Of a stretch of 64,000 bases of DNA, positions 1 through 64,000 are shown piece by piece. Every line of letters starts with the position of its first letter. The first letter of the stretch is position 1. This DNA is from Nitrosopumilus ureiphilus. Lineage in GTDB: Archaea > Thermoproteota > Nitrososphaeria > Nitrososphaerales > Nitrosopumilaceae. Below the pieces are notes generated by a model. That model did not search any database. It saw only the letters and a list, made by a program, of their open reading frames with translations, and was not told where the DNA came from. The position numbers and the translations under genes were made by a program. The stretch lies in assembly GCF_013407185.1 (NCBI RefSeq), contig NZ_CP026995.1:1962954-2026953 (forward strand), given 5' to 3'.

Positions 1-717
1 ATCTGCAATAATTCCTAATTCTGTAGGACCTGCAAGCATATCAATTCCAGTTTGTTCACTGATTAGAGATTTTGCACTAGTAACAAATGTACCACCAGGA
101 CCAACTATTTTATCAACTTTGGAAATAGTTTTTGTTCCAAATGATAGCGCAGCAATTGCTTGCACACCACCTGTTTTGTATATTTCATTTGCGCCACAAA
201 TATCTGCAGCAACAATTGTCAATGGATCAACTTTACCATCAGAGTTTGGAGGAGATACAACTGCAATTCTAGGAACTCCTGCAACTTTTGCTGGAACTAT
301 AGACATTATTGCAGAACTTGGATATCTTGCCAATCCTCCTGGTATGTAGCATCCTGTACTTTGAATTGGAACAAATTTTTTGATGATCTTTATTCCATCA
401 TTGTTAATTGTTTTATTTTTTAAAAGAGATTTGATAGCAGATTCTGTTTTTTCTAGTCTTGTTTTTGCTAAATATAGAGCATCAAGTTCAGATTTTGATA
501 TCTTGTAATATGCATTTTTTATTTCAACTTGAGATAAACGTAATGAAGAGATATTTGCCTTGCTGAATTTTTTTTCATATTTTCGTAATGCATCATCACC
601 ATTTTTTTTTACATTCTTTAAAATGGATTCAACGATGGATTTGTTTTTTTGAGGCTGTTTTGGAAGAATTTCAGATGCAAACTTTTCAATGTTATTTACT
701 TTGATTATTCTTATCAA
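1..717 (-). CDS. hisD: Histidinol dehydrogenase, N-terminal part (cut by window edge)
   Basis: The minus strand encodes the first 239 codons of HisD, which oxidises L-histidinol to L-histidine with NAD in the last two steps of histidine synthesis. Near the window edge the translation contains the family block GPTELGIIAD, preceded by the nucleotide-binding stretch VGPGGTFVTSAK. The reading frame opens with TTG at 717-715, which overlaps the hisG stop codon (TTGA), so the two genes are translationally coupled and hisG is upstream. The C-terminal half, with the zinc and catalytic His residues, lies outside the window. The TTG start is inferred from the 4-base overlap; no ATG is available nearby. 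Confidence 0.93.
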   Translation of the reverse strand, partial: MIRIIKVNNIEKFASEILPKQPQKNKSIVESILKNVKKNGDDALRKYEKKFSKANISSLRLSQVEIKNAYYKISKSELDALYLAKTRLEKTESAIKSLLKNKTINNDGIKIIKKFVPIQSTGCYIPGGLARYPSSAIMSIVPAKVAGVPRIAVVSPPNSDGKVDPLTIVAADICGANEIYKTGGVQAIAALSFGTKTISKVDKIVGPGGTFVTSAKSLISEQTGIDMLAGPTELGIIAD

Positions 718-1691
718 TTTTCTTCGTCACGTTTGATCTCCTCAAGCTCAAGAATTTGTCGTGGTTCATGAACTACAAGACCTTGAGCAATCTTTCGGAG
801 TTTAGGAATGAGTTTGTGAAATTCTTCTTTTTTTATGACTGTGTTTATTCCAAACCATCCTTCCTCACTTAATGGACTAACAGTAGGTCTTTTGAGTGAA
901 GGCATCTCTGCTAAAAGTTTCTTTAGATTTTTTTCCTCTACATTTAGGTAAATGTGCAAATATTTTCTACCATGAACAGCACCTCTCATAAGAGTAACAA
1001 TATCAAATATTTTTTCACGTTTTTTTGGATCTTTTAGCGATTTTTTGTTTACAATCAAATGTGCAGTGGATGTAAGTACTTCATCAACAATTTTTAGTTT
1101 ATTTTGTTTTAATGTTGTTCCAGTTTCAGTTACATCCATTATAGCATCTACATCTTCAGGAGGTTTTGCTTCAGTTGCACCAAATGATAAATGAATTTGA
1201 ACATTTTTGTTTGTTCCCAATCTAACCCAAGGTGTTACAATTAGTGGATCTTTGGAACCATGATATTTTTTATAAGACTTTGATTGTTTTAGAAATTTAG
1301 ATGCAGTTGTAAGATATTCCGAAGAGATACGAAGTGTTTTTTTCTTTTTTCCGTAATCTGCAATCATTTCATCGAGAGTTTTATAATGATATTTATCAGG
1401 AAAAGCTATTACTAGTCTGATTTTTCCATATTCTAAATCCAAAATAGCTTCAACGTCAGAATTTGTTTCCCCCACCCAATCTTTGCCTGTAATTCCTACA
1501 TCATACAGTCCTTCTGCAACTAGAGTTGGAATTTCTTGGGGACGGAGCATCTTTACAATGATATTTGGATCATCCAAATACACTCGATAGGTTCTACTCT
1601 TTCGATTAACTTTAGTCCAAGATTTTTCTAATAATTTGAAAGTAGCCTCTTCTAAACTTCCTTTAGGAATAGCAAATTTTACTTCAGTCAT
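714..1691 (-). CDS. hisG: ATP phosphoribosyltransferase, long form
   Basis: HisG joins ATP and PRPP to make phosphoribosyl-ATP, the first and feedback-controlled step of histidine synthesis. The 325-residue protein starts FAIPKGSLEEATFKLL and has the periplasmic-binding-like catalytic lobes, including GLYDVGITGKDWV at about residue 60. About 95 C-terminal residues (HIYLNVEEKNLKKLL onward) match the ACT/PII-like regulatory domain of the long HisG type, which works without HisZ. It starts at ATG and overlaps hisD by 4 bases, so at least these two his genes form one operon. Histidine inhibition through the C-terminal domain is expected from the family, not shown here. Confidence 0.95.
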   Translation of the reverse strand: MTEVKFAIPKGSLEEATFKLLEKSWTKVNRKSRTYRVYLDDPNIIVKMLRPQEIPTLVAEGLYDVGITGKDWVGETNSDVEAILDLEYGKIRLVIAFPDKYHYKTLDEMIADYGKKKKTLRISSEYLTTASKFLKQSKSYKKYHGSKDPLIVTPWVRLGTNKNVQIHLSFGATEAKPPEDVDAIMDVTETGTTLKQNKLKIVDEVLTSTAHLIVNKKSLKDPKKREKIFDIVTLMRGAVHGRKYLHIYLNVEEKNLKKLLAEMPSLKRPTVSPLSEEGWFGINTVIKKEEFHKLIPKLRKIAQGLVVHEPRQILELEEIKRDEEN

Positions 1692-1747
1692 TTTGAGATA
1701 TCAAAGAAACTGTATAAAAGCCTCAATTTAACTTTAAAATTAATAGC

Positions 1748-2608
1748 ATGAACTTGGGTAAAATTGCAATAGTTAGTGTAGTGATTATAGGAATTACAGT
1801 ATCTGCACTCTATTTTGCAGATGAAGGAAGTTTACTGAATAATTTAGAAGAAAATCAAAATGACGAAGTCGGATTAATTGAATGGAATTCTGAAGAATTG
1901 TTCAGAGTTTTAGTAGACCCAGATGATCTTATAGTAATTGATGGAGTAACAATTCCACTAAAGGCCACATTTGATTTAAAAAAAGAATTAGCCCAAACAT
2001 ACAATAAAATCGGTGTTTTTGATGAAGATAAAAAATCAGTCTTTATTATTCCAACATTTACTGCGAGTGCATATTTAGAAAATGGATTTTATGATTTTTA
2101 CAATGAAAAATGTAATGAAAAATGTTTAACTGCAGAAATAGTTACCATAGATAAATTAGATTACAAGTCTAGTGCAAATTCTGTAAAAATTTTACAACTA
2201 TTGGGATATGATTCAGTATCAGATTTAGAATTACATAATAATCCTGATATTTTAAAAAATTATGACAAGGTCATAGTACTACATAATGAATATGTCTCAC
2301 AAACAATGTTTGATGCAATTACATCTCATGATAATGTGATTTTTTTGTATCCTAATTCTTTGTATGGCAAAGTTGAAGTTGATATCACTACTAACAAAAT
2401 AACATTAATTCGTGGACATGGTTATCCTAATTCAGAAATTCAAAATGGTTTTGATTGGGAAAATGAGAATACACATCCTTATGAATTTGATACTGAATGT
2501 AATAATTGGGAGTTTTATCCCATATCAAATGGTTTTATGTTAAATTGTTATCCAGAACAGATAATTTGGAAAGATGAATTATTTTTAAAGACCATTAAAG
2601 AATTATGA
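1748..2608 (+). CDS. Conserved hypothetical, membrane-anchored extracellular protein
   Basis: The 286-residue protein begins with a short basic start and one hydrophobic segment (about residues 4-24, IAIVSVVIIGITVSALYFA). A soluble domain follows that should lie outside the membrane. It has a Cys-rich spot (CNEKC at about residue 122) and two further Cys near the C-terminus that could form disulfides. The central DKVIVLHNEYVSQ segment alternates strand and helix like an alpha/beta fold, but no catalytic motif is recognisable. It is divergent from hisG, 56 bases away, and its last 6 bases overlap the convergent HMG-CoA reductase gene. The function is unknown. Confidence 0.75.
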   Translation: MNLGKIAIVSVVIIGITVSALYFADEGSLLNNLEENQNDEVGLIEWNSEELFRVLVDPDDLIVIDGVTIPLKATFDLKKELAQTYNKIGVFDEDKKSVFIIPTFTASAYLENGFYDFYNEKCNEKCLTAEIVTIDKLDYKSSANSVKILQLLGYDSVSDLELHNNPDILKNYDKVIVLHNEYVSQTMFDAITSHDNVIFLYPNSLYGKVEVDITTNKITLIRGHGYPNSEIQNGFDWENENTHPYEFDTECNNWEFYPISNGFMLNCYPEQIIWKDELFLKTIKEL

Positions 2609-3871
2609 ATCATTTTTAGATTGTGATAATAGTTCTTTTGCCCTATCAAGCGAAATTTTCTTCTCTTCAATCATTTTTTGAACAATATCATCAATTTGTC
2701 CAGTAGTAGCTCCTGCAGCTGCTGCAAGATTTCTAGCATGAAGACGCATGTGACCCTTTTGAATTCCTTCAGTTGCAAGAGCACGAATAGCACTATAATT
2801 TTGAGCTAATCCTGTAGCAGTCATAACACATGCAAGTTCTTGTGCAGATGTAACTCCAAGAATCTTTGTGCAAATTTTAGCCACGGGGTGGACATTTGCA
2901 ATTCCTCCAACAATTCCAACTGACAGTGGAATTTCCAAAGTGCCAACCAAATTTCCCTCATTATCTTTACTCCACTTACTAAGAGAACGATATCTGCCAG
3001 ATTCTGCAGCATATGCGTTTGCTGCAGCCTCAATGGCTCTGCTATCTTGACCAACAGCGTTTGCGACTGCTATAGTTCCATTCATGATCCCTTTGTTGTG
3101 AGTAACTGCTCGATAAACATCGTTATCAGCAAATTCAAACGCCAGGATAATGTTGTCAACAACTTTTTCTCCTCCAACTGCTTCTTTTTCAAAGACTGCT
3201 TTTGCCTTTGCAATTCTTCTAGTGGAATAATTGGATAATATACGAAGTAGTGTTCTGCCACCAGTGAGCTTTTCAATTAAGGGTGAAACAGCCTCGCACA
3301 TTGTATTTGTTACATTTGCACCCATTGCATCTCCAACATCAATTAAGAGTTCAATAATTAGCATTTTGCCAGAAGGTGCATCAATTTCTTTACAAGAGAT
3401 CTCTTTTGCGCCTTTTCCCATTTTAGACAAAGTATTGCTTTTAGAATTTGCCAAATCTAAAATTTCATTGGCAGAATTTTTAATTTGTTTGATTGCAGCA
3501 GGAATGTTAACATCCAAAACTTGTATTTGACCAATACTGTAAGATTCAATTGCTGAAACTTTAAATCCACCTTTAATTCGTGCAACTTTTGCTCCCTTTG
3601 AAGCTGCAGCAATTACTGATGGCTCTTCAATCACCATCGGAATAATGTAATCCTTACCATTAATCTTGAAATTTGTTGCAATTCCCAATGGTAATGAGAA
3701 TGTACCAATAGCATTTTCAACCATTTTATCTGCTTTATCAAATGAAATTCCTCCATTTTCACTTTGTAAAATATTAATTTCATCACTAGAAAGATTGGCA
3801 AATTTTGCAACAATGTCTAATCTTTCCTTTCTTGATTTTTCAAACAATTTTGAAATTGATGAATCGGGCAT
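2603..3871 (-). CDS. hmgA: Hydroxymethylglutaryl-CoA reductase, class II
   Basis: This enzyme reduces HMG-CoA to mevalonate for isoprenoid and archaeal lipid synthesis. The 422-residue protein shows the HMGR signatures: ENAIGTFSLPLGIA (about 52), the catalytic-Glu block IEEPSVIAAAS (about 81), the cofactor motif DAMGANVTN (about 180), THNKGIMNG (about 258) and the C-terminal His region KGHMRLHARN. No membrane segment is present. From memory, the whole sequence aligns end to end with the Pseudomonas mevalonii class II enzyme (LDIV..LS..EI, DAMGAN, KGIMNGxxxVAxA, ATEGIQxGHMxLHARN). Most archaea instead carry the class I type. The TnpB element is inserted just upstream of its start codon. Confidence 0.93.
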   Translation of the reverse strand: MPDSSISKLFEKSRKERLDIVAKFANLSSDEINILQSENGGISFDKADKMVENAIGTFSLPLGIATNFKINGKDYIIPMVIEEPSVIAAASKGAKVARIKGGFKVSAIESYSIGQIQVLDVNIPAAIKQIKNSANEILDLANSKSNTLSKMGKGAKEISCKEIDAPSGKMLIIELLIDVGDAMGANVTNTMCEAVSPLIEKLTGGRTLLRILSNYSTRRIAKAKAVFEKEAVGGEKVVDNIILAFEFADNDVYRAVTHNKGIMNGTIAVANAVGQDSRAIEAAANAYAAESGRYRSLSKWSKDNEGNLVGTLEIPLSVGIVGGIANVHPVAKICTKILGVTSAQELACVMTATGLAQNYSAIRALATEGIQKGHMRLHARNLAAAAGATTGQIDDIVQKMIEEKKISLDRAKELLSQSKNDS

Positions 3872-3880
3872 TTTATTTCA

Positions 3881-3898
3881 GGTTCTGTCAAGTCATAG
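3881..3898 (+). repeat. Left inverted repeat of the TnpB element; TTATTTCA duplication abuts at 3873-3880
   Basis: GGTTCTGTCAAGTCATAG here is repeated in inverse orientation at 5114-5131 with one mismatch. It contains the TnpB stop codon (TGA at 3890-3888). Confidence 0.88.
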
Positions 3899-5042
3899 GG
3901 ATATTAATTATTTGTCCATCTTCCTGACTCGCCACAATCGACTCTGCATCTTGGAACTGCTTCATTGCTTCAACTTGCGGTGCGTTGGGGCCGAACCTCA
4001 ACCCTCTGGCCAAAATGTTTTTGGCTGCATTCTCATCCCTGTCGATAAGAATTTTGCACACGGTACATCTCATCACTCGGTGCTCTTCGGGTACTAGTTT
4101 TATCCCACATACCGCACACTTTGATGATGTGCCATGTGCCTTTACATACTGAACGGGCAACCCATTCCATTTAGCTTTGTATTCTATCTGTCTCTGCAAT
4201 TCATAAAAACTCCATGTGTTCATTTTACCACGATGTTTTTTACCCTGACCGTTTCCCTTACGATACAATTTTCTGATTCCTTTTATGTCTTCTAGAATGA
4301 TTCCCTGATTCTGTGATGTGATCCTCTTTGAGACATTATGAAGCAGTTGATGTACTCTGTTTTTCTCCTTCTTGCCGTATTTTGTGAATAATTTCTTTCT
4401 AATCCTTGCATCATTTCTTTTAAAGTGAGATTTGACCTGCCTATATTTCTGCTTGATATCATTTGTCTTTTTTAGATTGTATATCATGAACTTGTTGTTT
4501 GTATCAAAGGACGTTGCATTGTCCAGATTCCTATCAATTCCTACATACGAGTGTGGATTCTTTTGTTGTATCTCCATGGAGTATGAAATGACTAGTTTTT
4601 CAGGGGTTACTGTTATTGAGCCGAGTTTTGCAGATTCTAGTTTTTGCAGTACATATGATGCAAGTTTGATGTAGATGTACTGTTTTGCCCTGATTGGGAA
4701 TCTTAAATGGTTGTCAATTATTTTGTATGTTTGATTGTCAAGTGTTATCATGTTTCTTTTCATGTATGGTCTGTTTGCATTTGGTTTTTTCTTTTTGGTT
4801 GCACGGTATAGTTTGAGTCTTGCCTTTGCAACAGATATGGAGCCATGAACATATTTTGCATAATATTGTGAATTATTCCTGAGATGTTCATACAGTTCGT
4901 GGTGCATTGTATTGCGTGAAGTTAGATTTTTTTCATCTGAGATACGAATAGCCTCATTTGTACACAATCTGAAATAATTAAAGACATCTGCCAGTTCTTC
5001 CCTTTTGTCATGGAACTGCCAAACACATTTAGTATGCAGCAT
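3888..5042 (-). CDS. tnpB: TnpB (OrfB/IS1341 type) RNA-guided nuclease
   Basis: TnpB proteins are RNA-guided DNA nucleases, ancestors of Cas12, that use an RNA made from the transposon end. The 384-residue protein keeps every catalytic feature: RuvC-I Asp170 in YVGIDRN, RuvC-II Glu251 in ILEDIKGI, a four-Cys zinc ribbon (C309, C312, C326, C329) and RuvC-III Asp336 in DRDENAAKN. The N-terminus is the OrfB_IS605 helix-rich domain. No tnpA is adjacent. The stop codon falls inside the element's inverted repeat, so any guide RNA must overlap the 3' coding end and read directly into host DNA before hmgA. It is intact, so possibly active or retained. Confidence 0.93.
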   Translation of the reverse strand: MLHTKCVWQFHDKREELADVFNYFRLCTNEAIRISDEKNLTSRNTMHHELYEHLRNNSQYYAKYVHGSISVAKARLKLYRATKKKKPNANRPYMKRNMITLDNQTYKIIDNHLRFPIRAKQYIYIKLASYVLQKLESAKLGSITVTPEKLVISYSMEIQQKNPHSYVGIDRNLDNATSFDTNNKFMIYNLKKTNDIKQKYRQVKSHFKRNDARIRKKLFTKYGKKEKNRVHQLLHNVSKRITSQNQGIILEDIKGIRKLYRKGNGQGKKHRGKMNTWSFYELQRQIEYKAKWNGLPVQYVKAHGTSSKCAVCGIKLVPEEHRVMRCTVCKILIDRDENAAKNILARGLRFGPNAPQVEAMKQFQDAESIVASQEDGQIINIPMT

Positions 5043-5113
5043 TATTAACTCATGTATACTATGTTAAATTATTACAGGTTATAGTGTAATACTCATATAG
5101 TATTTTTATGTCA

Positions 5114-5131
5114 CTATAACTTGACAGAACC
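5114..5131 (-). repeat. Right inverted repeat of the TnpB element; TTATTTCA duplication abuts at 5132-5139
   Basis: The reverse complement reads GGTTCTGTCAAGTTATAG. A second inverted pair (GTTATAGTG at 5078-5086 against CACTATAAC at 5112-5120) overlaps it and could fold into a hairpin. The right-hand duplication contains the stop codon of the neighbouring sugar dehydrogenase gene. Confidence 0.88.
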
Positions 5132-6223
5132 TTATTTCAATATCCTCAATAATTTATCATCCATTCTATCTGGAAAACCTTTTCCGTCAGTATTTGAAGT
5201 AATTACATAAAGACTTCCGTCATTTCCCTCAACTACATCACGAACTCGCCCAATTCCACTAAGAATAGATTTTTGGGAACTTAGTCCCTGCTCAAAATCT
5301 ACCTGATAGAGATTGGCAGATCTCATGGAGGCCATAATAAATGGAAATTCAAAATCAAGTTTGTCGCCAGAATAAAACAAGATACCTCCAGGCTCTATAC
5401 TTGGATCATAGCAGATGATGGCATCTTCAAAAGTTTCATCACCTGAGCATTGCTGTTTAGGCCAACCGTAGTTTTTTCCTGCTTGAATAATATTGATTTC
5501 ATCATTTTTTTCAGGTCCAAATTCTGCCACAAACATGTTACCATCATTATCCCAAGTCATTCCTTGAGGATTTCTGTGTCCTAAAGAGAAAACAGGTGAA
5601 TTAGAAAATGGATTATCAACAGGAATTGTTCCATCATCATTTAATCTTAAAATTTTTCCGGATAAAGAATCAAGTTCCTGGGGAAGATGTGATGCATCTG
5701 AAACCGTTCCAGTACCAACATATAATTTTCTGTCAGGCCCAAATTTTATAAAACCTCCATTAGTAAATGAAGATCCAGGAATTTTATCAAATATTGTTTT
5801 GGCATCTTGCAATTTATTTTCTGATTCAGTAATTCGCAGAATTTTATTCCATAGTTTTCCATCCTCTTCATATGTCAAAAATACATAGATGTAATGATTA
5901 GTTGAAAAATCTGGATGGAGTGCAATGCCTAGTAATCCACCATCAAAAACATTTGCAGGACGAAATGCAGCAAGTGGTGATTCTAATAGATTTCCATCTT
6001 CAATAACTCTGATGAATCCATCTTTTTCAGTTACAAAAACTCTATTGTCTGAAATTGCAATTGCACGAGGTTTGTCAAGATTTTCAGCTAAAATAGTTAC
6101 AAAATCATTTTGAGAATTCAAAGTGGGTTTTGGTAATGGTATAGGATCAGAAGGCGATGTCAAAACCAATACTGAAAATATTATAGCACCAACAATTGCA
6201 ATGATTTGAATTTTTTTATCCAC
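5132..6223 (-). CDS. PQQ-dependent sugar (glucose/sorbosone-type) dehydrogenase
   Basis: The 363-residue protein has an N-terminal membrane anchor (about residues 6-24) and then a six-bladed propeller of the soluble quinoprotein glucose dehydrogenase/Hhip type. Visible family blocks are NLDKPRAIAISDNRVFVTEK, DGGLLGIALHPDF (about 91), LGHRNPQGMTWD (about 213) and FGPEKNDEINIIQAGKNYGW (about 234). Such enzymes oxidise aldoses or related sugars outside the membrane and pass electrons on via PQQ. The true substrate cannot be read from sequence, and PQQ synthesis genes are not seen here. GTG start. Its stop codon lies in the target duplication of the TnpB element, so insertion stopped exactly at the gene end. 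Confidence 0.85.
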   Translation of the reverse strand: MDKKIQIIAIVGAIIFSVLVLTSPSDPIPLPKPTLNSQNDFVTILAENLDKPRAIAISDNRVFVTEKDGFIRVIEDGNLLESPLAAFRPANVFDGGLLGIALHPDFSTNHYIYVFLTYEEDGKLWNKILRITESENKLQDAKTIFDKIPGSSFTNGGFIKFGPDRKLYVGTGTVSDASHLPQELDSLSGKILRLNDDGTIPVDNPFSNSPVFSLGHRNPQGMTWDNDGNMFVAEFGPEKNDEINIIQAGKNYGWPKQQCSGDETFEDAIICYDPSIEPGGILFYSGDKLDFEFPFIMASMRSANLYQVDFEQGLSSQKSILSGIGRVRDVVEGNDGSLYVITSNTDGKGFPDRMDDKLLRILK

Positions 6224-6276
6224 AAAAAAGTAATCTTTTCAAATCCTATTAATTACTTTCAAGAATTTGATAAAGC

Positions 6277-6284
6277 GTATATAC
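6277..6284 (+). promoter_or_regulatory. Archaeal TATA box of the initiator tRNA gene
   Basis: GTATATAC is centred about 25 bases before the tRNA 5' end, the normal box A distance, so the transcript probably starts within a few bases of the mature tRNA. A small inverted repeat (GCTGAAC 6286-6292, GTTCAGC 6302-6308) overlaps the tRNA start. Confidence 0.6.
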
Positions 6285-6305
6285 GGCTGAACTTCATTTA
6301 TGTTC

Positions 6306-6415
6306 AGCGGGGTGGGGAAGCCAGACTAATTAGGGCTAGGTCATCCCGGCGGGCTCATAACCCGCAGTTCAGTAGTTCAAATGGAGTTAATCTCCTGAAA
6401 GTCTACTCCCCGCTA
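6306..6415 (+). tRNA. Initiator tRNA-Met (CAT) with two introns, in the D-loop and T-loop
   Basis: Removing two inserts gives a perfect 75-nt tRNA: acceptor AGCGGGG/CCCCGCT, D-stem GGGA/TCCC, anticodon stem GCGGG/CCCGC with loop CTCATAA, T-stem AGTAG/CTACT with loop TTCAAAT. The A1:U72 pair and the three G:C pairs under the anticodon loop mark it as the initiator. Intron 1 is 15 nt (about 6325-6339) between G18 and G19. Intron 2 is 20 nt (about 6382-6401) in the T-loop near position 59/60. Each exon-intron border fits a bulge-helix-bulge: 3-nt bulges around 4-bp helices AGCC/GGCT and TTCA/TGAA. The tRNA-splicing endonuclease would remove both. It ends 1 base before the convergent tiaS stop. 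Confidence 0.92.
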
Positions 6416-6416
6416 C

Positions 6417-7745
6417 TTAGTTTCTATAAACGCAAAACCATAAAAGAGATTTATCAAATTTTGTGGATTTGTTGATTATACCTACTCGTTGCAAAGGTCT
6501 AGTTAGATGTCTATGTGCAGATATTTTTGGAACATACAGTTGTTTTTTGATTTTTCTTGAAATTTCATTACTAGTTTTACTTGTTGCTTTTTTGCCACAA
6601 CGTATACACTGAAATCCTTGATTCTTGCCTTTGGACTTCATTTTTTTATTACATTTTTTACAAAATGGATTTGACGTTGAAAGGTTTTTTTCAAGATGGA
6701 TAATTTCAACAAATTCAAGATTAATTATTCGTGGAAAATTTTTTGATGCCTTTCTAACTCCACCTCCCACACAAATCTTATCTCCTTTAATCAAGTGTGA
6801 AGCAACAGTATTGATTCCTGTTTCTTTGTAAACGGCGCACCAAAATTCATGGTTATTTGAATTAATTTTGAAAAATACGTGTCCTCCTTTAACAATTTTA
6901 GGAGTATTGGATACCATTCCAGTGATTTTTCCTGAAGCATAAGGCAACATGTTTTCAAAATTCAATTCATTTTTCAAATGATCTCCGGTTCCCTGGTTTG
7001 ATTTGAATATCATGTATCCATCTAACTTTTCTTCACTTTTTAGAATCTTAGTTGCATAAAGCAGTGAATCGACATTTTCTCCTCGGACACCATAGAAAAC
7101 AGGATCAGGTCCATGTGGAGTAATTAGAATTCGTCCTTTCTTTGTATCAAAACTGTTAAACGTATTCGGAAAAGTTTTTTCTTGCATAACTTTTACACTA
7201 TTACTAGAAATTTTTCGTTCCTTTCCAAATTTTGATTTTTTACGATAACTCAAAAGTTCTAATGTGTGATCATGAAAATCATACCCTATTGCACCAATAG
7301 CCCCTACTAATCCTTGACCATTACCTTTGTAAAAAAATTCAAGGTTATTTTTTTTAGCAAATTTTTTTGCATTATTTCTATTAATTAATCTCCATAAAGC
7401 TAAATTACTAAAATCAATAAAATCAGATGGAATTGAATCACTTTCAAAAAATACTAATCCAGGATTTGCGCCATTTTTAACATCAGAATACTTTGAAACA
7501 AGATTTTTTACTTGTTGTTTTACATTTGATGGATTTTTTGTCTTGATTTTTATGGACACTGCACCATTACCTCTAGTTTTCCACGGGATGTTAGGATTGA
7601 ATCGGATTAATCTTGGAAAATCAAGAAATTCAGTTTTCTGTTTTTGAAGTAAATCAACAATTTTGTAGGCTAGAAATGTAGTACACATTCCCTTTGGTGA
7701 ATCAGTATCATCAAATCCAATATTTAGAATAGTTTCTTTTTTCAC
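6417..7745 (-). CDS. tiaS: tRNA(Ile2) 2-agmatinylcytidine synthetase
   Basis: TiaS attaches agmatine to C34 of tRNA-Ile(CAU) so that it reads AUA codons, an archaeal-specific step needed for faithful decoding. The 442-residue protein begins with the kinase-type motif IGFDDTDSPKGMCT, which in the family phosphorylates C2. A central domain includes VFYGVRGE (about 225) and an OB-fold segment follows near 270-350. A C-terminal zinc ribbon carries two CxxC pairs (PFCKKCNKK and FQCIRCGKK). Length and domain order match the family. GTG start. It is convergent with the initiator tRNA gene and divergent from dph2. Confidence 0.93.
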   Translation of the reverse strand: MKKETILNIGFDDTDSPKGMCTTFLAYKIVDLLQKQKTEFLDFPRLIRFNPNIPWKTRGNGAVSIKIKTKNPSNVKQQVKNLVSKYSDVKNGANPGLVFFESDSIPSDFIDFSNLALWRLINRNNAKKFAKKNNLEFFYKGNGQGLVGAIGAIGYDFHDHTLELLSYRKKSKFGKERKISSNSVKVMQEKTFPNTFNSFDTKKGRILITPHGPDPVFYGVRGENVDSLLYATKILKSEEKLDGYMIFKSNQGTGDHLKNELNFENMLPYASGKITGMVSNTPKIVKGGHVFFKINSNNHEFWCAVYKETGINTVASHLIKGDKICVGGGVRKASKNFPRIINLEFVEIIHLEKNLSTSNPFCKKCNKKMKSKGKNQGFQCIRCGKKATSKTSNEISRKIKKQLYVPKISAHRHLTRPLQRVGIINKSTKFDKSLLWFCVYRN

Positions 7746-7827
7746 AATTCATTTTGATAATTAAGACATTTTTAGTTGTTGCACGGTTCAGTTGATTTAA
7801 ATTAATAAAGTCATATTCCAAGCTGAA

Positions 7828-8823
7828 TTGATCATAATAGATGAAGAGAGGATTTTCAAAGAAATTGAGAATAAAAATCCAGCATCAGTTTCATTAAATG
7901 GTCCAGACGGAATTTTACCACAAGTTCAGGAAACTGCAATGAAAATCTCAGAGAAATTTGGAATTCCAGCTTATGTTTTAGCAGATACCACATGGGGAAC
8001 ATGTGATCTAAATACAAATGGCTCCAAAGTTCTTGGAGCAGAAATTCAATTCAACATAGGACACACAATTAACACAGAATCACTAGAAAAAAATCTTGTT
8101 TTAATTGATGCATTTGATGATGTAGAGTTTGACAGTGTTGCAAAAAAATGCCCAGAAATATTGAAAGGTAAAACCATTTCATTAGTTACAGATAGCCAAC
8201 ATTTACACCAAGTAGACAAAGTTGAAAAAATTTTAACAGAGAATGGAATCAAAGTCAAAATTGGAAAAGGTAAAGGGCAATTAAACGACGGTCAAGTATT
8301 TGGTTGTGAGTTTTATCCTGCATCACAACTAAAAAAAGAAGTAGATGCCTATGTGTTTTTAGGACAAAGTAATTTTCATGCAGCAGGAATTGCATTATCT
8401 ACTAATTTGCCTACATACATTTTAGATCCTTACTTTAACGAAGTAAGAGAAATTACTGAATTTGCTCAGAAATTAAAAAAGAAAGCAACTCTTGCAATAT
8501 ACAAAGCAGCTGAAGCTAAAACATTTGGAGTGATTGTTGGACTCAAAGAAGGTCAGCTATCCAAAGTATTTGCTTTGAAAATCAAAAAAGAATTGGAAAA
8601 AGAAGGAAAGAAAGTGCAGTTATTTGGATTAACTGACATTACTAATGACAGATTACAAAATCTTAAAGGAATTGATGCATTTGTTCAAGTCGCATGTCCA
8701 AGAATATCTACAGATAATCAGTTTGACAAGCCAGTTTTATCCACACCACAAGCAAATGCGCTTCTTAAAATTTTACGAAATGAAAGTATCGAAGAATATC
8801 TAGAAATTCCCCACTGGCTGTAA
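7828..8823 (+). CDS. dph2: Diphthamide synthase subunit Dph2 (3-amino-3-carboxypropyl transferase)
   Basis: Dph2 is a non-classical radical-SAM enzyme that moves the 3-amino-3-carboxypropyl group of SAM onto a His of elongation factor 2, the first step of diphthamide synthesis. The 331-residue protein has three repeated alpha/beta domains, each giving one cluster cysteine: TWGTCDLNT (about 55), FGCEFYP (about 155) and VACPRISTD (about 290). These would hold the 4Fe-4S cluster. TTG start, with a short leader. Archaeal Dph2 acts as a homodimer. It is divergent from tiaS and convergent with the TPR gene, with no spacer. Confidence 0.93.
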   Translation: MIIIDEERIFKEIENKNPASVSLNGPDGILPQVQETAMKISEKFGIPAYVLADTTWGTCDLNTNGSKVLGAEIQFNIGHTINTESLEKNLVLIDAFDDVEFDSVAKKCPEILKGKTISLVTDSQHLHQVDKVEKILTENGIKVKIGKGKGQLNDGQVFGCEFYPASQLKKEVDAYVFLGQSNFHAAGIALSTNLPTYILDPYFNEVREITEFAQKLKKKATLAIYKAAEAKTFGVIVGLKEGQLSKVFALKIKKELEKEGKKVQLFGLTDITNDRLQNLKGIDAFVQVACPRISTDNQFDKPVLSTPQANALLKILRNESIEEYLEIPHWL

Positions 8824-9429
8824 TTATATTATTAGATTTTTGAATCTAGAATTGCCAGATAATTTTTCAAAGTATTTTGATTTTTTTGCCTTGATTTTGT
8901 ATTGTAATCCCTGAGATATTGCACGCTCAAGTAGATCAAGTGCCTCATCTATTTTTGAGAGCATTACAAGATTACAGGATTTATCAAACAATACATCACC
9001 ATTATCAGGATAATCATGCAATATACTGTTACAACAGGATATGGATTCATCAAATTTTTCCATGGAAAACAAAATTCGTTCCTTATGGTATAATGCAATG
9101 TTGTATTTTGGGTTATTCTTTAGAATTTTATCACATAAATACAATGCTTCAATGAAATTTCCTAGTTTACGAAATGATGAAATTTTGTTTACCAATACTG
9201 AAAGATCATCAGGGCATATTTGTAATGCAGAATCATAACATTTCATAGCATTATCAAAATCCTTGAGTTTACTTAGTGCATACCCCTTATTGTTAAGGGA
9301 ACTAAGGTGTAATGGATTTTCATTTAAAATTTCATCATAATATAAAATTGCTTCTTTTAATTTTCCCTGTAAAAATAATCTATTTCCCTCATCCAAAATT
9401 GAATTTATTTTTGGATCGGACATTTTCAA
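8824..9429 (-). CDS. TPR-repeat protein
   Basis: The 201-residue protein is made of tetratricopeptide repeats of 34 residues, for example GNRLFLQGKLKEAILYYDEI followed by NPLHLSSLNNKGYALSKL, repeated about five times with the usual small and aromatic positions. TPRs bind other proteins; no catalytic domain is attached. It overlaps the upstream alcohol dehydrogenase gene by 4 bases (ATGA type), so the two are probably co-transcribed, but this does not reveal the partner. No signal peptide is present. Confidence 0.85.
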   Translation of the reverse strand: MKMSDPKINSILDEGNRLFLQGKLKEAILYYDEILNENPLHLSSLNNKGYALSKLKDFDNAMKCYDSALQICPDDLSVLVNKISSFRKLGNFIEALYLCDKILKNNPKYNIALYHKERILFSMEKFDESISCCNSILHDYPDNGDVLFDKSCNLVMLSKIDEALDLLERAISQGLQYKIKAKKSKYFEKLSGNSRFKNLII

Positions 9430-10505
9430 TCAGAATTTGGTTTCAGGATGATTTTCCCAAAAAGTCCTTTACCTGTAAGCATTTTTGTGTGAGCCTCTGC
9501 TGCCTGCTCTAAAGAGTATACTGAATCAATTATAGATTTTATTTTTCCTTGTGACATCCAATAGAGACCCTGTTCCAATTCAGCTCTAGTTCCTTGAGTT
9601 GAGCCTAAAATGTTAATCCCTTTAAAGAAAATATGACGTAGATCAGTTTTTGCATCATATCCTGTAGTTGCACCAGTTGTGACAATGGTTCCACCATAAT
9701 TTAGTAGTGTTAGTTCTTTATTCCAGTGAGAGCCACCAATGTGTTCAAAAATTACATCAATACCAGGAACATCTCCATACTGTTTTGGAATTTTTTTTGC
9801 AATTGATCTTACTTTTTTATGCCAATCCTCTTTTCTATGGTCTACAGCAAAGTCTGCTCCAAGTTCTAATAGTTGATCTAATTTATCAGGGCTAGCAGTT
9901 GCAATTACAGTACATCCAAATAGTTTTGCAATTTGGATTCCATAATTTCCAACACCTGAACTGCCACCCATTATCAAAACTAATTGTCCAGGTTGAATTT
10001 TTGCCCTGCCAACTAGCATATGCCACGATGTCAACAATGTCATTGATGCAGCTGCTGCCTCATCAAATGAAACACTTTCTGGAATTTTTACAACGTTAAC
10101 TTCTGGAAGATGGGCAAATTCACAATATCCACCCCAAAGCGGGCCTGTTTCAAAACCCCATATTGCTCGCTTTCTACAATCATATTCTCGTCCATCAGTG
10201 CATGCTTTACAAACTCTGCAAGACATATTTCCATGGGATACTATTCTATCACCAACCTTGATGTTTTTTACATCACTGCCAACTTCAACTACTTCGCCTG
10301 CAGCATCTGTTCCAGAAATGTGAGGTAATGGTATTTCCAACGGTTTGCCTCTCATACCCCAAATATCATCATAGTTTAGCGCTGCCGCTTTTACTTTGAA
10401 GATTACTTCGTTAGATTTTGGTTTAGGTAATGGTATTTCTTTAATTTTTAAGATTTTAGAAAAATCATCATCAGTAGTATATTCATCATATACTAGGGCT
10501 TTCAT
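9426..10505 (-). CDS. Zinc-type alcohol dehydrogenase / quinone reductase family (MDR)
   Basis: This medium-chain dehydrogenase/reductase has 359 residues from the preferred start MKALVYDEY (10505); the longer frame to 10583 adds an unlikely extension. Seen in order are the GroES-like fold with GTDAAGEVVEVGSDVKNIKVGD (quoted in parts: GTDAAGEVVEVG), a four-Cys structural zinc loop (CRVCKAC followed by YDCRKRA), the Rossmann motif GGSSGVGNYGIQIAK (about 185) and a conserved C-terminus. Such enzymes oxidise alcohols or reduce enals and quinones with NAD(P)H. The structural-zinc cysteines favour an alcohol dehydrogenase or crotonyl-CoA reductase-like branch, but the substrate is not readable. 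It is followed by the TPR gene with a 4-base overlap. Confidence 0.85.
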   Translation of the reverse strand: MKALVYDEYTTDDDFSKILKIKEIPLPKPKSNEVIFKVKAAALNYDDIWGMRGKPLEIPLPHISGTDAAGEVVEVGSDVKNIKVGDRIVSHGNMSCRVCKACTDGREYDCRKRAIWGFETGPLWGGYCEFAHLPEVNVVKIPESVSFDEAAAASMTLLTSWHMLVGRAKIQPGQLVLIMGGSSGVGNYGIQIAKLFGCTVIATASPDKLDQLLELGADFAVDHRKEDWHKKVRSIAKKIPKQYGDVPGIDVIFEHIGGSHWNKELTLLNYGGTIVTTGATTGYDAKTDLRHIFFKGINILGSTQGTRAELEQGLYWMSQGKIKSIIDSVYSLEQAAEAHTKMLTGKGLFGKIILKPNSD

Positions 10506-10615
10506 GATTTTTTTGAGATTTTTGAAGATATATGATTTACCAAGTAATTTCAGGATAACAGACAAAGTAATTTCAGACCACAAACAATTATAATCATAAA
10601 AACAAAAATCTCAGC

Positions 10616-11167
10616 ATGTCTGAAAACGCAACATTTCCAGGGGACAAAATAGCTTCTATTGAAGAATACGAGGCTGGGCACAACACCTTTGATGATGGAG
10701 ACATGGTCAGAGCAGCAACTGTAGGCGAGAAAGACATTGACAAGGAAACGCGTACTGCCAACATTAAGCATCCAAAACTTCTATCAATTCCTCAAGTAGG
10801 GGACATCATTATTGGAACAGTTGCAGCAGTAATGTCATCTATGATTGCAGTTTCAATTGATTACATTAATGGAAAACCAACTACATCAAAAGTAGAATGT
10901 GTTTGTTCAACGCGAAACTTGAGAATAAGAAATGTGGCTCTGGTTAATGACATAGTAAAATTAAAAATTCTGAATCATCTTAATGGTACAATTCATGCAG
11001 CAATTAATGAACCAGATTTGGGAATTCTATTCACAAAATGTAGAAAATGTGGAGGAAAAGTTGTTCCAATGCGTGATGCTATAAAATGTACAGAATGTGC
11101 ATGGATTGATGAGAGAAAACTTTCTTCTGATTTTGGCAATAGTGATTTCATAAAGTTGAGAGAGTAA
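10616..11167 (+). CDS. csl4: Exosome complex RNA-binding subunit Csl4
   Basis: Csl4 caps the archaeal exosome, binds RNA and tethers DnaG. The 183-residue protein has an N-terminal domain (ATFPGDKIASIEEYEAGHNT), an S1 RNA-binding domain from about residue 60 (VGDIIIGTVAAVMSSMIAV) and a C-terminal zinc ribbon (CRKCGGKVVPM with CTECAW). This is the standard domain order. It is divergent from the alcohol dehydrogenase gene and precedes pheA by 3 bases, so the two may be one transcript. Confidence 0.93.
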   Translation: MSENATFPGDKIASIEEYEAGHNTFDDGDMVRAATVGEKDIDKETRTANIKHPKLLSIPQVGDIIIGTVAAVMSSMIAVSIDYINGKPTTSKVECVCSTRNLRIRNVALVNDIVKLKILNHLNGTIHAAINEPDLGILFTKCRKCGGKVVPMRDAIKCTECAWIDERKLSSDFGNSDFIKLRE

Positions 11168-11170
11168 GAA

Positions 11171-11986
11171 ATGATTCAGGTTTCGTTCCAAGGTGAACGA
11201 GGGGCATATAGTGAAGCTGCTGCAAGAGCATTTTTTAACAAAGAAATTGACACCATTCCGCTAGCTACATTTGCCGAAGTATTAGAAAATACATCTATGA
11301 ATAAAACAGAATATGCAATTTTACCCATAGAGAATTCACTAGAAGGGAGTGTGGGGGAAAGTTATGATTTATTGTATTTAACAGATCTAAATGCAATAGG
11401 AGAGATTTATCATAGAATAGAGCACTGTTTAATTGGAATTGGTACATTAGATGAAATTGATACAGTTTATTCACATCCACAAGCTTTAGGTCAGTGTAGA
11501 AAATTTATCGAAGAGCACAATATGAAAACAATTCCAGCATATGATACTGCTGGAAGTGTAAAAATTGTTAAAGAATTAAACAATAGAAATTGTGCATCCA
11601 TTGCTAGCAAGGATGCAGCAGAAATTTATCAAATGCCCATTGTTTCAAACAATATTGCAAATAATCTAAATAATTATACCAGATTTTTAATCTTGTCAAA
11701 AACAAATAGTTCCAAAACAGGCAATGACAAGACATCAATAATTTTTTCTATAAAGCATGAGCCAGGCTCATTATTTAGAATCATAGAGAATTTTCACAAA
11801 AAAAATGTCAATCTCACAAAGATTGAATCAAGACCAACAAAAACAAACACATGGGAATATAATTTCTATGTAGATTTTGAAGGACATAAGGAGGATTCAA
11901 AGATTTTAGAAATGCTCGAAAAGATAAAACAAGATACTCTGTTTCTGAAAATTTTAGGTTCTTATCCTTCTGCAAAACTAAGCTAA
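11171..11986 (+). CDS. pheA: Prephenate dehydratase
   Basis: PheA converts prephenate to phenylpyruvate for phenylalanine synthesis. The 271-residue protein has the catalytic domain opening with FQGERGAYSEAAA, the ENSLEGSVGESYDLL block (about 56), the Thr-containing NYTRFLILSK motif (about 172) and a C-terminal ACT regulatory domain with the binding motif ESRPTKTNTWEYNFYVDF. Phenylalanine feedback through ACT is expected from the family. There is no fused chorismate mutase. It overlaps the convergent membrane-protein gene by 4 bases. Confidence 0.95.
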   Translation: MIQVSFQGERGAYSEAAARAFFNKEIDTIPLATFAEVLENTSMNKTEYAILPIENSLEGSVGESYDLLYLTDLNAIGEIYHRIEHCLIGIGTLDEIDTVYSHPQALGQCRKFIEEHNMKTIPAYDTAGSVKIVKELNNRNCASIASKDAAEIYQMPIVSNNIANNLNNYTRFLILSKTNSSKTGNDKTSIIFSIKHEPGSLFRIIENFHKKNVNLTKIESRPTKTNTWEYNFYVDFEGHKEDSKILEMLEKIKQDTLFLKILGSYPSAKLS

Positions 11987-12465
11987 AATCCTTTTGGTTT
12001 TCTGATGGTAAAACCCATACTAAATCCAATTATTATCATTCCAGAAATAATTACAATAAAATGATAAGAAAATAGAATTGGATCAGTTGTAACATTCAGT
12101 TTTGCTTCAACAGTCATTTCAGTAGAACCAAGATTTTGAAGTTGGATTCTAGTAACACCATCTTCTAAATGAATCCAATCAACAATTACTTCTTTTTCAT
12201 GAGTAACAAATGAATCACCTTCTGTTGGGATTTGCAATCCTGAACCAGGACTAGATAATTTTAGATTAAATTTTTCACCAGTAATTTTCATATGTTGTGA
12301 GGCTCCAGTATTTGCAGAAATTTGATATGAAGTAGATTTTCCAACATCAAAGGTTTCGTTTACATTTACTGTTTGGAATCCTATTGATGAAATTAGAGAA
12401 TATCCACCGATTGCAATAATTACACTTCCTACAATTATTCCGATTATAGTTCTCTTAGATAACAT
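11983..12465 (-). CDS. Hypothetical membrane protein with extracellular domain
   Basis: From the internal ATG at 12465 (MLSKRTIIGII) the protein has 160 residues. It has an N-terminal membrane helix (about 5-25), a beta-rich middle domain, and a second C-terminal helix (LFSYHFIVIISGMIIIGFSM) ending in a short basic tail. The longer frame to 12543 adds residues with no support. This looks like a two-anchor surface protein common in this group; the function is unknown. The roughly 300 bases between this gene and the next (12466-12762) show no gene I can support. Confidence 0.65.
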   Translation of the reverse strand: MLSKRTIIGIIVGSVIIAIGGYSLISSIGFQTVNVNETFDVGKSTSYQISANTGASQHMKITGEKFNLKLSSPGSGLQIPTEGDSFVTHEKEVIVDWIHLEDGVTRIQLQNLGSTEMTVEAKLNVTTDPILFSYHFIVIISGMIIIGFSMGFTIRKPKGF

Positions 12466-12762
12466 AAAATAACAACCTTGAATACCGCTTAAAAAATTAT
12501 CTACATTTAACCTGCTCTGTCGCACAAATACAAATAATTCCACACTTTCTACTAATTCTCCTGTCAGGTTATGCTGTCACAAATTTGTTGTACAGCGATA
12601 GTTTCAGTATCAATTCTTGAATCATGTTGAGTCTATTCCTGGATCTTACCTCCTTTACGAACATTCTTTTGATGCTAGCAAAGACAGACTTTTACATAGA
12701 TGTATAGGATTATGATTCACTAATTATTAGAACTAGAAAAAATAATAGCGATTTAAAACATC

Positions 12763-14232
12763 TTATTGTTGGTGATGTAATGAGGGAGCAAGTAAATGCT
12801 CTATTACTTGTTGAGCCCTTTCAGATTCAAATTTCATCTTCGACTGTATCTCAGGATTGTCTAGTTTGTTGATTCTTTCAGGTAATTCAAAGCTAAATGA
12901 ATCTTCAAAATCAGCATAAGATGTTAGACAGGTAGGACATAGCACAAGCAATTGTTCAATCGCATTAGGGATTTGATCTTCTTTGTATTTTGTGAAGTCT
13001 GAATGCAATCTAGTCATAATCTGAGTTGGAGGATCTTGTATTTTGTCAGGTAAAACATAATCCATTTCCCATTGATCATATTTTAGTGACCAAGAATTAC
13101 CAAACTCATCGACTGCACTAGTTTTGCTTGTTTCAGTCAAGTGGTATATGTGACCTTTGTTGATTCCATCATATTCTTTTGGTGGATTCATTGATGGTCC
13201 AACTACTTCAATTCCATGATTGTAATAGTTTTGCCATGCGTTATGTTCTGCATCCCAGACATTGGTTCCAAGAATGTTAAAGTCAAGTGGTGCTCTGAAA
13301 GTATGCGCTACTTTGACAATGAGGCATTTTGTTTGGGACTCGTCTGAGCAATAACCTTCTGAGGTAGTGACGCTGATTTTATCTAGTACATTTTCAGGAT
13401 CATCTAATGTGACTGTTTCAATACCATCAAAGGTCTTATCCCAGTTAATTACTGCTTTGCTCATTCCAATGGATTCCCCTTTTGCAAGACCAAATGCCAA
13501 CTCAAAATGGGATATTTTGTCAGGGCCCAGATTTTCATAAATTTTGAATTCAGCAACGTTTTGTTTTCCTACATTAACAGTCACTAGTGGATATGGTGTA
13601 AAGTATCGCTCAACATCAATAGGATTGCCATTGTATGTAAAACCATTATCAACTATTCTTCTTCCGTCATTGTCAACTCCCAATGTTGGTTCTTCGCAGT
13701 CACCGTTACATCCGCTACCTCCATTAGTAGTAACAGTGGCAGCAACGAATAATCCAAAGTCTCCAGATAGAGTTTGTGATCCAGCTGCCATTCCAGGATC
13801 AGGATCCTCAGTTATCAAATCACCAATACTATTTGTTCCTGATACATCTACAGTAGAAGCGCCTACAACTGGTACGTTATTGATATTGATAAAAGTAATC
13901 ACTAGGTTTTGATTATTAGTCCATTCAGCAGTCCAATCTGTTGTAAATGTTAGAGAGGCAAGAGGATCAGGTGATGCAAATGTAAAATTACCAGTTACAA
14001 AAGCTGCAGAAGTAACAGCACCAACTGTAGCATTTGTTGCTATATTTGTGGTAATTGTGAGAGTATCACCAGCACTAAAAACAGTGTCTGCATCATCAGG
14101 GTCGTTTGCAACATAGGCAGAAATCGTTGGTTGTGCTGCAAAGGCATCTAGAGTCAGATATGGAACAAAGCCAATAGTAAACAAAACAGATGTTAAAACA
14201 AACAATGAAGCAGATAATTTGGAATTATGCAT
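12763..14232 (-). CDS. Secreted surface protein of unknown function
   Basis: The 489-residue protein starts with a signal peptide (about 1-33, ending LDAFAAQ). Residues 35-165 form a beta-rich Thr/Ser/Asp domain (ANDPDDADTVFSAGDTLTI) of a kind seen in surface proteins of ammonia-oxidising archaea. A Cys-rich linker follows (CNGDCEEP), then a second large domain with paired Cys (GYCSDESQTKC). The C-terminus (about 440-489) has CPTC and a helical tail ending His-Gln rich, with no membrane anchor. It is a candidate cell-envelope or S-layer-associated protein; this is inferred from composition and export signal only. Confidence 0.75.
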   Translation of the reverse strand: MHNSKLSASLFVLTSVLFTIGFVPYLTLDAFAAQPTISAYVANDPDDADTVFSAGDTLTITTNIATNATVGAVTSAAFVTGNFTFASPDPLASLTFTTDWTAEWTNNQNLVITFININNVPVVGASTVDVSGTNSIGDLITEDPDPGMAAGSQTLSGDFGLFVAATVTTNGGSGCNGDCEEPTLGVDNDGRRIVDNGFTYNGNPIDVERYFTPYPLVTVNVGKQNVAEFKIYENLGPDKISHFELAFGLAKGESIGMSKAVINWDKTFDGIETVTLDDPENVLDKISVTTSEGYCSDESQTKCLIVKVAHTFRAPLDFNILGTNVWDAEHNAWQNYYNHGIEVVGPSMNPPKEYDGINKGHIYHLTETSKTSAVDEFGNSWSLKYDQWEMDYVLPDKIQDPPTQIMTRLHSDFTKYKEDQIPNAIEQLLVLCPTCLTSYADFEDSFSFELPERINKLDNPEIQSKMKFESERAQQVIEHLLAPSLHHQQ

Positions 14233-14357
14233 AATATTAACATAATAAATTAGTATTTAAATAATACGTTTATGGGGCCGCGTAGACGTTATATGAAATT
14301 ATTTCCATAGCGCAAGTTATGCCATTCTTCATGATTGGCCTGAGAGTCGATGGTTTA

Positions 14358-15788
14358 CTACATCAAAGAAACATCATGAGGTTGACTTTCTGCAAATCCA
14401 GCTCTTGACATTTTGATAAATTCTGCATTTTCTTGCATTTGTGTAATTGTATGTGCACCACAATAACTCAAACCAGAACGTACTCCACCAGTCAGTTGCT
14501 TGAGAATATCAGTAACGGTGCCTTTGTAAGGGACCATGGCTTCAACTCCTTCTGCGACATAATCATTAAGATCATCATCAAGTGAGATTAATCCTGTTTC
14601 TTTGGATTTTCTACCAATTGATGCAGCTAAAGAAGCCATTCCACGATAAACTTTGAAACGTTTTCCATTTTTAGTCAAAACTGTGCCAGGTGATTCATCA
14701 GTACCTCCTAGCATGCTACCAATCATTACAGATGAAGCACCAGAAGCTAATGCCTTTGTTGCATCACCAGAAGTTCGTGTACCACCATCAGAAATTATTG
14801 GAATGCCGTATTCCTTTCCAACTTTTGCGCAATCCATCACTGCAGTCAATTGTGGAACACCCGAACCAGTAATAACTCTAGTAATACAAATAGAGCCAGA
14901 GCCTACACCAACCTTTACTGCATCAACTCCTGCTTTGATTAAATCTTCAGCACCTTGAGCAGTTGCAATGTTTCCTGCAATTAGTTCACAGTTTGGAAAT
15001 GCTTTTTTGATGTTACGAATTGTACTCATTGCATTTTCACTATGACCGTGTGCAATATCTACGACAAGTACATCTGCACCTGCTTCTAAAAGAGATTCAC
15101 TTCTTTCTAAAAAGTCACCTTTTACACCAACTGCTGCCCCAACTAATGGACTACCTTTCTTATCTTTTGATGCGTTTGGAAAATCCGCATTATTTGTAAT
15201 GTCTTTACTTGTAATCAATCCTTTGATAAGTCCTGAATCATCAATTATTGGTAATTTTTCAATTCTATGTTTATGCAGAATTTCTTTAGACTCATCTAGA
15301 GAAACGCCAAATTTTGCAGTTACAACATCTTTAGTCATAATATCCTCAATTCGAAGTTTAGGATCAGCAAATAGTAGATCTCGCTCAGTTATGATTCCTA
15401 TTAGTTTAGAATTTGAGTCAACTACTAAAAGACCAGAAATTTCCATGTCATTGGCATAATCAATAGCATCTTGAACACTCTTGTCAGAAGTAATAGAATA
15501 TGGGTTTTCAATCATTATACTTCCTGAACGTTTTACTTTGAGAACTTCGTGTGCTTGTTCTTCAATTGTCAAAAATCTGTGAATTATTCCAATACCACCA
15601 GCACGAGCCATGACTACAGCCATGGTAGACTCTGTTACTGTATCCATATTTGCACTCACAAAAGGAATGTTAATTGAGATATTTCGAGATAATTTTGTAG
15701 TTAGATCGGTTTGACTCCTACTTGTAATATCTGAATATTTGGGTACAAGAAGAACGTCGTCAAAAGTTAATCCTTCTTTGAATTCCAA
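14358..15788 (-). CDS. guaB: Inosine-5'-monophosphate dehydrogenase
   Basis: GuaB oxidises IMP to XMP with NAD, the committed step to GMP. The 476-residue protein has the TIM-barrel start FKEGLTFDDVLLVPKYSDIT and two CBS domains at about 95-215 (MTKDVVTAKFGVSLDE). The catalytic loop GVGSGSICITRVITG (about 294-308) includes the active Cys, and the phosphate-binding SDGGTRTSGDATKALA and the flap (VAEGVEAMVPYKG) follow. TTG start at 15788. It shares the region with guaA, which is about 2 kb away on the other strand, so the pair is clustered but not in one operon. Confidence 0.96.
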   Translation of the reverse strand: MEFKEGLTFDDVLLVPKYSDITSRSQTDLTTKLSRNISINIPFVSANMDTVTESTMAVVMARAGGIGIIHRFLTIEEQAHEVLKVKRSGSIMIENPYSITSDKSVQDAIDYANDMEISGLLVVDSNSKLIGIITERDLLFADPKLRIEDIMTKDVVTAKFGVSLDESKEILHKHRIEKLPIIDDSGLIKGLITSKDITNNADFPNASKDKKGSPLVGAAVGVKGDFLERSESLLEAGADVLVVDIAHGHSENAMSTIRNIKKAFPNCELIAGNIATAQGAEDLIKAGVDAVKVGVGSGSICITRVITGSGVPQLTAVMDCAKVGKEYGIPIISDGGTRTSGDATKALASGASSVMIGSMLGGTDESPGTVLTKNGKRFKVYRGMASLAASIGRKSKETGLISLDDDLNDYVAEGVEAMVPYKGTVTDILKQLTGGVRSGLSYCGAHTITQMQENAEFIKMSRAGFAESQPHDVSLM

Positions 15789-15818
15789 TGAAACCTTGTT
15801 AAGAAAGTTGAATATTGA

Positions 15819-16718
15819 TTATAAGCCTTTGTGTTGTTTTGATAATTTAGATGCTACAGTTATTGCATCTTTAGTTGCCTGCACATTATGGGTACGAATA
15901 ATGTCAGCCCCATTAATTACAGAGATAGCCTCTGCTGCAATGGAACCAAATAATCGATCAGGAGGATTTTCTTTTCCCAAAATATTTCCCAGAAAAGATT
16001 TGTTAGAGACTGAAATCAAAATAGGGAAATTTTGTTTTAGAGAGTTCAAGTTTTGAATAACTGTTAGATCCCTTTTTACCCAATCTGATTTAATTTTGGT
16101 AAGAAACGGTCCTTGTCCTGTTTTTCTAAAAAATCCAATAGCAGGATCTAAAACAATTTTCTCAGATGAGACATGAGAATTTTTGGCAATTTTCAAGCTT
16201 TCTCTAAAAAGTTTTTTTATTGCTGTGACATGATTGCCCAAAACTGTTTTGAAGTCATATGCACATAAAATTAAAGATGGTGAAAACTCTGATACGACTT
16301 TTTGCATTTCTTTATCATACTTTAATCCTGAAATGTCATTAATTATTTCGACACCATTTTCCAAAGCATCTTTTGCTACTTTAGCCCTACATGTATCAAC
16401 AGAGATTGGAAGATTAGAAACATTTTGAATTATTTTAATTGCAGAAAGAATTCTTTTTGACTCAATTTTTTCAGATACCATAGTAGATAGATATGGTGCA
16501 GTGGACATACCACCGACATCAATAAAATCAGCACCATTATTTTCCATCTCTTTTACTGAGTTTTTTATCTGAATAGTACTTGTATGAACTGATTTTTTGT
16601 AAAACGATTCAGGGCTTGTGTTTAAAATTCCCATTATACGTACAGGATTTTTTCCACCTACGCCTACACTTGCAATTTTTGCCACATGGTTTATCAAATC
16701 TAATGCAATTTGAGTCAT
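15819..16718 (-). CDS. folP: Dihydropteroate synthase family protein
   Basis: FolP joins a pterin diphosphate to an aryl amine in folate or methanopterin synthesis. The 299-residue barrel has MGILNTSPESFYKKS (about 29, the pterin-binding start), DFIDVGGMSTAPY (about 60), SVDTCRAKVAKDAL (about 101), INDISGL (about 125) and the C-terminal RTHNVQATKDA. In this protein the usual DGG and GGESTRPG blocks are altered (SPESF, GGMSTAPY), so the aryl substrate may not be p-aminobenzoate. It is back to back with mptE, which makes the pterin diphosphate substrate, a strong functional link. Confidence 0.85.
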   Translation of the reverse strand: MTQIALDLINHVAKIASVGVGGKNPVRIMGILNTSPESFYKKSVHTSTIQIKNSVKEMENNGADFIDVGGMSTAPYLSTMVSEKIESKRILSAIKIIQNVSNLPISVDTCRAKVAKDALENGVEIINDISGLKYDKEMQKVVSEFSPSLILCAYDFKTVLGNHVTAIKKLFRESLKIAKNSHVSSEKIVLDPAIGFFRKTGQGPFLTKIKSDWVKRDLTVIQNLNSLKQNFPILISVSNKSFLGNILGKENPPDRLFGSIAAEAISVINGADIIRTHNVQATKDAITVASKLSKQHKGL

Positions 16719-17456
16719 ATGATGGTCTTGGGTTGGAAAAAAAAATACTCTGATATTTTAAAAGAATTCAACTATAGCGAAAAAAAGGATATAGAGTCGG
16801 CTATTCAGTTAAACTCACTTTTAAAAAAATCAAACACTATACAAAAAATAATCCCCTTAATTGAAGGAAAAACTGTTTTTGTTATTGGTTCAGGTCCATC
16901 ATTATCAACTGCAATTCCAATATTAAGAAAATACAAAATACCAACAAAAATTGCCGCAGATAGTGCACTTAAACCACTTGTAGAAAATGGAATTATTCCA
17001 GACATCATAATTACGGATTTAGATGGAGATGAAAGTACGTTAAAAAAAATTGCAAAAACAGAATCAATATTTGTTGTACATGCACATGGTGATAATATCG
17101 GAAAACTGCAATTGGCAAAGAAATTTAAAAATTGTATTGGAACAACACAATCAAAGCCATTTAGCAAGATTCAAAATTTTGGAGGATTTACTGATGGAGA
17201 TAGAGGGGTTTTTCTTGCCAATCATTTTAAGGCAAAAAAAATTATTTTATTTGGAATGGATTTTGGGAATAGAATTGGTAAATTCTCAAATACAAAAAAA
17301 ATAGAAAGGAAAACAAAAATGATGAAATTAAAAAAAGGGGAATCTCTTTTAGAATGGTTATCAACTATCACAAAATCAAAATTATTTACCACATCAAAGT
17401 CAATTAAAGGATTTAAAAAAATATCATACAAAGAACTTGATATTATAATTACCTAG
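16719..17456 (+). CDS. mptE: 6-hydroxymethyl-7,8-dihydropterin pyrophosphokinase (MptE/DUF115 type)
   Basis: MptE-type enzymes transfer pyrophosphate from ATP to 6-hydroxymethyldihydropterin, replacing FolK in archaea. The 245-residue protein has the DUF115 hallmarks VFVIGSGPSLSTAIP (about 50), AADSALKPLV, IITDLDGDES (about 97, acidic metal site) and HAHGDN. I prefer ATG 16719 over the upstream TTG 16710. The folP start codon ends at base 16718, so the two start codons abut with no spacer and the promoters must overlap the opposing genes. The 3' end is close to an unrelated coiled-coil gene. Confidence 0.88.
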   Translation: MMVLGWKKKYSDILKEFNYSEKKDIESAIQLNSLLKKSNTIQKIIPLIEGKTVFVIGSGPSLSTAIPILRKYKIPTKIAADSALKPLVENGIIPDIIITDLDGDESTLKKIAKTESIFVVHAHGDNIGKLQLAKKFKNCIGTTQSKPFSKIQNFGGFTDGDRGVFLANHFKAKKIILFGMDFGNRIGKFSNTKKIERKTKMMKLKKGESLLEWLSTITKSKLFTTSKSIKGFKKISYKELDIIIT

Positions 17457-17491
17457 AATGCATTTAATACCCATCTCCCATTAATCAAATT

Positions 17492-18067
17492 ATGAAATTT
17501 TCAGAGGAGCAGGTAAAGGAAATTGTTGCTTTGAAAGAAAGTTTGATCGAGCAAATCAATAAACATCAAGAATCCATTGAAACGTTAGAAAAAAACATTA
17601 CAGTTTTAGATTCATTCCTAAAAGATTCTAGTTTTACAAAAGCCTCTCAGTTAGAAATTAAAAAAGAGGTTGAAATTCAAGCCGAGCCAGAAATTATAGA
17701 AAAGCCTGTGGAAAATTCAATTCCAATTAAAAGAGTAAATGATGGCAAAATAATTGCCAATGCATATGTCACACCAGGACAACTGTCCATAGTTTTAGAC
17801 AATGAAATTGAGATAAATGCAGATACACCACCCTTCAAATCGTTCTTCTTAGACAGAATAATTGGGGAAATGAAAAAGAAGGATTTTCAAGAAGCAGAGA
17901 ATGGAAAAATCCAAAGGGAATCAATTATTGATTATATAATAAACAAAAATGGGACAGACATTAGAGAAATCATAATTAAAAACTATAGACAAAAGGAAAG
18001 AGTCAACGAGTTAATCAATACAGCAGGATGGTCATTAACTAGAATGCTTGAAAATATCAAAAAGTGA
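17492..18067 (+). CDS. Conserved hypothetical protein, coiled-coil N-terminus
   Basis: The 191-residue acidic/basic protein begins with about 50 residues of heptad-like coiled coil (ALKESLIEQINKHQESIETL). A Glu-rich linker follows, then a compact domain from about residue 80 (DGKIIANAYVTPGQLSIVLD) with helices to the end. No motif is recognised and there is no membrane segment. It is followed by guaA after 4 bases, so it is very likely co-transcribed with GMP synthase, but nothing in the sequence shows a purine role. Confidence 0.7.
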   Translation: MKFSEEQVKEIVALKESLIEQINKHQESIETLEKNITVLDSFLKDSSFTKASQLEIKKEVEIQAEPEIIEKPVENSIPIKRVNDGKIIANAYVTPGQLSIVLDNEIEINADTPPFKSFFLDRIIGEMKKKDFQEAENGKIQRESIIDYIINKNGTDIREIIIKNYRQKERVNELINTAGWSLTRMLENIKK

Positions 18068-18071
18068 TGAT

Positions 18072-19595
18072 ATGGATAAAATTGTAGTTTTAGATTTTGG
18101 TTCACAATATAGCCATTTGATTTGCAGAAGAATTAGAGAATTTTCAGTTTATGCAGAACTTGTACCGTATGATATTAGTTATGAGGAATTACAAAAACTT
18201 AATCCAAAGGGAATAATCTTTTCAGGAGGTCCATCAAGTGTTTATAGTTCAGATGCTCCAGTTCCCGAAAATAAAATCTTTGAAATGAATTTACCACTGC
18301 TTGGAATTTGTTATGGACACCAACTAATTGTAAACAAGTACGGTGGTAAAGTAAAAAGAGCAAACAAAGAATACGGATCATCGTTACTTACAATTGATAA
18401 TGATAAAGATCTTCTAAATGGAATTGGAGAATCAGTTAGAGCATGGATGAGTCATGGTGATGAAGCAGAACAGATTCCGCCTGGATTTCAGGTGATTGGA
18501 CATACTAAAGGCGCAAAAGCTGCGGCAATAGCATCAGAAGACAAATCAATTTACGGAATTCAATTTCATCCCGAAGTAGTACATACAGAACAAGGTACGG
18601 AAATTCTTAAGAATTTTGTTTTGAAAGTTTGTGGCGCAAATCAAGATTGGACTATGGAGGGATTCATAGATACTGCAGTAGAGAAAATTTCTAAAATTGA
18701 AGGAAATGTACTATGTGGAGTTAGTGGAGGTATAGATTCCACAGTAGTTGCACTACTTATTCACAAAGCAATAGGAGATAGACTAAAGTGTGTTTTTGTA
18801 AATAATGGACTATTACGACTAAATGAAGAAAAAGAGATTGAGGAGATGTTCAAAGATAATTTCAAAGTAGATTTCACTTCAATTGATGCTACAGATCAAT
18901 TTCTTGGAAAACTCAAAGGAATAGAAGATCCAGAAAAGAAAAGAATGATTGTAGGGGAAGAATTTATTCATGTTTTTACAGAGTTTGCAAAAAAAAATGG
19001 ACCCTTCAAATGGTTGGCTCAAGGCACATTATATCCAGATATTATTGAAAGTGGAGTCTCAAAGGGACCTGCAGCAGTAATAAAATCTCACCACAATGTA
19101 GGTGGATTACCAGATTGGCTCAATTTAGAAATTTTAGAGCCATTAAGAGAATTGTATAAAGATGAAGTAAGAAAAATTGCAAAAATCCTTGCAGTTCCAG
19201 AAAAACTTTTCATGAGACATCCATTTCCTGGTCCAGGACTAGCTGTTAGAATAATTGGAGAAGTTACTCCAACTAAACTAAAAATTGCAAAAGTAGCAAG
19301 TAGAATTGTTGAGGACGAATTACTAGAGGCTAACTTGTATGATAAAGTGTGGCAAGCTTATGCTGCTGTAGGTGACGATAGAGCAGTAGGAGTTGTTGGC
19401 GATGAGCGAAGATATGGCAACATCGTAATGATTAGAGTGGTAGATTCAATTGATGCGATGACAGCAGATTGGACTAGACTCCCACATGGTCTTTTAGAAA
19501 AGATGAGTAATAGAATAACAAATGAGATTGAAGATGTTACTTGGGTAACATATACAATTTCAAGTAAACCACCAGCGACAATTGAACCTCAGTAG
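18072..19595 (+). CDS. guaA: GMP synthase (glutamine-hydrolysing)
   Basis: GuaA turns XMP into GMP using ATP and glutamine. The 507-residue protein, from MDKIVVLDFGSQYSHLI, is a bacterial-type fusion. The N-terminal class I glutaminase has Cys in LLGICYGHQ and His-Glu in QFHPEVVHT. The ATP-pyrophosphatase loop is GVSGGIDSTVVALL (about 215), and the C-terminal dimer/XMP domain includes RHPFPGPGLAVRI. Many euryarchaea use two separate subunits, so the fused form is worth noting. An upstream TTG frame (18048) overlaps the previous gene and is less likely than ATG 18072. Confidence 0.96.
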   Translation: MDKIVVLDFGSQYSHLICRRIREFSVYAELVPYDISYEELQKLNPKGIIFSGGPSSVYSSDAPVPENKIFEMNLPLLGICYGHQLIVNKYGGKVKRANKEYGSSLLTIDNDKDLLNGIGESVRAWMSHGDEAEQIPPGFQVIGHTKGAKAAAIASEDKSIYGIQFHPEVVHTEQGTEILKNFVLKVCGANQDWTMEGFIDTAVEKISKIEGNVLCGVSGGIDSTVVALLIHKAIGDRLKCVFVNNGLLRLNEEKEIEEMFKDNFKVDFTSIDATDQFLGKLKGIEDPEKKRMIVGEEFIHVFTEFAKKNGPFKWLAQGTLYPDIIESGVSKGPAAVIKSHHNVGGLPDWLNLEILEPLRELYKDEVRKIAKILAVPEKLFMRHPFPGPGLAVRIIGEVTPTKLKIAKVASRIVEDELLEANLYDKVWQAYAAVGDDRAVGVVGDERRYGNIVMIRVVDSIDAMTADWTRLPHGLLEKMSNRITNEIEDVTWVTYTISSKPPATIEPQ

Positions 19596-19603
19596 GGATA
19601 ATT

Positions 19604-19957
19604 TTGGAATATGATAAAATTTGTGATGAGATTTTAGAATGTGATGGAAAAATCAGATATGTTGGAATTTATGATTATGGTGAACTATATGATAAGATGA
19701 AGCAGGGACTAAAAAGTCATTTATCAAGAGAAGAAACCGAGATATCATTATCTCAAGCAGTTTATCGATGGTCTACACGTAAAAAAACATCAGAAAAAAT
19801 TGGCAGACCAATTTTTGCATTAGCAAAATATGAGAAAATATTTCGTATTACAATTCCTATTGGAGGAGCAGGACTGATTTTGATTAGCACTGAGTTAGAT
19901 GTAGACGTTAATGAGATCGTGGATAAAATTTTAAAAATTAAAAATAAATATTCCTAA
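19604..19957 (+). CDS. Conserved small hypothetical protein
   Basis: The 117-residue protein begins from TTG (MEYDKICDEILECDGKIRYV) eight bases after guaA. The pattern, with a DGKIRYVGIYDYGELYDKMK helix-strand start, a central RWSTRKK segment and hydrophobic strands (FRITIPIGGAGLILISTEL), resembles a small roadblock/profilin-like alpha-beta fold. That is a guess from secondary-structure look only. Proteins of this size and pattern recur in ammonia-oxidising archaea. No catalytic residues are evident. Confidence 0.65.
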   Translation: MEYDKICDEILECDGKIRYVGIYDYGELYDKMKQGLKSHLSREETEISLSQAVYRWSTRKKTSEKIGRPIFALAKYEKIFRITIPIGGAGLILISTELDVDVNEIVDKILKIKNKYS

Positions 19958-19971
19958 AATTTGTGATTGAT

Positions 19972-20235
19972 ATGGATTTTCATGTTTTTGATACATATAT
20001 CAAAGCAAAAGATGGTCATACAATGCATTTTGATGTAGTAACTGACAAAAGCGATACAGAAAAAGCAATTTCTTTTGCAAAAGAATGGCTAGAAGGAATC
20101 GGAGAAGAATCAGCAAAGGTAAGCACAGAAGAATGTAGATTTTGTCACACACAATCAGTTCCAGAAGATATGGAAATTGAGATTATGACTAATGGTTACT
20201 ATATTCAAAAAATAGACGGATGCCCAGAAGACTAA
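19972..20235 (+). CDS. DUF2024-like small protein
   Basis: From ATG 19972 the protein has 87 residues, MDFHVFDTYIKAKDGHTMHF. The N-terminal HVFDTYVKAKDGHTMHFDV pattern, a central helix and the CRFCHTQSVP motif followed by GYYIQKIDGCP match the DUF2024 family as I remember it. The two Cys and one His could bind metal. The function is unknown. It overlaps the end of the convergent ROK kinase gene by 4 bases. Confidence 0.7.
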   Translation: MDFHVFDTYIKAKDGHTMHFDVVTDKSDTEKAISFAKEWLEGIGEESAKVSTEECRFCHTQSVPEDMEIEIMTNGYYIQKIDGCPED

Positions 20236-21098
20236 GTTAAGAGGGCAGCACCATAGACGCCTGCAGAATCACCCAATTTGTTTTTCAAAATCGGCGTATC
20301 GACTAAATTTGAAAATACTTTAGCATAAACTGATTTCTTTCCTTCAGTGTATAAAAAATCAATATTTGACAAACCACCACCAATAACAATTGCATCTGGA
20401 TCTAAAATGTCAATAACATTAGCAAGAGCATACCCAAAATTTTCTAGAAATTCATCTTTCCATTTCTTTCCAATTTCATTATCAATATTTGAAAGAATCT
20501 CAGTTAGAGTCAGAGATTTGCCAGTTTGTTTTGTCCATTGTCTTTCTAAGGATGGACCACTGATGTAAGTCTCAACACAACCAGTTTTTCCACAATAACA
20601 TGAATTTCCATTACGATGTAAGACATGATGCCCCCATTCTCCAGCAATATTAGTTCTACCAGAATGAAGTTTTTTATCAATTACAATACCACCACCAACA
20701 CCTGTACCGATAATTACACCAAAAACTAAACCATAATCCATAGCAGCACCCATTTTAGCTTCTGCCATAGTAAAACAATTAGCATCATTTTCAATCAAAA
20801 TTTTTTTTCCGATCTTATTTTCTAGATCTTTTTTTATGGATTTCCCTATCAAACATTGAGTATTACTGTTTTTAATTAATCCAGTTTGATTAGAAATAGC
20901 ACCAGGTGTACAAACACCAATAGAAAAATCAGAAATGTTTTCAGATAGTTCTAAAACTAAGGATGAGATATTGTTGATTATTTCTTCATAATCATTTTTT
21001 GGTGTTGGGACTCTTTTTCTTTCTAAAACATTGAGTTTGTCATCAAGTAAGATTGCTTCTGTTTTAGTGCCACCTAAATCTACACCAAGTTTGTACAT
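20232..21098 (-). CDS. ROK-family sugar kinase (glucokinase-like)
   Basis: ROK kinases phosphorylate glucose, N-acetylglucosamine or related sugars with ATP. The 288-residue protein has the ATP motif VDLGGTKTEAILLD at the start, catalytic Asp in ENDANCFTMAE (about 119), GTGVGGGIVID (about 141), and the ROK zinc site with WGHHVLHRNG then CYCGKTGCVETYISG (about 178). A second phosphate loop is VIGGGLSN (about 245). The exact sugar cannot be told from sequence. It stands alone between DUF2024 and the thermosome. Confidence 0.88.
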   Translation of the reverse strand: MYKLGVDLGGTKTEAILLDDKLNVLERKRVPTPKNDYEEIINNISSLVLELSENISDFSIGVCTPGAISNQTGLIKNSNTQCLIGKSIKKDLENKIGKKILIENDANCFTMAEAKMGAAMDYGLVFGVIIGTGVGGGIVIDKKLHSGRTNIAGEWGHHVLHRNGNSCYCGKTGCVETYISGPSLERQWTKQTGKSLTLTEILSNIDNEIGKKWKDEFLENFGYALANVIDILDPDAIVIGGGLSNIDFLYTEGKKSVYAKVFSNLVDTPILKNKLGDSAGVYGAALLT

Positions 21099-21147
21099 CA
21101 GTAATTTATGAAGATTAGAAGGTTTTAGTTTTAACTAAATTATACAT

Positions 21148-22758
21148 TTAATGCATGCCGCCACCTGGGGCACCAGATGTAGCAATTACATCATCGATTC
21201 TAAGAATCATGCATGCTGCCTCAGTAGCTGATTTGATTATTTGCTCTTTAACTACGATTGGTTCTATAACATTAATTGCCATCATATCAGTAATCTGTGT
21301 ATTTCTAGCATCTATTCCAGTCCATTTGCGGCCTTGATTTTGTTTTGCTCGTAGATTTGCCATAGTATCAATTGGATCCATTCCTGCATTTTCAGCAATA
21401 GTTAATGGAATTACTTCCAAAGCTTCTGCATATTTTTTGATAGCCAGTTGCTCTTTTCCATCAAAATTGTCGGCCCAATCTTTGAGTAATGATGCCGCGT
21501 AGGCCTCAGGTGCACCTCCACCTGCAACAATTTCAGGTTTTTGAATTACATCTTTGACTACCATTAAAGAATCATGAATAGAACGATCAACTTCATCAAT
21601 TACTCTTTGAGAGCCACCGCGAATTAACAGGGTAACAGATTGTGGATGTTTGCAACCTTCTATGAATACCCATTTGTCAGATTCAACTTTCTTTTGATGA
21701 GCTAATTTTGCAGAACCTAAATCATTTTCTGAAAGATCATCAAGATTACTAATTACTCTACCACCTGTTGCTTTAGATAGTTTAATCATATCACTTTCTT
21801 TAACACGGCGAACTGCCATAATACCATATTTTGCAAGATAGTGTTGTGCAATGTCATCAATTCCTTTTTGACAAATCAAAACATTAGCACCAATATCGTG
21901 TAATTTATCAACCATAGACTTTATCATTCTATTTTCTTCTTCTAGGAACATTTGCATTTGAGTTGGGTCAGTAATTCTAATCTCAGAACTCATTTCAGTT
22001 TTTTCAATTTCTAATGCTGAATTAATTAATGCAATATGTGCATTTTCGATTTTTGTAGGCATTCCACTATGAACAATTTCTTTATCTAAAACAATTCCTT
22101 GTACAATTTGTGTGTCCTGAATTGAACCGCCTGATTTCTTTTCAACCTTAATGTTTTCAAGATCGACAGAATACGCATCACCTTTCTTAGTAGCAATACT
22201 AAGAATTGCGTTAACTACAATTTTTGATAGTATGTCACTATCTTCAGAGATTAATTTTGATTGCATGCTTGTTGTTGCAATTTTTATAAGAGATTCTTTA
22301 TCATCAGGAAGAACTTTCTTTGCTAATTCAGAGTAAATTTCAAGAGTTTTGTCTGCAGCTGCTTGAAAACCATCTACAATAGTTGATGAATGAACATCTT
22401 TTTTTAGAAGATCTTCTGCACGGGCCAACAGGGCACCTGCGAAAACAACTGAGGAAGTTGTACCGTCACCTACCTCATTATCGACTGTTTTAGATATTTC
22501 AACTATCATTTTTGCTGCTGGATGCTGAACATCAATTTCTTTTAAAATAGTAGCACCATCATTAGTAATAGTAACATCACCTAGGGAATCAACTAACATT
22601 TTATCAAGGCCTCGAGGTCCAAGACTGCTTTTTACTAACTCGGCAACTAACTTTGCTGCAGCAATATTGTTCTGCTGTGCATCTTTACCTTTTTGCTGTA
22701 GCGCACTTTCTTTGAGAACTAAAACGGGTCCATTTGGTCCTTGTTGAATTGATGCCAT
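21148..22758 (-). CDS. thsA: Thermosome subunit (group II chaperonin)
   Basis: The 536-residue protein is a CCT/TRiC-type chaperonin that folds proteins in a closed double ring. It has the ATP loop [16 protein letters not shown] (about 45), [24 protein letters not shown] (about 97), the apical helical-protrusion region ([17 protein letters not shown]) and the C-terminal domain VVAGGGAPE. The C-terminus is short and Gly/Met/His-containing (GAPGGGMH), as usual. ATG start. A second subunit gene would be expected elsewhere. Confidence 0.96.
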
Positions 22759-22802
22759 TTAGATTCAGCTTCAATCCCCTGAATCCCCCTTTTTAACATT
22801 AC

Positions 22803-24566
22803 TTAGTTGATCGGTTGAATGTAACTTCGTTTTTTCACATCAACAATTCCACCTGAGAGAATTCTAACAGAAGGTAAAGCCAAGAAGGGTAAAAATAACG
22901 GAATCAGATGGGGTCTAGAGAACCTACATCCTAAATCAACAATTGTATTATTGATTTTTTCAAAATTTGATGAAACTTTCTCAAAAGAATCTGTAGAAAT
23001 AATTCCTGCAAATTGTAAAGGCAAAGATGCAAGAATCTTACCAGACTTTACTACAACTAGTCCACCTTGATTTTTAATGATATGGTTTGATGCAATAGCC
23101 ATATCAGAATCATCAGAACCAATTACAATCATATCATTTTCATGAAAACTCCAAGTGGATGCAAATGCGCCTATATCAGTTCCAAAATTTTCAAGAAATC
23201 CAATAGAATGCTGATTTGTACCATGAATTCTATCAAAGGCAGCGACTTTCCAGATATCAGAATCTAAAGAGGCAGAGATTTGACCTTCCTTTGAATGAAG
23301 TTCGGTAGAACCTATTTTGGTAATAATTTCAGTTTGCATAAAAATAGTATTTGCAAGGACGTCTTTCTTTTTTGATTTAATAAGAAAATCATTTTTTGAG
23401 AATTTTTTTAGTTTAACAGTTTTTTTGAACCAAGGAGATATTGTTTTTTTCTTGATAGATGTGACAATTTTTCCATTAGCTACAACCAGTTTTCCCCCCA
23501 CAAAGACTTTGTTTGGCTTTATTGATTTTAGATCATCAAAGATTAGGATATCTGCTAATTTTCCAGGTGCTATTCCACCAAGATCTTTTCCCATGTTATA
23601 ATAATCAAAATTATTTTTTGATGCCATAGAAATAGCATCTATTGGTTTGAGGCCAAGCTGTATTGATTCTCTAACACAATGATCAATGTGACCAAATTTT
23701 GCAATATCAAGTGGATCAAGACCATCAGAACAAAACATTAAACGATTAAGATATGTGCCATGAGATAAAACATGTGGGATGATTTCTTTCAAATCTCGCC
23801 TTATGGATCCTTCTCTTATCATAATCCACATTCCAAGACGTAATCTTTCTAATACTTGATCAAAATTGATTGGTTCGTGACATGAGAGTATGCCAGAGGA
23901 AACATATGCATTAAGTTTTTTTTCACTTGCTCCAGCAGTATGGCCATTAATTATACAATCACGTTCTAGCATAGATGAAATAGATTTCATTGTTTTGGGT
24001 TCACGAAGAGTTACTTTGGTCCATGAAAAAACTTCACCCAAACCAAGAACATGTGGATGCTTTACTGCAGATTTTTCTTGTGACAATGTAAGTGAGTTGC
24101 TGTTACTAAATTTTACATCAACAGGAAGACCTCCAGGTACAACTTGGAAAATTCTTATTGGTAAATCTTCTCCAAGTTTAAGAAACTCTTGAAAACCTCT
24201 GTAACCTGCAACACTTACAATATCAATTGGATCTGAAAACAAAGAAGTAACACCACAAAGAAGCGCCTTTTTTACAAATTCAGACGGTAATACAAATTGA
24301 TCAATATGTAAGTGAGGATCTGCAAATCCTGGAGAAACATATTTGTCTTTTACGTCGATGACAGTTGTTTTTGGACCTAGTGTATGTGAAGCATCAGGAC
24401 CAACATATGCAATTCTATCATGAATTATTGCAATCTGAATTTTTGGGAGTATTTCTCGGGTGTAGACTGACAATAAATTGCAATTTTTTAAAATAAGATC
24501 GGCTTTTTTGTCACCCATTGCTACTGAATTCAATGAAGAGATCGAAGTTGCTAGGCTCGAAGTCAC
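22803..24566 (-). CDS. ade: Adenine deaminase
   Basis: Ade turns adenine into hypoxanthine and ammonia for purine salvage. The 587-residue amidohydrolase has the metal-binding motif PGFADPHLHID (about 77), the GEVFSWTKV segment with metal-bridging Glu (about 180), NGHTAGASEKKLNAY and CHEPINFD, the Asp in MFCSDGLDP (about 272) and the family C-terminal domain (AAFDRIHGTNQHSIG). The GTG start at 24566 gives a 16-residue extension; ATG 24518 (MGDKKADLIL) is an equally good start. The ammonia released could matter to an ammonia oxidiser, but that is speculation. Confidence 0.92.
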   Translation of the reverse strand: MTSSLATSISSLNSVAMGDKKADLILKNCNLLSVYTREILPKIQIAIIHDRIAYVGPDASHTLGPKTTVIDVKDKYVSPGFADPHLHIDQFVLPSEFVKKALLCGVTSLFSDPIDIVSVAGYRGFQEFLKLGEDLPIRIFQVVPGGLPVDVKFSNSNSLTLSQEKSAVKHPHVLGLGEVFSWTKVTLREPKTMKSISSMLERDCIINGHTAGASEKKLNAYVSSGILSCHEPINFDQVLERLRLGMWIMIREGSIRRDLKEIIPHVLSHGTYLNRLMFCSDGLDPLDIAKFGHIDHCVRESIQLGLKPIDAISMASKNNFDYYNMGKDLGGIAPGKLADILIFDDLKSIKPNKVFVGGKLVVANGKIVTSIKKKTISPWFKKTVKLKKFSKNDFLIKSKKKDVLANTIFMQTEIITKIGSTELHSKEGQISASLDSDIWKVAAFDRIHGTNQHSIGFLENFGTDIGAFASTWSFHENDMIVIGSDDSDMAIASNHIIKNQGGLVVVKSGKILASLPLQFAGIISTDSFEKVSSNFEKINNTIVDLGCRFSRPHLIPLFLPFLALPSVRILSGGIVDVKKRSYIQPIN

Positions 24567-24636
24567 AGATGTTAATTGGATTTTGCGCCTATTATAGATT
24601 CAATGCTTAAATTACGGTTGAAGAGGTTTTTTTGAT

Positions 24637-24918
24637 ATGAACATTCCTAAGGTGATCAGAAAGTATTGTGCAAAATGTAAAACACATACAGAACAAAAGG
24701 TCTCCATTTACAAAGCTGGAAAAAGACGTGGCTCTGCTAGAGGTGAACGCCGACACGCAGAGCGTAAAAAGGGATATGGCGGACAGAAATTTCCAAAATT
24801 AGCAAAACCAGCCAAAGTTACAAAGAAAGTTACTCCTATTATGACATGTACTGTTTGTAAAAAGAAATACAATAAAGTGGGCGTTAGAATTAAGAAATTT
24901 GAGTTGGTGGCAGCATGA
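24637..24918 (+). CDS. rpl44e: Ribosomal protein L44e
   Basis: The 93-residue basic protein of the large subunit, MNIPKVIRKYCAKCKTHT, contains two CxxC zinc pairs (CAKC at about 11 and CTVCKKKY at about 74). The middle is very basic (GKRRGSARGERRHAERKKGY). It overlaps the S27e gene by 4 bases (ATGA), a conserved archaeal pair. Confidence 0.97.
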   Translation: MNIPKVIRKYCAKCKTHTEQKVSIYKAGKRRGSARGERRHAERKKGYGGQKFPKLAKPAKVTKKVTPIMTCTVCKKKYNKVGVRIKKFELVAA

Positions 24919-25112
24919 AGAAAGATCATATTGAAATTCCAAAACCAGCAAGTAAATTCCAAAAAGTCAACTGTAATGAATGTGGAGAATTACAGGTAGT
25001 TTATTCTCATGCATCAACACAAGTTGCATGTAATTCCTGTGGAAATGCTATAGCAGAGGCAACAGGATCAAAAGCCAAAATAAATGGCAAAGTCTCAGGT
25101 AGTGCTGAGTAA
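24915..25112 (+). CDS. rps27e: Ribosomal protein S27e
   Basis: The 65-residue small-subunit protein has the C4 zinc ribbon: VNCNECGELQVVYSH followed by VACNSCGNAIAEATG. It starts inside the L44e stop and ends in an 18-base tail-to-tail overlap with cobY. Confidence 0.96.
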   Translation: MKKDHIEIPKPASKFQKVNCNECGELQVVYSHASTQVACNSCGNAIAEATGSKAKINGKVSGSAE

Positions 25113-25679
25113 ATCATAATCCTGTTTTGAATTTAGATTAAATGCAATTCTTTTATCATCTATTATGATACAATTCTCTTCTAAATTTTCTAGTGATGTG
25201 ATTTTTTTTGAATTTACCAAAGAAATTCCAGTGTAATGACATATTTGATCATTGAAATTTACTGGATAATCAGATTCAAGTCCAAGTGAAGATAAAAAAT
25301 TTTTAGTTACAAGAATACTAGTCCATGTCTTGTGAGACTCGCATTGATTAACAATTTTTTGAATTATATTTTCATCAAGTAAAGGTAAATCACCAGAAGT
25401 AATCAAAACTGCATCATCTATTGATTTTAGTACTAAATTTAGATCTTCAACATAACCAATTCCAGGTGTGTTAAAAATCTCAATATTATTTTCTTCTAGT
25501 AATTTTTTTGTTTTAGGAGAATTTGTACTAGTAATTGCTAAAATTTTTGAAAAGAGATTTGAGTTTTTTAATGAATCAACTACGTGTAGTATGATAGGCT
25601 TTTCGTATTTGAGTAAAAGTTTTTCATCATCTAAATTCATGCGAGTACCTTTACCACCGGCCATAACAATACCAATCAT
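25095..25679 (-). CDS. cobY: Adenosylcobinamide-phosphate guanylyltransferase
   Basis: CobY attaches GMP to adenosylcobinamide phosphate, the archaeal replacement for the GTP-transferase part of CobU. The 194-residue protein has the nucleotidyltransferase start MIGIVMAGGKGTRMNLD, then KLLLKYEKPIILHVVDSL, and the metal Asp in LITSGDLPLLDE (about 95). It is the last gene of the cobalamin operon, its start overlapping cobS by 4 bases. Its context supports the cobalamin role over other small nucleotidyltransferases. Confidence 0.9.
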   Translation of the reverse strand: MIGIVMAGGKGTRMNLDDEKLLLKYEKPIILHVVDSLKNSNLFSKILAITSTNSPKTKKLLEENNIEIFNTPGIGYVEDLNLVLKSIDDAVLITSGDLPLLDENIIQKIVNQCESHKTWTSILVTKNFLSSLGLESDYPVNFNDQICHYTGISLVNSKKITSLENLEENCIIIDDKRIAFNLNSKQDYDLLSTT

Positions 25680-26416
25680 ATTGATACAAACACCATCAAT
25701 GAGGCCAATCTTGTAAGTTCATTTGTTGCACCAAGTACATCACCAGTAATTCCACCAAAACTACGAGTAGATATGGCTAAAAGAAAAATAGTTAGAGTGA
25801 CAGTTACTCCGAGCATCACTAGCCCAGTAGTTTCACCAATAGCAATCACCGGAATAAGCATAATTATGAATGCAACAGTAAGTTTTTTCTTATCTTTCAT
25901 TATTTCTACAAAAGGTGAATTTGAGCCTAAGGATGCGGAATTTCCTAGACTTGCCATCAGTACCATTGAGAATTTTGCTAAAATTTCACTAATCAAAATC
26001 GCTTTAAACAAATCAAATCCACTAGTAAGGGAAATTGTAACGACTAGGCCAATTAGGTATAATACTATGCCAACAATCCCAGCAGAACCAGTAGAAAGAT
26101 CTTTCATTGCTTTTAGCTTTTTATCTTTACTTCCTTTGACCATTAGTCCATCAGCAAAATCAGCCAAACCATCTGCATGATGAATTCCAGTTACAATAGC
26201 AATTGAGGATACCACCAACAAGCTAACTAGTAATGGTTCTAAAAAGAAAGATAGACCATAACCAAAAGAACCAACTAAAAGACCAATTGCAATTCCAACA
26301 ATAGGAAAAAGATACATGGATTTTGCAATATTTTTTAAAGTTGCATTTGAGGAAGGAAATATTGTCAAGAAGGAAAAGACAGATCCAATTTCTTTAAGCA
26401 TAAATCCACCATCCAA
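25676..26416 (-). CDS. cobS: Adenosylcobinamide-GDP ribazoletransferase (cobalamin synthase)
   Basis: CobS joins adenosylcobinamide-GDP to alpha-ribazole (or its phosphate), the last assembly step of cobalamin, in the membrane. The 246-residue protein is mostly hydrophobic helices and has the family motif GIHHADGLADFADGLMVKGSKDKK (read in parts: HHADGLADFADGLM) at about 85, which binds Mg and the nucleotide. The frame starts at 26416, but ATG 26401 (MLKEIGSVFSF) fits the family start better. Both overlap the cbiB end. Confidence 0.93.
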   Translation of the reverse strand: MDGGFMLKEIGSVFSFLTIFPSSNATLKNIAKSMYLFPIVGIAIGLLVGSFGYGLSFFLEPLLVSLLVVSSIAIVTGIHHADGLADFADGLMVKGSKDKKLKAMKDLSTGSAGIVGIVLYLIGLVVTISLTSGFDLFKAILISEILAKFSMVLMASLGNSASLGSNSPFVEIMKDKKKLTVAFIIMLIPVIAIGETTGLVMLGVTVTLTIFLLAISTRSFGGITGDVLGATNELTRLASLMVFVSI

Positions 26417-27365
26417 TTAATGATAAAATAGTAATAATTGGAATGGTCACAATTCCAAAGAAAAGAATTGAAGTAAGTTTCATCATTGTTATTGCCGAGC
26501 ACACATGCTCTTTTGTTAGTGTAATTTCTCCGTCACCTAACTTGTAGTGATTTATCTTTTCAAATTTTGTTTCTAAAGCTCCTGCTAGTGCAGCCATTGG
26601 ATATCCTGCATTAGGGCTTTCAGTTTTTTTGCCATCACGAATCATTATTTTGTATGATTCCTTCCAATTATTTTGCAGTATAGCAGCTGAAATGATCATA
26701 ATTAATCCAGTGAGTCTAGATGGAATATAATTTACAATGGTGTCACAAGTTGCGGTAAACCACCCTACATTTTTGAAGAGATCCGTCTTGTATCCAATCA
26801 TTGAATCTGCAGTATTGATAACTCTGTAAACAAATGCTCCAGGTAAACCAAAAATTGAAAAATAGAACAAAGGACCTGTAATTCCATCAACGGTATTTTC
26901 GCTAATACTCTCTAACACGCCTGAAATTACGTGATTTTTATCTAGATTCTTAGTATTTCTCTTAACAATCATAGATAGATTTGTTCTTGCTTTCTCAAGG
27001 TTATCTTGATCAAGTGATTCTAGAACTTTTTTAGCATGTTTTTCCATACCTCGAATAGCAATTGTGGTTTTTAGTAATAACCCACCAATAATTATAGATG
27101 CAATTATTGAAATGTAATCAAATGAGATCATAGATATTCCAACATTCAAAATCAAAAGTAATGAAATTACAATGATGGATGTAAGAGTTATGATTAAAAT
27201 TCCCCCAGCTTTTTCAATTGTGGGGTTTTGGTTTTTTGCAATAGGTGTCAGTATTGCAATTAATCGTCCCATCCAAGCAGTAGGATGATACTTGTTTTTG
27301 GGATCTCCAAATGTTAAATCGATAAAAATTGCGAATCCAATGATAAATAGAGATTCAAGAATCAT
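26394..27365 (-). CDS. cbiB: Adenosylcobinamide-phosphate synthase
   Basis: CbiB (CobD of aerobes) attaches (R)-1-aminopropan-2-ol phosphate to adenosylcobyric acid. The 323-residue integral membrane protein has about five or six helices and the family motifs FGDPKNKYHPTAWMGRLI (about 20), SENTVDGITGPLFY (about 152), AFVYRVINTADSMIGYK (about 177) and the SPNAGYPMAALAGAL segment (about 255). It overlaps cobQ by 4 bases at its start and cobS at its end. Confidence 0.94.
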   Translation of the reverse strand: MILESLFIIGFAIFIDLTFGDPKNKYHPTAWMGRLIAILTPIAKNQNPTIEKAGGILIITLTSIIVISLLLILNVGISMISFDYISIIASIIIGGLLLKTTIAIRGMEKHAKKVLESLDQDNLEKARTNLSMIVKRNTKNLDKNHVISGVLESISENTVDGITGPLFYFSIFGLPGAFVYRVINTADSMIGYKTDLFKNVGWFTATCDTIVNYIPSRLTGLIMIISAAILQNNWKESYKIMIRDGKKTESPNAGYPMAALAGALETKFEKINHYKLGDGEITLTKEHVCSAITMMKLTSILFFGIVTIPIITILSLIGWWIYA

Positions 27366-28201
27366 TGTATCATCTTCTCAATTGATTTGATATCCATATT
27401 TGATTTGACAGTTTTTGCCAATCTCTCTAATTCATTATCAATTTTTGAAAGATTTTTCCTAGTCCATGCAATATCTTTAGGTTTTGCATGAAGAGAATCT
27501 TCCTCAGGTAGATCCAAAGTGATTAATGGAATAGTTCCAATAACAGGAATCTTTGTAATATTTTTGAGTTTTTGGAATCCTGGCTTTAGCACATTAAGGT
27601 CTCCTCTAAATTTGTTAAATATGAAACCTTTTACAAGTTTTTGATATTTTTTGTCAATTAAGACCATTGTGCCCGCAATACTTGCAAAAGAGCCACCTTT
27701 GTCAATATCAGAAACAAGTAATACAGAGGCATCTGCTTTTTGTGCAATTCTCATATTCGCAATATCAAATTTTTGTAAATTGATTTCAGCAGGCGATCCT
27801 GCGCCTTCTATAATTACCAAATCAAAATTTTTCTGCAGAGTCTTCAATGATCTTGTGGCAATTTTGATTCCTTCAGAATTTACAAATTTTTTATAGTAAT
27901 CTTTGGCATGCATTTTTTTGTAGCGTTTCCCGTTTAGGTATACAAGGCTATTGTAATTTCCTAAAGGCTTAAGCAAGATAGGATTCAAGTCAGGTGTAAT
28001 TTCACATCTAGCACCAATTGCTTGAATAGCTTGAGCACGAGAAATTTCAAATGTAGGCGTGACATATGCAAAATTTGACATATTTTGAGATTTGAATGGT
28101 GCAACGCTGAATCCTTTATCTGAAAAAATTCTACAAAGAGCTGCAACCAGTGTTGTTTTTCCAGCACCTGAAGATGTTCCTTGAATCATTAATGATTTCA
28201 T
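27362..28201 (-). CDS. cobQ: Cobyric acid synthase, synthetase domain only (no glutaminase domain)
   Basis: CobQ/CbiP amidates four side chains of adenosylcobyrinic acid diamide using ATP and ammonia, usually from glutamine. Here the 279-residue protein has the DethioBS-type synthetase domain: P-loop IQGTSSGAGKTTLVAALCR, KSQNMSNFAYVT (about 38), VIIEGAGSPAEINL (about 135), VSDIDKGGSFAS and FNKFRGD. It ends just after the LPEEDSL block, where family members of about 480-500 residues continue into a class I amidotransferase. No remnant follows: the stop overlaps the cbiB start by 4 bases. It must use free ammonia or a separate glutaminase. Confidence 0.88.
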   Translation of the reverse strand: MKSLMIQGTSSGAGKTTLVAALCRIFSDKGFSVAPFKSQNMSNFAYVTPTFEISRAQAIQAIGARCEITPDLNPILLKPLGNYNSLVYLNGKRYKKMHAKDYYKKFVNSEGIKIATRSLKTLQKNFDLVIIEGAGSPAEINLQKFDIANMRIAQKADASVLLVSDIDKGGSFASIAGTMVLIDKKYQKLVKGFIFNKFRGDLNVLKPGFQKLKNITKIPVIGTIPLITLDLPEEDSLHAKPKDIAWTRKNLSKIDNELERLAKTVKSNMDIKSIEKMIQ

Positions 28202-29277
28202 GTAATTTTCTCCAATGCTTTTACTAGTTTTAGGTTATTCTTATGAGATTTCACAGCAATACGAAAATAATGGTTATTTAATCCTCTAAAATTTTTACAA
28301 TCACGAATTAGGATCTTGTTTTTGAGTAACTTTTTTTGTAATTTTGTTGAATCATGAATTGTTTTGATCAAAATAAAATTTGTAGAGGAATCATGACAAT
28401 CAAAACCATCTAATTTGTCAATTTTATTTTTTAGATAGTTCAATTCTTTTTTAATCATTAATTTGGATTTTGTTAGATGAGATTTATTTTTAAGAGAAAT
28501 TTTTGCTGCATCTTGTGCTAAAGAATTAACACTCCAAGGAATTTTTATTTTCTTTAAAATTTCTACCATTTGTTTTGATGCTGCAGCATATCCAATTCTC
28601 AATCCTGGAAATCCAAAGGATTTAGTCAAAGAGCGTAAAACAAAAAGATTATCATATTTTTTCACATATGAAATCATAGATTCATTTGATTCAGGGACTA
28701 GTTCAATAAAACATTCATCAACAAATACAAAAGAAGAAAGTTTTTGTGCTCTTTGAATTATTTTAAGCAAATGTTTTTTTGATAAAAGTTTTCCTGTTGG
28801 GTTATTAGGATTACAAATAAAGACACATCCGTTTTTTGGGATTTGTGAAATGAATGAATCGATATGTTCAGATAAATTCAATGTTCTAAAATATGATATT
28901 TTTCCATTGTTTAGTTTTGCCGCCGTTTCATATTCTTGGAATGTGGGAATAGGAATCAATACTTTTTTTTCTGATAAAAATGCAAAACAAAAATTATAGA
29001 TTATCTCAATTGCACCATTGCCAACCACCAGGTTAGATTTATCCAAGTGTGTGTATTTCTTTAGGCTAGAGATTAATTCAGACGAAGCTAAATCAGGATA
29101 GTTTTGAATAGTATCAAAATTTTTTTTGAGGATTTTTTTTACAGAATTAGGAATGCCAAGAGGATTGATGTTGGAACTAAAATCCAATATTTGTGGATCA
29201 AAACTTTTCAAAGGATTTCTTCCACCATGAATCACTGGAATATGTCTAATTATGGAAGATTTTGTTCTTATTTTCAC
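28198..29277 (-). CDS. cobD: Threonine-phosphate decarboxylase / aminotransferase-fold (CobD type)
   Basis: In cobalamin operons this PLP enzyme decarboxylates L-threonine phosphate to (R)-1-aminopropan-2-ol phosphate, the CbiB substrate. The 359-residue protein, GTG start, has HGGRNPL near the N-terminus followed by DFSSNINPLGIP (about 32), the Asn/Asp block CNPNNPTGKLLS (about 155), FVDECFIEL (about 185), the Schiff-base lysine in SLTKSFGFPGLRIGYA (about 217) and a C-terminal FRIAV with the phosphate Arg. It resembles histidinol-phosphate aminotransferase; the first position in the operon decides in favour of CobD. Confidence 0.88.
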   Translation of the reverse strand: MKIRTKSSIIRHIPVIHGGRNPLKSFDPQILDFSSNINPLGIPNSVKKILKKNFDTIQNYPDLASSELISSLKKYTHLDKSNLVVGNGAIEIIYNFCFAFLSEKKVLIPIPTFQEYETAAKLNNGKISYFRTLNLSEHIDSFISQIPKNGCVFICNPNNPTGKLLSKKHLLKIIQRAQKLSSFVFVDECFIELVPESNESMISYVKKYDNLFVLRSLTKSFGFPGLRIGYAAASKQMVEILKKIKIPWSVNSLAQDAAKISLKNKSHLTKSKLMIKKELNYLKNKIDKLDGFDCHDSSTNFILIKTIHDSTKLQKKLLKNKILIRDCKNFRGLNNHYFRIAVKSHKNNLKLVKALEKIT

Positions 29278-29360
29278 AGTTCCAAATAGAATTAGCCGAT
29301 TTAGTATGTTGTGGTGATTCAGAAAACGATTATTAATTGAAAGGTGTCAACTATCAAATT

Positions 29361-30437
29361 ATGGTTAAAAAAAGAGTTGCAATTATTGGAGTTACAGGTT
29401 CTGTCGGTCAGGAATTTGTACAGTCATTAAACAATCATCCATGGTTTGAAGTGACTCAGATTGCAGCATCTGAGCGTTCTGCAGGTAAGAAATACCTAGA
29501 TGCGATAAAGGATTCAAGTGGAATTGTAGCATGGGATGTTGGAGGAGAAATCCCTGAATATATCAAAGAAATGACAGTAAAGTCAATTGATGAATTAGAT
29601 GTATCACAACTAGATTTGGTATTTTCTGCAGTTGAATCAGAAGCTGCCAGAGACATTGAGACTAAAATGGCAGCTGATTTGCCCGTAATCTCAACTAGTT
29701 CAGCTTATAGATATGAAAATGATGTCCCAATACTAATTCCAGGAATTAATGATGAGCAAACAGAATTACTTGATATTCAAAAAAAGAACAGAAATTGGAA
29801 AGGTTGGGTAGCACCTCTTCCAAACTGTACAACAACAGGTTTAGCAATTACACTAAAACCATTACTTGAAAAATATGGTGCAAAAAAAGTTATGATGACA
29901 TCGATGCAAGCCATTTCAGGCGGTGGAAAATCAGGCGTGTCTGCAATGGGAATTACAGATAACATAATTCCATACATTCCAAAAGAAGAAGGAAAGGTAA
30001 GACTGGAGACAAGAAAAATTTTAGGTAAACTAAAAGATGGAAAAATTGAAGAAGCAGACATTAGAATAAGTTGTACTTGTACTAGGGTTCCGGTAATAGA
30101 TGGACATACTGAATCTGTTTTTGTTGAAACCACAAAAGCAATTGATCCTGTTAAAGCAAAAGAGACCTACAATCAATGTAACAAAGACATCTCCGTATTA
30201 GGACTACCTTCTGCTCCAAAAGATTACTATGCATTCCATGAAGATCCTACAAGACCTCAACCAAGAATGGAAAGAACAGTAGGTGATGGAATGACTACAA
30301 CAATTGGAAGAGTTGAGAAAGAAGAACTCTTTGATAATGGTCTCAAATACATGTTATTTTCACATAACAAAAAAATGGGTTCAGCAAAAGGCGCAGTGTT
30401 ACTTGCAGAAATGCTATACAAAAAAGGCAAGATTTAG
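29361..30437 (+). CDS. asd: Aspartate-semialdehyde dehydrogenase
   Basis: Asd makes aspartate semialdehyde, the branch point to lysine, threonine and methionine. The 358-residue protein starts at ATG 29361 (MVKKRVAIIGVTGSVGQEF); the frame upstream to 29337 is not needed. It has the Rossmann start IGVTGSVGQ, VFSAVESEAARDIE (about 93), the catalytic Cys in PNCTTTGLAITL (about 153), QAISGGGKSGV (about 182) and the active-site His in VIDGHTESVFVE (about 246). It is the archaeal/fungal-like type by length. Divergent from the cobalamin operon. Confidence 0.95.
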   Translation: MVKKRVAIIGVTGSVGQEFVQSLNNHPWFEVTQIAASERSAGKKYLDAIKDSSGIVAWDVGGEIPEYIKEMTVKSIDELDVSQLDLVFSAVESEAARDIETKMAADLPVISTSSAYRYENDVPILIPGINDEQTELLDIQKKNRNWKGWVAPLPNCTTTGLAITLKPLLEKYGAKKVMMTSMQAISGGGKSGVSAMGITDNIIPYIPKEEGKVRLETRKILGKLKDGKIEEADIRISCTCTRVPVIDGHTESVFVETTKAIDPVKAKETYNQCNKDISVLGLPSAPKDYYAFHEDPTRPQPRMERTVGDGMTTTIGRVEKEELFDNGLKYMLFSHNKKMGSAKGAVLLAEMLYKKGKI

Positions 30438-30465
30438 ATAATTTTTTGTAATTTTTACAATAATA

Positions 30466-30502
30466 ACTTTATAAGAACCAAAAATCTAGATCGATTCAGG
30501 TG
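30466..30502 (+). promoter_or_regulatory. Promoter and ribosome-binding site of the AsnC-family gene
   Basis: A TATA-like CTTTATAAG is at 30466-30474, placing transcription start near 30497. AGGTG at 30498-30502 matches the anti-Shine-Dalgarno end of archaeal 16S rRNA and lies 6 bases before ACG 30509. The GTG within it (30500) is in frame but meets TAA at 30506, so it cannot be the start. Confidence 0.5.
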
Positions 30503-30508
30503 TTTTAA

Positions 30509-30976
30509 ACGGCAAAAGTAGACGATTTAGATTTACAAATTTTATCAGAATTATCTAATGATGCATCAATTTCAGTCCCACGATTATCAAAGAAAATTAA
30601 TGTGAATTCATCAGTCGTATATTCAAGAATTAAAAGATTAGTGAAAAGAAAATTAATTGAACGCTTTACAATTGATGTAAATGATGCTGAACTTGGATAT
30701 AATGTAAAAGCACTAACTGGAATCAATATGGATACAAAAAAACGCGATCATATAATTGAAGAATTATTCAAAATTGACGGAGTGAGAGAAGTTGCAGAAG
30801 TTACGGGAAGATTTGATATTTTGGTAACTATGTATTCAAAATCATTGGATCAGATGCACAAGATGGTATCTGAACGTATTGGTAGAATTGAAGGTATACA
30901 GTCTTCAGAATCCTTTATTGAGATGAAATCACGAATGAAAGCAATGCCATATATGCCATCAAAGGGTAGTGATTAA
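30509..30976 (+). CDS. Lrp/AsnC-family transcription regulator, apparent ACG start
   Basis: The gene encodes about 155 residues: an N-terminal winged helix (VDDLDLQILSELSNDASI, recognition helix VNSSVVYSRIKRLVK) and a C-terminal RAM/AsnC ligand-binding domain (GINMDTKKRDHIIEELFKI, VAEVTGRFDILVTMY). Such proteins sense amino acids or related ligands as dimers or octamers. No ATG, GTG or TTG exists in frame before GTG 30602, which would delete half the helix-turn-helix. The open frame begins after TAA 30506-30508. Its first codon is ACG, followed by the AKVDDLDLQ expected right after the start Met. The start is either a true ACG or a changed ATG. Confidence 0.8.
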   Translation, partial: TAKVDDLDLQILSELSNDASISVPRLSKKINVNSSVVYSRIKRLVKRKLIERFTIDVNDAELGYNVKALTGINMDTKKRDHIIEELFKIDGVREVAEVTGRFDILVTMYSKSLDQMHKMVSERIGRIEGIQSSESFIEMKSRMKAMPYMPSKGSD

Positions 30977-30978
30977 TA

Positions 30979-31908
30979 TTGCAAAAGCAAAAATCTGAAT
31001 CCCGAGTTGCAGTATATTATGAATTAACAAAACCAAAAATCTGGTATCTACTTGTGTTTACTGCATTTGGTGCAGCATTAACAGCATCTAACATTTATGA
31101 TATTGAAATTTCTCCAGCAACTTGGTTACTTGTGTTATTTTCAGTTGCTGCAGGTTCAGCTGCTGCAAATACGTTGACAAACTATCATGATAGGGATATT
31201 GATGCCATCATGGAAAGAACAAAAGGCAGACCCCTTCCATCAAAAAGAATCTACCCTGCTGTAAAAGCAAGAAATTTTGGGTTAGCATTAGCGGGGATAT
31301 CATTAGTTTTAGCATTTGGAATTTCTTTTACTACTACTTTAGAACAAGGTGCATGGGCAACTGCATTCATTGCGTTTGGATTAGTAAATAATATTCTAAT
31401 TTATTCATATGCATTAAAACGAAATTCAAGAACTAACATAATTTTAGGAGGATTATGTGGGGGTTCACCTCCAATGATTGGATGGGTAGCTGTTAGCATG
31501 TCAGATTTATGGACCATGGGACTTGCAATGGCAGGATTAGTGTTCATTTGGATTCCAATGCACATATGGGCTTTGACATTGCATTTCAAAGATGATTATA
31601 ACAAAGTAAATGTTCCAATGCTAACAGCAGTACAATCTGAAAAAACATCTGCACGAGTTATTGCAGGATCAACTGCGGTGATGGTATTATTTTCAATTGC
31701 ACCATTTTTCATAACTACAGAAAGTGGAGATGCAATGGTAGGTAGTATATATCTATGGACTGCAATAGCATCAGGTGCGCTAATGATTGCATTATCAACT
31801 TGGGTAATAGTCAAGCCTATGGAAAAGGCTTCATGGACTTTGTTTAAATTTTCAAGTCCATATTTGGCAGTATTGTTTATTGCATTAATGGTAGATTCAG
31901 CATTGTGA
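30979..31908 (+). CDS. ctaB: Protoheme IX farnesyltransferase (heme O synthase)
   Basis: CtaB adds a farnesyl (or geranylgeranyl) chain to heme B for terminal oxidases. The 309-residue UbiA-family protein has about eight or nine membrane helices and the two Asp motifs: NYHDRDIDAIMERTKGRPLP (about 67) and HFKDDYNKVNVPML (about 202). It begins at TTG 2 bases after the AsnC-family stop, so the two are probably co-transcribed. Its stop codon coincides with the end of an IS605-like relic on the other strand. Confidence 0.93.
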   Translation: MQKQKSESRVAVYYELTKPKIWYLLVFTAFGAALTASNIYDIEISPATWLLVLFSVAAGSAAANTLTNYHDRDIDAIMERTKGRPLPSKRIYPAVKARNFGLALAGISLVLAFGISFTTTLEQGAWATAFIAFGLVNNILIYSYALKRNSRTNIILGGLCGGSPPMIGWVAVSMSDLWTMGLAMAGLVFIWIPMHIWALTLHFKDDYNKVNVPMLTAVQSEKTSARVIAGSTAVMVLFSIAPFFITTESGDAMVGSIYLWTAIASGALMIALSTWVIVKPMEKASWTLFKFSSPYLAVLFIALMVDSAL

Positions 31909-32205
31909 ACTTACCAATGACTAAAGTCAATTGGCTTCTTCCTGCTTCAACGACCGAGTTTCTGATCTCCACAGGCGTGCATTCCTGCGGTTCCCGCAGT
32001 AGTATGTCTGAACACAATCCATTTTCGGCTTTACGTAACAAATGGTACATGTTCATATCAATGATACGACCATATTTGCCTAAACTCTAACATGCAGTTG
32101 ATTACACATGTATTGTATTTGAATATTTGATTGTGTTTTGCTTTGAGTTGTGGTGTGCTCGCTTTCATCCCAACCCTGAAGGGTTTGTGGTTTTTCCGCT
32201 CACAT
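31906..32205 (-). mobile_element. IS200/IS605-like right-end relic A (tnpB 3' end and guide-RNA scaffold)
   Basis: Read on the minus strand, about 300 bases show the 3' part of an IS1341-type unit. A conserved 98-bp block (32199-32102) is followed by a short coding-like patch (TAGTAGMHACGDQ, typical of TnpB C-termini), then GAAGCAGGAAGAAGCC. The end is an imperfect hairpin (CCAATTGACT against AGTCATTGG) and GTTCAC. These are standard right-end features, where the TnpB guide RNA is encoded. No intact tnpB frame remains. The end falls on the ctaB stop codon. A reverse-oriented partner is at 32484-32770. Confidence 0.7.
32102..32199. repeat. 98-bp inverted repeat, arm 1
   Basis: It is the reverse complement of 32490-32587 with one mismatch in 98. 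The arms lie in the two IS605-like relics, whereas sequences beyond the arms are clearly diverged. Confidence 0.95.
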
Positions 32206-32415
32206 CTATAAAATACTGTTATTTTCATCAAGACTGTTAAGTTCTTTAGTGATCTTTGAATGCTTTTCCACCAATGCTTCAAGTTCGTTTTGAAGTTCAG
32301 TTGAATTCCATTTTGAATTAATTAAGGAAGATAGTTTTGCAATGACACTCCATTGAAGATTATTTTGTTCATCAATCAATTCTAAAAAACGCTTGCCTTT
32401 TTCATCATCATTCAT
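32206..32415 (-). CDS. Small hypothetical helical protein between the two relics
   Basis: The 69-residue frame (NDDEKGKRFLELIDEQNNLQW start) is charged and predicted helical, with heptad-like LQNELEALVEKHSKITKEL near the end. Codon use and composition look like a real small gene, but its stop lies at the edge of relic A, so the 3' end may have been altered by insertion. No family recognised. Confidence 0.45.
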   Translation of the reverse strand: MNDDEKGKRFLELIDEQNNLQWSVIAKLSSLINSKWNSTELQNELEALVEKHSKITKELNSLDENNSIL

Positions 32416-32483
32416 ATTTTTTTGGCAGTTTGCAATGATAAAAAGTTAGCAGTGGTAATAACATAATTTCAAAGTTTTATGGA

Positions 32484-32770
32484 ATGTGGGCGGGAAAACC
32501 ACAAACCCTTCAGGGTTGGGATGAAAGCGAGCACACCACAACTCAAAGCAAAACACAATCAAATATTCAAATACAATACATGTGTAAGAAAACCAATGAC
32601 ATATGATACCGCAGGAACTGTGGGAATCATCAAAATACAAACGCCTGAGTCTGAAAAGACAATCCCCGACCAAGGGATGCGAGAGCCACAACCACAAACG
32701 TCTGCGAAAGCAACTTTGAGGCTCGATGAAGCAGGAAGAAGCCACGATGCTTTAGCGAGTGGTAGTTCAC
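32484..32770 (+). mobile_element. IS200/IS605-like right-end relic B (tnpB 3' end and guide-RNA scaffold)
   Basis: On the plus strand a 98-bp block (32490-32587) is followed by a TnpB-C-terminus-like patch (TAGTVGIIKIQTPESEKT), a longer diverged stretch, GATGAAGCAGGAAGAAGCC, an imperfect hairpin (CCAC...GCTTTAGC...GTGG) and the terminal GGTAGTTCAC. A 106-codon frame (32479-32799) crosses it but lacks all RuvC motifs, so it is a remnant rather than an active TnpB. If transcribed, the RNA would carry sequence after 32770 as a guide. Confidence 0.7.
32490..32587. repeat. 98-bp inverted repeat, arm 2
   Basis: It matches the reverse complement of 32102-32199 at 97 of 98 positions. The arms are separated by 290 bp that contain one small gene. 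Confidence 0.95.
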
Positions 32771-32795
32771 TACTAATTATGGACAATCCATCATA

Positions 32796-32951
32796 TTGAA
32801 ATGCAGTATTTCAGAATGTAAACTAAAAGCAATAGAGACAATTAGTATAAGTTTTAGGGAAACAAGAAATCTCTGCAGAGAGCACTATGAATTATTTAAA
32901 AATAAAGATAAAAAATATCTTCCAAAATTTACCAAGGCATCAAAAGTTTAA
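32796..32951 (+). CDS. Mini zinc-finger protein (51 aa)
   Basis: From TTG 32796 the frame encodes 51 residues with the pattern C-x4-C (CSISEC), then a helix, then LCREHYELF. This C-x4-C...C-x2-H-Y layout is that of a small treble-clef zinc finger found near HNH and phage proteins. The start is uncertain. No role can be assigned; it follows relic B by 25 bases. Confidence 0.45.
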   Translation: MKCSISECKLKAIETISISFRETRNLCREHYELFKNKDKKYLPKFTKASKV

Positions 32952-33021
32952 TGAAAAATTAATGGTTTTTTGATCCTGAGATTATTGAAAGATTTAACAT
33001 CTACTATTTTCTAACTAAGAT

Positions 33022-33498
33022 ATGGCGACACGTGGGAAAACAATCGCTAAAAAGAAGCCAGTAAAAAAGACAGATTCCAAGCCAAAAAAACAAGTTAAAC
33101 CTGCATCAGCAAAGAAACCAGAGTTTGAAAAAGCATGGAAAGAATACAATTCTGCATTAAATGGATGGAAAGAATCCCTTGCACAATGGCAGAAAGCCAC
33201 CAATGAAACTTTGATGACATATCATGATGCATGTCAAAAAGCATTAGAATCTGATGCAGAATTATTAAAAAAAGTAAGTTCAAGCTGGGAAAATACTTGG
33301 GAAGAAATTGGTCCACAATATATCAAACAACAAACAAAGATGATTGAAAGTATTTTCAAAGAAACCAATATTGAATCAATTAAAAAATTTAATGAACAGT
33401 GGGAAAAATTTCTTTCAACATCAGGTGATGACTCAATTACAGCATATCAGGAAGCCATTAAGAGATTCAATCAAGCATGGCAATCGGGTCAGATGTAA
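33022..33498 (+). CDS. Phasin-like helical protein with Lys/Ala-rich N-terminus
   Basis: The 158-residue protein has a basic Lys/Pro/Ala head (residues 1-35) and a long helical body with regular Trp residues (FEKAWKEYNSALNGWKESLA, WENTWEEIGPQYIKQQTKM). This layout is that of phasins and PhaE-like proteins, which coat polyhydroxyalkanoate granules or bind PHA synthase, sometimes with a basic PhaF/PhaM-like tail that contacts DNA. It is one of four such proteins in the window; no PHA synthase is seen here. The granule role is inferred from composition. Confidence 0.65.
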   Translation: MATRGKTIAKKKPVKKTDSKPKKQVKPASAKKPEFEKAWKEYNSALNGWKESLAQWQKATNETLMTYHDACQKALESDAELLKKVSSSWENTWEEIGPQYIKQQTKMIESIFKETNIESIKKFNEQWEKFLSTSGDDSITAYQEAIKRFNQAWQSGQM

Positions 33499-33532
33499 TT
33501 TGATAAAAATTGCCAATTAACAAGTAATTTAA

Positions 33533-34591
33533 TTATTTTTTCATTTTAATAATCCTGAAAACTTTACACTTGCAAACAAAGCATATTCCACGAATTGCAG
33601 GTCTACCATTTTTCATAGTTGTCTCTTCAGGATTTTCAATATTTCTTTTAGTTTTACATTTTACACAATATGCATCAAGTGGATTAGATTCAATAGTTTT
33701 TTCAGTTGTTGGTTTATGAAGTTTTTTCTCAATATCATCAAGTTTTTGATTTTGTAATGTGTGAATAATTTTTTGCTCAATTTCAATATCGAATGGTTTT
33801 TCTGATTTGTTAACTTTAGGAGTTAGTTGGGTAGGGTTATCTTTAAATGGATTTAGTTTAGTTGATAGAATATTTTCCAACTCATCTATTTGTTGTTGTA
33901 GATCATTTAATCTAGCTAATTGTTCAGGTGTTGCTTCTTCTTCGGGTTCTGTGATTGGTTCTTGATGTGATTCTAGTTTTTCAATTTGTTTTTCTAATTG
34001 TTCTAATCTAGCTAATTGTTCAGGTGTTGCTTCTTCTTCGGGTTCTGTTATTGGTTCTTGATGTGATTCTAGTTTTTCAATTTGTTTTTCTAATTGTTCT
34101 AATCTAGCTAATTGTTCAGGTGTTGCTTCTTCTTCGGGTTCTGTGATTGGTTCTGGCGTAAGATCTAGTTCTTGAGGAAGCTCTTCTGTTGAATCTTTTG
34201 GTAATGAGCCTCTAGGACTGGAAGGAGCTTCGGGTTCTGTTATTGGTTCTTGATGTGATTCTAGTTTTTTGGTTAATTCAGATTTAGGAATTGGTAATTC
34301 TTGTATGTCACCAAGATAATCCAATTTTACTCTATTTCCATCGATTCTTAGGTATGGTGTACCTTCAATTGAAAATGCCTGAATTTTATGTCCTTTTTTC
34401 CAGGAATTTTTTCCACTGTAAATTGTAATGTAGATTAATCCATTCTTAATATCAGATGCGATGGTTAAACGATCTATGGGTTTTCCTTTAGTAATACCTT
34501 GTTCAGTTTCTTGATGACGTAAAGCAACAGTGATTAAATGTTCAGAGTCATAACTGACTTCAGAAATTAAATAGTCAGCCCACCTATCCAT
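33533..34591 (-). CDS. Repeat protein with C-terminal zinc ribbon (DUF5679-like)
   Basis: The 352-residue protein has three parts. The N-terminal 110 residues form a beta-rich domain (WADYLISEVSYDSEHLITVA). The middle is a Glu/Pro/Gln-rich region with a 32-residue unit (ITEPEEEATPEQLARLEQLE...) repeated about three times plus a partial copy. The C-terminal ribbon has CVKCKTKRNIENPEETTMKN followed by GRPAIRGICFVCKCKVFR, close to the DUF5679 zinc ribbon common in these archaea. The helical repeats suggest a spacer. The function is unknown. Confidence 0.75.
   Translation of the reverse strand: MDRWADYLISEVSYDSEHLITVALRHQETEQGITKGKPIDRLTIASDIKNGLIYITIYSGKNSWKKGHKIQAFSIEGTPYLRIDGNRVKLDYLGDIQELPIPKSELTKKLESHQEPITEPEAPSSPRGSLPKDSTEELPQELDLTPEPITEPEEEATPEQLARLEQLEKQIEKLESHQEPITEPEEEATPEQLARLEQLEKQIEKLESHQEPITEPEEEATPEQLARLNDLQQQIDELENILSTKLNPFKDNPTQLTPKVNKSEKPFDIEIEQKIIHTLQNQKLDDIEKKLHKPTTEKTIESNPLDAYCVKCKTKRNIENPEETTMKNGRPAIRGICFVCKCKVFRIIKMKK
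33909..34196 (-). repeat. 96-bp tandem repeat inside the zinc-ribbon protein gene
   Basis: The phrase AATCTAGCTAATTGTTCAGG starts at 33909, 34005 and 34101, a 96-bp (32-codon) period with only a few changes. A truncated copy occurs near 34230-34270. Near identity at DNA level points to recent expansion, and copy number may vary between strains. Confidence 0.85.
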
Positions 34592-34710
34592 TATAAAAAA
34601 TAATGATTGATGTCTAGTAAATAAGCAATTTCAATTAAGATAATTCCAAAGTTCTAATTATTTTACAAGTAAATTTTGAAAAAATGAAAGAAGAAGAAAT
34701 AAGATTATAA

Positions 34711-35118
34711 TTGGTTGAGAGTGCATATAATCAAATGGAAATATCAATAGAACCATGGAAAAAATTGATAATTCATGAAGTAATTGAATACAAATTTGAT
34801 GATTGGGTCAAACAAATAGCATTTAGTACAAGATCATCAGGTGGAGGAATACCTACAATGCAGTGGACAAATGGAATTGTCTTTTCACCAGCAAATTTTC
34901 CAACAACAAATGTCACAGCTGAAGAGCAATTGAAAGGAGTTCTTCATTGGTCATCAGTGTCTTTTGCAATTAAAGAAAAATTTGAAAAACAAATTGTAAA
35001 GGAAAATGCAACCATAAATCTAGTAGATGTAAGCGTGAATGAAATTTTCAAAGAATTGGCAACAAGTTTGAAAGCTCAATCAAAATATGTAAACCTTGAA
35101 TCTGGCAAAGATCAATGA
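34711..35118 (+). CDS. Hypothetical protein
   Basis: The 135-residue protein begins at TTG (MVESAYNQMEISIEPWKKLI). It has a first half of strands with VKQIAFSTRSSGGGIP and a Trp-rich middle (MQWTNGIVFSPANFP), then helices. No family is recognised and there is no membrane segment. It overlaps the next gene by 4 bases, so the pair is an operon. Composition is like the neighbours. Confidence 0.6.
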   Translation: MVESAYNQMEISIEPWKKLIIHEVIEYKFDDWVKQIAFSTRSSGGGIPTMQWTNGIVFSPANFPTTNVTAEEQLKGVLHWSSVSFAIKEKFEKQIVKENATINLVDVSVNEIFKELATSLKAQSKYVNLESGKDQ

Positions 35119-35798
35119 ATATTGAAGAAAAGATAAAAAATTGTGAAATTTATCTAAAACAGATTAAAAAATATGATCCTGATCCATTCTATGTAAATCA
35201 TTTTTTTAATGAATACATTAATTCAGTAAATAATACTTATGATGGCATTTTTGAAGAAGCAAACAGGGATTTTGGCTTATTTATTTTAGGAAAAATTTCA
35301 CATGAAAAGTTTGATGAAAAAGCAAAAATGAAAAATGATCAAAATGCAATAAGATTTTCAGAGTGGTTTTTACAAAAATTTAATCAGGAACATGAAAACC
35401 CATATCCAAATTTTATGAAAAAAATATGTAAATTTAAGAGTAAATCACAAAATATTCCTGAGATTAAAATAATGATTAGAGCATCAAACCGCTACAAAGG
35501 TGACATTAATCAACAAATCAAAGTTAATTTGAGTAAAGAAAAACTACGATCAAAAGAAGAATTAGATATTGAAATAAAAAGACAATTACCAATATTTTTA
35601 GAAATTATAAATCATAAAAGAAGTAAAAAAAATGAGCCCAAAGTAGGTGAAAATCAAATAGAGGCATCAGCATTTTTAGATATTGAGGGTCACAAAGACA
35701 TTGAAATTGCATATGCATCTGAAATATACATTCCTGTTATGAAACGATTAGTTGACGAATCGAGGAAAAAAATTAAAGAACTCACAACATGGAAATAA
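35115..35798 (+). CDS. Hypothetical protein
   Basis: The 227-residue, Lys/Glu/Asn-rich, mainly helical protein (MNIEEKIKNCEIYLKQIKKY) has no signal peptide, membrane segment or recognised motif. It overlaps the preceding gene (ATGA-type), suggesting the two products work together. It is convergent with the next gene on the minus strand. Confidence 0.6.
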   Translation: MNIEEKIKNCEIYLKQIKKYDPDPFYVNHFFNEYINSVNNTYDGIFEEANRDFGLFILGKISHEKFDEKAKMKNDQNAIRFSEWFLQKFNQEHENPYPNFMKKICKFKSKSQNIPEIKIMIRASNRYKGDINQQIKVNLSKEKLRSKEELDIEIKRQLPIFLEIINHKRSKKNEPKVGENQIEASAFLDIEGHKDIEIAYASEIYIPVMKRLVDESRKKIKELTTWK

Positions 35799-35809
35799 TC
35801 AAAGTAATT

Positions 35810-36568
35810 TTAAAATCCAAAAATTGATGGCGTAGTCTTAATTTTGATAATTGGTAAATATGAGAATCCATGTTCAATACTATTAGAAAATTCTGGATCT
35901 TTTCCTTGATTTCCCTGATATTTTAGAAAATGTTTTGAAGGCTCAGAATCTAATTTGACATAATTAAAATTATAGTATACCTCATCCATTTCCAATGATG
36001 TGATGTACCCCACAACCCAAGATTTTTTGTGTTGTAGTGTATACAGAGTAAGATTGGATTCATCTGGAAATTCAGGATTATATGTTAATCGTGCTAAACT
36101 TCCCAAGTCTTTTACTTGAATTGGATGAAATTGATCTGAGAGTTTTTCTGATTTTGTTGGAAGAGGTGAGATCTCTGATTCCATATGAACAATAGGGGCA
36201 TAATTTGAGATATTTTTTGTAGATTCCACAATATCACAAATTTCCTTATCCACTTTTACTTGATATGAAATATATCTACCAATTTTTGACATGGGGGCAT
36301 AAAAAATCAACAAAGTATTTGCAAGAGACAAACTACTTGAAATGATTCTGGAACCGTCTAGTTCTTGAGAATATACTCTTCTAGGATATTCTTGAAATGC
36401 ACAAGCATATCTTGCTAAATCATCAAAACTAGATAATTCAATAAAACATTCATTCTGAGTAACTTCCATACGTAAAATTATGGATGGATTATGTTTTATT
36501 CTTTTGAATGCACTGATGGATTTTATCAGGCTGTAATGATAAATTCTTAACCAATTATTACCACCCAT
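35810..36568 (-). CDS. Hypothetical protein, strand-rich
   Basis: From ATG 36568 the protein has 252 residues (the frame also allows TTG 36574). It has alternating strands, for example FIELSSFDDLARYACAF, SLSLANTLLIFYAPM and SWVVGYITSLEMDEVYYNF, with no recognised motif or membrane segment. Just at its start, the 12-mer CCAATTATTACC occurs twice with a 20-base period (36551-36562 and 36571-36582), between this start and the TATA box of the divergent phasin-like gene. Confidence 0.6.
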   Translation of the reverse strand: MGGNNWLRIYHYSLIKSISAFKRIKHNPSIILRMEVTQNECFIELSSFDDLARYACAFQEYPRRVYSQELDGSRIISSSLSLANTLLIFYAPMSKIGRYISYQVKVDKEICDIVESTKNISNYAPIVHMESEISPLPTKSEKLSDQFHPIQVKDLGSLARLTYNPEFPDESNLTLYTLQHKKSWVVGYITSLEMDEVYYNFNYVKLDSEPSKHFLKYQGNQGKDPEFSNSIEHGFSYLPIIKIKTTPSIFGF

Positions 36569-36587
36569 TACCAATTATTACCGATAG

Positions 36588-36597
36588 TATATATAGC
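36588..36597 (+). promoter_or_regulatory. TATA box of the phasin-like gene
   Basis: GTATATATAG lies about 25 bases before ATG 36617, so the message is probably leaderless. The duplicated CCAATTATTACC lies immediately upstream and could be an operator. Confidence 0.5.
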
Positions 36598-36616
36598 AGT
36601 CTAAAAATGTGATAGC

Positions 36617-37030
36617 ATGAGTACACAAACTCAATCAAACAATGTATATTCAATGTACAAGCAAAATGTGCAAAAATACTTTGAAAATATTTCAAAAATA
36701 ACCCCACAGTATTTTCAAGCTATGACACAATTGCAAGAAGAATGTATGAAAACCTGTGAAAAAACAATCAATGCATCTGTATCTGTACAACAAGAATTTG
36801 CTAAAAAAACTGGAATTGTTTCTGATATTCCTGATGCTGCAAAAACTGCAATTATAGATACTAACAAGCAAATTGTTCAAGCAAGTACAGTAAACAATCA
36901 ATTTGTTAAAACAACAATTGATGCAACCGTACAAAATATCAAAACATTCAACGATAACATAAACGCATTTGCTGAATTGAATAAAAACACAATCCAATCC
37001 TGGATTAATCCTATCACACAGAAAAACTAG
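36617..37030 (+). CDS. Phasin-like helical protein
   Basis: The 137-residue protein is nearly all helix, Gln/Asn/Thr/Ala-rich, with no membrane segment: SMYKQNVQKYFENISKITPQ, then KTINASVSVQQEFAKKTGI and a C-terminal SWINPITQKN. This is the look of phasin_2-type proteins that coat storage granules. It has its own strong-looking TATA box. Other folds with long helices cannot be excluded. Confidence 0.6.
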   Translation: MSTQTQSNNVYSMYKQNVQKYFENISKITPQYFQAMTQLQEECMKTCEKTINASVSVQQEFAKKTGIVSDIPDAAKTAIIDTNKQIVQASTVNNQFVKTTIDATVQNIKTFNDNINAFAELNKNTIQSWINPITQKN

Positions 37031-37174
37031 TGTGATTGATTTTTCTTTTTATTTTCTACTTTTCATTTGATTAATGAGCTAAAAATTACAGGTTTTCATA
37101 AACTCAAAATTTTGAAATGTTATTATGATCTGGAAATAGTATTAGTGACTTTTAGAAATAGAATCTTGAAAAAC

Positions 37175-37384
37175 TCAATATTTTGAAATATTTTGAATTT
37201 TTTTTAGATTTTGTTTATCAAGGTATTCCATTACAAAATGAAAAATAATTAGTTTGCCAAAAACAACCATTGAGATTAATGCTAAGATAGATTCGCCAAG
37301 ATAAAACAAATATGTTGTTACTCCAATGACAGTCATTATTTCTATAGCAGTACAACCACAAAAAAAGAGTAATTTTTGTCTCAA
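37175..37384 (-). CDS. Small membrane protein
   Basis: The 69-residue frame has two hydrophobic segments (IEIMTVIGVTTYLFYLG and ILALISMVVFGKLIIFHFV) and a basic tail. It starts with TTG 9 bases after the phasin-like gene, so it may be co-transcribed. Unrecognised. Confidence 0.5.
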   Translation of the reverse strand: MRQKLLFFCGCTAIEIMTVIGVTTYLFYLGESILALISMVVFGKLIIFHFVMEYLDKQNLKKIQNISKY

Positions 37385-37393
37385 TTCAATGAA

Positions 37394-37807
37394 TTAAGAT
37401 TTTGGCCACATTGAACTCCAAGTTTCAGCAAATTTCTTCATCATTTCACCATATGCATTCATTTGTTCTAGTCCAGATGAACTGAGAGTCTTTTGCCAAT
37501 TTTCAGTAAATTGCTTGAAAGTGGCAGCATTGGAATCACTCAGGGCTTTTTGCCAGTTTTCAGTAAATTCTTTGAAAGAATTCATTCCGACTTCAGCCAT
37601 TGATTTTTGCCAATTTTCAGTAAATAATTTCATGGTTTCAGTACTAGATTCAACAGTTGCTTTATCCCATACTTGGTTGAATTTTTCTTGCATGTCACTA
37701 CTTGCTTTTTGTATTTGTTCATAAACGGTTTTCCAGTTGTCAAGTGATTTTGTATATTCTTGCCATAAAGAATCCCATTCATTACTTTTATCTTGTTCAG
37801 ACAACAA
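37394..37807 (-). CDS. Phasin-like protein with three TENWQK repeats
   Basis: The 137-residue helical protein has a first helix pair with Trp (NEWDSLWQEYTKSLDNWKTV) and then about three copies of a 20-residue unit, FTENWQKSMAEVGMNSFKE, FTENWQKALSDSNAATFKQ and FTENWQKTLSSSGLEQMNA. The unit is also visible as repeated DNA. Composition and Trp spacing resemble the phasin-like protein at 33022, so the two are probably paralogues. TTG start. Granule coating is the family-level guess. Confidence 0.65.
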   Translation of the reverse strand: MLSEQDKSNEWDSLWQEYTKSLDNWKTVYEQIQKASSDMQEKFNQVWDKATVESSTETMKLFTENWQKSMAEVGMNSFKEFTENWQKALSDSNAATFKQFTENWQKTLSSSGLEQMNAYGEMMKKFAETWSSMWPKS

Positions 37808-37856
37808 CTAAAGATAGTTTTTGCCATTCTTAAATGGATCTATAGAAATTAGAAGT

Positions 37857-38345
37857 TTATTTTTGACGTTTTCGTAGACGTTTTTCCATTCTGATTTTAC
37901 CTTCCTCAAATTTGGTTCTATCCTCATCTGTTTTAAGGGCTAATTTTGGAACATGCGTTGGTTTTCCATTTTTATCAAGTGCCACAAATGTTACAAATGC
38001 AGTTCCTGTAAGGGTCCTTATTCCAGTTACGATATCCTCAGCTTCTGCCTTTACTTCAATTTCCATTGAAGAGTTATGAACATAGTTTATTCTAGCATTT
38101 AATGTGAGAACGTTTCCAACAAATACTGGTTTTAGGAAATTAACACTATCCATAGAAACAGTAACCGCGTTTGATTGAGAATGTCGCTGAGCAACAATTC
38201 CTGCAACCATATCAATATGCTTTAAAATTTCACCACCAAAGACATTTCCTGCAGGATTTGCGTCAGAAGGAAACATCCTAACAATTACTTCGGCATGAGA
38301 TTCTGAAGGACTTTTTTCACGAATTTGGGAGTTTTCTGAGGACAT
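37857..38345 (-). CDS. Acyl-CoA thioesterase (hotdog fold, YciA type)
   Basis: The 162-residue hotdog protein hydrolyses acyl-CoA esters. It shows the family core: VIVRMFPSDANPAGNVFGGE with Asn-Gly-Gly-Glu motif and the hot-dog helix ILKHIDMVAGIVAQRHS, VTVSMDSVNFLKPVFVGNVL, and a C-terminal TAFVTFVALD strand. Chain-length preference is not readable. It stands near phasin-like genes, which is consistent with, but no proof of, acyl-CoA/PHA metabolism. Confidence 0.88.
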   Translation of the reverse strand: MSSENSQIREKSPSESHAEVIVRMFPSDANPAGNVFGGEILKHIDMVAGIVAQRHSQSNAVTVSMDSVNFLKPVFVGNVLTLNARINYVHNSSMEIEVKAEAEDIVTGIRTLTGTAFVTFVALDKNGKPTHVPKLALKTDEDRTKFEEGKIRMEKRLRKRQK

Positions 38346-38402
38346 ATTTTTAATTCACCATGGTTTTTTCTTCATCCAATTTAATTTAATCAGTTGATTT
38401 GA

Positions 38403-39734
38403 TTATTTGAGATATTTTTGTAGATTGATTTTATCAATTTTTGGGATTTTCGCTAATTCAAAGCCTTCTGGACGTTTAGAAAGAGAACGTGTTGCATCAA
38501 TTCCCATTTTAGCAGTTTGTAGTTTCTTTTGATCACTTGAAGGATCAAGACTGGAGCCACGAACATTCTTAAGAATTACTAGATCTTTGTCAGCTTGGAA
38601 TCTTGTAGCCATTGCATATTCTACTGATTCTGCACTATTGGGATCAATATCTTCATCAACTACAGTTACTTGTTTTAATGAACGATGTGAGTCAAATGTT
38701 TTTTTAATTATTTTTTTAGGGTCAGAATCACTTTTCTTTTTAATTTGTACAACTGCATGTAACCAATTACATCCACCATTAGTCATAGAAACTTGTTGTG
38801 TTTGAGGAAATACCTTTTTCAGTTCACCATTTAGTTTAGATTCAATTGGCATTCCCATTAGTAATCTATGTTCGGAATATCCAGAAAGAACATCGTGAAA
38901 AATAGGATTGTTTCTAAAGAACAGATTTTCAAGTTCAAAAACAGGTTGAGATCTTTTATGATCATAAGTTTGAAGCATTTCAACCATCCATTCAGGGTGA
39001 GTTTTATCACGAAGGATTTTTCCTTCCATTACAATTTCTGAACCTGATGGTACATTCAATCCTGAAAAAGGAAGTTTTGCCAAAGTTAGTTTTCCACCTA
39101 AAAGTGAATTTGCAATATCAATCTCATCTTTTCCCCATTTAGCTTGATATGCACCTGCAATGGAAATTGCGGGATGGACACCTACAGTAATTGCGATTTT
39201 AAGATCTTCTCCATGTTCTTTAGCATCAACAAAACATCTGTGAAGATGACGTCCTTCTACCATTCGGATAGTAAAATGAGTTTTATCAATTGGCATTAAT
39301 CTATGAAATGAAGAATTTTGTTTTCCGGTTTCAGGATTTCTAGCATATGCTACAGAAGATGTGATAAAAGGACCAGATTCTTTTTCAAAATGAGTTACAA
39401 TAGGCATAGAAAACAGATTTTTTGACTTGTTTTCCATGAATTTTCCTGAGGGGATAATTTTTGGACGTTTGGCTTTTTTGATTGCAGAAATAATTTTTTC
39501 ATGGATATTATTTTCAGTTCCTCCAACTGCCAAAGCAAATCTTTTCCTAGTTCCTACTAAATTGGCAACTAAATGAAAATTACTTTCTTTAATATTTTCA
39601 AACAAAACAGCATGTGAACCATCAACTTTAGCAGTAATACCTGCAATCTCAAATTTTGTTGAAACCTTTGTTTTAACAGTTTTAAGATCATTGATCTTTT
39701 TAATTTGAGAGATATAATTTCTTAAATCACTCAT
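38403..39734 (-). CDS. UbiD-family decarboxylase
   Basis: UbiD enzymes use prenylated FMN to decarboxylate aromatic or alpha,beta-unsaturated acids. The 443-residue protein from ATG 39734 (MSDLRNYISQIK) has the family features: HAVLFENIKESNFHLVANL, the R-x-E-region block FTIRMVEGRHLHRCFVDAKE (about 163) and EIDIANSLLGGKL. The C-terminal half includes VVDEDIDPNSAESVEYAMAT, a conserved Asp/Glu cluster. It could act in menaquinone-type quinone synthesis, but no partner UbiX is seen. The TTG two codons upstream is an alternative start. Confidence 0.9.
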   Translation of the reverse strand: MSDLRNYISQIKKINDLKTVKTKVSTKFEIAGITAKVDGSHAVLFENIKESNFHLVANLVGTRKRFALAVGGTENNIHEKIISAIKKAKRPKIIPSGKFMENKSKNLFSMPIVTHFEKESGPFITSSVAYARNPETGKQNSSFHRLMPIDKTHFTIRMVEGRHLHRCFVDAKEHGEDLKIAITVGVHPAISIAGAYQAKWGKDEIDIANSLLGGKLTLAKLPFSGLNVPSGSEIVMEGKILRDKTHPEWMVEMLQTYDHKRSQPVFELENLFFRNNPIFHDVLSGYSEHRLLMGMPIESKLNGELKKVFPQTQQVSMTNGGCNWLHAVVQIKKKSDSDPKKIIKKTFDSHRSLKQVTVVDEDIDPNSAESVEYAMATRFQADKDLVILKNVRGSSLDPSSDQKKLQTAKMGIDATRSLSKRPEGFELAKIPKIDKINLQKYLK

Positions 39735-40068
39735 TCTCAATCATTTCCATAATCTCAGACATTAAGGCTTTGGCTGTATCAGTTTCTAGTTCTTTTTGAA
39801 TAAATACTGAAACTAAAGCAATTCCTCGCATCCTAGTACTTATCCGTTCAGCGACAAGTTTCAAAAAAAGAGAATCTGTTCTTGCGGGAATAACAGTTGT
39901 GGTGATAGGAGTAGGTCCTGTGGCTAAAGAGGCAACGATCGAACCAATTTTTTTTGCTCCTTCAGTTACTGAAATAAAATATCCATTTTCAAATTTTTGA
40001 ATTTGTAAAAAGAAGTTACGGCTCTCCAAATTTACCGTTTTCTGGAAAAATCCATTTGGAGAGTTCAA
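39727..40068 (-). CDS. Conserved hypothetical protein (small alpha/beta)
   Basis: The 113-residue protein from TTG has strands and two helices (FFLQIQKFENGYFISVTEG, GSIVASLATGPTPITTTVIP, ARTDSLFLKLVAERISTRM). This order recalls proteasome assembly chaperone-like proteins, but I cannot confirm that. It overlaps the UbiD gene by 8-14 bases, so it is co-transcribed with it. No catalytic residues stand out. Confidence 0.6.
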   Translation of the reverse strand: MNSPNGFFQKTVNLESRNFFLQIQKFENGYFISVTEGAKKIGSIVASLATGPTPITTTVIPARTDSLFLKLVAERISTRMRGIALVSVFIQKELETDTAKALMSEIMEMIENE

Positions 40069-40085
40069 TAAGCTATGAACAAGTC

Positions 40086-40556
40086 TTATGCTTTTATTGC
40101 TATTGATTCATTCACATGAGCAGACACAACTTCAACATCAGGATTCTTCTTGCAGTTCTTTTCATGTTTATCTGGATAAACAAATAGTTTTTCACAGTGT
40201 TTGCATGGAGTTTTTTCTTTAGTTTTTGTTGCAACTTTGGATTTTGCTGCTTTAGCTTTTGCAGTTTTAGCTTTTGATTTGGTTTTTGCTTTTACTTCAA
40301 CTTCAATTTCTTCTGGTTGGGTATCTGCAACTGCTTTAGCTTCTATAGAATCAGCCTCAACTCTAGCCCGTAATTTTGCTTTGTATTTTAGATTACGTGG
40401 TTTAGTTCTTAATCTATATCCACAACATGGACACCAAAGTCCTTCCCATTTGATGAATATTTCACAAATTTGGCATCGACGTTGTCCAGAAGCATATCTT
40501 CCGGTTCCAACAGGCTTTTGAGCCTTATATCTAACACAAATTCCTTTACAAGTCAT
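40086..40556 (-). CDS. Zinc-finger protein with Lys/Ala-rich linker
   Basis: The 156-residue protein has an N-terminal Cys cluster (MTCKGICVRYKAQKPVG, then RRCQICEIFIKWEG and LWCPCCGYRLRTKP) giving at least one zinc ribbon. A basic Arg/Lys patch follows, then about 45 residues of Lys/Ala repeats (KAKTKSKAKTAKAKAAKSK). A second, C-terminal CKHCEKLFVYPDKHEKNC unit is C2HC-like. The layout suggests a nucleic-acid-binding protein. It is conserved-looking for this lineage; the exact role is unknown. About 290 bases downstream towards the IS (40557-40844) show no gene. Confidence 0.7.
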   Translation of the reverse strand: MTCKGICVRYKAQKPVGTGRYASGQRRCQICEIFIKWEGLWCPCCGYRLRTKPRNLKYKAKLRARVEADSIEAKAVADTQPEEIEVEVKAKTKSKAKTAKAKAAKSKVATKTKEKTPCKHCEKLFVYPDKHEKNCKKNPDVEVVSAHVNESIAIKA

Positions 40557-40844
40557 CTTGGTAATTTAATATAGAATTCATAACTATATAAGGATGGATC
40601 GATAAAAATTATAAGAAAAATTGAAAAAGTTGTAAATATTCTAAATTATGTAACGATCAATCGTATTAGTTTCAAGAAAAAACAAGAAATCTCCAATAAA
40701 TATGTATAGATTATTTCAAGGCCATATTTTTTGAAAAAATAATATGTGGACATATAGTTGTTTAACAAAAAATTTCATTAAATGTCGTAAAAAATAAAAA
40801 AAATTGAAAAAAATCATCATACTTTCATCATACACCAGTTAAGT

Positions 40845-41990
40845 GAGGGTTGGGCATAATCCATTTCAAAAAAAACTGATTACTGAATTTAATTGCACAG
40901 CATACGCTTTACAGTTCTTGGATTTTCCATACCAGTCACACAATTGTAATACATCATTAATTGATACACCAAAACACAAACAAGCACAAATGATTTTACA
41001 TTTCCAAATCTCCTTACAGGTGATACTCGAATACCAAACGTACTTTTGACTATCTCAAAGAGCGGTTCTATGGATATTTTTCTATCCGAGTATATTTCCT
41101 GTCCCTCAACTGATTCATAAAATTCGACTAGCTCCAGTCTCTCTGGTGACGTGCTGTCGTACTTTTTTATCGGACAGACTAGTCTCAGATTATTTTCTTT
41201 GCTGTACCTGTATAGTTTACCATCATCGTATGCCGGATCTGCAATTATGTTCTGTAACAGACCTGCAAGTGGATGTACAAGAAATTTGTACGTCTGGTTG
41301 TCTGCAATGTTTGCCGTACTAAAATCAGCTGATAGTGGAACAATCAATCTTCCTGTGGAACATGACATGTGCAGCTTGTATCCCCACACCCAACCCTTGG
41401 ATTTTGAGAATCCCCATCTTGCATCAACATCGATTCCAGAGATTGGTATGCAGTTATTCTTCATATCGGATTTGTGCCAGACTGGACCCTTTGCCTTTAT
41501 CAGCGAGCTGTCAACTGAACCAGTTGTGTTATCAACTAGTCTTTCTGATATGAACACACCACCCATTGTACCAATCATTTCTTTGAGTGGCAGTATCTTG
41601 AATCGTCTGTCAAATGTTCTTCTGTCTGGAAGATTACACAAACCACACACACCTAGTATCTTCTTGTTCTGTGTTGTGTCAAGTGACAAAAAATAATGCA
41701 GTAAGTTATTGCTTGGGATTCTCATCCACGTTTTGATTATGAGCAGTTGCAACATTAGAATAGTTGGATAAACATATGGTCGTCCACGTCTCAGGACATC
41801 TTCATACAGAGACAGTGTTCCAACCAAATACAAAACACCAATAAGGAATGACTCGTATCTTATTTTGCTGGGGATTGCCTTCTTTGTTTTCATCTGAACA
41901 GTGAATCTAGAGATAAAGTGATCCTTAGCTCTTTTCATTAAATTAATTTTAGAATGTGATCAAAATTAGAAATAATTATGCCCAGGCCTC
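40845..41990 (-). mobile_element. IS5-family-like insertion sequence (intact)
   Basis: The 1,146-bp element is bounded by 16-bp inverted ends, GAGGGTTGGGCATAAT (40845-40860) and the reverse complement of 41975-41990 (GAGGCCTGGGCATAAT), 14 of 16 matching. The direct octamer AGTTAAGT lies outside each end (40837-40844 and 41991-41998), the target duplication. One transposase gene fills it. Ends starting GAG, an 8-bp duplication and about 1.1 kb fit the ISH1-like group of the IS5 family. It sits between a zinc-finger gene and the RuvC-fold gene and breaks no gene. Confidence 0.88.
40889..41938 (-). CDS. DDE transposase of the IS5-like element
   Basis: The 349-residue transposase has the DDE triad: Asp143 (GSVDSSLIKAK), Asp234 (IADPAYDDG) and a Glu at about 291 in the ISIEPLFEIVKSTFG block, with Lys298 spaced as in the Y-R-E-K signature. 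An N-terminal DUF772-like domain (LLHYFLSLD...NLPDRRTFDRRFK) and the C-terminal LVYQLMMYYN helix are also present. The frame is complete from ATG 41938, so it may be active. Confidence 0.93.
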   Translation of the reverse strand: MKRAKDHFISRFTVQMKTKKAIPSKIRYESFLIGVLYLVGTLSLYEDVLRRGRPYVYPTILMLQLLIIKTWMRIPSNNLLHYFLSLDTTQNKKILGVCGLCNLPDRRTFDRRFKILPLKEMIGTMGGVFISERLVDNTTGSVDSSLIKAKGPVWHKSDMKNNCIPISGIDVDARWGFSKSKGWVWGYKLHMSCSTGRLIVPLSADFSTANIADNQTYKFLVHPLAGLLQNIIADPAYDDGKLYRYSKENNLRLVCPIKKYDSTSPERLELVEFYESVEGQEIYSDRKISIEPLFEIVKSTFGIRVSPVRRFGNVKSFVLVCVLVYQLMMYYNCVTGMENPRTVKRMLCN

Positions 41991-42059
41991 AGTTAAGTAA
42001 TAATGAAGCAAGAAATTGAATAAATTTTAAAAAAATTCAATTAGTTTTTTTTTGATTTT

Positions 42060-42722
42060 TCAACCTGTAATTGATAGAGGCAATATTGAATATCTAAAAC
42101 CATCACGTTGAGAGATATATTTTGCAGAAAGCATATCACGTTTTCCACGTTGATTGAAATTTTTAATTTTCAAACTAGTTTTATGTTCATCAACAAATTC
42201 TAATTCAAAAGATGAACAAAATTTTAGATTCAACATAGAAACTATTTGTTTTGCAATCTCCATATTCCCATTTCCAATTTTGATAATTTTTCGTTTAGCT
42301 CTAAGACCTCCTAAAATTTGAATTATATGATAAACAAAATTTTCTACAGATAAATGAAATGATCCCTCAATTTCTTGTCCATAATAAAAAACGGACAAGC
42401 CAATTCGTTGACCTGGATCAATACCTAAAATTAAAATTTCTTCTTCAAAATCCAGACTTAGTTTTTGCATAATTATACCTCTAATCACAGTTGAATGATG
42501 TTCAAAGATATCCTCATGGAGTAAGAGTTTTTCACATTTTTTGGGCGATTCTTCCCTAGTAGTAAAAATAAGATGGCCAGAGTAACCAATAATTTCTTCA
42601 GGAAGAATAGAATCAAAAGATAATTCTAGGGTCTTAAGATAGGTTGAAAATCTGTAGTAGTGTTTACCATACGTAGTAGCAATTCCAATACGTGTATTCA
42701 GCAAGGGATCGATATGTGACAA
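42060..42722 (-). CDS. RuvC/RNase H-fold protein of unknown role
   Basis: The 220-residue protein has the nuclease-type core ILILGIDPGQRIGLSVFYYG at about 96 (first Asp), a helix pair, KIIKIGNGNMEIAKQI, then ELEFVDEHKTS (acidic strand) and KRDMLSAKYISQR with a final Asp. This is the order of acidic residues in RuvC-like resolvases and their YqgF relatives. The N-terminal 90 residues are a separate domain with no recognised motif. It may be a nuclease or a pseudonuclease. TTG start; the peripheral-stalk gene lies just upstream. Confidence 0.7.
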   Translation of the reverse strand: MSHIDPLLNTRIGIATTYGKHYYRFSTYLKTLELSFDSILPEEIIGYSGHLIFTTREESPKKCEKLLLHEDIFEHHSTVIRGIIMQKLSLDFEEEILILGIDPGQRIGLSVFYYGQEIEGSFHLSVENFVYHIIQILGGLRAKRKIIKIGNGNMEIAKQIVSMLNLKFCSSFELEFVDEHKTSLKIKNFNQRGKRDMLSAKYISQRDGFRYSILPLSITG

Positions 42723-42743
42723 AATGAAATATGCAATTTAGGT

Positions 42744-43079
42744 TTATGCCTTCAAAACAGTTGACACCACATGCTTCACTGCTTCATCAAAATTGGTATC
42801 AATTGTAGATTGGATTTCAGATAATTTAGCATCTCCTTCTTGGGTAATTCTTGAAGATTCAGAAGTTGCCTTTTCTTTAGATGCATTAATTATTACTTCA
42901 GCTTCTTTTGTAGCCATTTCCCTAGTTTTTTCTAATAATGAGTCAATTTCAGTCTGAGCCTTTAGATTCAGTTGTTTTTTCATATCGCCAACTTTGCTGT
43001 TTAAAGAATCTAAATCATCTTCTAAGGCATTTAGAGATTTGATAATTCCAGTAACTTTGGATTCTGCCATACTGCTCAT
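42744..43079 (-). CDS. atpH: A-type ATP synthase peripheral-stalk subunit H-like protein
   Basis: The roughly 111-residue helical protein is Glu/Lys/Ala-rich with a long heptad region: LNALEDDLDSLNSKVGDMKK, EIDSLLEKTREMATKEAEVI and TSESSRITQEGDAKLSEI. The layout and C-terminal amphipathic end (FDEAVKHVVSTVLKA) match subunit H (AhaH), which pairs with subunit E in the stator. The frame allows TTG 43088 and ATG 43079 or 43070. The rest of the ATP synthase is not adjacent, but the proteolipid gene is at 62.8 kb. Other coiled-coil proteins are possible. Confidence 0.65.
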   Translation of the reverse strand: MSSMAESKVTGIIKSLNALEDDLDSLNSKVGDMKKQLNLKAQTEIDSLLEKTREMATKEAEVIINASKEKATSESSRITQEGDAKLSEIQSTIDTNFDEAVKHVVSTVLKA

Positions 43080-43161
43080 TATACTCAAAATTTGATAAAT
43101 CCATTACTTAAATCATTCATTTTTAGTTGATTTTCAGGCACAAAATCTCATTAAACTGGAA

Positions 43162-43503
43162 TTATCCGGTTGTTAAAAGTAAGATTGCTCTAGCTAGTTC
43201 GCCTTTGGCCTCCTCTAAAGCATTTTTAGCCTTTTCTTCATCAACTCCAGCTTGCTGGCTAACAAGTTGAATGTCCTCTTCTGAGAAAATTGGAACCTCC
43301 AATTCTCTTTCATCATAACTGTCTGCAGTTACTGTAAAAATTGAGTTGTCTTTTGCTTTCATTTCAGTAACGGAGGGTTTTGTGATAATGATCTCTTTTT
43401 TATCGGTCTTAATTATTACTTCTTGAACATTTGATAGTTCATTCATATCCAGACCCATCTTATCCATCATTCTTCGCATTTCGCGATTTCCTCCTCGCAT
43501 CAT
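43162..43503 (-). CDS. nac: Nascent polypeptide-associated complex protein
   Basis: Archaeal NAC binds chains leaving the ribosome. The 113-residue protein has an N-terminal basic start (MMRGGNREMRRMMDKMG), the NAC domain (EVIIKTDKKEIIITKPSVTE) and the C-terminal UBA domain (IQLVSQQAGVDEEKAKNALE). It is the alpha-type homodimer. It overlaps the PUA-domain gene by 4 bases. Confidence 0.95.
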   Translation of the reverse strand: MMRGGNREMRRMMDKMGLDMNELSNVQEVIIKTDKKEIIITKPSVTEMKAKDNSIFTVTADSYDERELEVPIFSEEDIQLVSQQAGVDEEKAKNALEEAKGELARAILLLTTG

Positions 43504-43991
43504 GGTTCTATTTCCCCCTTAGGACTTTTTAAACTATCTCTGACCTTTATTGCTACACCTCGATTAAAATCAGGTATCATTTCATGTGATAAAACAGCCT
43601 TACCAACTGCAATTACTCTATCTTTGAACAATACTGGTGTATCAGCAGAAATCCTTACTTTATTTCCACACCATACTATATGTTTACAAAATACGGATTT
43701 ACCTTCCATTACAAAAGGTGCAGCATCTTGGTTTATCTCAACGCAGTTTTCTTTGAATGTTTTACTTTTCAGTAAAATTTGTGCAAAATAAGGACTAATT
43801 GCTAAACCACCATCAATTCTCAAAGTGCACAATAATTTTCCTTCATGTGAAATAGTTCGTATTCTTCCAGTCTTTCGTGAAAATGTCATTTCGATATTTT
43901 TTGGGAGGCATTTTGAAACACCATTACCAAATAATGCATCAAGGGAATATTGGAGTTTGAGAATTTGATCCATGCACGTGATATATTCCAT
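43500..43991 (-). CDS. PUA-domain RNA-binding protein
   Basis: The 163-residue protein has a first domain (QYSLDALFGNGVSKCLPKNI) and a C-terminal PUA domain from about residue 84 (DGGLAISPYFAQILLKSKTF, DAAPFVMEGKSVFCKHIVWC, VIAVGKAVLSHEMIPDFNRG) of the kind in archaeosine transglycosylase and Nip7-like proteins. It binds RNA, probably tRNA or rRNA. It is in an operon with NAC. ATG 43991 and Met 7 are both possible starts. Confidence 0.8.
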   Translation of the reverse strand: MEYITCMDQILKLQYSLDALFGNGVSKCLPKNIEMTFSRKTGRIRTISHEGKLLCTLRIDGGLAISPYFAQILLKSKTFKENCVEINQDAAPFVMEGKSVFCKHIVWCGNKVRISADTPVLFKDRVIAVGKAVLSHEMIPDFNRGVAIKVRDSLKSPKGEIEP

Positions 43992-44064
43992 TCTAAATAT
44001 TAGTTCAATGTTAGACCATATTACAACTTTTAAACTATATAGATGGGTTTTATCTCTTTAGATT

Positions 44065-45111
44065 ATGGAAGAAAGAGAGGAAACAAGGAAAATTCAATTT
44101 ACAGGAAAATCATCTTACATAGTTTCACTTCCAAAACAATGGATTATGGAATTGGGTCTAAAACAGGGAGATCAAATCAGAATGGTTCGAAAAGGATCAT
44201 CAACGCTAGAACTGTATCCACCAAAATTTGAATCTCGTATCCAAAAAAAGGAAGATGCTATAATTGAAATTGATGGTGAAGAAAAGGCATCTTCGATAAT
44301 TAGAAAATTAATTTCGTTGTATTTTCTGGGGTTTAAGACGATTAATGTTAAACCAAAAAACGGTAGATTAAGCCCTAACCAAAGGAACACCGTAAAAGAA
44401 GCTGTAAAGCGAATGTTAATGGGTTCTGAAATAATTTCTGACTCTAGTGGGGGAATAACAGTACAGGTTCTTGTAAATCTGTTGGAACTATCCGTTGATG
44501 GAGCATTTAAGCGAATGATCCATTTAGCAAAATCAATGTCTAGCGATGCAATTTTAGCAGTAAAAGAAAACAATCTTGAATTGGCACAAGAAGTAATCAA
44601 CACAGATGACGAGGTAGATAGATTTGGATTTTACATTATTCGTCAATTAAAGATAGCAATACAAAATGAACATATGCTAAAAGAGATGGGTTTTAGAAAT
44701 GCTAGAAATTGTCTTGGATACAGACTTGTTGTAAAAAATATAGAAAGGGCAGGAGATCATGCATCATTTATTGCAAAAGATCTTTTAGAGTTTAAAAAAC
44801 CAGTCAAAAAAGAGATTCTAGAGAAACTTCAGGATATGAATGAATTTTGTTTATCAGTATTGGATGATTCATGTTTGGCTTTATTCAAAGAAGATTATAT
44901 ACAAGCAGAAAAAACTATTGAAAAAACAGCTGAAATTACCAAATTTGAGAAAAAAGTTAGAGATGCTTCAAAATCATTAAAAGATGATGAGGAAATTTAT
45001 AGAATTAGAAGAATGTCTGAGAACATTAGAAGAGTTTCGGAATATGCTAGTGACATAGCAGAAATTGTATTGAATATGAATATTGAAAAAACATTGAAAA
45101 AAACGGAATAA
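44065..45111 (+). CDS. PhoU-like regulator with N-terminal AbrB DNA-binding domain
   Basis: The 348-residue protein has an AbrB/SpoVT swapped-hairpin domain at its start (KIQFTGKSSYIVSLPKQWIM, LGLKQGDQIRMVRKG). Two PhoU-type three-helix bundles follow (LAKSMSSDAILAVKENNLEL and MRRMSENIRR region). Proteins of this type occur widely in these archaea and probably control phosphate or metal uptake. No pst genes are adjacent. The next gene, hflX, is 31 bases downstream. Confidence 0.85.
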   Translation: MEEREETRKIQFTGKSSYIVSLPKQWIMELGLKQGDQIRMVRKGSSTLELYPPKFESRIQKKEDAIIEIDGEEKASSIIRKLISLYFLGFKTINVKPKNGRLSPNQRNTVKEAVKRMLMGSEIISDSSGGITVQVLVNLLELSVDGAFKRMIHLAKSMSSDAILAVKENNLELAQEVINTDDEVDRFGFYIIRQLKIAIQNEHMLKEMGFRNARNCLGYRLVVKNIERAGDHASFIAKDLLEFKKPVKKEILEKLQDMNEFCLSVLDDSCLALFKEDYIQAEKTIEKTAEITKFEKKVRDASKSLKDDEEIYRIRRMSENIRRVSEYASDIAEIVLNMNIEKTLKKTE

Positions 45112-45142
45112 TTATCAAAAATAGGCTAAAGATTGAGAAGAA

Positions 45143-46264
45143 ATGAAATCAGCAATTTTAATCACATATGATCAGGAAGATTCGATAAACGAAGCTAAGG
45201 GGCTGTGTGATGCTGCAGGATATGAGGTAGTTCACACAATCCAACAAGATTATCTAAAAAAACCAAAGTATGGAATTAGTGGAGGAGTTTTAGAAAGACT
45301 AGAGGAGATATCTGAGAAACTCAGACCAGATGTAATCATATTTGATGAAATTTTAAAGCCAAGTCAAAATTACAATCTAGCTTCTGCATTACATCGAGAG
45401 GTTTTAGATAGAGAAGGGTTAATTCTTGAGATTTTTGAAAGTAGAGCATCAAGTGCTGAATCAAAGTTACAAGTCAAATTAGCTCAATTACGATACGAGA
45501 TGGCCAGAGCAAAAGAAAAAGTTCGTCTTGCAAATATGGGGGAGCAACCAGGATTTATGGGAATTGGAAAATTTGAGGTAGATGTTTACTATAATGATAT
45601 CAAACATAGAATGCAAACATTAAGATCTAAACTTGAAAAAGCAGGAAAACAAAGAGAACTCCATAGACAGGGACGAAAGAGAATGGGGTTCAAAACAATT
45701 TCTCTAGCAGGATATACGTCTGCAGGAAAAACAACATTGTTTAACAAAGTAACAGGTGAATCAAGAGCTCAAAGTAAAGAACTGTTCACAACACTTACTA
45801 CAACAACACGAAGAGTAACAATTGATCAAGAACCATTCTTAATTGCAGATACGGTTGGATTCATCAGTAAATTACCTGCATACATGATAGATGCATTCAA
45901 ATCAACTTTAGAAGAACTAACATACACAGATATCATTATTCTAGTGATTGACATTAGTGATTCTGTATTTGAATTAAAAAAGAAAATTTCTAGTTGCATG
46001 CGAACTTTGAGTGAATTGGGTGTTGAAAAAGATAAGATAGTTTATGTATTAAACAAAGACGATTTATTAAAACAAGACGAGATTAATCGAAAAATTGACA
46101 TACTTAATTTATCTGAAAATAAAAAAGTAATTTCAGTTTCTGCAAAAACAGGCAAAAACGTTAAGGAGTTAAAAAAATTAATCAAAAATATTTCAGAAAG
46201 TCATAATTCATTCAATTTCAATAAAAATTTACCTGAAGGAGTTAAAGAGACATTTGGTAATTGA
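45143..46264 (+). CDS. hflX: GTPase HflX
   Basis: HflX is a ribosome-binding GTPase that splits stalled ribosomes. The 373-residue protein has an N-terminal HflX domain ([17 protein letters not shown]), coiled coil ([20 protein letters not shown]), Walker [16 protein letters not shown] (about 195), switch [22 protein letters not shown] and the NKDD base motif. The C-terminal domain is short. It overlaps trm56 by 11 bases, so the pair forms an operon. Confidence 0.94.
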
Positions 46265-46787
46265 AGTGATAAGAATTGGGCAACGCCTAGTAAGAGATGA
46301 TCGAGTCACAACACATGTTGCACTTGTTTCAAGAGCATTTGGTGCAGAACGAATTTTCATGAGTGAAGTTAATCCAGAAATCAAGGATACTGTAGAAAAA
46401 ATCAATAAAACTTGGGGAGGAAAATTTGAGATAGATTTCATTGATAAATGGAAATCTGTTGTAAAAAAGAAAAAAGAAGAGAACTTCAAAATCATTCATC
46501 TTTCAATGTATGGTCAAAACATCAACATTATTCAAGAGGAACTGCGGAAAGAAGAAAATTTGTTAATTGTTGTGGGGGCTGAAAAAGTTCCTAGAGAGAT
46601 TTATGAATTAGCAGACTATAATGTAGGAGTTGGCAGTCAACCTCATTCTGAGATTAGTGCCCTGGCAATTCTCTTAGATCGTATTCAAAAAGGCAAACAA
46701 TTTGAGAAAGACTTTCCAGATGCAAAAAGAAAGATCATACCCACAAAAAATGGTAAAAATGTACAAGTAAAAGAAACAAGGGATTAA
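46254..46787 (+). CDS. trm56: tRNA ribose 2'-O-methyltransferase aTrm56
   Basis: aTrm56 is a SPOUT-family enzyme that methylates the ribose of C56 in the T-loop of archaeal tRNAs. The 177-residue protein has the N-terminal strand [20 protein letters not shown], then [13 protein letters not shown], and the SAM-knot region [20 protein letters not shown] and [20 protein letters not shown] (about 125-145). TTG start within hflX. The initiator tRNA here has an intron just after position 56-59, so this site is affected by splicing order. Confidence 0.92.
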
Positions 46788-46813
46788 TAGTAGAAAATCA
46801 GGAGTCATTAGAG

Positions 46814-47329
46814 TTGGTAGACAAATACGAAGATCCTTTTGTTAGAATCGCCTCTATGATCGGAGGAGACGAATATCTCAAAGTGGCAAGATCATTACTT
46901 AAAGCCGAAGATGCAACGGATGAAGAAATTGCAAGTTCTACAGGTCTAAGAATTAACATGGTAAGAAAAGTATTGTATGATTTGTTTGGAAAATCTCTAA
47001 TTACTGGAATCAGAGTTAAAGATGAGAGAAAAGGTTGGTTTGTCTATAGATGGAGAACCAGAAGAGAGGAAGTTGAACATTTCATCGAAAACCAAAAAAA
47101 GAAAATTGAAGAAAGATTACAACAAAGATTAGATTATGAAAATGCTTCTGACTTTTATCATTGTGGTAATGAAGACTGTCCAAGAGTAACATTTGAGAGT
47201 GCGCTTGATGGCATGTTCAAATGTCCATCATGTGGAAGTGTTTTAAACTTAAAGAAAAATGATAAATCTAAAAAAGCATATTCAAAGAAAATTGATGAGA
47301 TAAAAAAAGATATGCAACAAACATTCTGA
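46814..47329 (+). CDS. tfe: Transcription initiation factor TFE
   Basis: TFE alpha stabilises open promoter complexes with RNA polymerase. The 171-residue protein has a winged-helix domain (ATDEEIASSTGLRINMVRKV, LYDLFGKSLITGIR) and a C-terminal zinc ribbon (YHCGNEDCPRVTFESA, then FKCPSCGSVLNL). TTG start 26 bases after trm56, so likely co-transcribed. No TFE beta is seen here. Confidence 0.95.
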   Translation: MVDKYEDPFVRIASMIGGDEYLKVARSLLKAEDATDEEIASSTGLRINMVRKVLYDLFGKSLITGIRVKDERKGWFVYRWRTRREEVEHFIENQKKKIEERLQQRLDYENASDFYHCGNEDCPRVTFESALDGMFKCPSCGSVLNLKKNDKSKKAYSKKIDEIKKDMQQTF

Positions 47330-47369
47330 TTTGTTGCGGCAACAAGGATAAATACAAAATATTGTGATT

Positions 47370-47774
47370 ATGTCAACAGACGATTCACCATCTATCTGTA
47401 ATGTTTGGAAAGGAAATACATCTAAAATTATCAATAAATTGGAGTTGCAAATACCTTCACATTTTCAAATCTATTCAGATATGTACAAAGAATATCTTCG
47501 ATCCATAGATGATATTTTTGGAACATGTGTTTTGTCAGAAAAGGAATTTTTTGATAAATTGAACATTGATCCGAATTTTATGAAAAATCTCGGAATGTAT
47601 TCAAATTTTCTTAGTGGTATTTGGATTAATCAAATAGAAAATTATGATAATTATCTTAAATGGTATTCTCAAATGAGAATTTCAGGCTTGAAATCATATG
47701 AAGAATTCATACATACAATGATGGACTCCTATTCAAAAACACTTTCTAATTTATCAAAAAATATGAAAAAATAA
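47370..47774 (+). CDS. PhaE/phasin-like protein
   Basis: The 134-residue protein (ATG 47370) has helices with regular aromatic residues: FQIYSDMYKEYLRSIDDIFG, NFLSGIWINQIENYDNYLKW and a C-terminal SYSKTLSNLSKNMKK. This resembles the PHA-synthase-associated PhaE/phasin family and also the three other phasin-like proteins in this window. It stands between tfe and an aldehyde dehydrogenase; no PhaC is adjacent. Confidence 0.5.
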   Translation: MSTDDSPSICNVWKGNTSKIINKLELQIPSHFQIYSDMYKEYLRSIDDIFGTCVLSEKEFFDKLNIDPNFMKNLGMYSNFLSGIWINQIENYDNYLKWYSQMRISGLKSYEEFIHTMMDSYSKTLSNLSKNMKK

Positions 47775-47799
47775 GTTAGAGATTAAATAGGAGAAATTC

Positions 47800-49203
47800 T
47801 TGGAAAAATCCTTGAGCCAAATTACTACGGTCAATCCTGCAACAGGTGAGGAAATTAAGACTTTTACTGCAATGGATAAAAATCAGGTATTTGAGTTAGT
47901 TGGAAAAGCAAAAAGAGCTTTCCCAGAATGGAAAAAAGATTATGAGAGACGTAGAAGTTATGTTTACAATTTAGTAGAATATCTAAAGAAACACAAAATA
48001 GAACTTGCAAAAGTTGCAACAGTTGAAATGGGCAAAGCCCTCAAAGAATCAATTAGTGAAGTTGAAAAATGTGCTTGGGCATTAGAATTTTATGCAGATC
48101 ATGGTGACAGTTTTCTTGCCGATGAGGTTTTAAGCTCAGATGCAAGGAAAAGTTTTCTAACTTTTGAACCATTGGGGGTAATTGGTTCTATAATGCCTTG
48201 GAATTTTCCTTACTGGCAAGCATTGCGATTTGCAGCTCCATGTTTAATGGCAGGAAATGTAATCGTAATGAAACCATCCAGAGTAACTATGCAATCAGGA
48301 ATTGAAATTGAAAAAGCATTCACTGAATCAGGAATGCCTGATGGAATTTATCAAACAGTAGTAGGAAGTGTAGAATCTGCAAATCACCTAATTGACTCAG
48401 ATGTTAATGCTGTAACTTTTACTGGAAGTACAAATGCCGGTGCAAAAGTTGGAGAAAGGGCTGCAAAAAATTTGAAAAAATGTGTATTAGAATTAGGAGG
48501 AAGTGATCCTTTCATAGTATTGGATGATGCAATTATTGAAAAAGCAGCTGAAGGTGCTGTTAAAGGAAGATTCATCAATTGTGGCCAAAGTTGTGTAGCC
48601 TCAAAAAGATTTTTTGTTGGAAAAAATATTGCAGATGAATTTACTGAATTATTTATCAAAAAAGCCTCTCAACTCAAAGTAGGAGATCCAATGTCCATTG
48701 AAACAGATGTTGGACCAATTTCAAATAAAGAAGGTTTGGAAACAATTTCTGGAATTGTAGAAGATGCAAAACAAAAAGGTGCCGAAGTTCTTTTAGGGGG
48801 TTCAGAGATGGGTGGAAAAGGATTCTTCTATAAACCAACAATTCTTAAAAATATAAAATCAGATATGAGAATTGCAACTGAAGAAACATTTGGACCAGTA
48901 GCACCAATTACAGTAGTTGAAAATGAAAGTGAGGCAATCAGATTAGCTAATGAGAGTGAATTTGGTTTAGGTGCAAGTATCTGGACAAAAGATCTTGCTA
49001 AAGCAGATAAAATGTCAAGAAGAATCGATTCAGGAATTGTAAGTGTAAATAATGTAGTAATCTCAGATCCTAGAATTCCATTTGGAGGAATAAAACATAG
49101 TGGATTTGGAAGAGAACTATCAAGATATGGAATGCTTGAATTTGTTAATCTAAAATCAGTTAGATTTTACGATAATCTGACACATCATCATTACGTAGAG
49201 TAG
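47800..49203 (+). CDS. NAD(P)-dependent aldehyde dehydrogenase (succinate-semialdehyde dehydrogenase-like)
   Basis: The 467-residue ALDH oxidises an aldehyde to an acid. It has NPATGEEIKTF, PWNFPYWQALRFAAP (about 135, cofactor binding), KPSRVTMQS, FTGSTNAGAKVGERAAK (about 210), the general-base Glu in LELGGSDPFIVLDD (about 233) and the catalytic Cys in NCGQSCVASKRF (about 267). The sequence is of the short succinate-semialdehyde dehydrogenase type (GabD/Sad). In these archaea such an enzyme serves the 3-hydroxypropionate/4-hydroxybutyrate carbon cycle, but in reverse a separate reductase is used, so the substrate is only a suggestion. Confidence 0.88.
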   Translation: MEKSLSQITTVNPATGEEIKTFTAMDKNQVFELVGKAKRAFPEWKKDYERRRSYVYNLVEYLKKHKIELAKVATVEMGKALKESISEVEKCAWALEFYADHGDSFLADEVLSSDARKSFLTFEPLGVIGSIMPWNFPYWQALRFAAPCLMAGNVIVMKPSRVTMQSGIEIEKAFTESGMPDGIYQTVVGSVESANHLIDSDVNAVTFTGSTNAGAKVGERAAKNLKKCVLELGGSDPFIVLDDAIIEKAAEGAVKGRFINCGQSCVASKRFFVGKNIADEFTELFIKKASQLKVGDPMSIETDVGPISNKEGLETISGIVEDAKQKGAEVLLGGSEMGGKGFFYKPTILKNIKSDMRIATEETFGPVAPITVVENESEAIRLANESEFGLGASIWTKDLAKADKMSRRIDSGIVSVNNVVISDPRIPFGGIKHSGFGRELSRYGMLEFVNLKSVRFYDNLTHHHYVE

Positions 49204-49212
49204 ATTATTCAT

Positions 49213-49503
49213 TTATGCTGTTTCAGATTCGTCTTCATCTTCTAAATCGTCTTCATCATCACATTCTTCTAATTCAACATAAGAGGGATTGCCATCTTCC
49301 CCAAAGTAAATCTCAACACAAATATCTGATGCTAGTGTACTGGCCAAAGTTTCAGCTAATTCCTTTGGGAAATTTCCCAACCTGCTAGGATCTGAGGAAT
49401 ATCGATACTCAGTAATTTCATCTTCATGGTAGAAATCTAATTCAATATCACCATTGACAAATTTTCTAACTCCCATTACTTGGCCAAATATACTATTAGA
49501 CAA
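49213..49503 (-). CDS. Small acidic hypothetical protein
   Basis: The 96-residue protein begins with a strand-rich domain (MGVRKFVNGDIELDFYHEDE) and has a helix with LPKELAETLASTL-like residues (FPKELAETLASTLASDICVE). It ends in a run of Asp/Glu (ECDDEDDLEDEDESETA). TTG start, two bases from the hemerythrin gene, so co-transcribed with it. Function unknown. Confidence 0.6.
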   Translation of the reverse strand: MSNSIFGQVMGVRKFVNGDIELDFYHEDEITEYRYSSDPSRLGNFPKELAETLASTLASDICVEIYFGEDGNPSYVELEECDDEDDLEDEDESETA

Positions 49504-49505
49504 AT

Positions 49506-50063
49506 CTAATTACCTTGTTCTGAAACATCATTTGAAAGATTTTCAGCCAATTTCTCATAATGTTCTCTAGATTTTCCCAAATCACTTAGTTGAGTTTTCT
49601 CAATTTTGTTAAGTTCATCATCTACTTTTTTGGAAACATATTGTAATCGTGCTTCTGCCATCATGAATAATCTATTATTTTCTTTCCAAAGATGCTCTGT
49701 CACATGTTCAACATATTGTTGCATATCACTAATCAATTTTTTAGAATCTCCTGATGAAAGATATTCTTTAGCAGACTCTTCCATTGCCGTTCCAATTTCT
49801 CGTGAACGCTGATGATCAATTAGCATCATTGCGATAGGACCCATATTACTAGGCATTCCAGCTTGTTCCAATGCAGGGAATAGAGATTTTTCTTCTTTAG
49901 TGTGATGACAAACATCAGTAAAGTTTTTTGAAAAATCAATTACAGGAAGTAAAATTGATTCAGGAATTTGTTTACCGTCATTTAGTAATTGAATTGTAGA
50001 TTCCATTGCTTTGATGACTTTTTCTATCAGGTCATGATCACGTCTTAATGATGCTGTAGACAT
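49506..50063 (-). CDS. Hemerythrin/HHE cation-binding protein
   Basis: The 185-residue four-helix protein carries the His/Glu iron ligands: HDLIEKVIKAMES (about 9), DVCHHTKEEKSLFPALE (about 53), DHQRSREIGTAMEE (about 88) and HVTEHLWKENNRLFMMAE (about 118). HHE proteins bind oxygen, nitric oxide or di-iron. In an ammonia oxidiser exposed to NO this is a plausible role, but the ligand is unproven. A near-perfect palindrome (50134-50153) lies about 70 bases upstream. Confidence 0.88.
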   Translation of the reverse strand: MSTASLRRDHDLIEKVIKAMESTIQLLNDGKQIPESILLPVIDFSKNFTDVCHHTKEEKSLFPALEQAGMPSNMGPIAMMLIDHQRSREIGTAMEESAKEYLSSGDSKKLISDMQQYVEHVTEHLWKENNRLFMMAEARLQYVSKKVDDELNKIEKTQLSDLGKSREHYEKLAENLSNDVSEQGN

Positions 50064-50133
50064 AATAATTTTAAATAAAATCCAATATCTATATCTTATT
50101 TATTTCAAAAAAATAATTAAAAGATAGAAATTA

Positions 50134-50153
50134 GTTAACGATGAATCGTTAAC
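50134..50153. promoter_or_regulatory. Palindrome between hemerythrin and the Lys-rich protein gene
   Basis: GTTAACGAT and ATCGTTAAC are exact inverted arms around a 2-base centre, giving 9-bp stems. It is 71 bases upstream of the hemerythrin start and 9 bases after the end of the next gene. It could be a protein-binding operator or a transcript-end hairpin. Confidence 0.6.
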
Positions 50154-50161
50154 AAATCATT

Positions 50162-50416
50162 TTAACGATTAGAGAGGCTCTTTGATTTTACAAATGCCCA
50201 AATCTTTTTGGTCATTTCACTTGGAGCAATTGGTTTATTGCCAAATACTTGTTCTACAGTTTCTTTACGACCTGCAAAACTGATTGCATATCCGCCAAAT
50301 GCTGGTTTTTTTGTTTTTGATTTAGCCTTCTTTTTTGGTGCAACCTTCTTTTTTGGTGCAACCTTCTTTTTTGGTGTAGTTTTTCTGTTTGTTGTAGCTT
50401 TCTTTTTTACTGCCAA
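50162..50416 (-). CDS. Lys-rich small protein with SWIB-like C-terminus
   Basis: The 84-residue protein has a Lys/Pro/Ala-rich head (about 38 residues, PKKKVAPKKKVAPKKKAK repeats), followed by a compact domain ending PIAPSEMTKKIWAFVKSKSL. That C-terminus resembles the SWIB/MDM2 end pattern (x-PxEhhKKhWxYhKxxxL). With a histone-H1-like basic tail this suggests DNA binding, perhaps chromatin-related, but it is inferred. The Lys region is a short DNA tandem repeat. Confidence 0.65.
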   Translation of the reverse strand: MAVKKKATTNRKTTPKKKVAPKKKVAPKKKAKSKTKKPAFGGYAISFAGRKETVEQVFGNKPIAPSEMTKKIWAFVKSKSLSNR

Positions 50417-50452
50417 TTTCTTGTAATTTTATTTCAAAGAAAGTATAATAAC

Positions 50453-51109
50453 TTACACTTTTGCATAATTCAAAACAAGGTGATTTTTGAGCCTCTTGAT
50501 AGATTTGAGACGAAGATTAGGTGAATTTGAGATTTTTCTAAATCCATTTCCTTCAATTAGGGATACAGCATTTTTTCCTCCAATTAGAAATGGGGATATG
50601 GTGATAATCAACTCATCAAAAAGATCATATTTTATAAATCCCCAATTAATAGTTCCTCCTCCTTCAACTAGAATTGATTTAATTTTTTTATCTGAAAGTT
50701 TTCTTAGTAATAGTTTGATATTAATTGAATTTTTTCCCGCGACAATTATTTCTATAGGAAATTTTTTGAGTTTATCAAGATTTGATTTACTAATTTGATT
50801 TGATACAGCTATTATTGTTGGGACTTTGTTGCTTGTTTGAATTATTTTTGAATTTTTAGATATAGTACCTTTAGAATCTAAAATAATTCTGATAGGATTT
50901 TTACCTCTAGTATAACGTACAGTTAACATAGGATCGTCAATTAAAACAGTATTTTTTCCTACAATTATTGCATCTACTTTAGATCTTAGATTGTGTAATC
51001 TAATACTATCTTGTTTTGAAGATAATTTTGAATCACCTGTAACAGTTGCAATCTTTCCATCAATAGATGTTGCAGCACTCAAAATTACATATGGTCTAGA
51101 TTTTTCCAT
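50453..51109 (-). CDS. arfC: 2,5-diamino-6-ribosylamino-pyrimidinone phosphate reductase (RibD C-terminal type)
   Basis: ArfC reduces the ribose of the riboflavin precursor with NADPH. The 218-residue protein belongs to the RibD C-terminal/DHFR-like family: LSAATSIDGKIATVTGDSKL, VDAIIVGKNTVLIDDPMLTV (about 50), NPIRIILDS, VEGGGTINWGFIKYDLFDEL (about 148) and LIGGKNAVSLIEG. No deaminase domain is fused to it. It is the last gene of the six-gene riboflavin operon, overlapping the amidohydrolase by 14 bases. Confidence 0.92.
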   Translation of the reverse strand: MEKSRPYVILSAATSIDGKIATVTGDSKLSSKQDSIRLHNLRSKVDAIIVGKNTVLIDDPMLTVRYTRGKNPIRIILDSKGTISKNSKIIQTSNKVPTIIAVSNQISKSNLDKLKKFPIEIIVAGKNSINIKLLLRKLSDKKIKSILVEGGGTINWGFIKYDLFDELIITISPFLIGGKNAVSLIEGNGFRKISNSPNLRLKSIKRLKNHLVLNYAKV

Positions 51110-52286
51110 GTACTATTTTTCCTCCGATCATTACTGCTCTAATTGCTGATTCTGATGCTCTATGAACAATTGATGCATGTGGATTGTGCATTGGTTCTAA
51201 ATCTAAAGCATGCTTATCAAGAAAAATGCAATCTGCAATTTTCCCATTTTCAATTATTCCGATATCTTTTTTCAAAACTTTTCCACCATTTATTGTAGCC
51301 ATTTTAAGAATTTCTTTTGGATCAATTCTTTTTTTATGAATTCCCATAGTTGCTTTCCAAAGAAAATCCATTTCTCTAAACATATCAGGTGAATTTATCA
51401 TCACGTTATCTGTGCCTAATGCCAGGATACATCCTGCTTTTTGCATCATTTCTATGTCTGGAATACCTTCAGCAAGTGAAGAGTTGGCTCTGGGACAAAT
51501 TACAATTCCCTGAGTTTTTTTTGCTGCAGTAATTAGATCATTTTTTGAGGCAAAAGTCATGTGAACTAAAAAATGAGGATTCATTGATAATGCCCTTATT
51601 GTTTCAGATTTGCCAGTAACTTTCTTTGATGTAGAAATACTTTGTTTAGTTTCTGATGAATGAATGGCTCTAAGTTTTGTTGTTTTTGAGTAGTGATTTA
51701 AAACTGAAGCACTATTTTCATTTGCACCACTAATACCAATTCCATCACATTTTTCGAGAAGGGCATCAAGATCACTAATTTTGTTTGTTGGAAAAGGCTG
51801 GTTTTTTCGAATTTCTGTGGATTTTTGATAAAATTCTAGTCTTCCTAAAATTATTGAACGTATGGGTATGTCAGAAAGCACTTTTTTGAGTAAAATTACT
51901 CCATCTAATCCACCTTCTCTAAAATCAACAAATGTAGTGATTCCTTTTCGAAGCATTGAGTGGCAGGTGTTTTTCATAAAAATTGATAAATTTTCTTGTG
52001 ATGTATTTTTTAAAATTTTTGATTTAGCTCCAAACATTGGATGGATTTTTTCATTTACCGTACTATTGAGTGTGACATCTTTTCCAATAGAATCTCCTAT
52101 GTGTGTATGTGCATTAATAAAACCAGGAATCAATAAAAGACCTTCGCAATCTATAGATTCTTCATTGATATGTGGTTGAATTTTGGATTGAATTTTTTTG
52201 AATGTGTTATTTTCGATTTTTACATTGGTTCTTAAAATAAAATCTAATTCTGAACCTTGTAATACACTAATATTTTTTATTAACAT
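51096..52286 (-). CDS. Amidohydrolase-superfamily enzyme inside the riboflavin operon
   Basis: The 396-residue protein has the deaminase-type amidohydrolase metal site: first His pair in GFINAHTHIGD (about 56), His in AIHSSETK (about 208), His in FLVHMTFAS (about 232) and Asp in LALGTDNVMINSPD (about 295). The TRZ/cytosine-deaminase branch is the closest look. It overlaps arfC by 14 bases and arfA by 7 bases, so it is firmly part of the riboflavin operon. No creatininase-like ArfB is present here. I infer it may supply the deformylase or the pyrimidine deaminase step, both lacking an obvious gene. Confidence 0.85.
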   Translation of the reverse strand: MLIKNISVLQGSELDFILRTNVKIENNTFKKIQSKIQPHINEESIDCEGLLLIPGFINAHTHIGDSIGKDVTLNSTVNEKIHPMFGAKSKILKNTSQENLSIFMKNTCHSMLRKGITTFVDFREGGLDGVILLKKVLSDIPIRSIILGRLEFYQKSTEIRKNQPFPTNKISDLDALLEKCDGIGISGANENSASVLNHYSKTTKLRAIHSSETKQSISTSKKVTGKSETIRALSMNPHFLVHMTFASKNDLITAAKKTQGIVICPRANSSLAEGIPDIEMMQKAGCILALGTDNVMINSPDMFREMDFLWKATMGIHKKRIDPKEILKMATINGGKVLKKDIGIIENGKIADCIFLDKHALDLEPMHNPHASIVHRASESAIRAVMIGGKIVHGKI

Positions 52287-53032
52287 GATAATTCATAAAC
52301 TTCAGGTTTTTCTTTTCCTGAATCTCGAATTTCTCGTATAGTGTCAAGAGATTTTGTGGCCAATCTTACGGCTTCTCTGCTAGTATGTGCAGTTCCTATT
52401 CCACAATTCAAAGAAATTTCATCATTATCTTTTATCATATCAATGAAATTCTGTATCGAATTTTTTCCATCTTCACTTGCAACTACTAAAAAATTATCAC
52501 CTCCCATGAAAAATGTAAGAGAACTTTTTTCAAGAAAATATTTTGACATTTTTGAATATAATCCAAAAATTATTGATGTTATTTCATATGGTGAATTACT
52601 TTTTCTTCGTGAAGTAAGATTATCTACATCTAAATGCATTATTGTAACTTTTGAATCAGATGTATTATTAACAAATCCAAAAATGTTATGCTCTTCATTT
52701 AAAATAATTTTATTTTTTTTTCCATCATATGCATTCAAATTTGCATCAAAAGGGGAGTCTCCAAAACCAATTGAAATTGCTAAACGAATATCAAATGATT
52801 TTTCAAGTATTTTTTGGATTTCAAGATGTTCCTCCAATCCAAGTCCATTGGAAACTACAAAAAATTCATCGGCTCGATTAAGAAAGACTAGACAGTTTTT
52901 TTCAGAAAATAGTTTTTGTACTTCTTTGTACAGTGATGCCTGAAGCATTTGTAGTTCATGTTCTCTATCACTTCCTAATGTTAATGTCCAAGGACCATAT
53001 CCAGTAATTTTTAATATACTGAGTTGAATCAT
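52280..53032 (-). CDS. arfA: GTP cyclohydrolase III (archaeal)
   Basis: ArfA (GCH III) opens GTP to the formylamino pyrimidine (FAPy) nucleotide, starting archaeal riboflavin and F420 synthesis. The 250-residue protein is a GGDEF-like/cyclase-fold duplication: ILKITGYGPWTLTLGSDREH, then FLNRADEFFVVSNGLGLEEH, and in the second half VTIMHLDVDNLTSRRKS and LTFFMGGDNFLVVASEDG with metal-binding acidic residues, ending NCGIGTAHTSREAVRLAT. It overlaps both operon neighbours by a few bases. Confidence 0.94.
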   Translation of the reverse strand: MIQLSILKITGYGPWTLTLGSDREHELQMLQASLYKEVQKLFSEKNCLVFLNRADEFFVVSNGLGLEEHLEIQKILEKSFDIRLAISIGFGDSPFDANLNAYDGKKNKIILNEEHNIFGFVNNTSDSKVTIMHLDVDNLTSRRKSNSPYEITSIIFGLYSKMSKYFLEKSSLTFFMGGDNFLVVASEDGKNSIQNFIDMIKDNDEISLNCGIGTAHTSREAVRLATKSLDTIREIRDSGKEKPEVYELSC

Positions 53033-53445
53033 TTTTGAATCCTCTTCAATTCATCAGAAATTTTTACAACAGCTTCTACTGCTCGTTCTGCAACGGGTCT
53101 TATCCTAGCATAGGCATGTCTTTCTTGCATTCCAGGACCAGATATACCTAAAGAGACTGGTTTTCGATATTTAATAGATAATGCTGTTAATGCATGAGCA
53201 GTAGAATGTGATATTACTTCATCATGTTTTGTTTGTCCTTTAATTATAGCACCCAAAGTAACTACTGCGTCAACATCATTTTTTTGTAATAATGAATCTA
53301 CAATTATAGGCATGTCGTAAGCACCAGGAACTGTACATGTATGTAATATTCTCAATTTCAAAGTATTTGCTTTTTCTTGAGCTACTGCAAGCATCCTAGA
53401 TGTCACTTCCTCATTGAATTCTGAAACCACTATTGCAATATTCAA
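53029..53445 (-). CDS. ribH: 6,7-dimethyl-8-ribityllumazine synthase
   Basis: RibH joins 5-amino-6-ribitylaminouracil with dihydroxybutanone phosphate. The 138-residue protein has IAIVVSEFNEEVTSRML (substrate Trp/Phe site), CTVPGAYDMPIIVDSLLQ (about 38), VVTLGAIIKGQTKHDEVISH (about 60, with the catalytic His) and VSLGISGPGMQERHAYAR. It is the archaeal short type, from TTG 53445. It precedes arfA with a 4-base overlap. Confidence 0.95.
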   Translation of the reverse strand: MNIAIVVSEFNEEVTSRMLAVAQEKANTLKLRILHTCTVPGAYDMPIIVDSLLQKNDVDAVVTLGAIIKGQTKHDEVISHSTAHALTALSIKYRKPVSLGISGPGMQERHAYARIRPVAERAVEAVVKISDELKRIQK

Positions 53446-53447
53446 GA

Positions 53448-54113
53448 CTAATGCACCTTGGCGTATTCTAAAAGTTCTTTTCCATCAATTAATGGAATTC
53501 CATTTTGTTTGGCAAATTTCTCTGCTTTATCTACAGATAATGCAGAATATGTTTCAGCATCCATCATTTCGCAAATTGCTGTAACAGGTATCAAACCTGC
53601 AACTTGAGCTAAATAAACAGACATTTCAGTATGTCCTTGTCGTGCAGCTAATAATCCTTTAGATGCAATCAACAAAGGAACATGTCCTGGAGTTTTAAAT
53701 GATGATGCAAATTTTTTCTGTTTATTTTCAACATTAAAGATATTTGCCATTTCTCTAATTGTTAATGACCTATCTTTATCAGTAATTCCAGTATAAGTTT
53801 GATAATGATTGATAGACAATGAAAAAGTCGGATGATCACCATAGGGTGCCAAACCCATAATCATTTCTTTGTTTGAGATTGAAGAATCAGCAAGAATTTC
53901 ATGCATGTATTTTAATTCAAGAGATTTTGCAAAATTATTATCAATTGCAATACACAATAACCCACCAGCATGTTGACGCATTCTTGCTACATGCTCAGGA
54001 GTAACAAATTCAGCGGCTACTACCATATCAATCTCATTTTCTCGTCCAGCTGAATCAAATAATAGCACAAATTCTCCACGCTTTAGAGATTGTAGTGCTG
54101 ATTCAAGGGACAT
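53448..54113 (-). CDS. ribB: 3,4-dihydroxy-2-butanone-4-phosphate synthase
   Basis: RibB makes dihydroxybutanone phosphate and formate from ribulose 5-phosphate. From ATG 54113 the protein has 221 residues: MSLESALQSLKRGEFVLLF, DSAGRENEIDMVVAAEF (metal Glu), MRQHAGGLLCIAID, ADRSLTIREMANIF-like block (DKDRSLTIREMANIF), FKTPGHVPLLIASKGLL and the C-terminal GHTEMSVYLAQVAGL with His. It is not fused to RibA. The longer frame to 54170 adds a leader with no support. Next to ribE and ribH in the operon. Confidence 0.95.
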   Translation of the reverse strand: MSLESALQSLKRGEFVLLFDSAGRENEIDMVVAAEFVTPEHVARMRQHAGGLLCIAIDNNFAKSLELKYMHEILADSSISNKEMIMGLAPYGDHPTFSLSINHYQTYTGITDKDRSLTIREMANIFNVENKQKKFASSFKTPGHVPLLIASKGLLAARQGHTEMSVYLAQVAGLIPVTAICEMMDAETYSALSVDKAEKFAKQNGIPLIDGKELLEYAKVH

Positions 54114-54191
54114 GACAAAAATTGTCGGTGATCTAATTATAAAGTTTACTAAAAAATTGGTAATTACCACTAAATTTGTAGATAATTGAAT

Positions 54192-54776
54192 TTATTTTAG
54201 AATGTATTTTCCAAGGATATCAGTTTCAATATTAACTTTATCGCCTATTTTTTTTGTATGAAAGTTTGTAACCTCAATGGTATGAGGAATTAATGAAACC
54301 GATGCAAGAGTATTTTTGATATCAACAACTGTTAAACTGATTCCATCTATTGCAATAGAACCTTTTTTCACAACATATTTTGATAATTTCTTTGGGACTT
54401 CAAACCAAACTTGGACTTCTTTTGGCTTTTTTAGAATTTTTTTAATTATTCCAACACCATCCACATGACCTAAAACAAAATGACCTTCGAGTCTATCACC
54501 TGCCTTTAAGCTTCGTTCAATATTTACAACTCCACCCACTTTTAGATTACCAAGATCTGTTTTTTTGGTAGTTTCATCAATCATTTCAAAAATGCAACTA
54601 GATTTGGATAATTTTGTTGCAGTAAGACAAACACCATTTAGAGCAACACTTTGGCCAATTTTTAATCCCTTGGAATGTTTTCCTAGATTTACAGTCATTT
54701 CAATGGCGCTTCGATTTTTGGTATTTTTCGAAATCTTTTCAACTTTACCAACGCCTTCAACAATTCCAGTAAACAT
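54192..54776 (-). CDS. ribE: Riboflavin synthase, bacterial (alpha) type
   Basis: RibE dismutates two lumazines to riboflavin. The 194-residue protein from ATG 54776 (MFTGIVEGVGKVEKIS) has the duplicated lumazine-binding domains of the trimeric bacterial enzyme: GQSVALNGVCLTATKL (about 42) and its second copy GSIAIDGISLTVVDIKNT (about 136), plus EGHFVLGHVDGVGII (about 97). Most archaea use an unrelated lumazine-synthase-like RibC, so this is a bacterial-type replacement. It is the first gene of the operon; the next is ribB after 78 bases. Confidence 0.94.
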   Translation of the reverse strand: MFTGIVEGVGKVEKISKNTKNRSAIEMTVNLGKHSKGLKIGQSVALNGVCLTATKLSKSSCIFEMIDETTKKTDLGNLKVGGVVNIERSLKAGDRLEGHFVLGHVDGVGIIKKILKKPKEVQVWFEVPKKLSKYVVKKGSIAIDGISLTVVDIKNTLASVSLIPHTIEVTNFHTKKIGDKVNIETDILGKYILK

Positions 54777-54958
54777 CAAAATTAATTATGAAGCATACGT
54801 ATAAAATGATTTAGATGAATGATATAGTTTGTATAAACTCGTTTGTTGTTTGCTACCTTACATTATAGAACTTTGTAGAATAAAAATATTTGAAAAAATA
54901 CAAAGTGGTTTCTATGGTAGTTTTTTACCGTATAAACACAAAATTCTAGGCTCAAATC

Positions 54959-55447
54959 CTATAATCTTGAAAGTCCTATGATACCAAGTATTATTGTTAT
55001 AGTTGTTCCAATCCAAAATTTCCAATGATCTTTTGCAAAGTTTTTAATTTCTCGTTTGATTTTACGGTTTTTCTTTACTTTAGACACTTTCTTTTCATGA
55101 CATTCTAGACATATCAACTCAGAAAATAATGGAGATTTCTCTTTAGATAAATCATAAAAATCATCAAAACTATCACTATCAGAAATAATAATATCATCAG
55201 GCTCATCAGCATCAGCATCAGCATCAGAATCTGAATCTGAATAAAATGTCAGTCCACCATGTTTGTGTGCAAGTCTCTTACACTTTGGGCATATCTCAGT
55301 GTATGGTTTTTCTCTCTTCTTAATACATTCAGCACAAAGTAATAGATTAGTACCATGTTTTGTGTAATGTGTGATTTTTCCTACTTCAGTATCTAATTTT
55401 TTGCATTTTTCACAAGCATTACTTTCTCGCTTAAATTCAATAGGCAT
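54959..55447 (-). CDS. Zinc-finger protein with acidic linker and C-terminal membrane anchor
   Basis: The 162-residue protein, from ATG 55447 (MPIEFKRESNACEKC), has Cys pairs at CEKCKKLD, LLCAECIKKR, ICPKCKRLAH and ICLECHEKK, probably two zinc modules. An Asp/Ser/Ala-rich run (about residues 78-105, SDSDADADADEP) separates them. A basic stretch precedes one C-terminal helix (FWIGTTITIILGIIGLSRL). It is the last gene of the five-gene Shedu-like operon. No enzyme motif; it may be a membrane-tethered sensor or adaptor. Confidence 0.7.
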   Translation of the reverse strand: MPIEFKRESNACEKCKKLDTEVGKITHYTKHGTNLLLCAECIKKREKPYTEICPKCKRLAHKHGGLTFYSDSDSDADADADEPDDIIISDSDSFDDFYDLSKEKSPLFSELICLECHEKKVSKVKKNRKIKREIKNFAKDHWKFWIGTTITIILGIIGLSRL

Positions 55448-55448
55448 G

Positions 55449-55691
55449 TTATTTCCCTCTAAACAAATCTCCAATGTTCTTTAAAAATCCAGAAAAAGAT
55501 TCGGCCTGTTTCATTTCTTCTGTTTTCTTTTTTGCTCGATAAGCACTCTGTTTAGTTCGTTCTGTTTTTCGTTGGAGTTTTACTATTTCTCGTTTCTTTT
55601 TTATTCCATATATTGTTCCTATTACACCTACAACATATCCAATAATACCAAAAATAAGATAAAAATGCTGAAGAGTAACTTGGTCGGCCAT
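55449..55691 (-). CDS. Small membrane protein with basic coiled coil
   Basis: The 80-residue protein has one N-terminal helix (FYLIFGIIGYVVGVIGTIYG) and then a Lys/Arg/Glu coiled-coil tail (KREIVKLQRKTERTKQSAYR). It is packed in the operon with 1- and 2-base gaps. Such anchored coils could join larger complexes; no family recognised. Confidence 0.65.
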   Translation of the reverse strand: MADQVTLQHFYLIFGIIGYVVGVIGTIYGIKKKREIVKLQRKTERTKQSAYRAKKKTEEMKQAESFSGFLKNIGDLFRGK

Positions 55692-55693
55692 TG

Positions 55694-55906
55694 TTAATCT
55701 CTGTCAGCCAGATAAGCGATTAACAATCCAAGTAGTAATGCAGCTCCTACAGCAGCAATAGCGTTACCAGTAATGTTTGCTTGTTGTCTTTCTTTTTCTA
55801 AAATAACTCTTAGTTCATCAGCTTCTTTTACAGATAAAACTCTAGTACGTAATTTTTCTTGAAGTTCATTTTTTCTTCTAATTTCTTCTGGGGTTAGATT
55901 AACCAT
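55694..55906 (-). CDS. Small helical protein with C-terminal membrane anchor
   Basis: The 70-residue protein has a charged helical head (LTPEEIRRKNELQEKLRTRV, SVKEADELRVILEKERQQAN) and a C-terminal membrane helix (AIAAVGAALLLGLLIAYL). Its start overlaps the previous operon gene by 8 bases. Unrecognised. Confidence 0.65.
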   Translation of the reverse strand: MVNLTPEEIRRKNELQEKLRTRVLSVKEADELRVILEKERQQANITGNAIAAVGAALLLGLLIAYLADRD

Positions 55907-56216
55907 TATTCTTATCCCCCTTTATCATATCATCAAAAACCTCAACTAAGTCTGGGTTTTGACGAAGAAATTCAGCTAATTGAGGTTTATTTTTAACAAG
56001 ATCTTCCCAATCTGTCAATATGTCTCCTTTTTGTAAAACAGTGGCAACTGCTTTACGTTGTTCTTTTAATTTTTTATTTTCATTTTTTAGTTTGGTATTT
56101 TCATTATGTGATCCTGCATACCATTTTCCAACAAAAAATGCGATGGCTACTGTTCCACCAACAATTGCTCCAATAATTTGTACTAATGATGATAACTCAA
56201 AGGTGAGTTCTGTCAA
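55899..56216 (-). CDS. Small membrane protein with coiled coil
   Basis: The 105-residue protein has an N-terminal membrane helix (LVQIIGAIVGGTVAIAFFVG), a coil (KLKNENKKLKEQRKAVATVL) and a soluble acidic end (DILTDWEDLVKNKPQLAEFL, NPDLVEVFDDMIKGD). From TTG 56216, 53 bases after the Shedu-like gene. It probably works with the nuclease-like protein, by linkage only. Confidence 0.65.
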   Translation of the reverse strand: MTELTFELSSLVQIIGAIVGGTVAIAFFVGKWYAGSHNENTKLKNENKKLKEQRKAVATVLQKGDILTDWEDLVKNKPQLAEFLRQNPDLVEVFDDMIKGDKNNG

Positions 56217-56269
56217 TTTGGTTCCTTCTTTATTTTTTTAGTGTAGTCCAAGTTCCCATGTAAAATAAA

Positions 56270-57763
56270 TTAAATTTCTATTTCAAGTTTCTCTTTAATG
56301 TCATGTTTTTTCCAAAAGTCTAATGTTGATCTGGCCTTTGCTATGATATCATCATATGTTAAAATCTCAATATTAGGAAATTCTTGTACTAGTAATTTGA
56401 AACGTTCCTTTTTTTCTTTATCCAAATGCATTCCTTTGGTGGAACCTATCACTGCAATACCTTTAGAGTGCAAGCCTCGAAACTTCTGTTCTATATTATA
56501 ATCTGCGGCTTGAAGAATACCATCATATACTTTTTTTGAAAATTCTCCATTGTTTTTGAAAATAGGATCGTTTGCATCTTCTAATTCAATTACAACACAT
56601 TTGTCAAATCCATCTAGTTTTTTGATTATAAAATCAGGATGCTTTCCACTACCTTCTAATCTTGTTTCATTTGTTCTATTTTCGTTAGAATCAAAATCAG
56701 ATAGCCTTTCTTTATCAAAATATTCTATACTCATTAACCAATAATGTTTTGTTAGAAATTTGTGAATTTCTGCTTCATCATTAGTCTCTGATTTGTTATG
56801 TTTATCAATTAATTTTTCAAATTCTTTAAGACTTTTAGATAATTTTTCATATCGATTAAACATTGTGTCCATTGCAGGTAATTTCTTGATAATTTTTTGT
56901 AATTGATCTGCGGGAAGACTTGCAATATATTTCAAAAATTCAGAGGACTTGTTTGATTTAAATAAATTCTTTAGTAATATTTCAAATTCTTTTGTGGGTA
57001 AATCTTTGATTACAGGTAAAAACATCATTAATTGTTTTTTTGGAGATTCAGGAGTCAGTTGGGATATTTCTTTAACAGTATCACGAGCGAGTGCAGACTG
57101 CATCACAATAGATCTCAAGTCCTTTTTTTCTTCACTTTCAGGCATGCTTTCATATTCGCTTAGTATTTCCTCGATTACTCCATGGTAGGAGTTTTTCAGT
57201 TCCTCAATTAATGATGAAGATGGTTCATTTTCAAAAAATGATGTTAACACTTTTTTTTGGAAATACCATCTAACTTTCCAATAATATTTGCTAACTTTCA
57301 AATTTTTGATTGCTAGTGATATTTCTTCTGTGTATTGTTGAAATGCATCAAAATCAACGTACACTTTAGTTATTCCTTTGACAGTTTTTAGATGGAAGGG
57401 TTTGGTTGACTGGCGTCTGTAGAAAATTAACTCAAAGTTATCTAAATCACCATATTCTTTTACCAAGAAATTAAGCAATGTTCTTAATCGTGTAATGCCA
57501 AACTTCATCCATGCTTGTCTTTCTCTACCTGACGGCGTGAATGAAAACTGAATTATTTTAGATTTTAATGTAGGACTTTGTTCCCAGTAATCCCTGCCTG
57601 TCAGAAACTTGTCTTTTATTTCCTGAATATCTGTTGGAATATCATATTCAGAATTCTTGTTTCCTCTAATATCTGCCACTGCTTCTTTTAGATCATCTGC
57701 GTTAATTGGTTTGTTATCAAAATCTTCTTTCTTTAATTTCACTGATTTTTTAATTTCTTCCAA
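56270..57763 (-). CDS. sduA: Shedu-like (SduA/DUF4263) defence nuclease-family protein
   Basis: The 497-residue protein has a C-terminal domain (about 325-480) with the DUF4263/SduA order: Glu332 in AEIHKFLTKHYWL, Asp377 in KHPDFIIKKL, VVIELEDAN with Glu393, Gln418 in ILQAADYN, SKGIAVIGST and IEILTYDDIIAKA. This is the PD-(D/E)xK fold of the Shedu anti-phage nuclease. The usual Lys of ExK is Glu395, so activity may be altered. The N-terminal 320 residues are mostly helical and, at 220-300, regular, probably an assembly or sensing region. TTG start. It leads an operon of four small membrane proteins, so the target is likely sensed at or delivered to the membrane. Confidence 0.8.
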   Translation of the reverse strand: MEEIKKSVKLKKEDFDNKPINADDLKEAVADIRGNKNSEYDIPTDIQEIKDKFLTGRDYWEQSPTLKSKIIQFSFTPSGRERQAWMKFGITRLRTLLNFLVKEYGDLDNFELIFYRRQSTKPFHLKTVKGITKVYVDFDAFQQYTEEISLAIKNLKVSKYYWKVRWYFQKKVLTSFFENEPSSSLIEELKNSYHGVIEEILSEYESMPESEEKKDLRSIVMQSALARDTVKEISQLTPESPKKQLMMFLPVIKDLPTKEFEILLKNLFKSNKSSEFLKYIASLPADQLQKIIKKLPAMDTMFNRYEKLSKSLKEFEKLIDKHNKSETNDEAEIHKFLTKHYWLMSIEYFDKERLSDFDSNENRTNETRLEGSGKHPDFIIKKLDGFDKCVVIELEDANDPIFKNNGEFSKKVYDGILQAADYNIEQKFRGLHSKGIAVIGSTKGMHLDKEKKERFKLLVQEFPNIEILTYDDIIAKARSTLDFWKKHDIKEKLEIEI

Positions 57764-57889
57764 TTAATTTTCTATGATCTGATTAGGTTAAAAATAACTC
57801 ACTGAGTGAAGTTTACCTTATAGTGAATACAAATTTTTTGTTAGATCATTTTATTGTGATTAATTTTAAACAATTAGGAACAAAAGAGA

Positions 57890-58069
57890 TCATTTTGATG
57901 ATCGCTTTGTTCTTGTTTTCTTGCCACATTTGGCTTGAACTTTGATATATTCCTCAATAATATTATGACAGTCTCTGCAAATCATTACTTTGACTTTTAG
58001 TTGTTTATCATGATGTTCGGTAAGATCTTTCCATATTTTACAGCAAGGACATTTTCCTAATCCACCCAT
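57890..58069 (-). CDS. Mini HNH-like zinc protein (59 aa)
   Basis: The 59-residue protein (ATG 58069) has the layout CPCC, then LTEHHDK with a His-His, then ICRDCHNIIEEY, ending in a basic tail KKTRTKRSSK. CxxC, HH, CxxCHN is the order in HNH endonucleases with a structural zinc. It is shorter than most, so it could be a degenerate or DNA-binding-only version. It is isolated, upstream of the Shedu-like operon on the same strand; 58070-58201 has no gene I can support. Confidence 0.6.
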   Translation of the reverse strand: MGGLGKCPCCKIWKDLTEHHDKQLKVKVMICRDCHNIIEEYIKVQAKCGKKTRTKRSSK

Positions 58070-58201
58070 GCTTTTAGATGAGTAAAGAAACTAATAGGAT
58101 TTTCTTACTCTTCCCATGTAAAAACAGATTCAAATTTGTGCCTAATTTGAGTTCAGAAAAGACAATTAATTTATCCATTGAGCAGATGATGTAATTAGAA
58201 A

Positions 58202-58780
58202 TTATTTTCTTTCTAATTCTTTATCATATGTATCAAAACGATTTCTATATTCTTGACCATAACGATCTTTATGGGATGGGGCACTTATTGGTTGAATAGT
58301 GTTTGCTAAAATTGCTAAAAATTTACGTACGTCTTTATCATCAAGGAATTTATTTCTTGTAATACAAGCCAACATAATATGAAATGAAGAACTCAAATTA
58401 AGGATTTTATATGAATGATCCAAATACAATAATGCATCAGTAATATCTTTGTCTAATGCTGCTAAACAATAATCAAATAAAAGGTATTGTGGCGGATAAC
58501 TTATACCACTCATTAGAATTGCATATTGTTGTAGATCAATAAGTTCTGTTCTTCTTTCATCTTGAAGAAGTTTTATCATTAAATTAATTATGTCTCTTAC
58601 GGAAATCCAATCTTTGTTATGTCCGATTTTTTTTGCCATCTCTATTTCATCTAAAGGTATTCCAAATTGTGTATCAATATCTCCATCTTGAATTTCATCA
58701 TTAATAATTGGAATATATTGAATCATAGTAGTTATTTCATCATAAATATCTGGAGTAAAAGTTGGATCCATATCTAACAT
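58202..58780 (-). CDS. Hypothetical helical protein
   Basis: The 192-residue, mainly helical protein (FTPDIYDEITTMIQYIPIIN; ISVRDIINLMIKLLQDERRT; YCLAALDKDITDALLYLDHS) has TPR-like helix spacing but no clear motif. It has no membrane segment or Cys pattern. ATG start; it follows the winged-helix gene (58819) on the same strand after 38 bases and may share its message. The role is unknown. Confidence 0.6.
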   Translation of the reverse strand: MLDMDPTFTPDIYDEITTMIQYIPIINDEIQDGDIDTQFGIPLDEIEMAKKIGHNKDWISVRDIINLMIKLLQDERRTELIDLQQYAILMSGISYPPQYLLFDYCLAALDKDITDALLYLDHSYKILNLSSSFHIMLACITRNKFLDDKDVRKFLAILANTIQPISAPSHKDRYGQEYRNRFDTYDKELERK

Positions 58781-58818
58781 AGAAATTATTTATTTATAAC
58801 ATATTCTAAAAAATTAAT

Positions 58819-59076
58819 TTATACCAAATTTTTTAAAATTTTCTTTCCATTAGATGTCAATTCATACAGTCGTCCTTTCTTAAATTCAGGATTAAGACAA
58901 ACTATTAGATTCTTTTCTACCAACTCTGCTAAGGTATTACTTACATGTGAGAGAGAGATGTTAGTTTCCTTTGCCATTTCTGCCGGAGTCAGTTTCTTTC
59001 CCTCTAAGGCTTTGATTATTTTGGTCCTGTAGGAACTTGCCTTGATGTAACCGAGCAGAATATCAGATTTTGTCAA
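58819..59076 (-). CDS. Winged-helix transcription regulator (ArsR/MarR-like)
   Basis: From TTG 59076 (TKSDILLGYIKASSYRTKII) the protein has 85 residues with a helix-turn-helix LTPAEMAKETNISLSHVSNT, wing VCLNPEFKKGRLYELTSNG and end KKILKNLV. The longer frame to 59139 lacks a start that makes sense. It is divergent from the secreted protein at 59155, with little room for two promoters. It may regulate the 58202 gene or its neighbours. Confidence 0.75.
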   Translation of the reverse strand: MTKSDILLGYIKASSYRTKIIKALEGKKLTPAEMAKETNISLSHVSNTLAELVEKNLIVCLNPEFKKGRLYELTSNGKKILKNLV

Positions 59077-59154
59077 GTGCTTAATCTGTACGTAAATGGT
59101 AATATGGCAATTAGCACGCTTTAAATGCGGTTTACACACGAAATAAACACAATA

Positions 59155-59805
59155 ATGGGAAGGGTAAAGAAAATCAGCATAGGCTTTGGCATTGTTTTCA
59201 TGACATTATTAATTCCAATTACTGTTTCAGCACAAACAACAGAGATTCCTTCATGGGTAAAGGGTGTTGCAGACTTTTGGGTAAAAGGAAATATTGAGGA
59301 TAATGAATTTGGAGAGGCCATATCATTTCTGATTGAACAGGAAATTATCAAAGTGAATATGCCACAACAAAATAACAATGCAGAATTAGAAAAGAAAATC
59401 TCACAATTAGAATTTGAAAATTCAGAATTACTGAATGGAATTAATGATCTAAAAAATAAAAATTCAAAATTACAATCAGGGAATAATGAAAAGATGAACA
59501 GTGATGTTACTTGTGATGAGTTTTACTATGATGTCATGCATTTCAGTATTGTTGATGCATTGTATGGAAGAATTGCCGAGTCAGCAGAATCTTATGGACA
59601 TACAAATGACAACGAAGATGCACTAAAGGCCGCCAAGGAACTATCTAAGATAGCGTCATTTAACGGATTCAATGATGAAGATTTGGAAAGATTCAGAGTG
59701 AATTGTTCTGATCAATTAACCGAAGAACAAAATCTTGCTAAGGATTTTCTTCTGTATTGGGGAGAACAATTTGGATTTTATGTTTTGTTGGGTGTGTATA
59801 AGTAA
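59155..59805 (+). CDS. Secreted protein with thaumarchaeal W-V-K domain
   Basis: From ATG 59155 (MGRVKKISIGFGIVFMTLLI) the protein has 216 residues with a signal peptide ending near VSAQTTE. The first domain (IPSWVKGVADFWVKGNIEDN, EFGEAISFLIEQEIIKV) is a short module I recognise from many exported proteins of this lineage. A coiled coil follows (ELEKKISQLEFENSELLNGI), then a helical C-terminal domain with two Cys. Role unknown; extracellular. Confidence 0.75.
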   Translation: MGRVKKISIGFGIVFMTLLIPITVSAQTTEIPSWVKGVADFWVKGNIEDNEFGEAISFLIEQEIIKVNMPQQNNNAELEKKISQLEFENSELLNGINDLKNKNSKLQSGNNEKMNSDVTCDEFYYDVMHFSIVDALYGRIAESAESYGHTNDNEDALKAAKELSKIASFNGFNDEDLERFRVNCSDQLTEEQNLAKDFLLYWGEQFGFYVLLGVYK

Positions 59806-60129
59806 TTTTATTTCATAATGGAAATACATATTGGTTGAGCAGGCCTTTTTTAGTAAAATTAAATTATTTAGTTTAAAGGAAAATCAAAAAACCTTCTTGT
59901 CATTAATCCTTCAAGATTCACTGTTGCACATTTTTGTTTCAAAATTGAGCGATATTTTTTCCAGCCTTATTCATATAGAGATCAAAAACTATTTCTGAAC
60001 ACGATTGTGTAATTCTGATCTGCATAATTCATAACAGAAGACAGATCAAAAACTATCGGATTTAGGCATAAATCAGCCTCAAAATTCATATACCATAATT
60101 GATAAATATATTAAATTATTTTATATATT
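59806..60129. other. 324-base intergenic region with repeats, no gene seen
   Basis: The region is AT-rich and has the 14-mer AGATCAAAAACTAT twice (59979-59992 and 60043-60056). TGATCTG and CAGATCA (about 60016-60022 and 60042-60048) form an inverted pair. The pattern could serve a regulator or a replicon start, but nothing more can be said. Confidence 0.4.
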
Positions 60130-60276
60130 GTGGTTAGAACTATTCGAATCAAGACAGAAAAATTCTACAAGGAACTGCTCAAGGTACAGGGTGAACTTCA
60201 GGCAAAGGAGGGCGAGACAAAGACCATGGATGATGTAGTAAGTTTTCTTTTGAGAAAAGCAGGTAGAAAAGTTTAG
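60130..60276 (+). CDS. Mini ribbon-helix-helix-like protein (48 aa)
   Basis: From GTG 60130 the frame encodes a 48-residue basic protein: a strand (RTIRIKTEKFYKELLK) and a helix pair ending (TMDDVVSFLLRKAGRKV). This is the pattern of small RHH/CopG-type DNA-binding proteins, such as antitoxins. No toxin is adjacent. It starts the block leading to the P-loop ATPase. Confidence 0.6.
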   Translation: MVRTIRIKTEKFYKELLKVQGELQAKEGETKTMDDVVSFLLRKAGRKV

Positions 60277-60366
60277 TAAAAAAATAATTTTTTCATCAAC
60301 ATGTTTTGTTTTTTCTAATTAGATTTCCAGAAATAGGTGTTTGTAGAAAACATTATATCATGTGTT

Positions 60367-60382
60367 CACGTTATATGACGTG
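60367..60382. promoter_or_regulatory. Palindrome CACGT-N6-ACGTG
   Basis: The 5-bp arms around TATATG lie directly before the next reading frame (start 60385). It could be an operator, for example for the RHH-like proteins. Confidence 0.4.
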
Positions 60383-60384
60383 TC

Positions 60385-60711
60385 ATGATTGTTCAAAATA
60401 ATTTTTTGGGAATTGGAAACATGATAGGATTACAAAGTAATCAAATCAAAAAAGTGTTGCAAAGTAATCAAGACAACAAAACTAATTTGAATTACAAAGT
60501 GTTGAAAGACATAAAGTATTCAAATCTTAAATGTAATAAATATAATAACGCAGAAAGTATTGTAGAAAACAAATACAATGTTAAAAGTAAAGACAAGACA
60601 GATGAAATTAATTTGTGTTGCAAAGATAAACCAAACAAGCATTGTATAACTGATTATGACAGTGCAAGGTTATGCAAAAATTTCATAGTTAGTAATTCTA
60701 CAAAACAATAG
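60385..60711 (+). CDS. Asn/Lys/Cys-rich hypothetical protein (uncertain)
   Basis: The 108-residue frame is low in complexity at the start (repeated LQSNQ in NMIGLQSNQIKKVLQSNQ, with repeated CAAAGTAATCAA in the DNA). It has Cys in a loose cluster (LCCKDKPNKHC, LCKNF). It is unlike known families and could be non-coding. It precedes the RHH-like gene by 36 bases. Confidence 0.4.
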   Translation: MIVQNNFLGIGNMIGLQSNQIKKVLQSNQDNKTNLNYKVLKDIKYSNLKCNKYNNAESIVENKYNVKSKDKTDEINLCCKDKPNKHCITDYDSARLCKNFIVSNSTKQ

Positions 60712-60747
60712 AACGAATAGTTCAATAAATTGAAAAGAGGGTAAAAA

Positions 60748-60894
60748 ATGAAATATTGTAAAATACTGATCAGTCAAAAAACAATTGACAGATTAAGAGA
60801 GTTTGGAATAATGGGATCAACATACGATTCTATTCTGAATGAATTGATGGATCATGCAGATGTATGTGATCTATGGTGGAACAGAGAGCAATGA
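60748..60894 (+). CDS. Mini ribbon-helix-helix-like protein (48 aa)
   Basis: ATG 60748 opens a 48-residue frame, KILISQKTIDRLREFGIMGS then TYDSILNELMDHADVC. The strand followed by T-x-D-x-L-x-x-x-G, S/T-Y-D-x-I-L pattern matches small RHH/antitoxin-like proteins of archaea. The next gene starts in the stop codon (ATGA at 60891). Confidence 0.65.
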   Translation: MKYCKILISQKTIDRLREFGIMGSTYDSILNELMDHADVCDLWWNREQ

Positions 60895-61049
60895 AAAAGA
60901 TTGCAACTGTAAAATTGCATAGATTTGAGGGCAAGTGGTTTCTGCTTGCCTTTGATATTGCATGGGGTAATAAATTAGAAAACGATAATTTTGATGTGTA
61001 CATCTCTAAGAACAGATTACACGCCAGAAGTCAGCCAATAATACAATGA
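60891..61049 (+). CDS. Small protein of the ATPase operon (52 aa)
   Basis: The 52-residue frame (KKIATVKLHRFEGKWFLLAF) has strands and one aromatic cluster. Its first ATG lies in the stop of the RHH-like gene, and its stop overlaps the ATPase start (ATGA at 61046). The tight coupling shows a real operon; no family recognised. Confidence 0.65.
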   Translation: MKKIATVKLHRFEGKWFLLAFDIAWGNKLENDNFDVYISKNRLHARSQPIIQ

Positions 61050-62287
61050 GTTCAGAAATTAATCCAGACTACGTAAAACTAGTCTTGGAGAAAAGGCAGA
61101 GACTCAGGTTAGTACATGAGAAGTATTTCCCAGGAAAGTTTTGGGTGTTGGATTCGTGTCTGGCAGTACGAAACATACTCCAGATAGAGGATATTTCCTT
61201 GCCTTTCATGCTGGTTTTGCTGGGTCAGCCATCAGCAGGCAAGTCTACAATGATATCCTTTGTGGATTTTCCTGAAGATTGCTACTCGGTGGATTCGTTC
61301 ACTCCAAAGGCAATGGTGTCACACATGGCCAACAAGACTGAGGATCAATTGGCACAGATCGACATGCTAAGCAAAATTGCAGACAAAGTCTTTTTGACAT
61401 CAGATCTTGCCCCGATATTTTCTGTAAGAGAGGACAATCTCTTGGAAATTATTGGAATGCTGACTCGTATCTTAGATGGCAAAGGATACAAGAAAGATTC
61501 CGGTGCACACTCACAAAGAAAATACGATGATGTCTTCTTTGTATGGATTGGTGCTGTAGTTGAAGTCCCAAGAAAGGTATGGCCAATCATTGCGTCTCTT
61601 GGTCCGAAGATCTACTTTTTGAGAATAGATACAGAGATTTCTTTTGAGGAAGAACAAGAAAAGATTCTTGAGAACTTGGAAGGAATCAGTTACGAGCAAA
61701 AAGTAACTGAGATCAAGCAAGCAGTAAAGGAATATCTTGATGTCTTAAAGGAATTTCCAGGAATGGAGAATGGGAAGATCCCTTGGAACAAATCCAAAGA
61801 AGACAAACGTATCATGGTAAGACTGGTACAGTATTCTCAGTTGTTAGCAAGACTAAGAGGCCATGTGCCAGTAGAATATACCAAAGGTCAGGGTGGTGCA
61901 AACTATGGATTTCTTCCACCCATAATTGAAGATGCAAACAGGGCAACTGTTGCACTTTACAATTTGGCAAAAGGTCAAGCAGTTAACTGTGCTCGCAACT
62001 ACATTACAGAAGATGATTTACCAACTGTAAAGAAAGTAGTATTGTCTAGTGCTCCAAAAGAAAGAGTGGAATTACTCAAACTTTTAGTTGAGAACAATGG
62101 TGAACTGACCTCAACCAAATTCATGGAAGTGAAGAAGGTAACAAGAATGACTGCACTAAAGACCATGAAGCAGTTGGAGATACTTGACCTTGTAGACGAA
62201 GTAAAGATTTCAACTGTGACAAAGCCATGCACTGCGATACGATTGAAAGAGCACTTCATGTGGCTGGTTGAAGAAGGGATACAATAG
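61046..62287 (+). CDS. P-loop ATPase with C-terminal winged helix
   Basis: The 413-residue protein has Walker A LVLLGQPSAGKSTMISFVDF (about 55), Walker B-like VFLTSDLAPIFSV (about 112), the loop FVWIGAVVEVP (about 168) and a C-terminal winged helix (LLKLLVENNGELTSTKFMEV, TALKTMKQLEILDLV) for DNA binding. It looks like a replication-type or plasmid ATPase of mobile elements rather than a housekeeping enzyme. Higher G+C than the neighbours supports a foreign origin. It is the last gene of the RHH-small protein-ATPase operon. Confidence 0.75.
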   Translation: MSSEINPDYVKLVLEKRQRLRLVHEKYFPGKFWVLDSCLAVRNILQIEDISLPFMLVLLGQPSAGKSTMISFVDFPEDCYSVDSFTPKAMVSHMANKTEDQLAQIDMLSKIADKVFLTSDLAPIFSVREDNLLEIIGMLTRILDGKGYKKDSGAHSQRKYDDVFFVWIGAVVEVPRKVWPIIASLGPKIYFLRIDTEISFEEEQEKILENLEGISYEQKVTEIKQAVKEYLDVLKEFPGMENGKIPWNKSKEDKRIMVRLVQYSQLLARLRGHVPVEYTKGQGGANYGFLPPIIEDANRATVALYNLAKGQAVNCARNYITEDDLPTVKKVVLSSAPKERVELLKLLVENNGELTSTKFMEVKKVTRMTALKTMKQLEILDLVDEVKISTVTKPCTAIRLKEHFMWLVEEGIQ

Positions 62288-62335
62288 GCGCCTCTCTCAG
62301 GCCCTATTTTTTTATATTTTTTAAAAATATAGAAA
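62288..62335 (+). terminator. T-rich terminator after the ATPase gene
   Basis: The ATPase stop is followed by GGCGCC and GGCCC with a long T-rich run (T7 then ATATTTTTT). Archaeal terminators are mainly such T-tracts. Confidence 0.45.
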
Positions 62336-62357
62336 ATTACCCCCTGTGTGATATTTT

Positions 62358-62762
62358 TTATTTTTCTAAAACTTTTCTTATGATCCTATCAATGCATATT
62401 CCTGTTCTTTTCTCAATATCGTGCTCCCAGAATCGGAGAACCGACCATCCGTCTCTTCTGAGTTTTCTAGCAATCTTGGCATCACGTCTCATATTTCGTT
62501 CAATCTTATCTATCCAGAACTTCTGCCTAGGTTTTTTCTTCTTGTGATAATTGTATCCGTGCCAGAAATCTCCGTCGCAGAAGATTATGATCCTTTCTTC
62601 TTCTAGGACAAAGTCAGGATTCCCAAACATCTTTGGATACATCTTGTATGAAAAGCCCAGTCCTTTGAGAATCTCGTTCATCTGCAAGTCTATCTTTGTG
62701 TTGGTTCCCCTGATCCGGGACATTACCCATGATCTCTTTTCAGGAGTAAAGATGTCAGTCAT
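62358..62762 (-). CDS. vsr: Very-short-patch-repair (Vsr) type DNA endonuclease
   Basis: Vsr cuts at T:G mismatches left by deamination of 5-methylcytosine and usually travels with a C5 methylase. The 134-residue protein has the family blocks RSWVMSRIRGTNTKIDLQ (about 10), FGNPDFVLEEERIIIFCDGD with Asp catalysis (about 46), the FWHGYNYHKKKKPRQKFW zinc/His region (about 67), KIERNMRRDAKIARKL and VLRFWEHDIEK. The length fits. It is on the opposite strand, 51 bases from the proteolipid gene; a restriction enzyme follows at 63.4 kb. Confidence 0.9.
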   Translation of the reverse strand: MTDIFTPEKRSWVMSRIRGTNTKIDLQMNEILKGLGFSYKMYPKMFGNPDFVLEEERIIIFCDGDFWHGYNYHKKKKPRQKFWIDKIERNMRRDAKIARKLRRDGWSVLRFWEHDIEKRTGICIDRIIRKVLEK

Positions 62763-62812
62763 GGTTTTCTAATGAAGTTGAGTTAAATAGTGTAAAAAAT
62801 CTTCGAGATCAG

Positions 62813-63118
62813 ATGAAAACTATCGTCATGTTACTTTTGGCAGCATCAGCAATTTCAATTCTAGGTTCGACTGGGGTTGCATTTGCTCAAGAAGATGGTG
62901 CATCTAGTGGTGACTCTATGAAACTACTCGGTGCGGGCTTGGCATTTGGTATTGCAGCAGGCGGGGCAGGAATAGGTCTTGGCCAAGTAGGTGCAGCAGG
63001 TCTTGCAGTAATCAGTGAGAACCCAGCTTTACAATCTAAGGTGTTCATCTTCGTAGGTATGGTCGAATCAATCGCAATCTACGGCATTGTCATGATGTTT
63101 ATTATTCTAGGACAGTAG
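62813..63118 (+). CDS. atpK: A-type ATP synthase proteolipid subunit K
   Basis: The 101-residue protein forms the rotor ring. It starts with a cleavable-looking signal segment (MKTIVMLLLAASAISILGST) and then has two membrane helices, the Gly-rich AFGIAAGGAGIGLGQVGAAG (about 45) and KVFIFVGMVESIAIYGIVMM. The ion-carrying Glu is in the second helix (MVESIAIYG, about residue 89). It is alone here, between Vsr and the restriction-type genes, far from atpH at 43 kb. Confidence 0.93.
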   Translation: MKTIVMLLLAASAISILGSTGVAFAQEDGASSGDSMKLLGAGLAFGIAAGGAGIGLGQVGAAGLAVISENPALQSKVFIFVGMVESIAIYGIVMMFIILGQ

Positions 63119-63128
63119 CAGTTAATCC

Positions 63129-63371
63129 ATGAGAAAACCTCCAAAGGGGAGCAGTGAGTCGCTTTCATCTGAAAAATTATTTGGTGTTCTTAAGACAAAG
63201 GATCAGTGGGATAACTCAGAACTGCTGGAGTTTCTGATGCCATTGTATACCGCTTATGACAAGGAGGGTTTGGGGCACAGAATGCGGCAAATACTTTCGG
63301 AATACACGAAAAAAGGGCTGCTCAAAAAGATGGGAAGAGGCACATATTCTGTAATGTCAAAGACATGTTAA
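63129..63371 (+). CDS. Small winged-helix-like protein
   Basis: The 80-residue protein (ATG 63129) has helices with a wing-like end: SSEKLFGVLKTKDQWDNSEL, MPLYTAYDKEGLGHRMRQIL, and YTKKGLLKKMGRGTYSVM. The GLLKKMGRGTYS part looks like a winged-helix wing. It lies 10 bases after atpK and before the restriction gene, so it may regulate the latter. Confidence 0.6.
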   Translation: MRKPPKGSSESLSSEKLFGVLKTKDQWDNSELLEFLMPLYTAYDKEGLGHRMRQILSEYTKKGLLKKMGRGTYSVMSKTC

Positions 63372-63433
63372 CTCAGATAGTTAATTAGAAAAACAGCCGA
63401 ATTACTTTTAGGCTTTATTGGTACATAGATTTC

Positions 63434-64000
63434 ATGCCAAACAATTATGTCGATTTTGTTTCAGATGACGATTTTGAGTCCTGCGTCAGCTGGGTAGTAA
63501 GTGGGTATCAACAAAACGGCAACAGCGAGAGAAATGGAATCGATCCATTCAAAACTGTGTTTGACATGTACAATAAGGATATGTCATTTGCATCTTGGAA
63601 GAAGGCGGAAGAGGTTAGGCAAAATGACAAGACGGTAAACAACAAGGTAGGGGAATTCCACCAAAAACTTCTTGGCAGTGTTGATGGTTGGAGAGATCTT
63701 CAGACAGGGGATGTTGCAGATATTTGCAATGATGCTGAAACAATTTTTGTAGAGTTAAAGAATAGATGGAATACTGTAAAGGGATCAAATATGATTGACA
63801 TGTGGAAAGATCTTCATGACATAGTTACTAACTCACACAGAGGATCTACAGCGTATTGGGGATTCATTAACGCAAAAAATGGCAGCAGTGGCGAAAGTGC
63901 GTGGACAATTCAAGGAAAAACACATCCCAATGTGAAAAAGATTTGGGGGAAGAGTATTTACAAAATGATAACAGGGAAAGATGCAGCATTGGAAGAAGTG
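63434..64000 (+). CDS. Type II restriction endonuclease, Eco47II/Sau96I-like (cut by window edge)
   Basis: The frame opens at ATG 63434 and runs past the end (189 codons seen). It shows the family pattern as I remember it: NYVDFVSDDDFESCVSWVVS, IDPFKTVFDMYNKDMSFASW, KVGEFHQKLLGSVDGWRDL, DICNDAETIFVELKNRWNTV (catalytic Asp and Glu-x-Lys) and a YWGFINAKNG strand. Enzymes of this family cut GGNCC. A C5 methyltransferase should lie just beyond the window, and Vsr is 0.7 kb away. Confidence 0.85.
   Translation, partial: MPNNYVDFVSDDDFESCVSWVVSGYQQNGNSERNGIDPFKTVFDMYNKDMSFASWKKAEEVRQNDKTVNNKVGEFHQKLLGSVDGWRDLQTGDVADICNDAETIFVELKNRWNTVKGSNMIDMWKDLHDIVTNSHRGSTAYWGFINAKNGSSGESAWTIQGKTHPNVKKIWGKSIYKMITGKDAALEEV

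Follow-up and report, generated by a model that had tools for sequence, protein, structure and literature searches.

A Shedu-family protein on a 13.66-kb integrated element of Nitrosopumilus ureiphilus is likely solitary defence cargo, followed by probably separate small membrane-protein genes

Within the 64,000-nucleotide stretch of Nitrosopumilus ureiphilus DNA analysed here (the window), a gene encoding a Shedu-family protein (A) is followed on the same strand by four small genes (B, C, D and E). We consider it likely that a 13.66-kb integrated element carries A as cargo, that A is a Shedu-type defence protein standing on its own, and that the small genes are separate passengers of the element. 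What links A to Shedu defence cargo is an SduA_C domain scoring above the cut-off, together with matches to PADLOC SduA models and a profile link to solved Shedu proteins; the reading is also favoured by the Shedu genes of two related loci, one of which (G305) stands alone and the other (G126) within a type I restriction-modification locus; and the element itself is indicated by direct repeats and an integrase, and by a site that is empty in 22 of 24 relatives.

An earlier note on this DNA had described five packed genes on the minus strand, and we reproduced both the coordinates and the gaps, which in order from A to E are 53, -8, 2 and 1 bases (Table 1). Its description of the downstream products also held. 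In particular, B, C and D are proteins of 70–105 residues with one predicted membrane helix each, placed towards the N-terminal side in B and D and towards the C-terminal side in C, and E carries CxxC pairs and a predicted C-terminal helix, in keeping with a zinc-finger protein that has a C-terminal anchor; the helices of all four were predicted by hydropathy and by eye. E comprises 162 amino acids when read from an ATG and 171 when read from an upstream TTG, and the ATG start is supported by a second copy of E in the same genome, which begins MGIEFKKEGNVCERC. Since each of A–E has at least one detectable homologue elsewhere, we take all five to be genes and not chance open reading frames. As had been proposed for three of them, the small proteins resemble no known family: B, C, D and E match no Pfam or NCBIfam family at the cut-off, and none of them has a convincing match in PADLOC or PHROGs.

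Table 1 Features of the gene array and of the integrated element (window positions; positions above 64000 lie beyond the window end).
Feature	Coordinates	Strand	Evidence or remark
Left direct repeat, AATGATTTAGAT, 12 bp	54805..54816	.	Right copy at 68460-68471 (L012:14414-14425), just past the window end
E, 162 aa, zinc-finger-like, acidic linker, predicted C-terminal membrane helix	54959..55447	-	Relatives in 21 of 95 genus genomes
D, 80 aa, one predicted N-terminal membrane helix, basic tail	55449..55691	-	Relative in G298
C, 70 aa, soluble helical N-terminal half, one predicted C-terminal membrane helix	55694..55906	-	Family built from relatives; overlaps B by 8 bases
B, 105 aa, one predicted N-terminal membrane helix, then charged coiled-coil-like tail	55899..56216	-	blastp match to the G260 B protein; position before C elsewhere
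A, Shedu-family protein, 497 aa	56270..57763	-	SduA_C/DUF4263 in Pfam; PADLOC SduA; seven-member alignment; PDB profile matches
Winged-helix regulator	58819..59139	-	Pfam HTH_45 9e-7, above cut-off
413-aa protein with P-loop-like motif GQPSAGKS	61046..62287	+	No Pfam match at E 0.1
Vsr mismatch endonuclease, companion of the C5 methyltransferase	62358..62762	-	Pfam Vsr 1.3e-22; PADLOC Vsr 1.3e-19
ATP synthase c subunit, second copy	62813..63118	+	Protein identical to the chromosomal copy
Eco47II-type restriction endonuclease	63434..64000 (gene to 64105, past the window end)	+	Pfam RE_Eco47II 7.3e-46
C5 cytosine methyltransferase	64102-65124		PF00145 2.4e-89
Tyrosine integrase	67280-68476		PF00589 1e-13

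The SduA/DUF4263-type domain that had been read at the C-terminal end of A was recovered by profile searches: SduA_C (DUF4263) matches residues 328–473 in Pfam (1.7e-13; 51.5 bits against a cut-off of 27), and several PADLOC SduA models match the protein (1.8e-13 for SduA). In a search of 400 genomes we found seven SduA_C proteins of the order, A among them, and a profile of these seven recovers the solved Shedu proteins 8ps4 (3.3e-7) and 8ti9 (4.5e-5). Neither was found with A as a single query, so it is through the family profile that A is tied to the solved Shedu proteins. The closest homologue of A, encoded by G305 in another genus, shares 45% identity with it; no homologue was present in the viral contigs, plasmids and phage records searched, and a scan of genome contigs with A matched 18 stretches, with no relative among them. 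A single-sequence AlphaFold model of A (mean pLDDT 43.7) was too poor for use.

The putative active-site residues D377, E393 and Q418 (A numbering) are invariant in all seven aligned SduA_C proteins. At the position of the expected catalytic lysine of PD-(D/E)xK enzymes, however, A and the G305 and G074 proteins carry a glutamate (E395 in A, giving the motif ExE), whereas the other four carry lysine. Because of this substitution we file A as an SduA_C-domain protein and not as a proven Shedu nuclease. The same substitution, seen in A and two relatives, would fit A being a Shedu-fold protein that lacks nuclease activity and serves the element as a DNA-binding regulator or decoy, but we think this unlikely: the three other residues are invariant, the ExE form is kept in the G305 protein of another genus, and ExE active sites occur among PD-(D/E)xK enzymes, for example BamHI. 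We regard nuclease activity in A as plausible; it cannot be assumed, given both the glutamate at position 395 and the finding that a K557A substitution abolished defence by the SduA protein of Vibrio cholerae (PMC12137116).

A resembles described Shedu proteins in its above-cut-off C-terminal SduA_C domain, in keeping the D, E and Q of the nuclease core, in having a variable N-terminus and in lying near other defence genes; it differs from them in its glutamate in place of the usual catalytic lysine and in an N-terminus that matches no described sensor. The N-terminal ~300 residues contain no recognised domain. This region varies widely among Shedu proteins and is credited with setting their specificity, and E. 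coli SduA senses DNA ends (PMC12904381). The type I-D Shedu protein SduA of V. cholerae offers a further comparison: like A it is a single-gene Shedu on a mobile island beside an independent restriction system, but it carries a GHKL ATPase domain at its N-terminus as well as the canonical lysine K557, both of which A lacks (PMC12137116). The genes neighbouring V. cholerae SduA turned out to form a system independent of it, and we infer the same pattern for the window.

If A behaves as the characterised Shedu proteins do, it would oligomerise, its N-terminal region would sense invading DNA (DNA ends, in the case of E. coli SduA), and the nuclease fold at its C-terminus would then cut that DNA, with the outcome that host and element would be protected from competing viruses or elements. 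A would travel with a type II restriction-modification set made up of the Eco47II-type endonuclease, the C5 methyltransferase and Vsr. B–E would happen to lie downstream of A and may be co-transcribed with it, with D and E as singletons and B–C as one unit. The tight packing of the array counts against A being solitary, as it would favour joint expression.

The element lies between the riboflavin synthase gene (ribE) and a TPR gene. In 24 relatives of the genus with ribE flanks, none of the element's genes adjoins ribE, and in 22 of these the DNA flanking ribE matches sequence that lies ~13.6 kb further on in N. ureiphilus, mostly the TPR gene at 68486-69190; of the remaining two, one is a truncated contig (40 bases) and the other has a different sequence. 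Consistent with insertion at this site, one relative (L097) has a single copy of AATGATTTAGAT where its site is empty. Several genes of the element belong to no recognisable family, and no viral or conjugation hallmark genes were found among the main element genes scanned. The 413-residue protein with the P-loop-like motif is possibly the replication or packaging protein of the element. By its size, short repeats and cargo the element fits the cryptic integrated elements of Thaumarchaeota, which, in the part of that description available to us (PMC6563490), share with it a terminal tyrosine integrase, short direct repeats, a length of about 14 kb, restriction-modification cargo, and zinc-ribbon and winged-helix genes. 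The Shedu gene, the B–C pair and the ATP synthase c-subunit copy, by contrast, are not named in that part of the description, a silence that does not prove their absence from such elements.

The c-subunit gene of the element and its chromosomal counterpart (2069137-2069439) are 93.1% identical in DNA, with 21 differences over the exact 306-base reading frame, all of them silent, and no similarity outside it. The other genomes of the genus that we examined have one copy of this gene. That the differences are exclusively silent suggests selection on the protein.

Among the small genes, B and C form a recurring unit. In the window and in G135, G250, G260, G140, G309, G205 and G092, C is preceded by a short gene that encodes a predicted N-terminal membrane helix and overlaps or touches it by a few bases; at the seven loci other than the window, the short gene was assigned as B by this layout. 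The B proteins are poorly conserved, and among the eight sequences compared by blastp similarity was detectable between the window and G260 (2e-6), between G135 and G260 (2e-22 or better) and between G205 and G092 (3e-25). The N-terminal half of C has the motif LTPxxxxRKxELxxKLxxxxLsxxEAxELxxxLExE. A protein of G340 joins a C-like segment to a two-helix membrane segment, and in a Micrarchaeon (L045:5637-7159) a two-helix membrane gene is followed after a 1-base gap by a relative of C and then by an HNH nuclease gene. No homologue of C was present in the viral contigs, plasmids and phage records searched. B and C form one conserved unit that is mobile between contexts. They probably encode a two-protein membrane complex, since their genes overlap at almost all loci and, at one locus, C is joined to a different membrane domain. 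As for the role of the small genes, we would tentatively suggest that they serve mobile elements in an accessory or exclusion function located at the membrane, this being the most likely general kind. A likeness of C to SHOCT (short helical C-terminal) motifs was seen by eye, and Pfam gives no SHOCT match.

What surrounds B–C varies: DDE transposase-like genes in G135, G250, G205 and G140, restriction-modification genes in G260, an integrated element that has an integrase of its own in G309, an HNH nuclease gene in the Micrarchaeon and the Shedu gene in the window. This variety raises the possibility that B–C is a general membrane adaptor that pairs in turn with different DNA-acting enzymes, the Shedu gene being one client. 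In line with such a role, in G135 and G250 B–C lies downstream of a DDE transposase-like gene and shares its strand, in G205 it comes after a 58-residue open reading frame behind such a gene, again on the same strand, and in G140 it faces one, and the Micrarchaeon C relative sits between its membrane gene and the HNH nuclease gene. We nevertheless regard the adaptor role as improbable, as no nuclease-type gene lies directly beside C in G092, G193, G309 or one of the G197 copies, C occurs at none of 28 further loci of that transposase family, and the transposases are in any case common (they are found in 109 of 250 genomes of the order), mobile islands being places where such genes cluster anyway. 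We give a distinctly small chance to the broader proposal that archaeal mobile elements possess, in B–C, an undescribed membrane module of two proteins, which couples to one DNA-cutting enzyme or another (Shedu, HNH nuclease and DDE enzymes); were it true, the window would show a single client of a modular device that is linked to the membrane and serves defence or mobility.

At four of the loci (L031, L054, L057 and L056), B–C adjoins SWIM-type and DDE (IS240-like) transposase genes, which are diverse and have no clear terminal repeats. The idea that B–C is a passenger of the adjoining transposase was rejected as a rule, on the lack of clear terminal inverted repeats and on the same 28 loci without C. 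Open reading frames with a predicted membrane helix lie behind this transposase family in 10 of 28 cases, compared with 30 of 185 background genes (Fisher p 0.02, uncorrected and post hoc), a weak excess on which we do not rely.

The earlier note had gone on to propose that the four small proteins are partners of Shedu in a new defence layout, and had itself named a lack of conservation of the gene neighbourhood among the findings that would refute it. Here the comparison went against it, since the small genes are not kept beside Shedu-like genes. At the six other SduA_C loci of the order, that of the closest homologue (G305) included, tblastn found no relative of B, C, D or E, nor did a profile search in the case of C; with only one close homologue of A in the sampled genomes, the close-range test of co-conservation amounts to that one locus, at which the Shedu gene is solitary, with type I restriction and YgjP-type peptidase genes nearby. 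Conversely, C is present at 13 loci, and the 12 outside the window all lack an SduA_C gene. The genomes with relatives of C number 2 among 95 of the genus, 9 among 300 of the order and 6 among 250 of the family (the sets overlap), and the Micrarchaeon adds one more. In reciprocal profile searches of all fetched loci, SduA_C and C co-occur at the window locus only. D has one relative in the genus (in G298, 51% identity), which stands apart from any relative of A, B, C or E, and the third gene of the G135 array has no similarity to D. E belongs to a family that is common in the genus away from Shedu, and its second copy in the same chromosome lies between biotin genes. These counts come from one genome per species, from draft genomes with broken contigs and from loci of limited length, and as small proteins diverge fast, relatives of B and D may have been missed.

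The Shedu gene has close neighbours in the window and no conserved partner at the other SduA_C loci, and we find no support for a defence layout of five genes. In the window the operon-like packing is real, yet it is one arrangement within a mobile element and not a conserved system. That B–E anchor A to the membrane, or detect damage there and set its nuclease free, is very unlikely: the one-strand gaps of 53, -8, 2 and 1 bases, the predicted membrane helix in all four downstream products and the existence of membrane-linked nuclease defences such as Zorya (PMC12904381) would favour it, but no small gene of the set accompanies the other six SduA_C genes, and B–C, D and E each occur elsewhere without Shedu. 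With Zorya and Kiwa the array shares only the idea of combining membrane proteins with a DNA-acting protein; it has no similarity to their PADLOC models and no conserved linkage.

The finding is a mostly ordinary one, of modest interest for the ExE active site and for the B–C pair. Through it, a Shedu-family gene whose active site has the ExE form is located on a mobile element of ammonia-oxidising archaea, a group in which defence against viruses has received little study (in the literature searched, Shedu and Nitrosopumilus were not named together). It also cautions against mistaking a chance array of genes for a new multi-gene defence system. B–C adds a small, conserved and uncharacterised membrane-protein family that can be traced by its overlapping genes and one fused form.

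Two further observations were made by eye at related loci. Near the G305 Shedu gene, three packed genes (L011:422-2402) look like a JAB-type peptidase, an E2-like protein and a ubiquitin-like protein, and are possibly a ubiquitin-like defence operon. Near the fused B–C protein of G340, two packed genes (L125:6141-7516) resemble an AbiE-type toxin-antitoxin pair.
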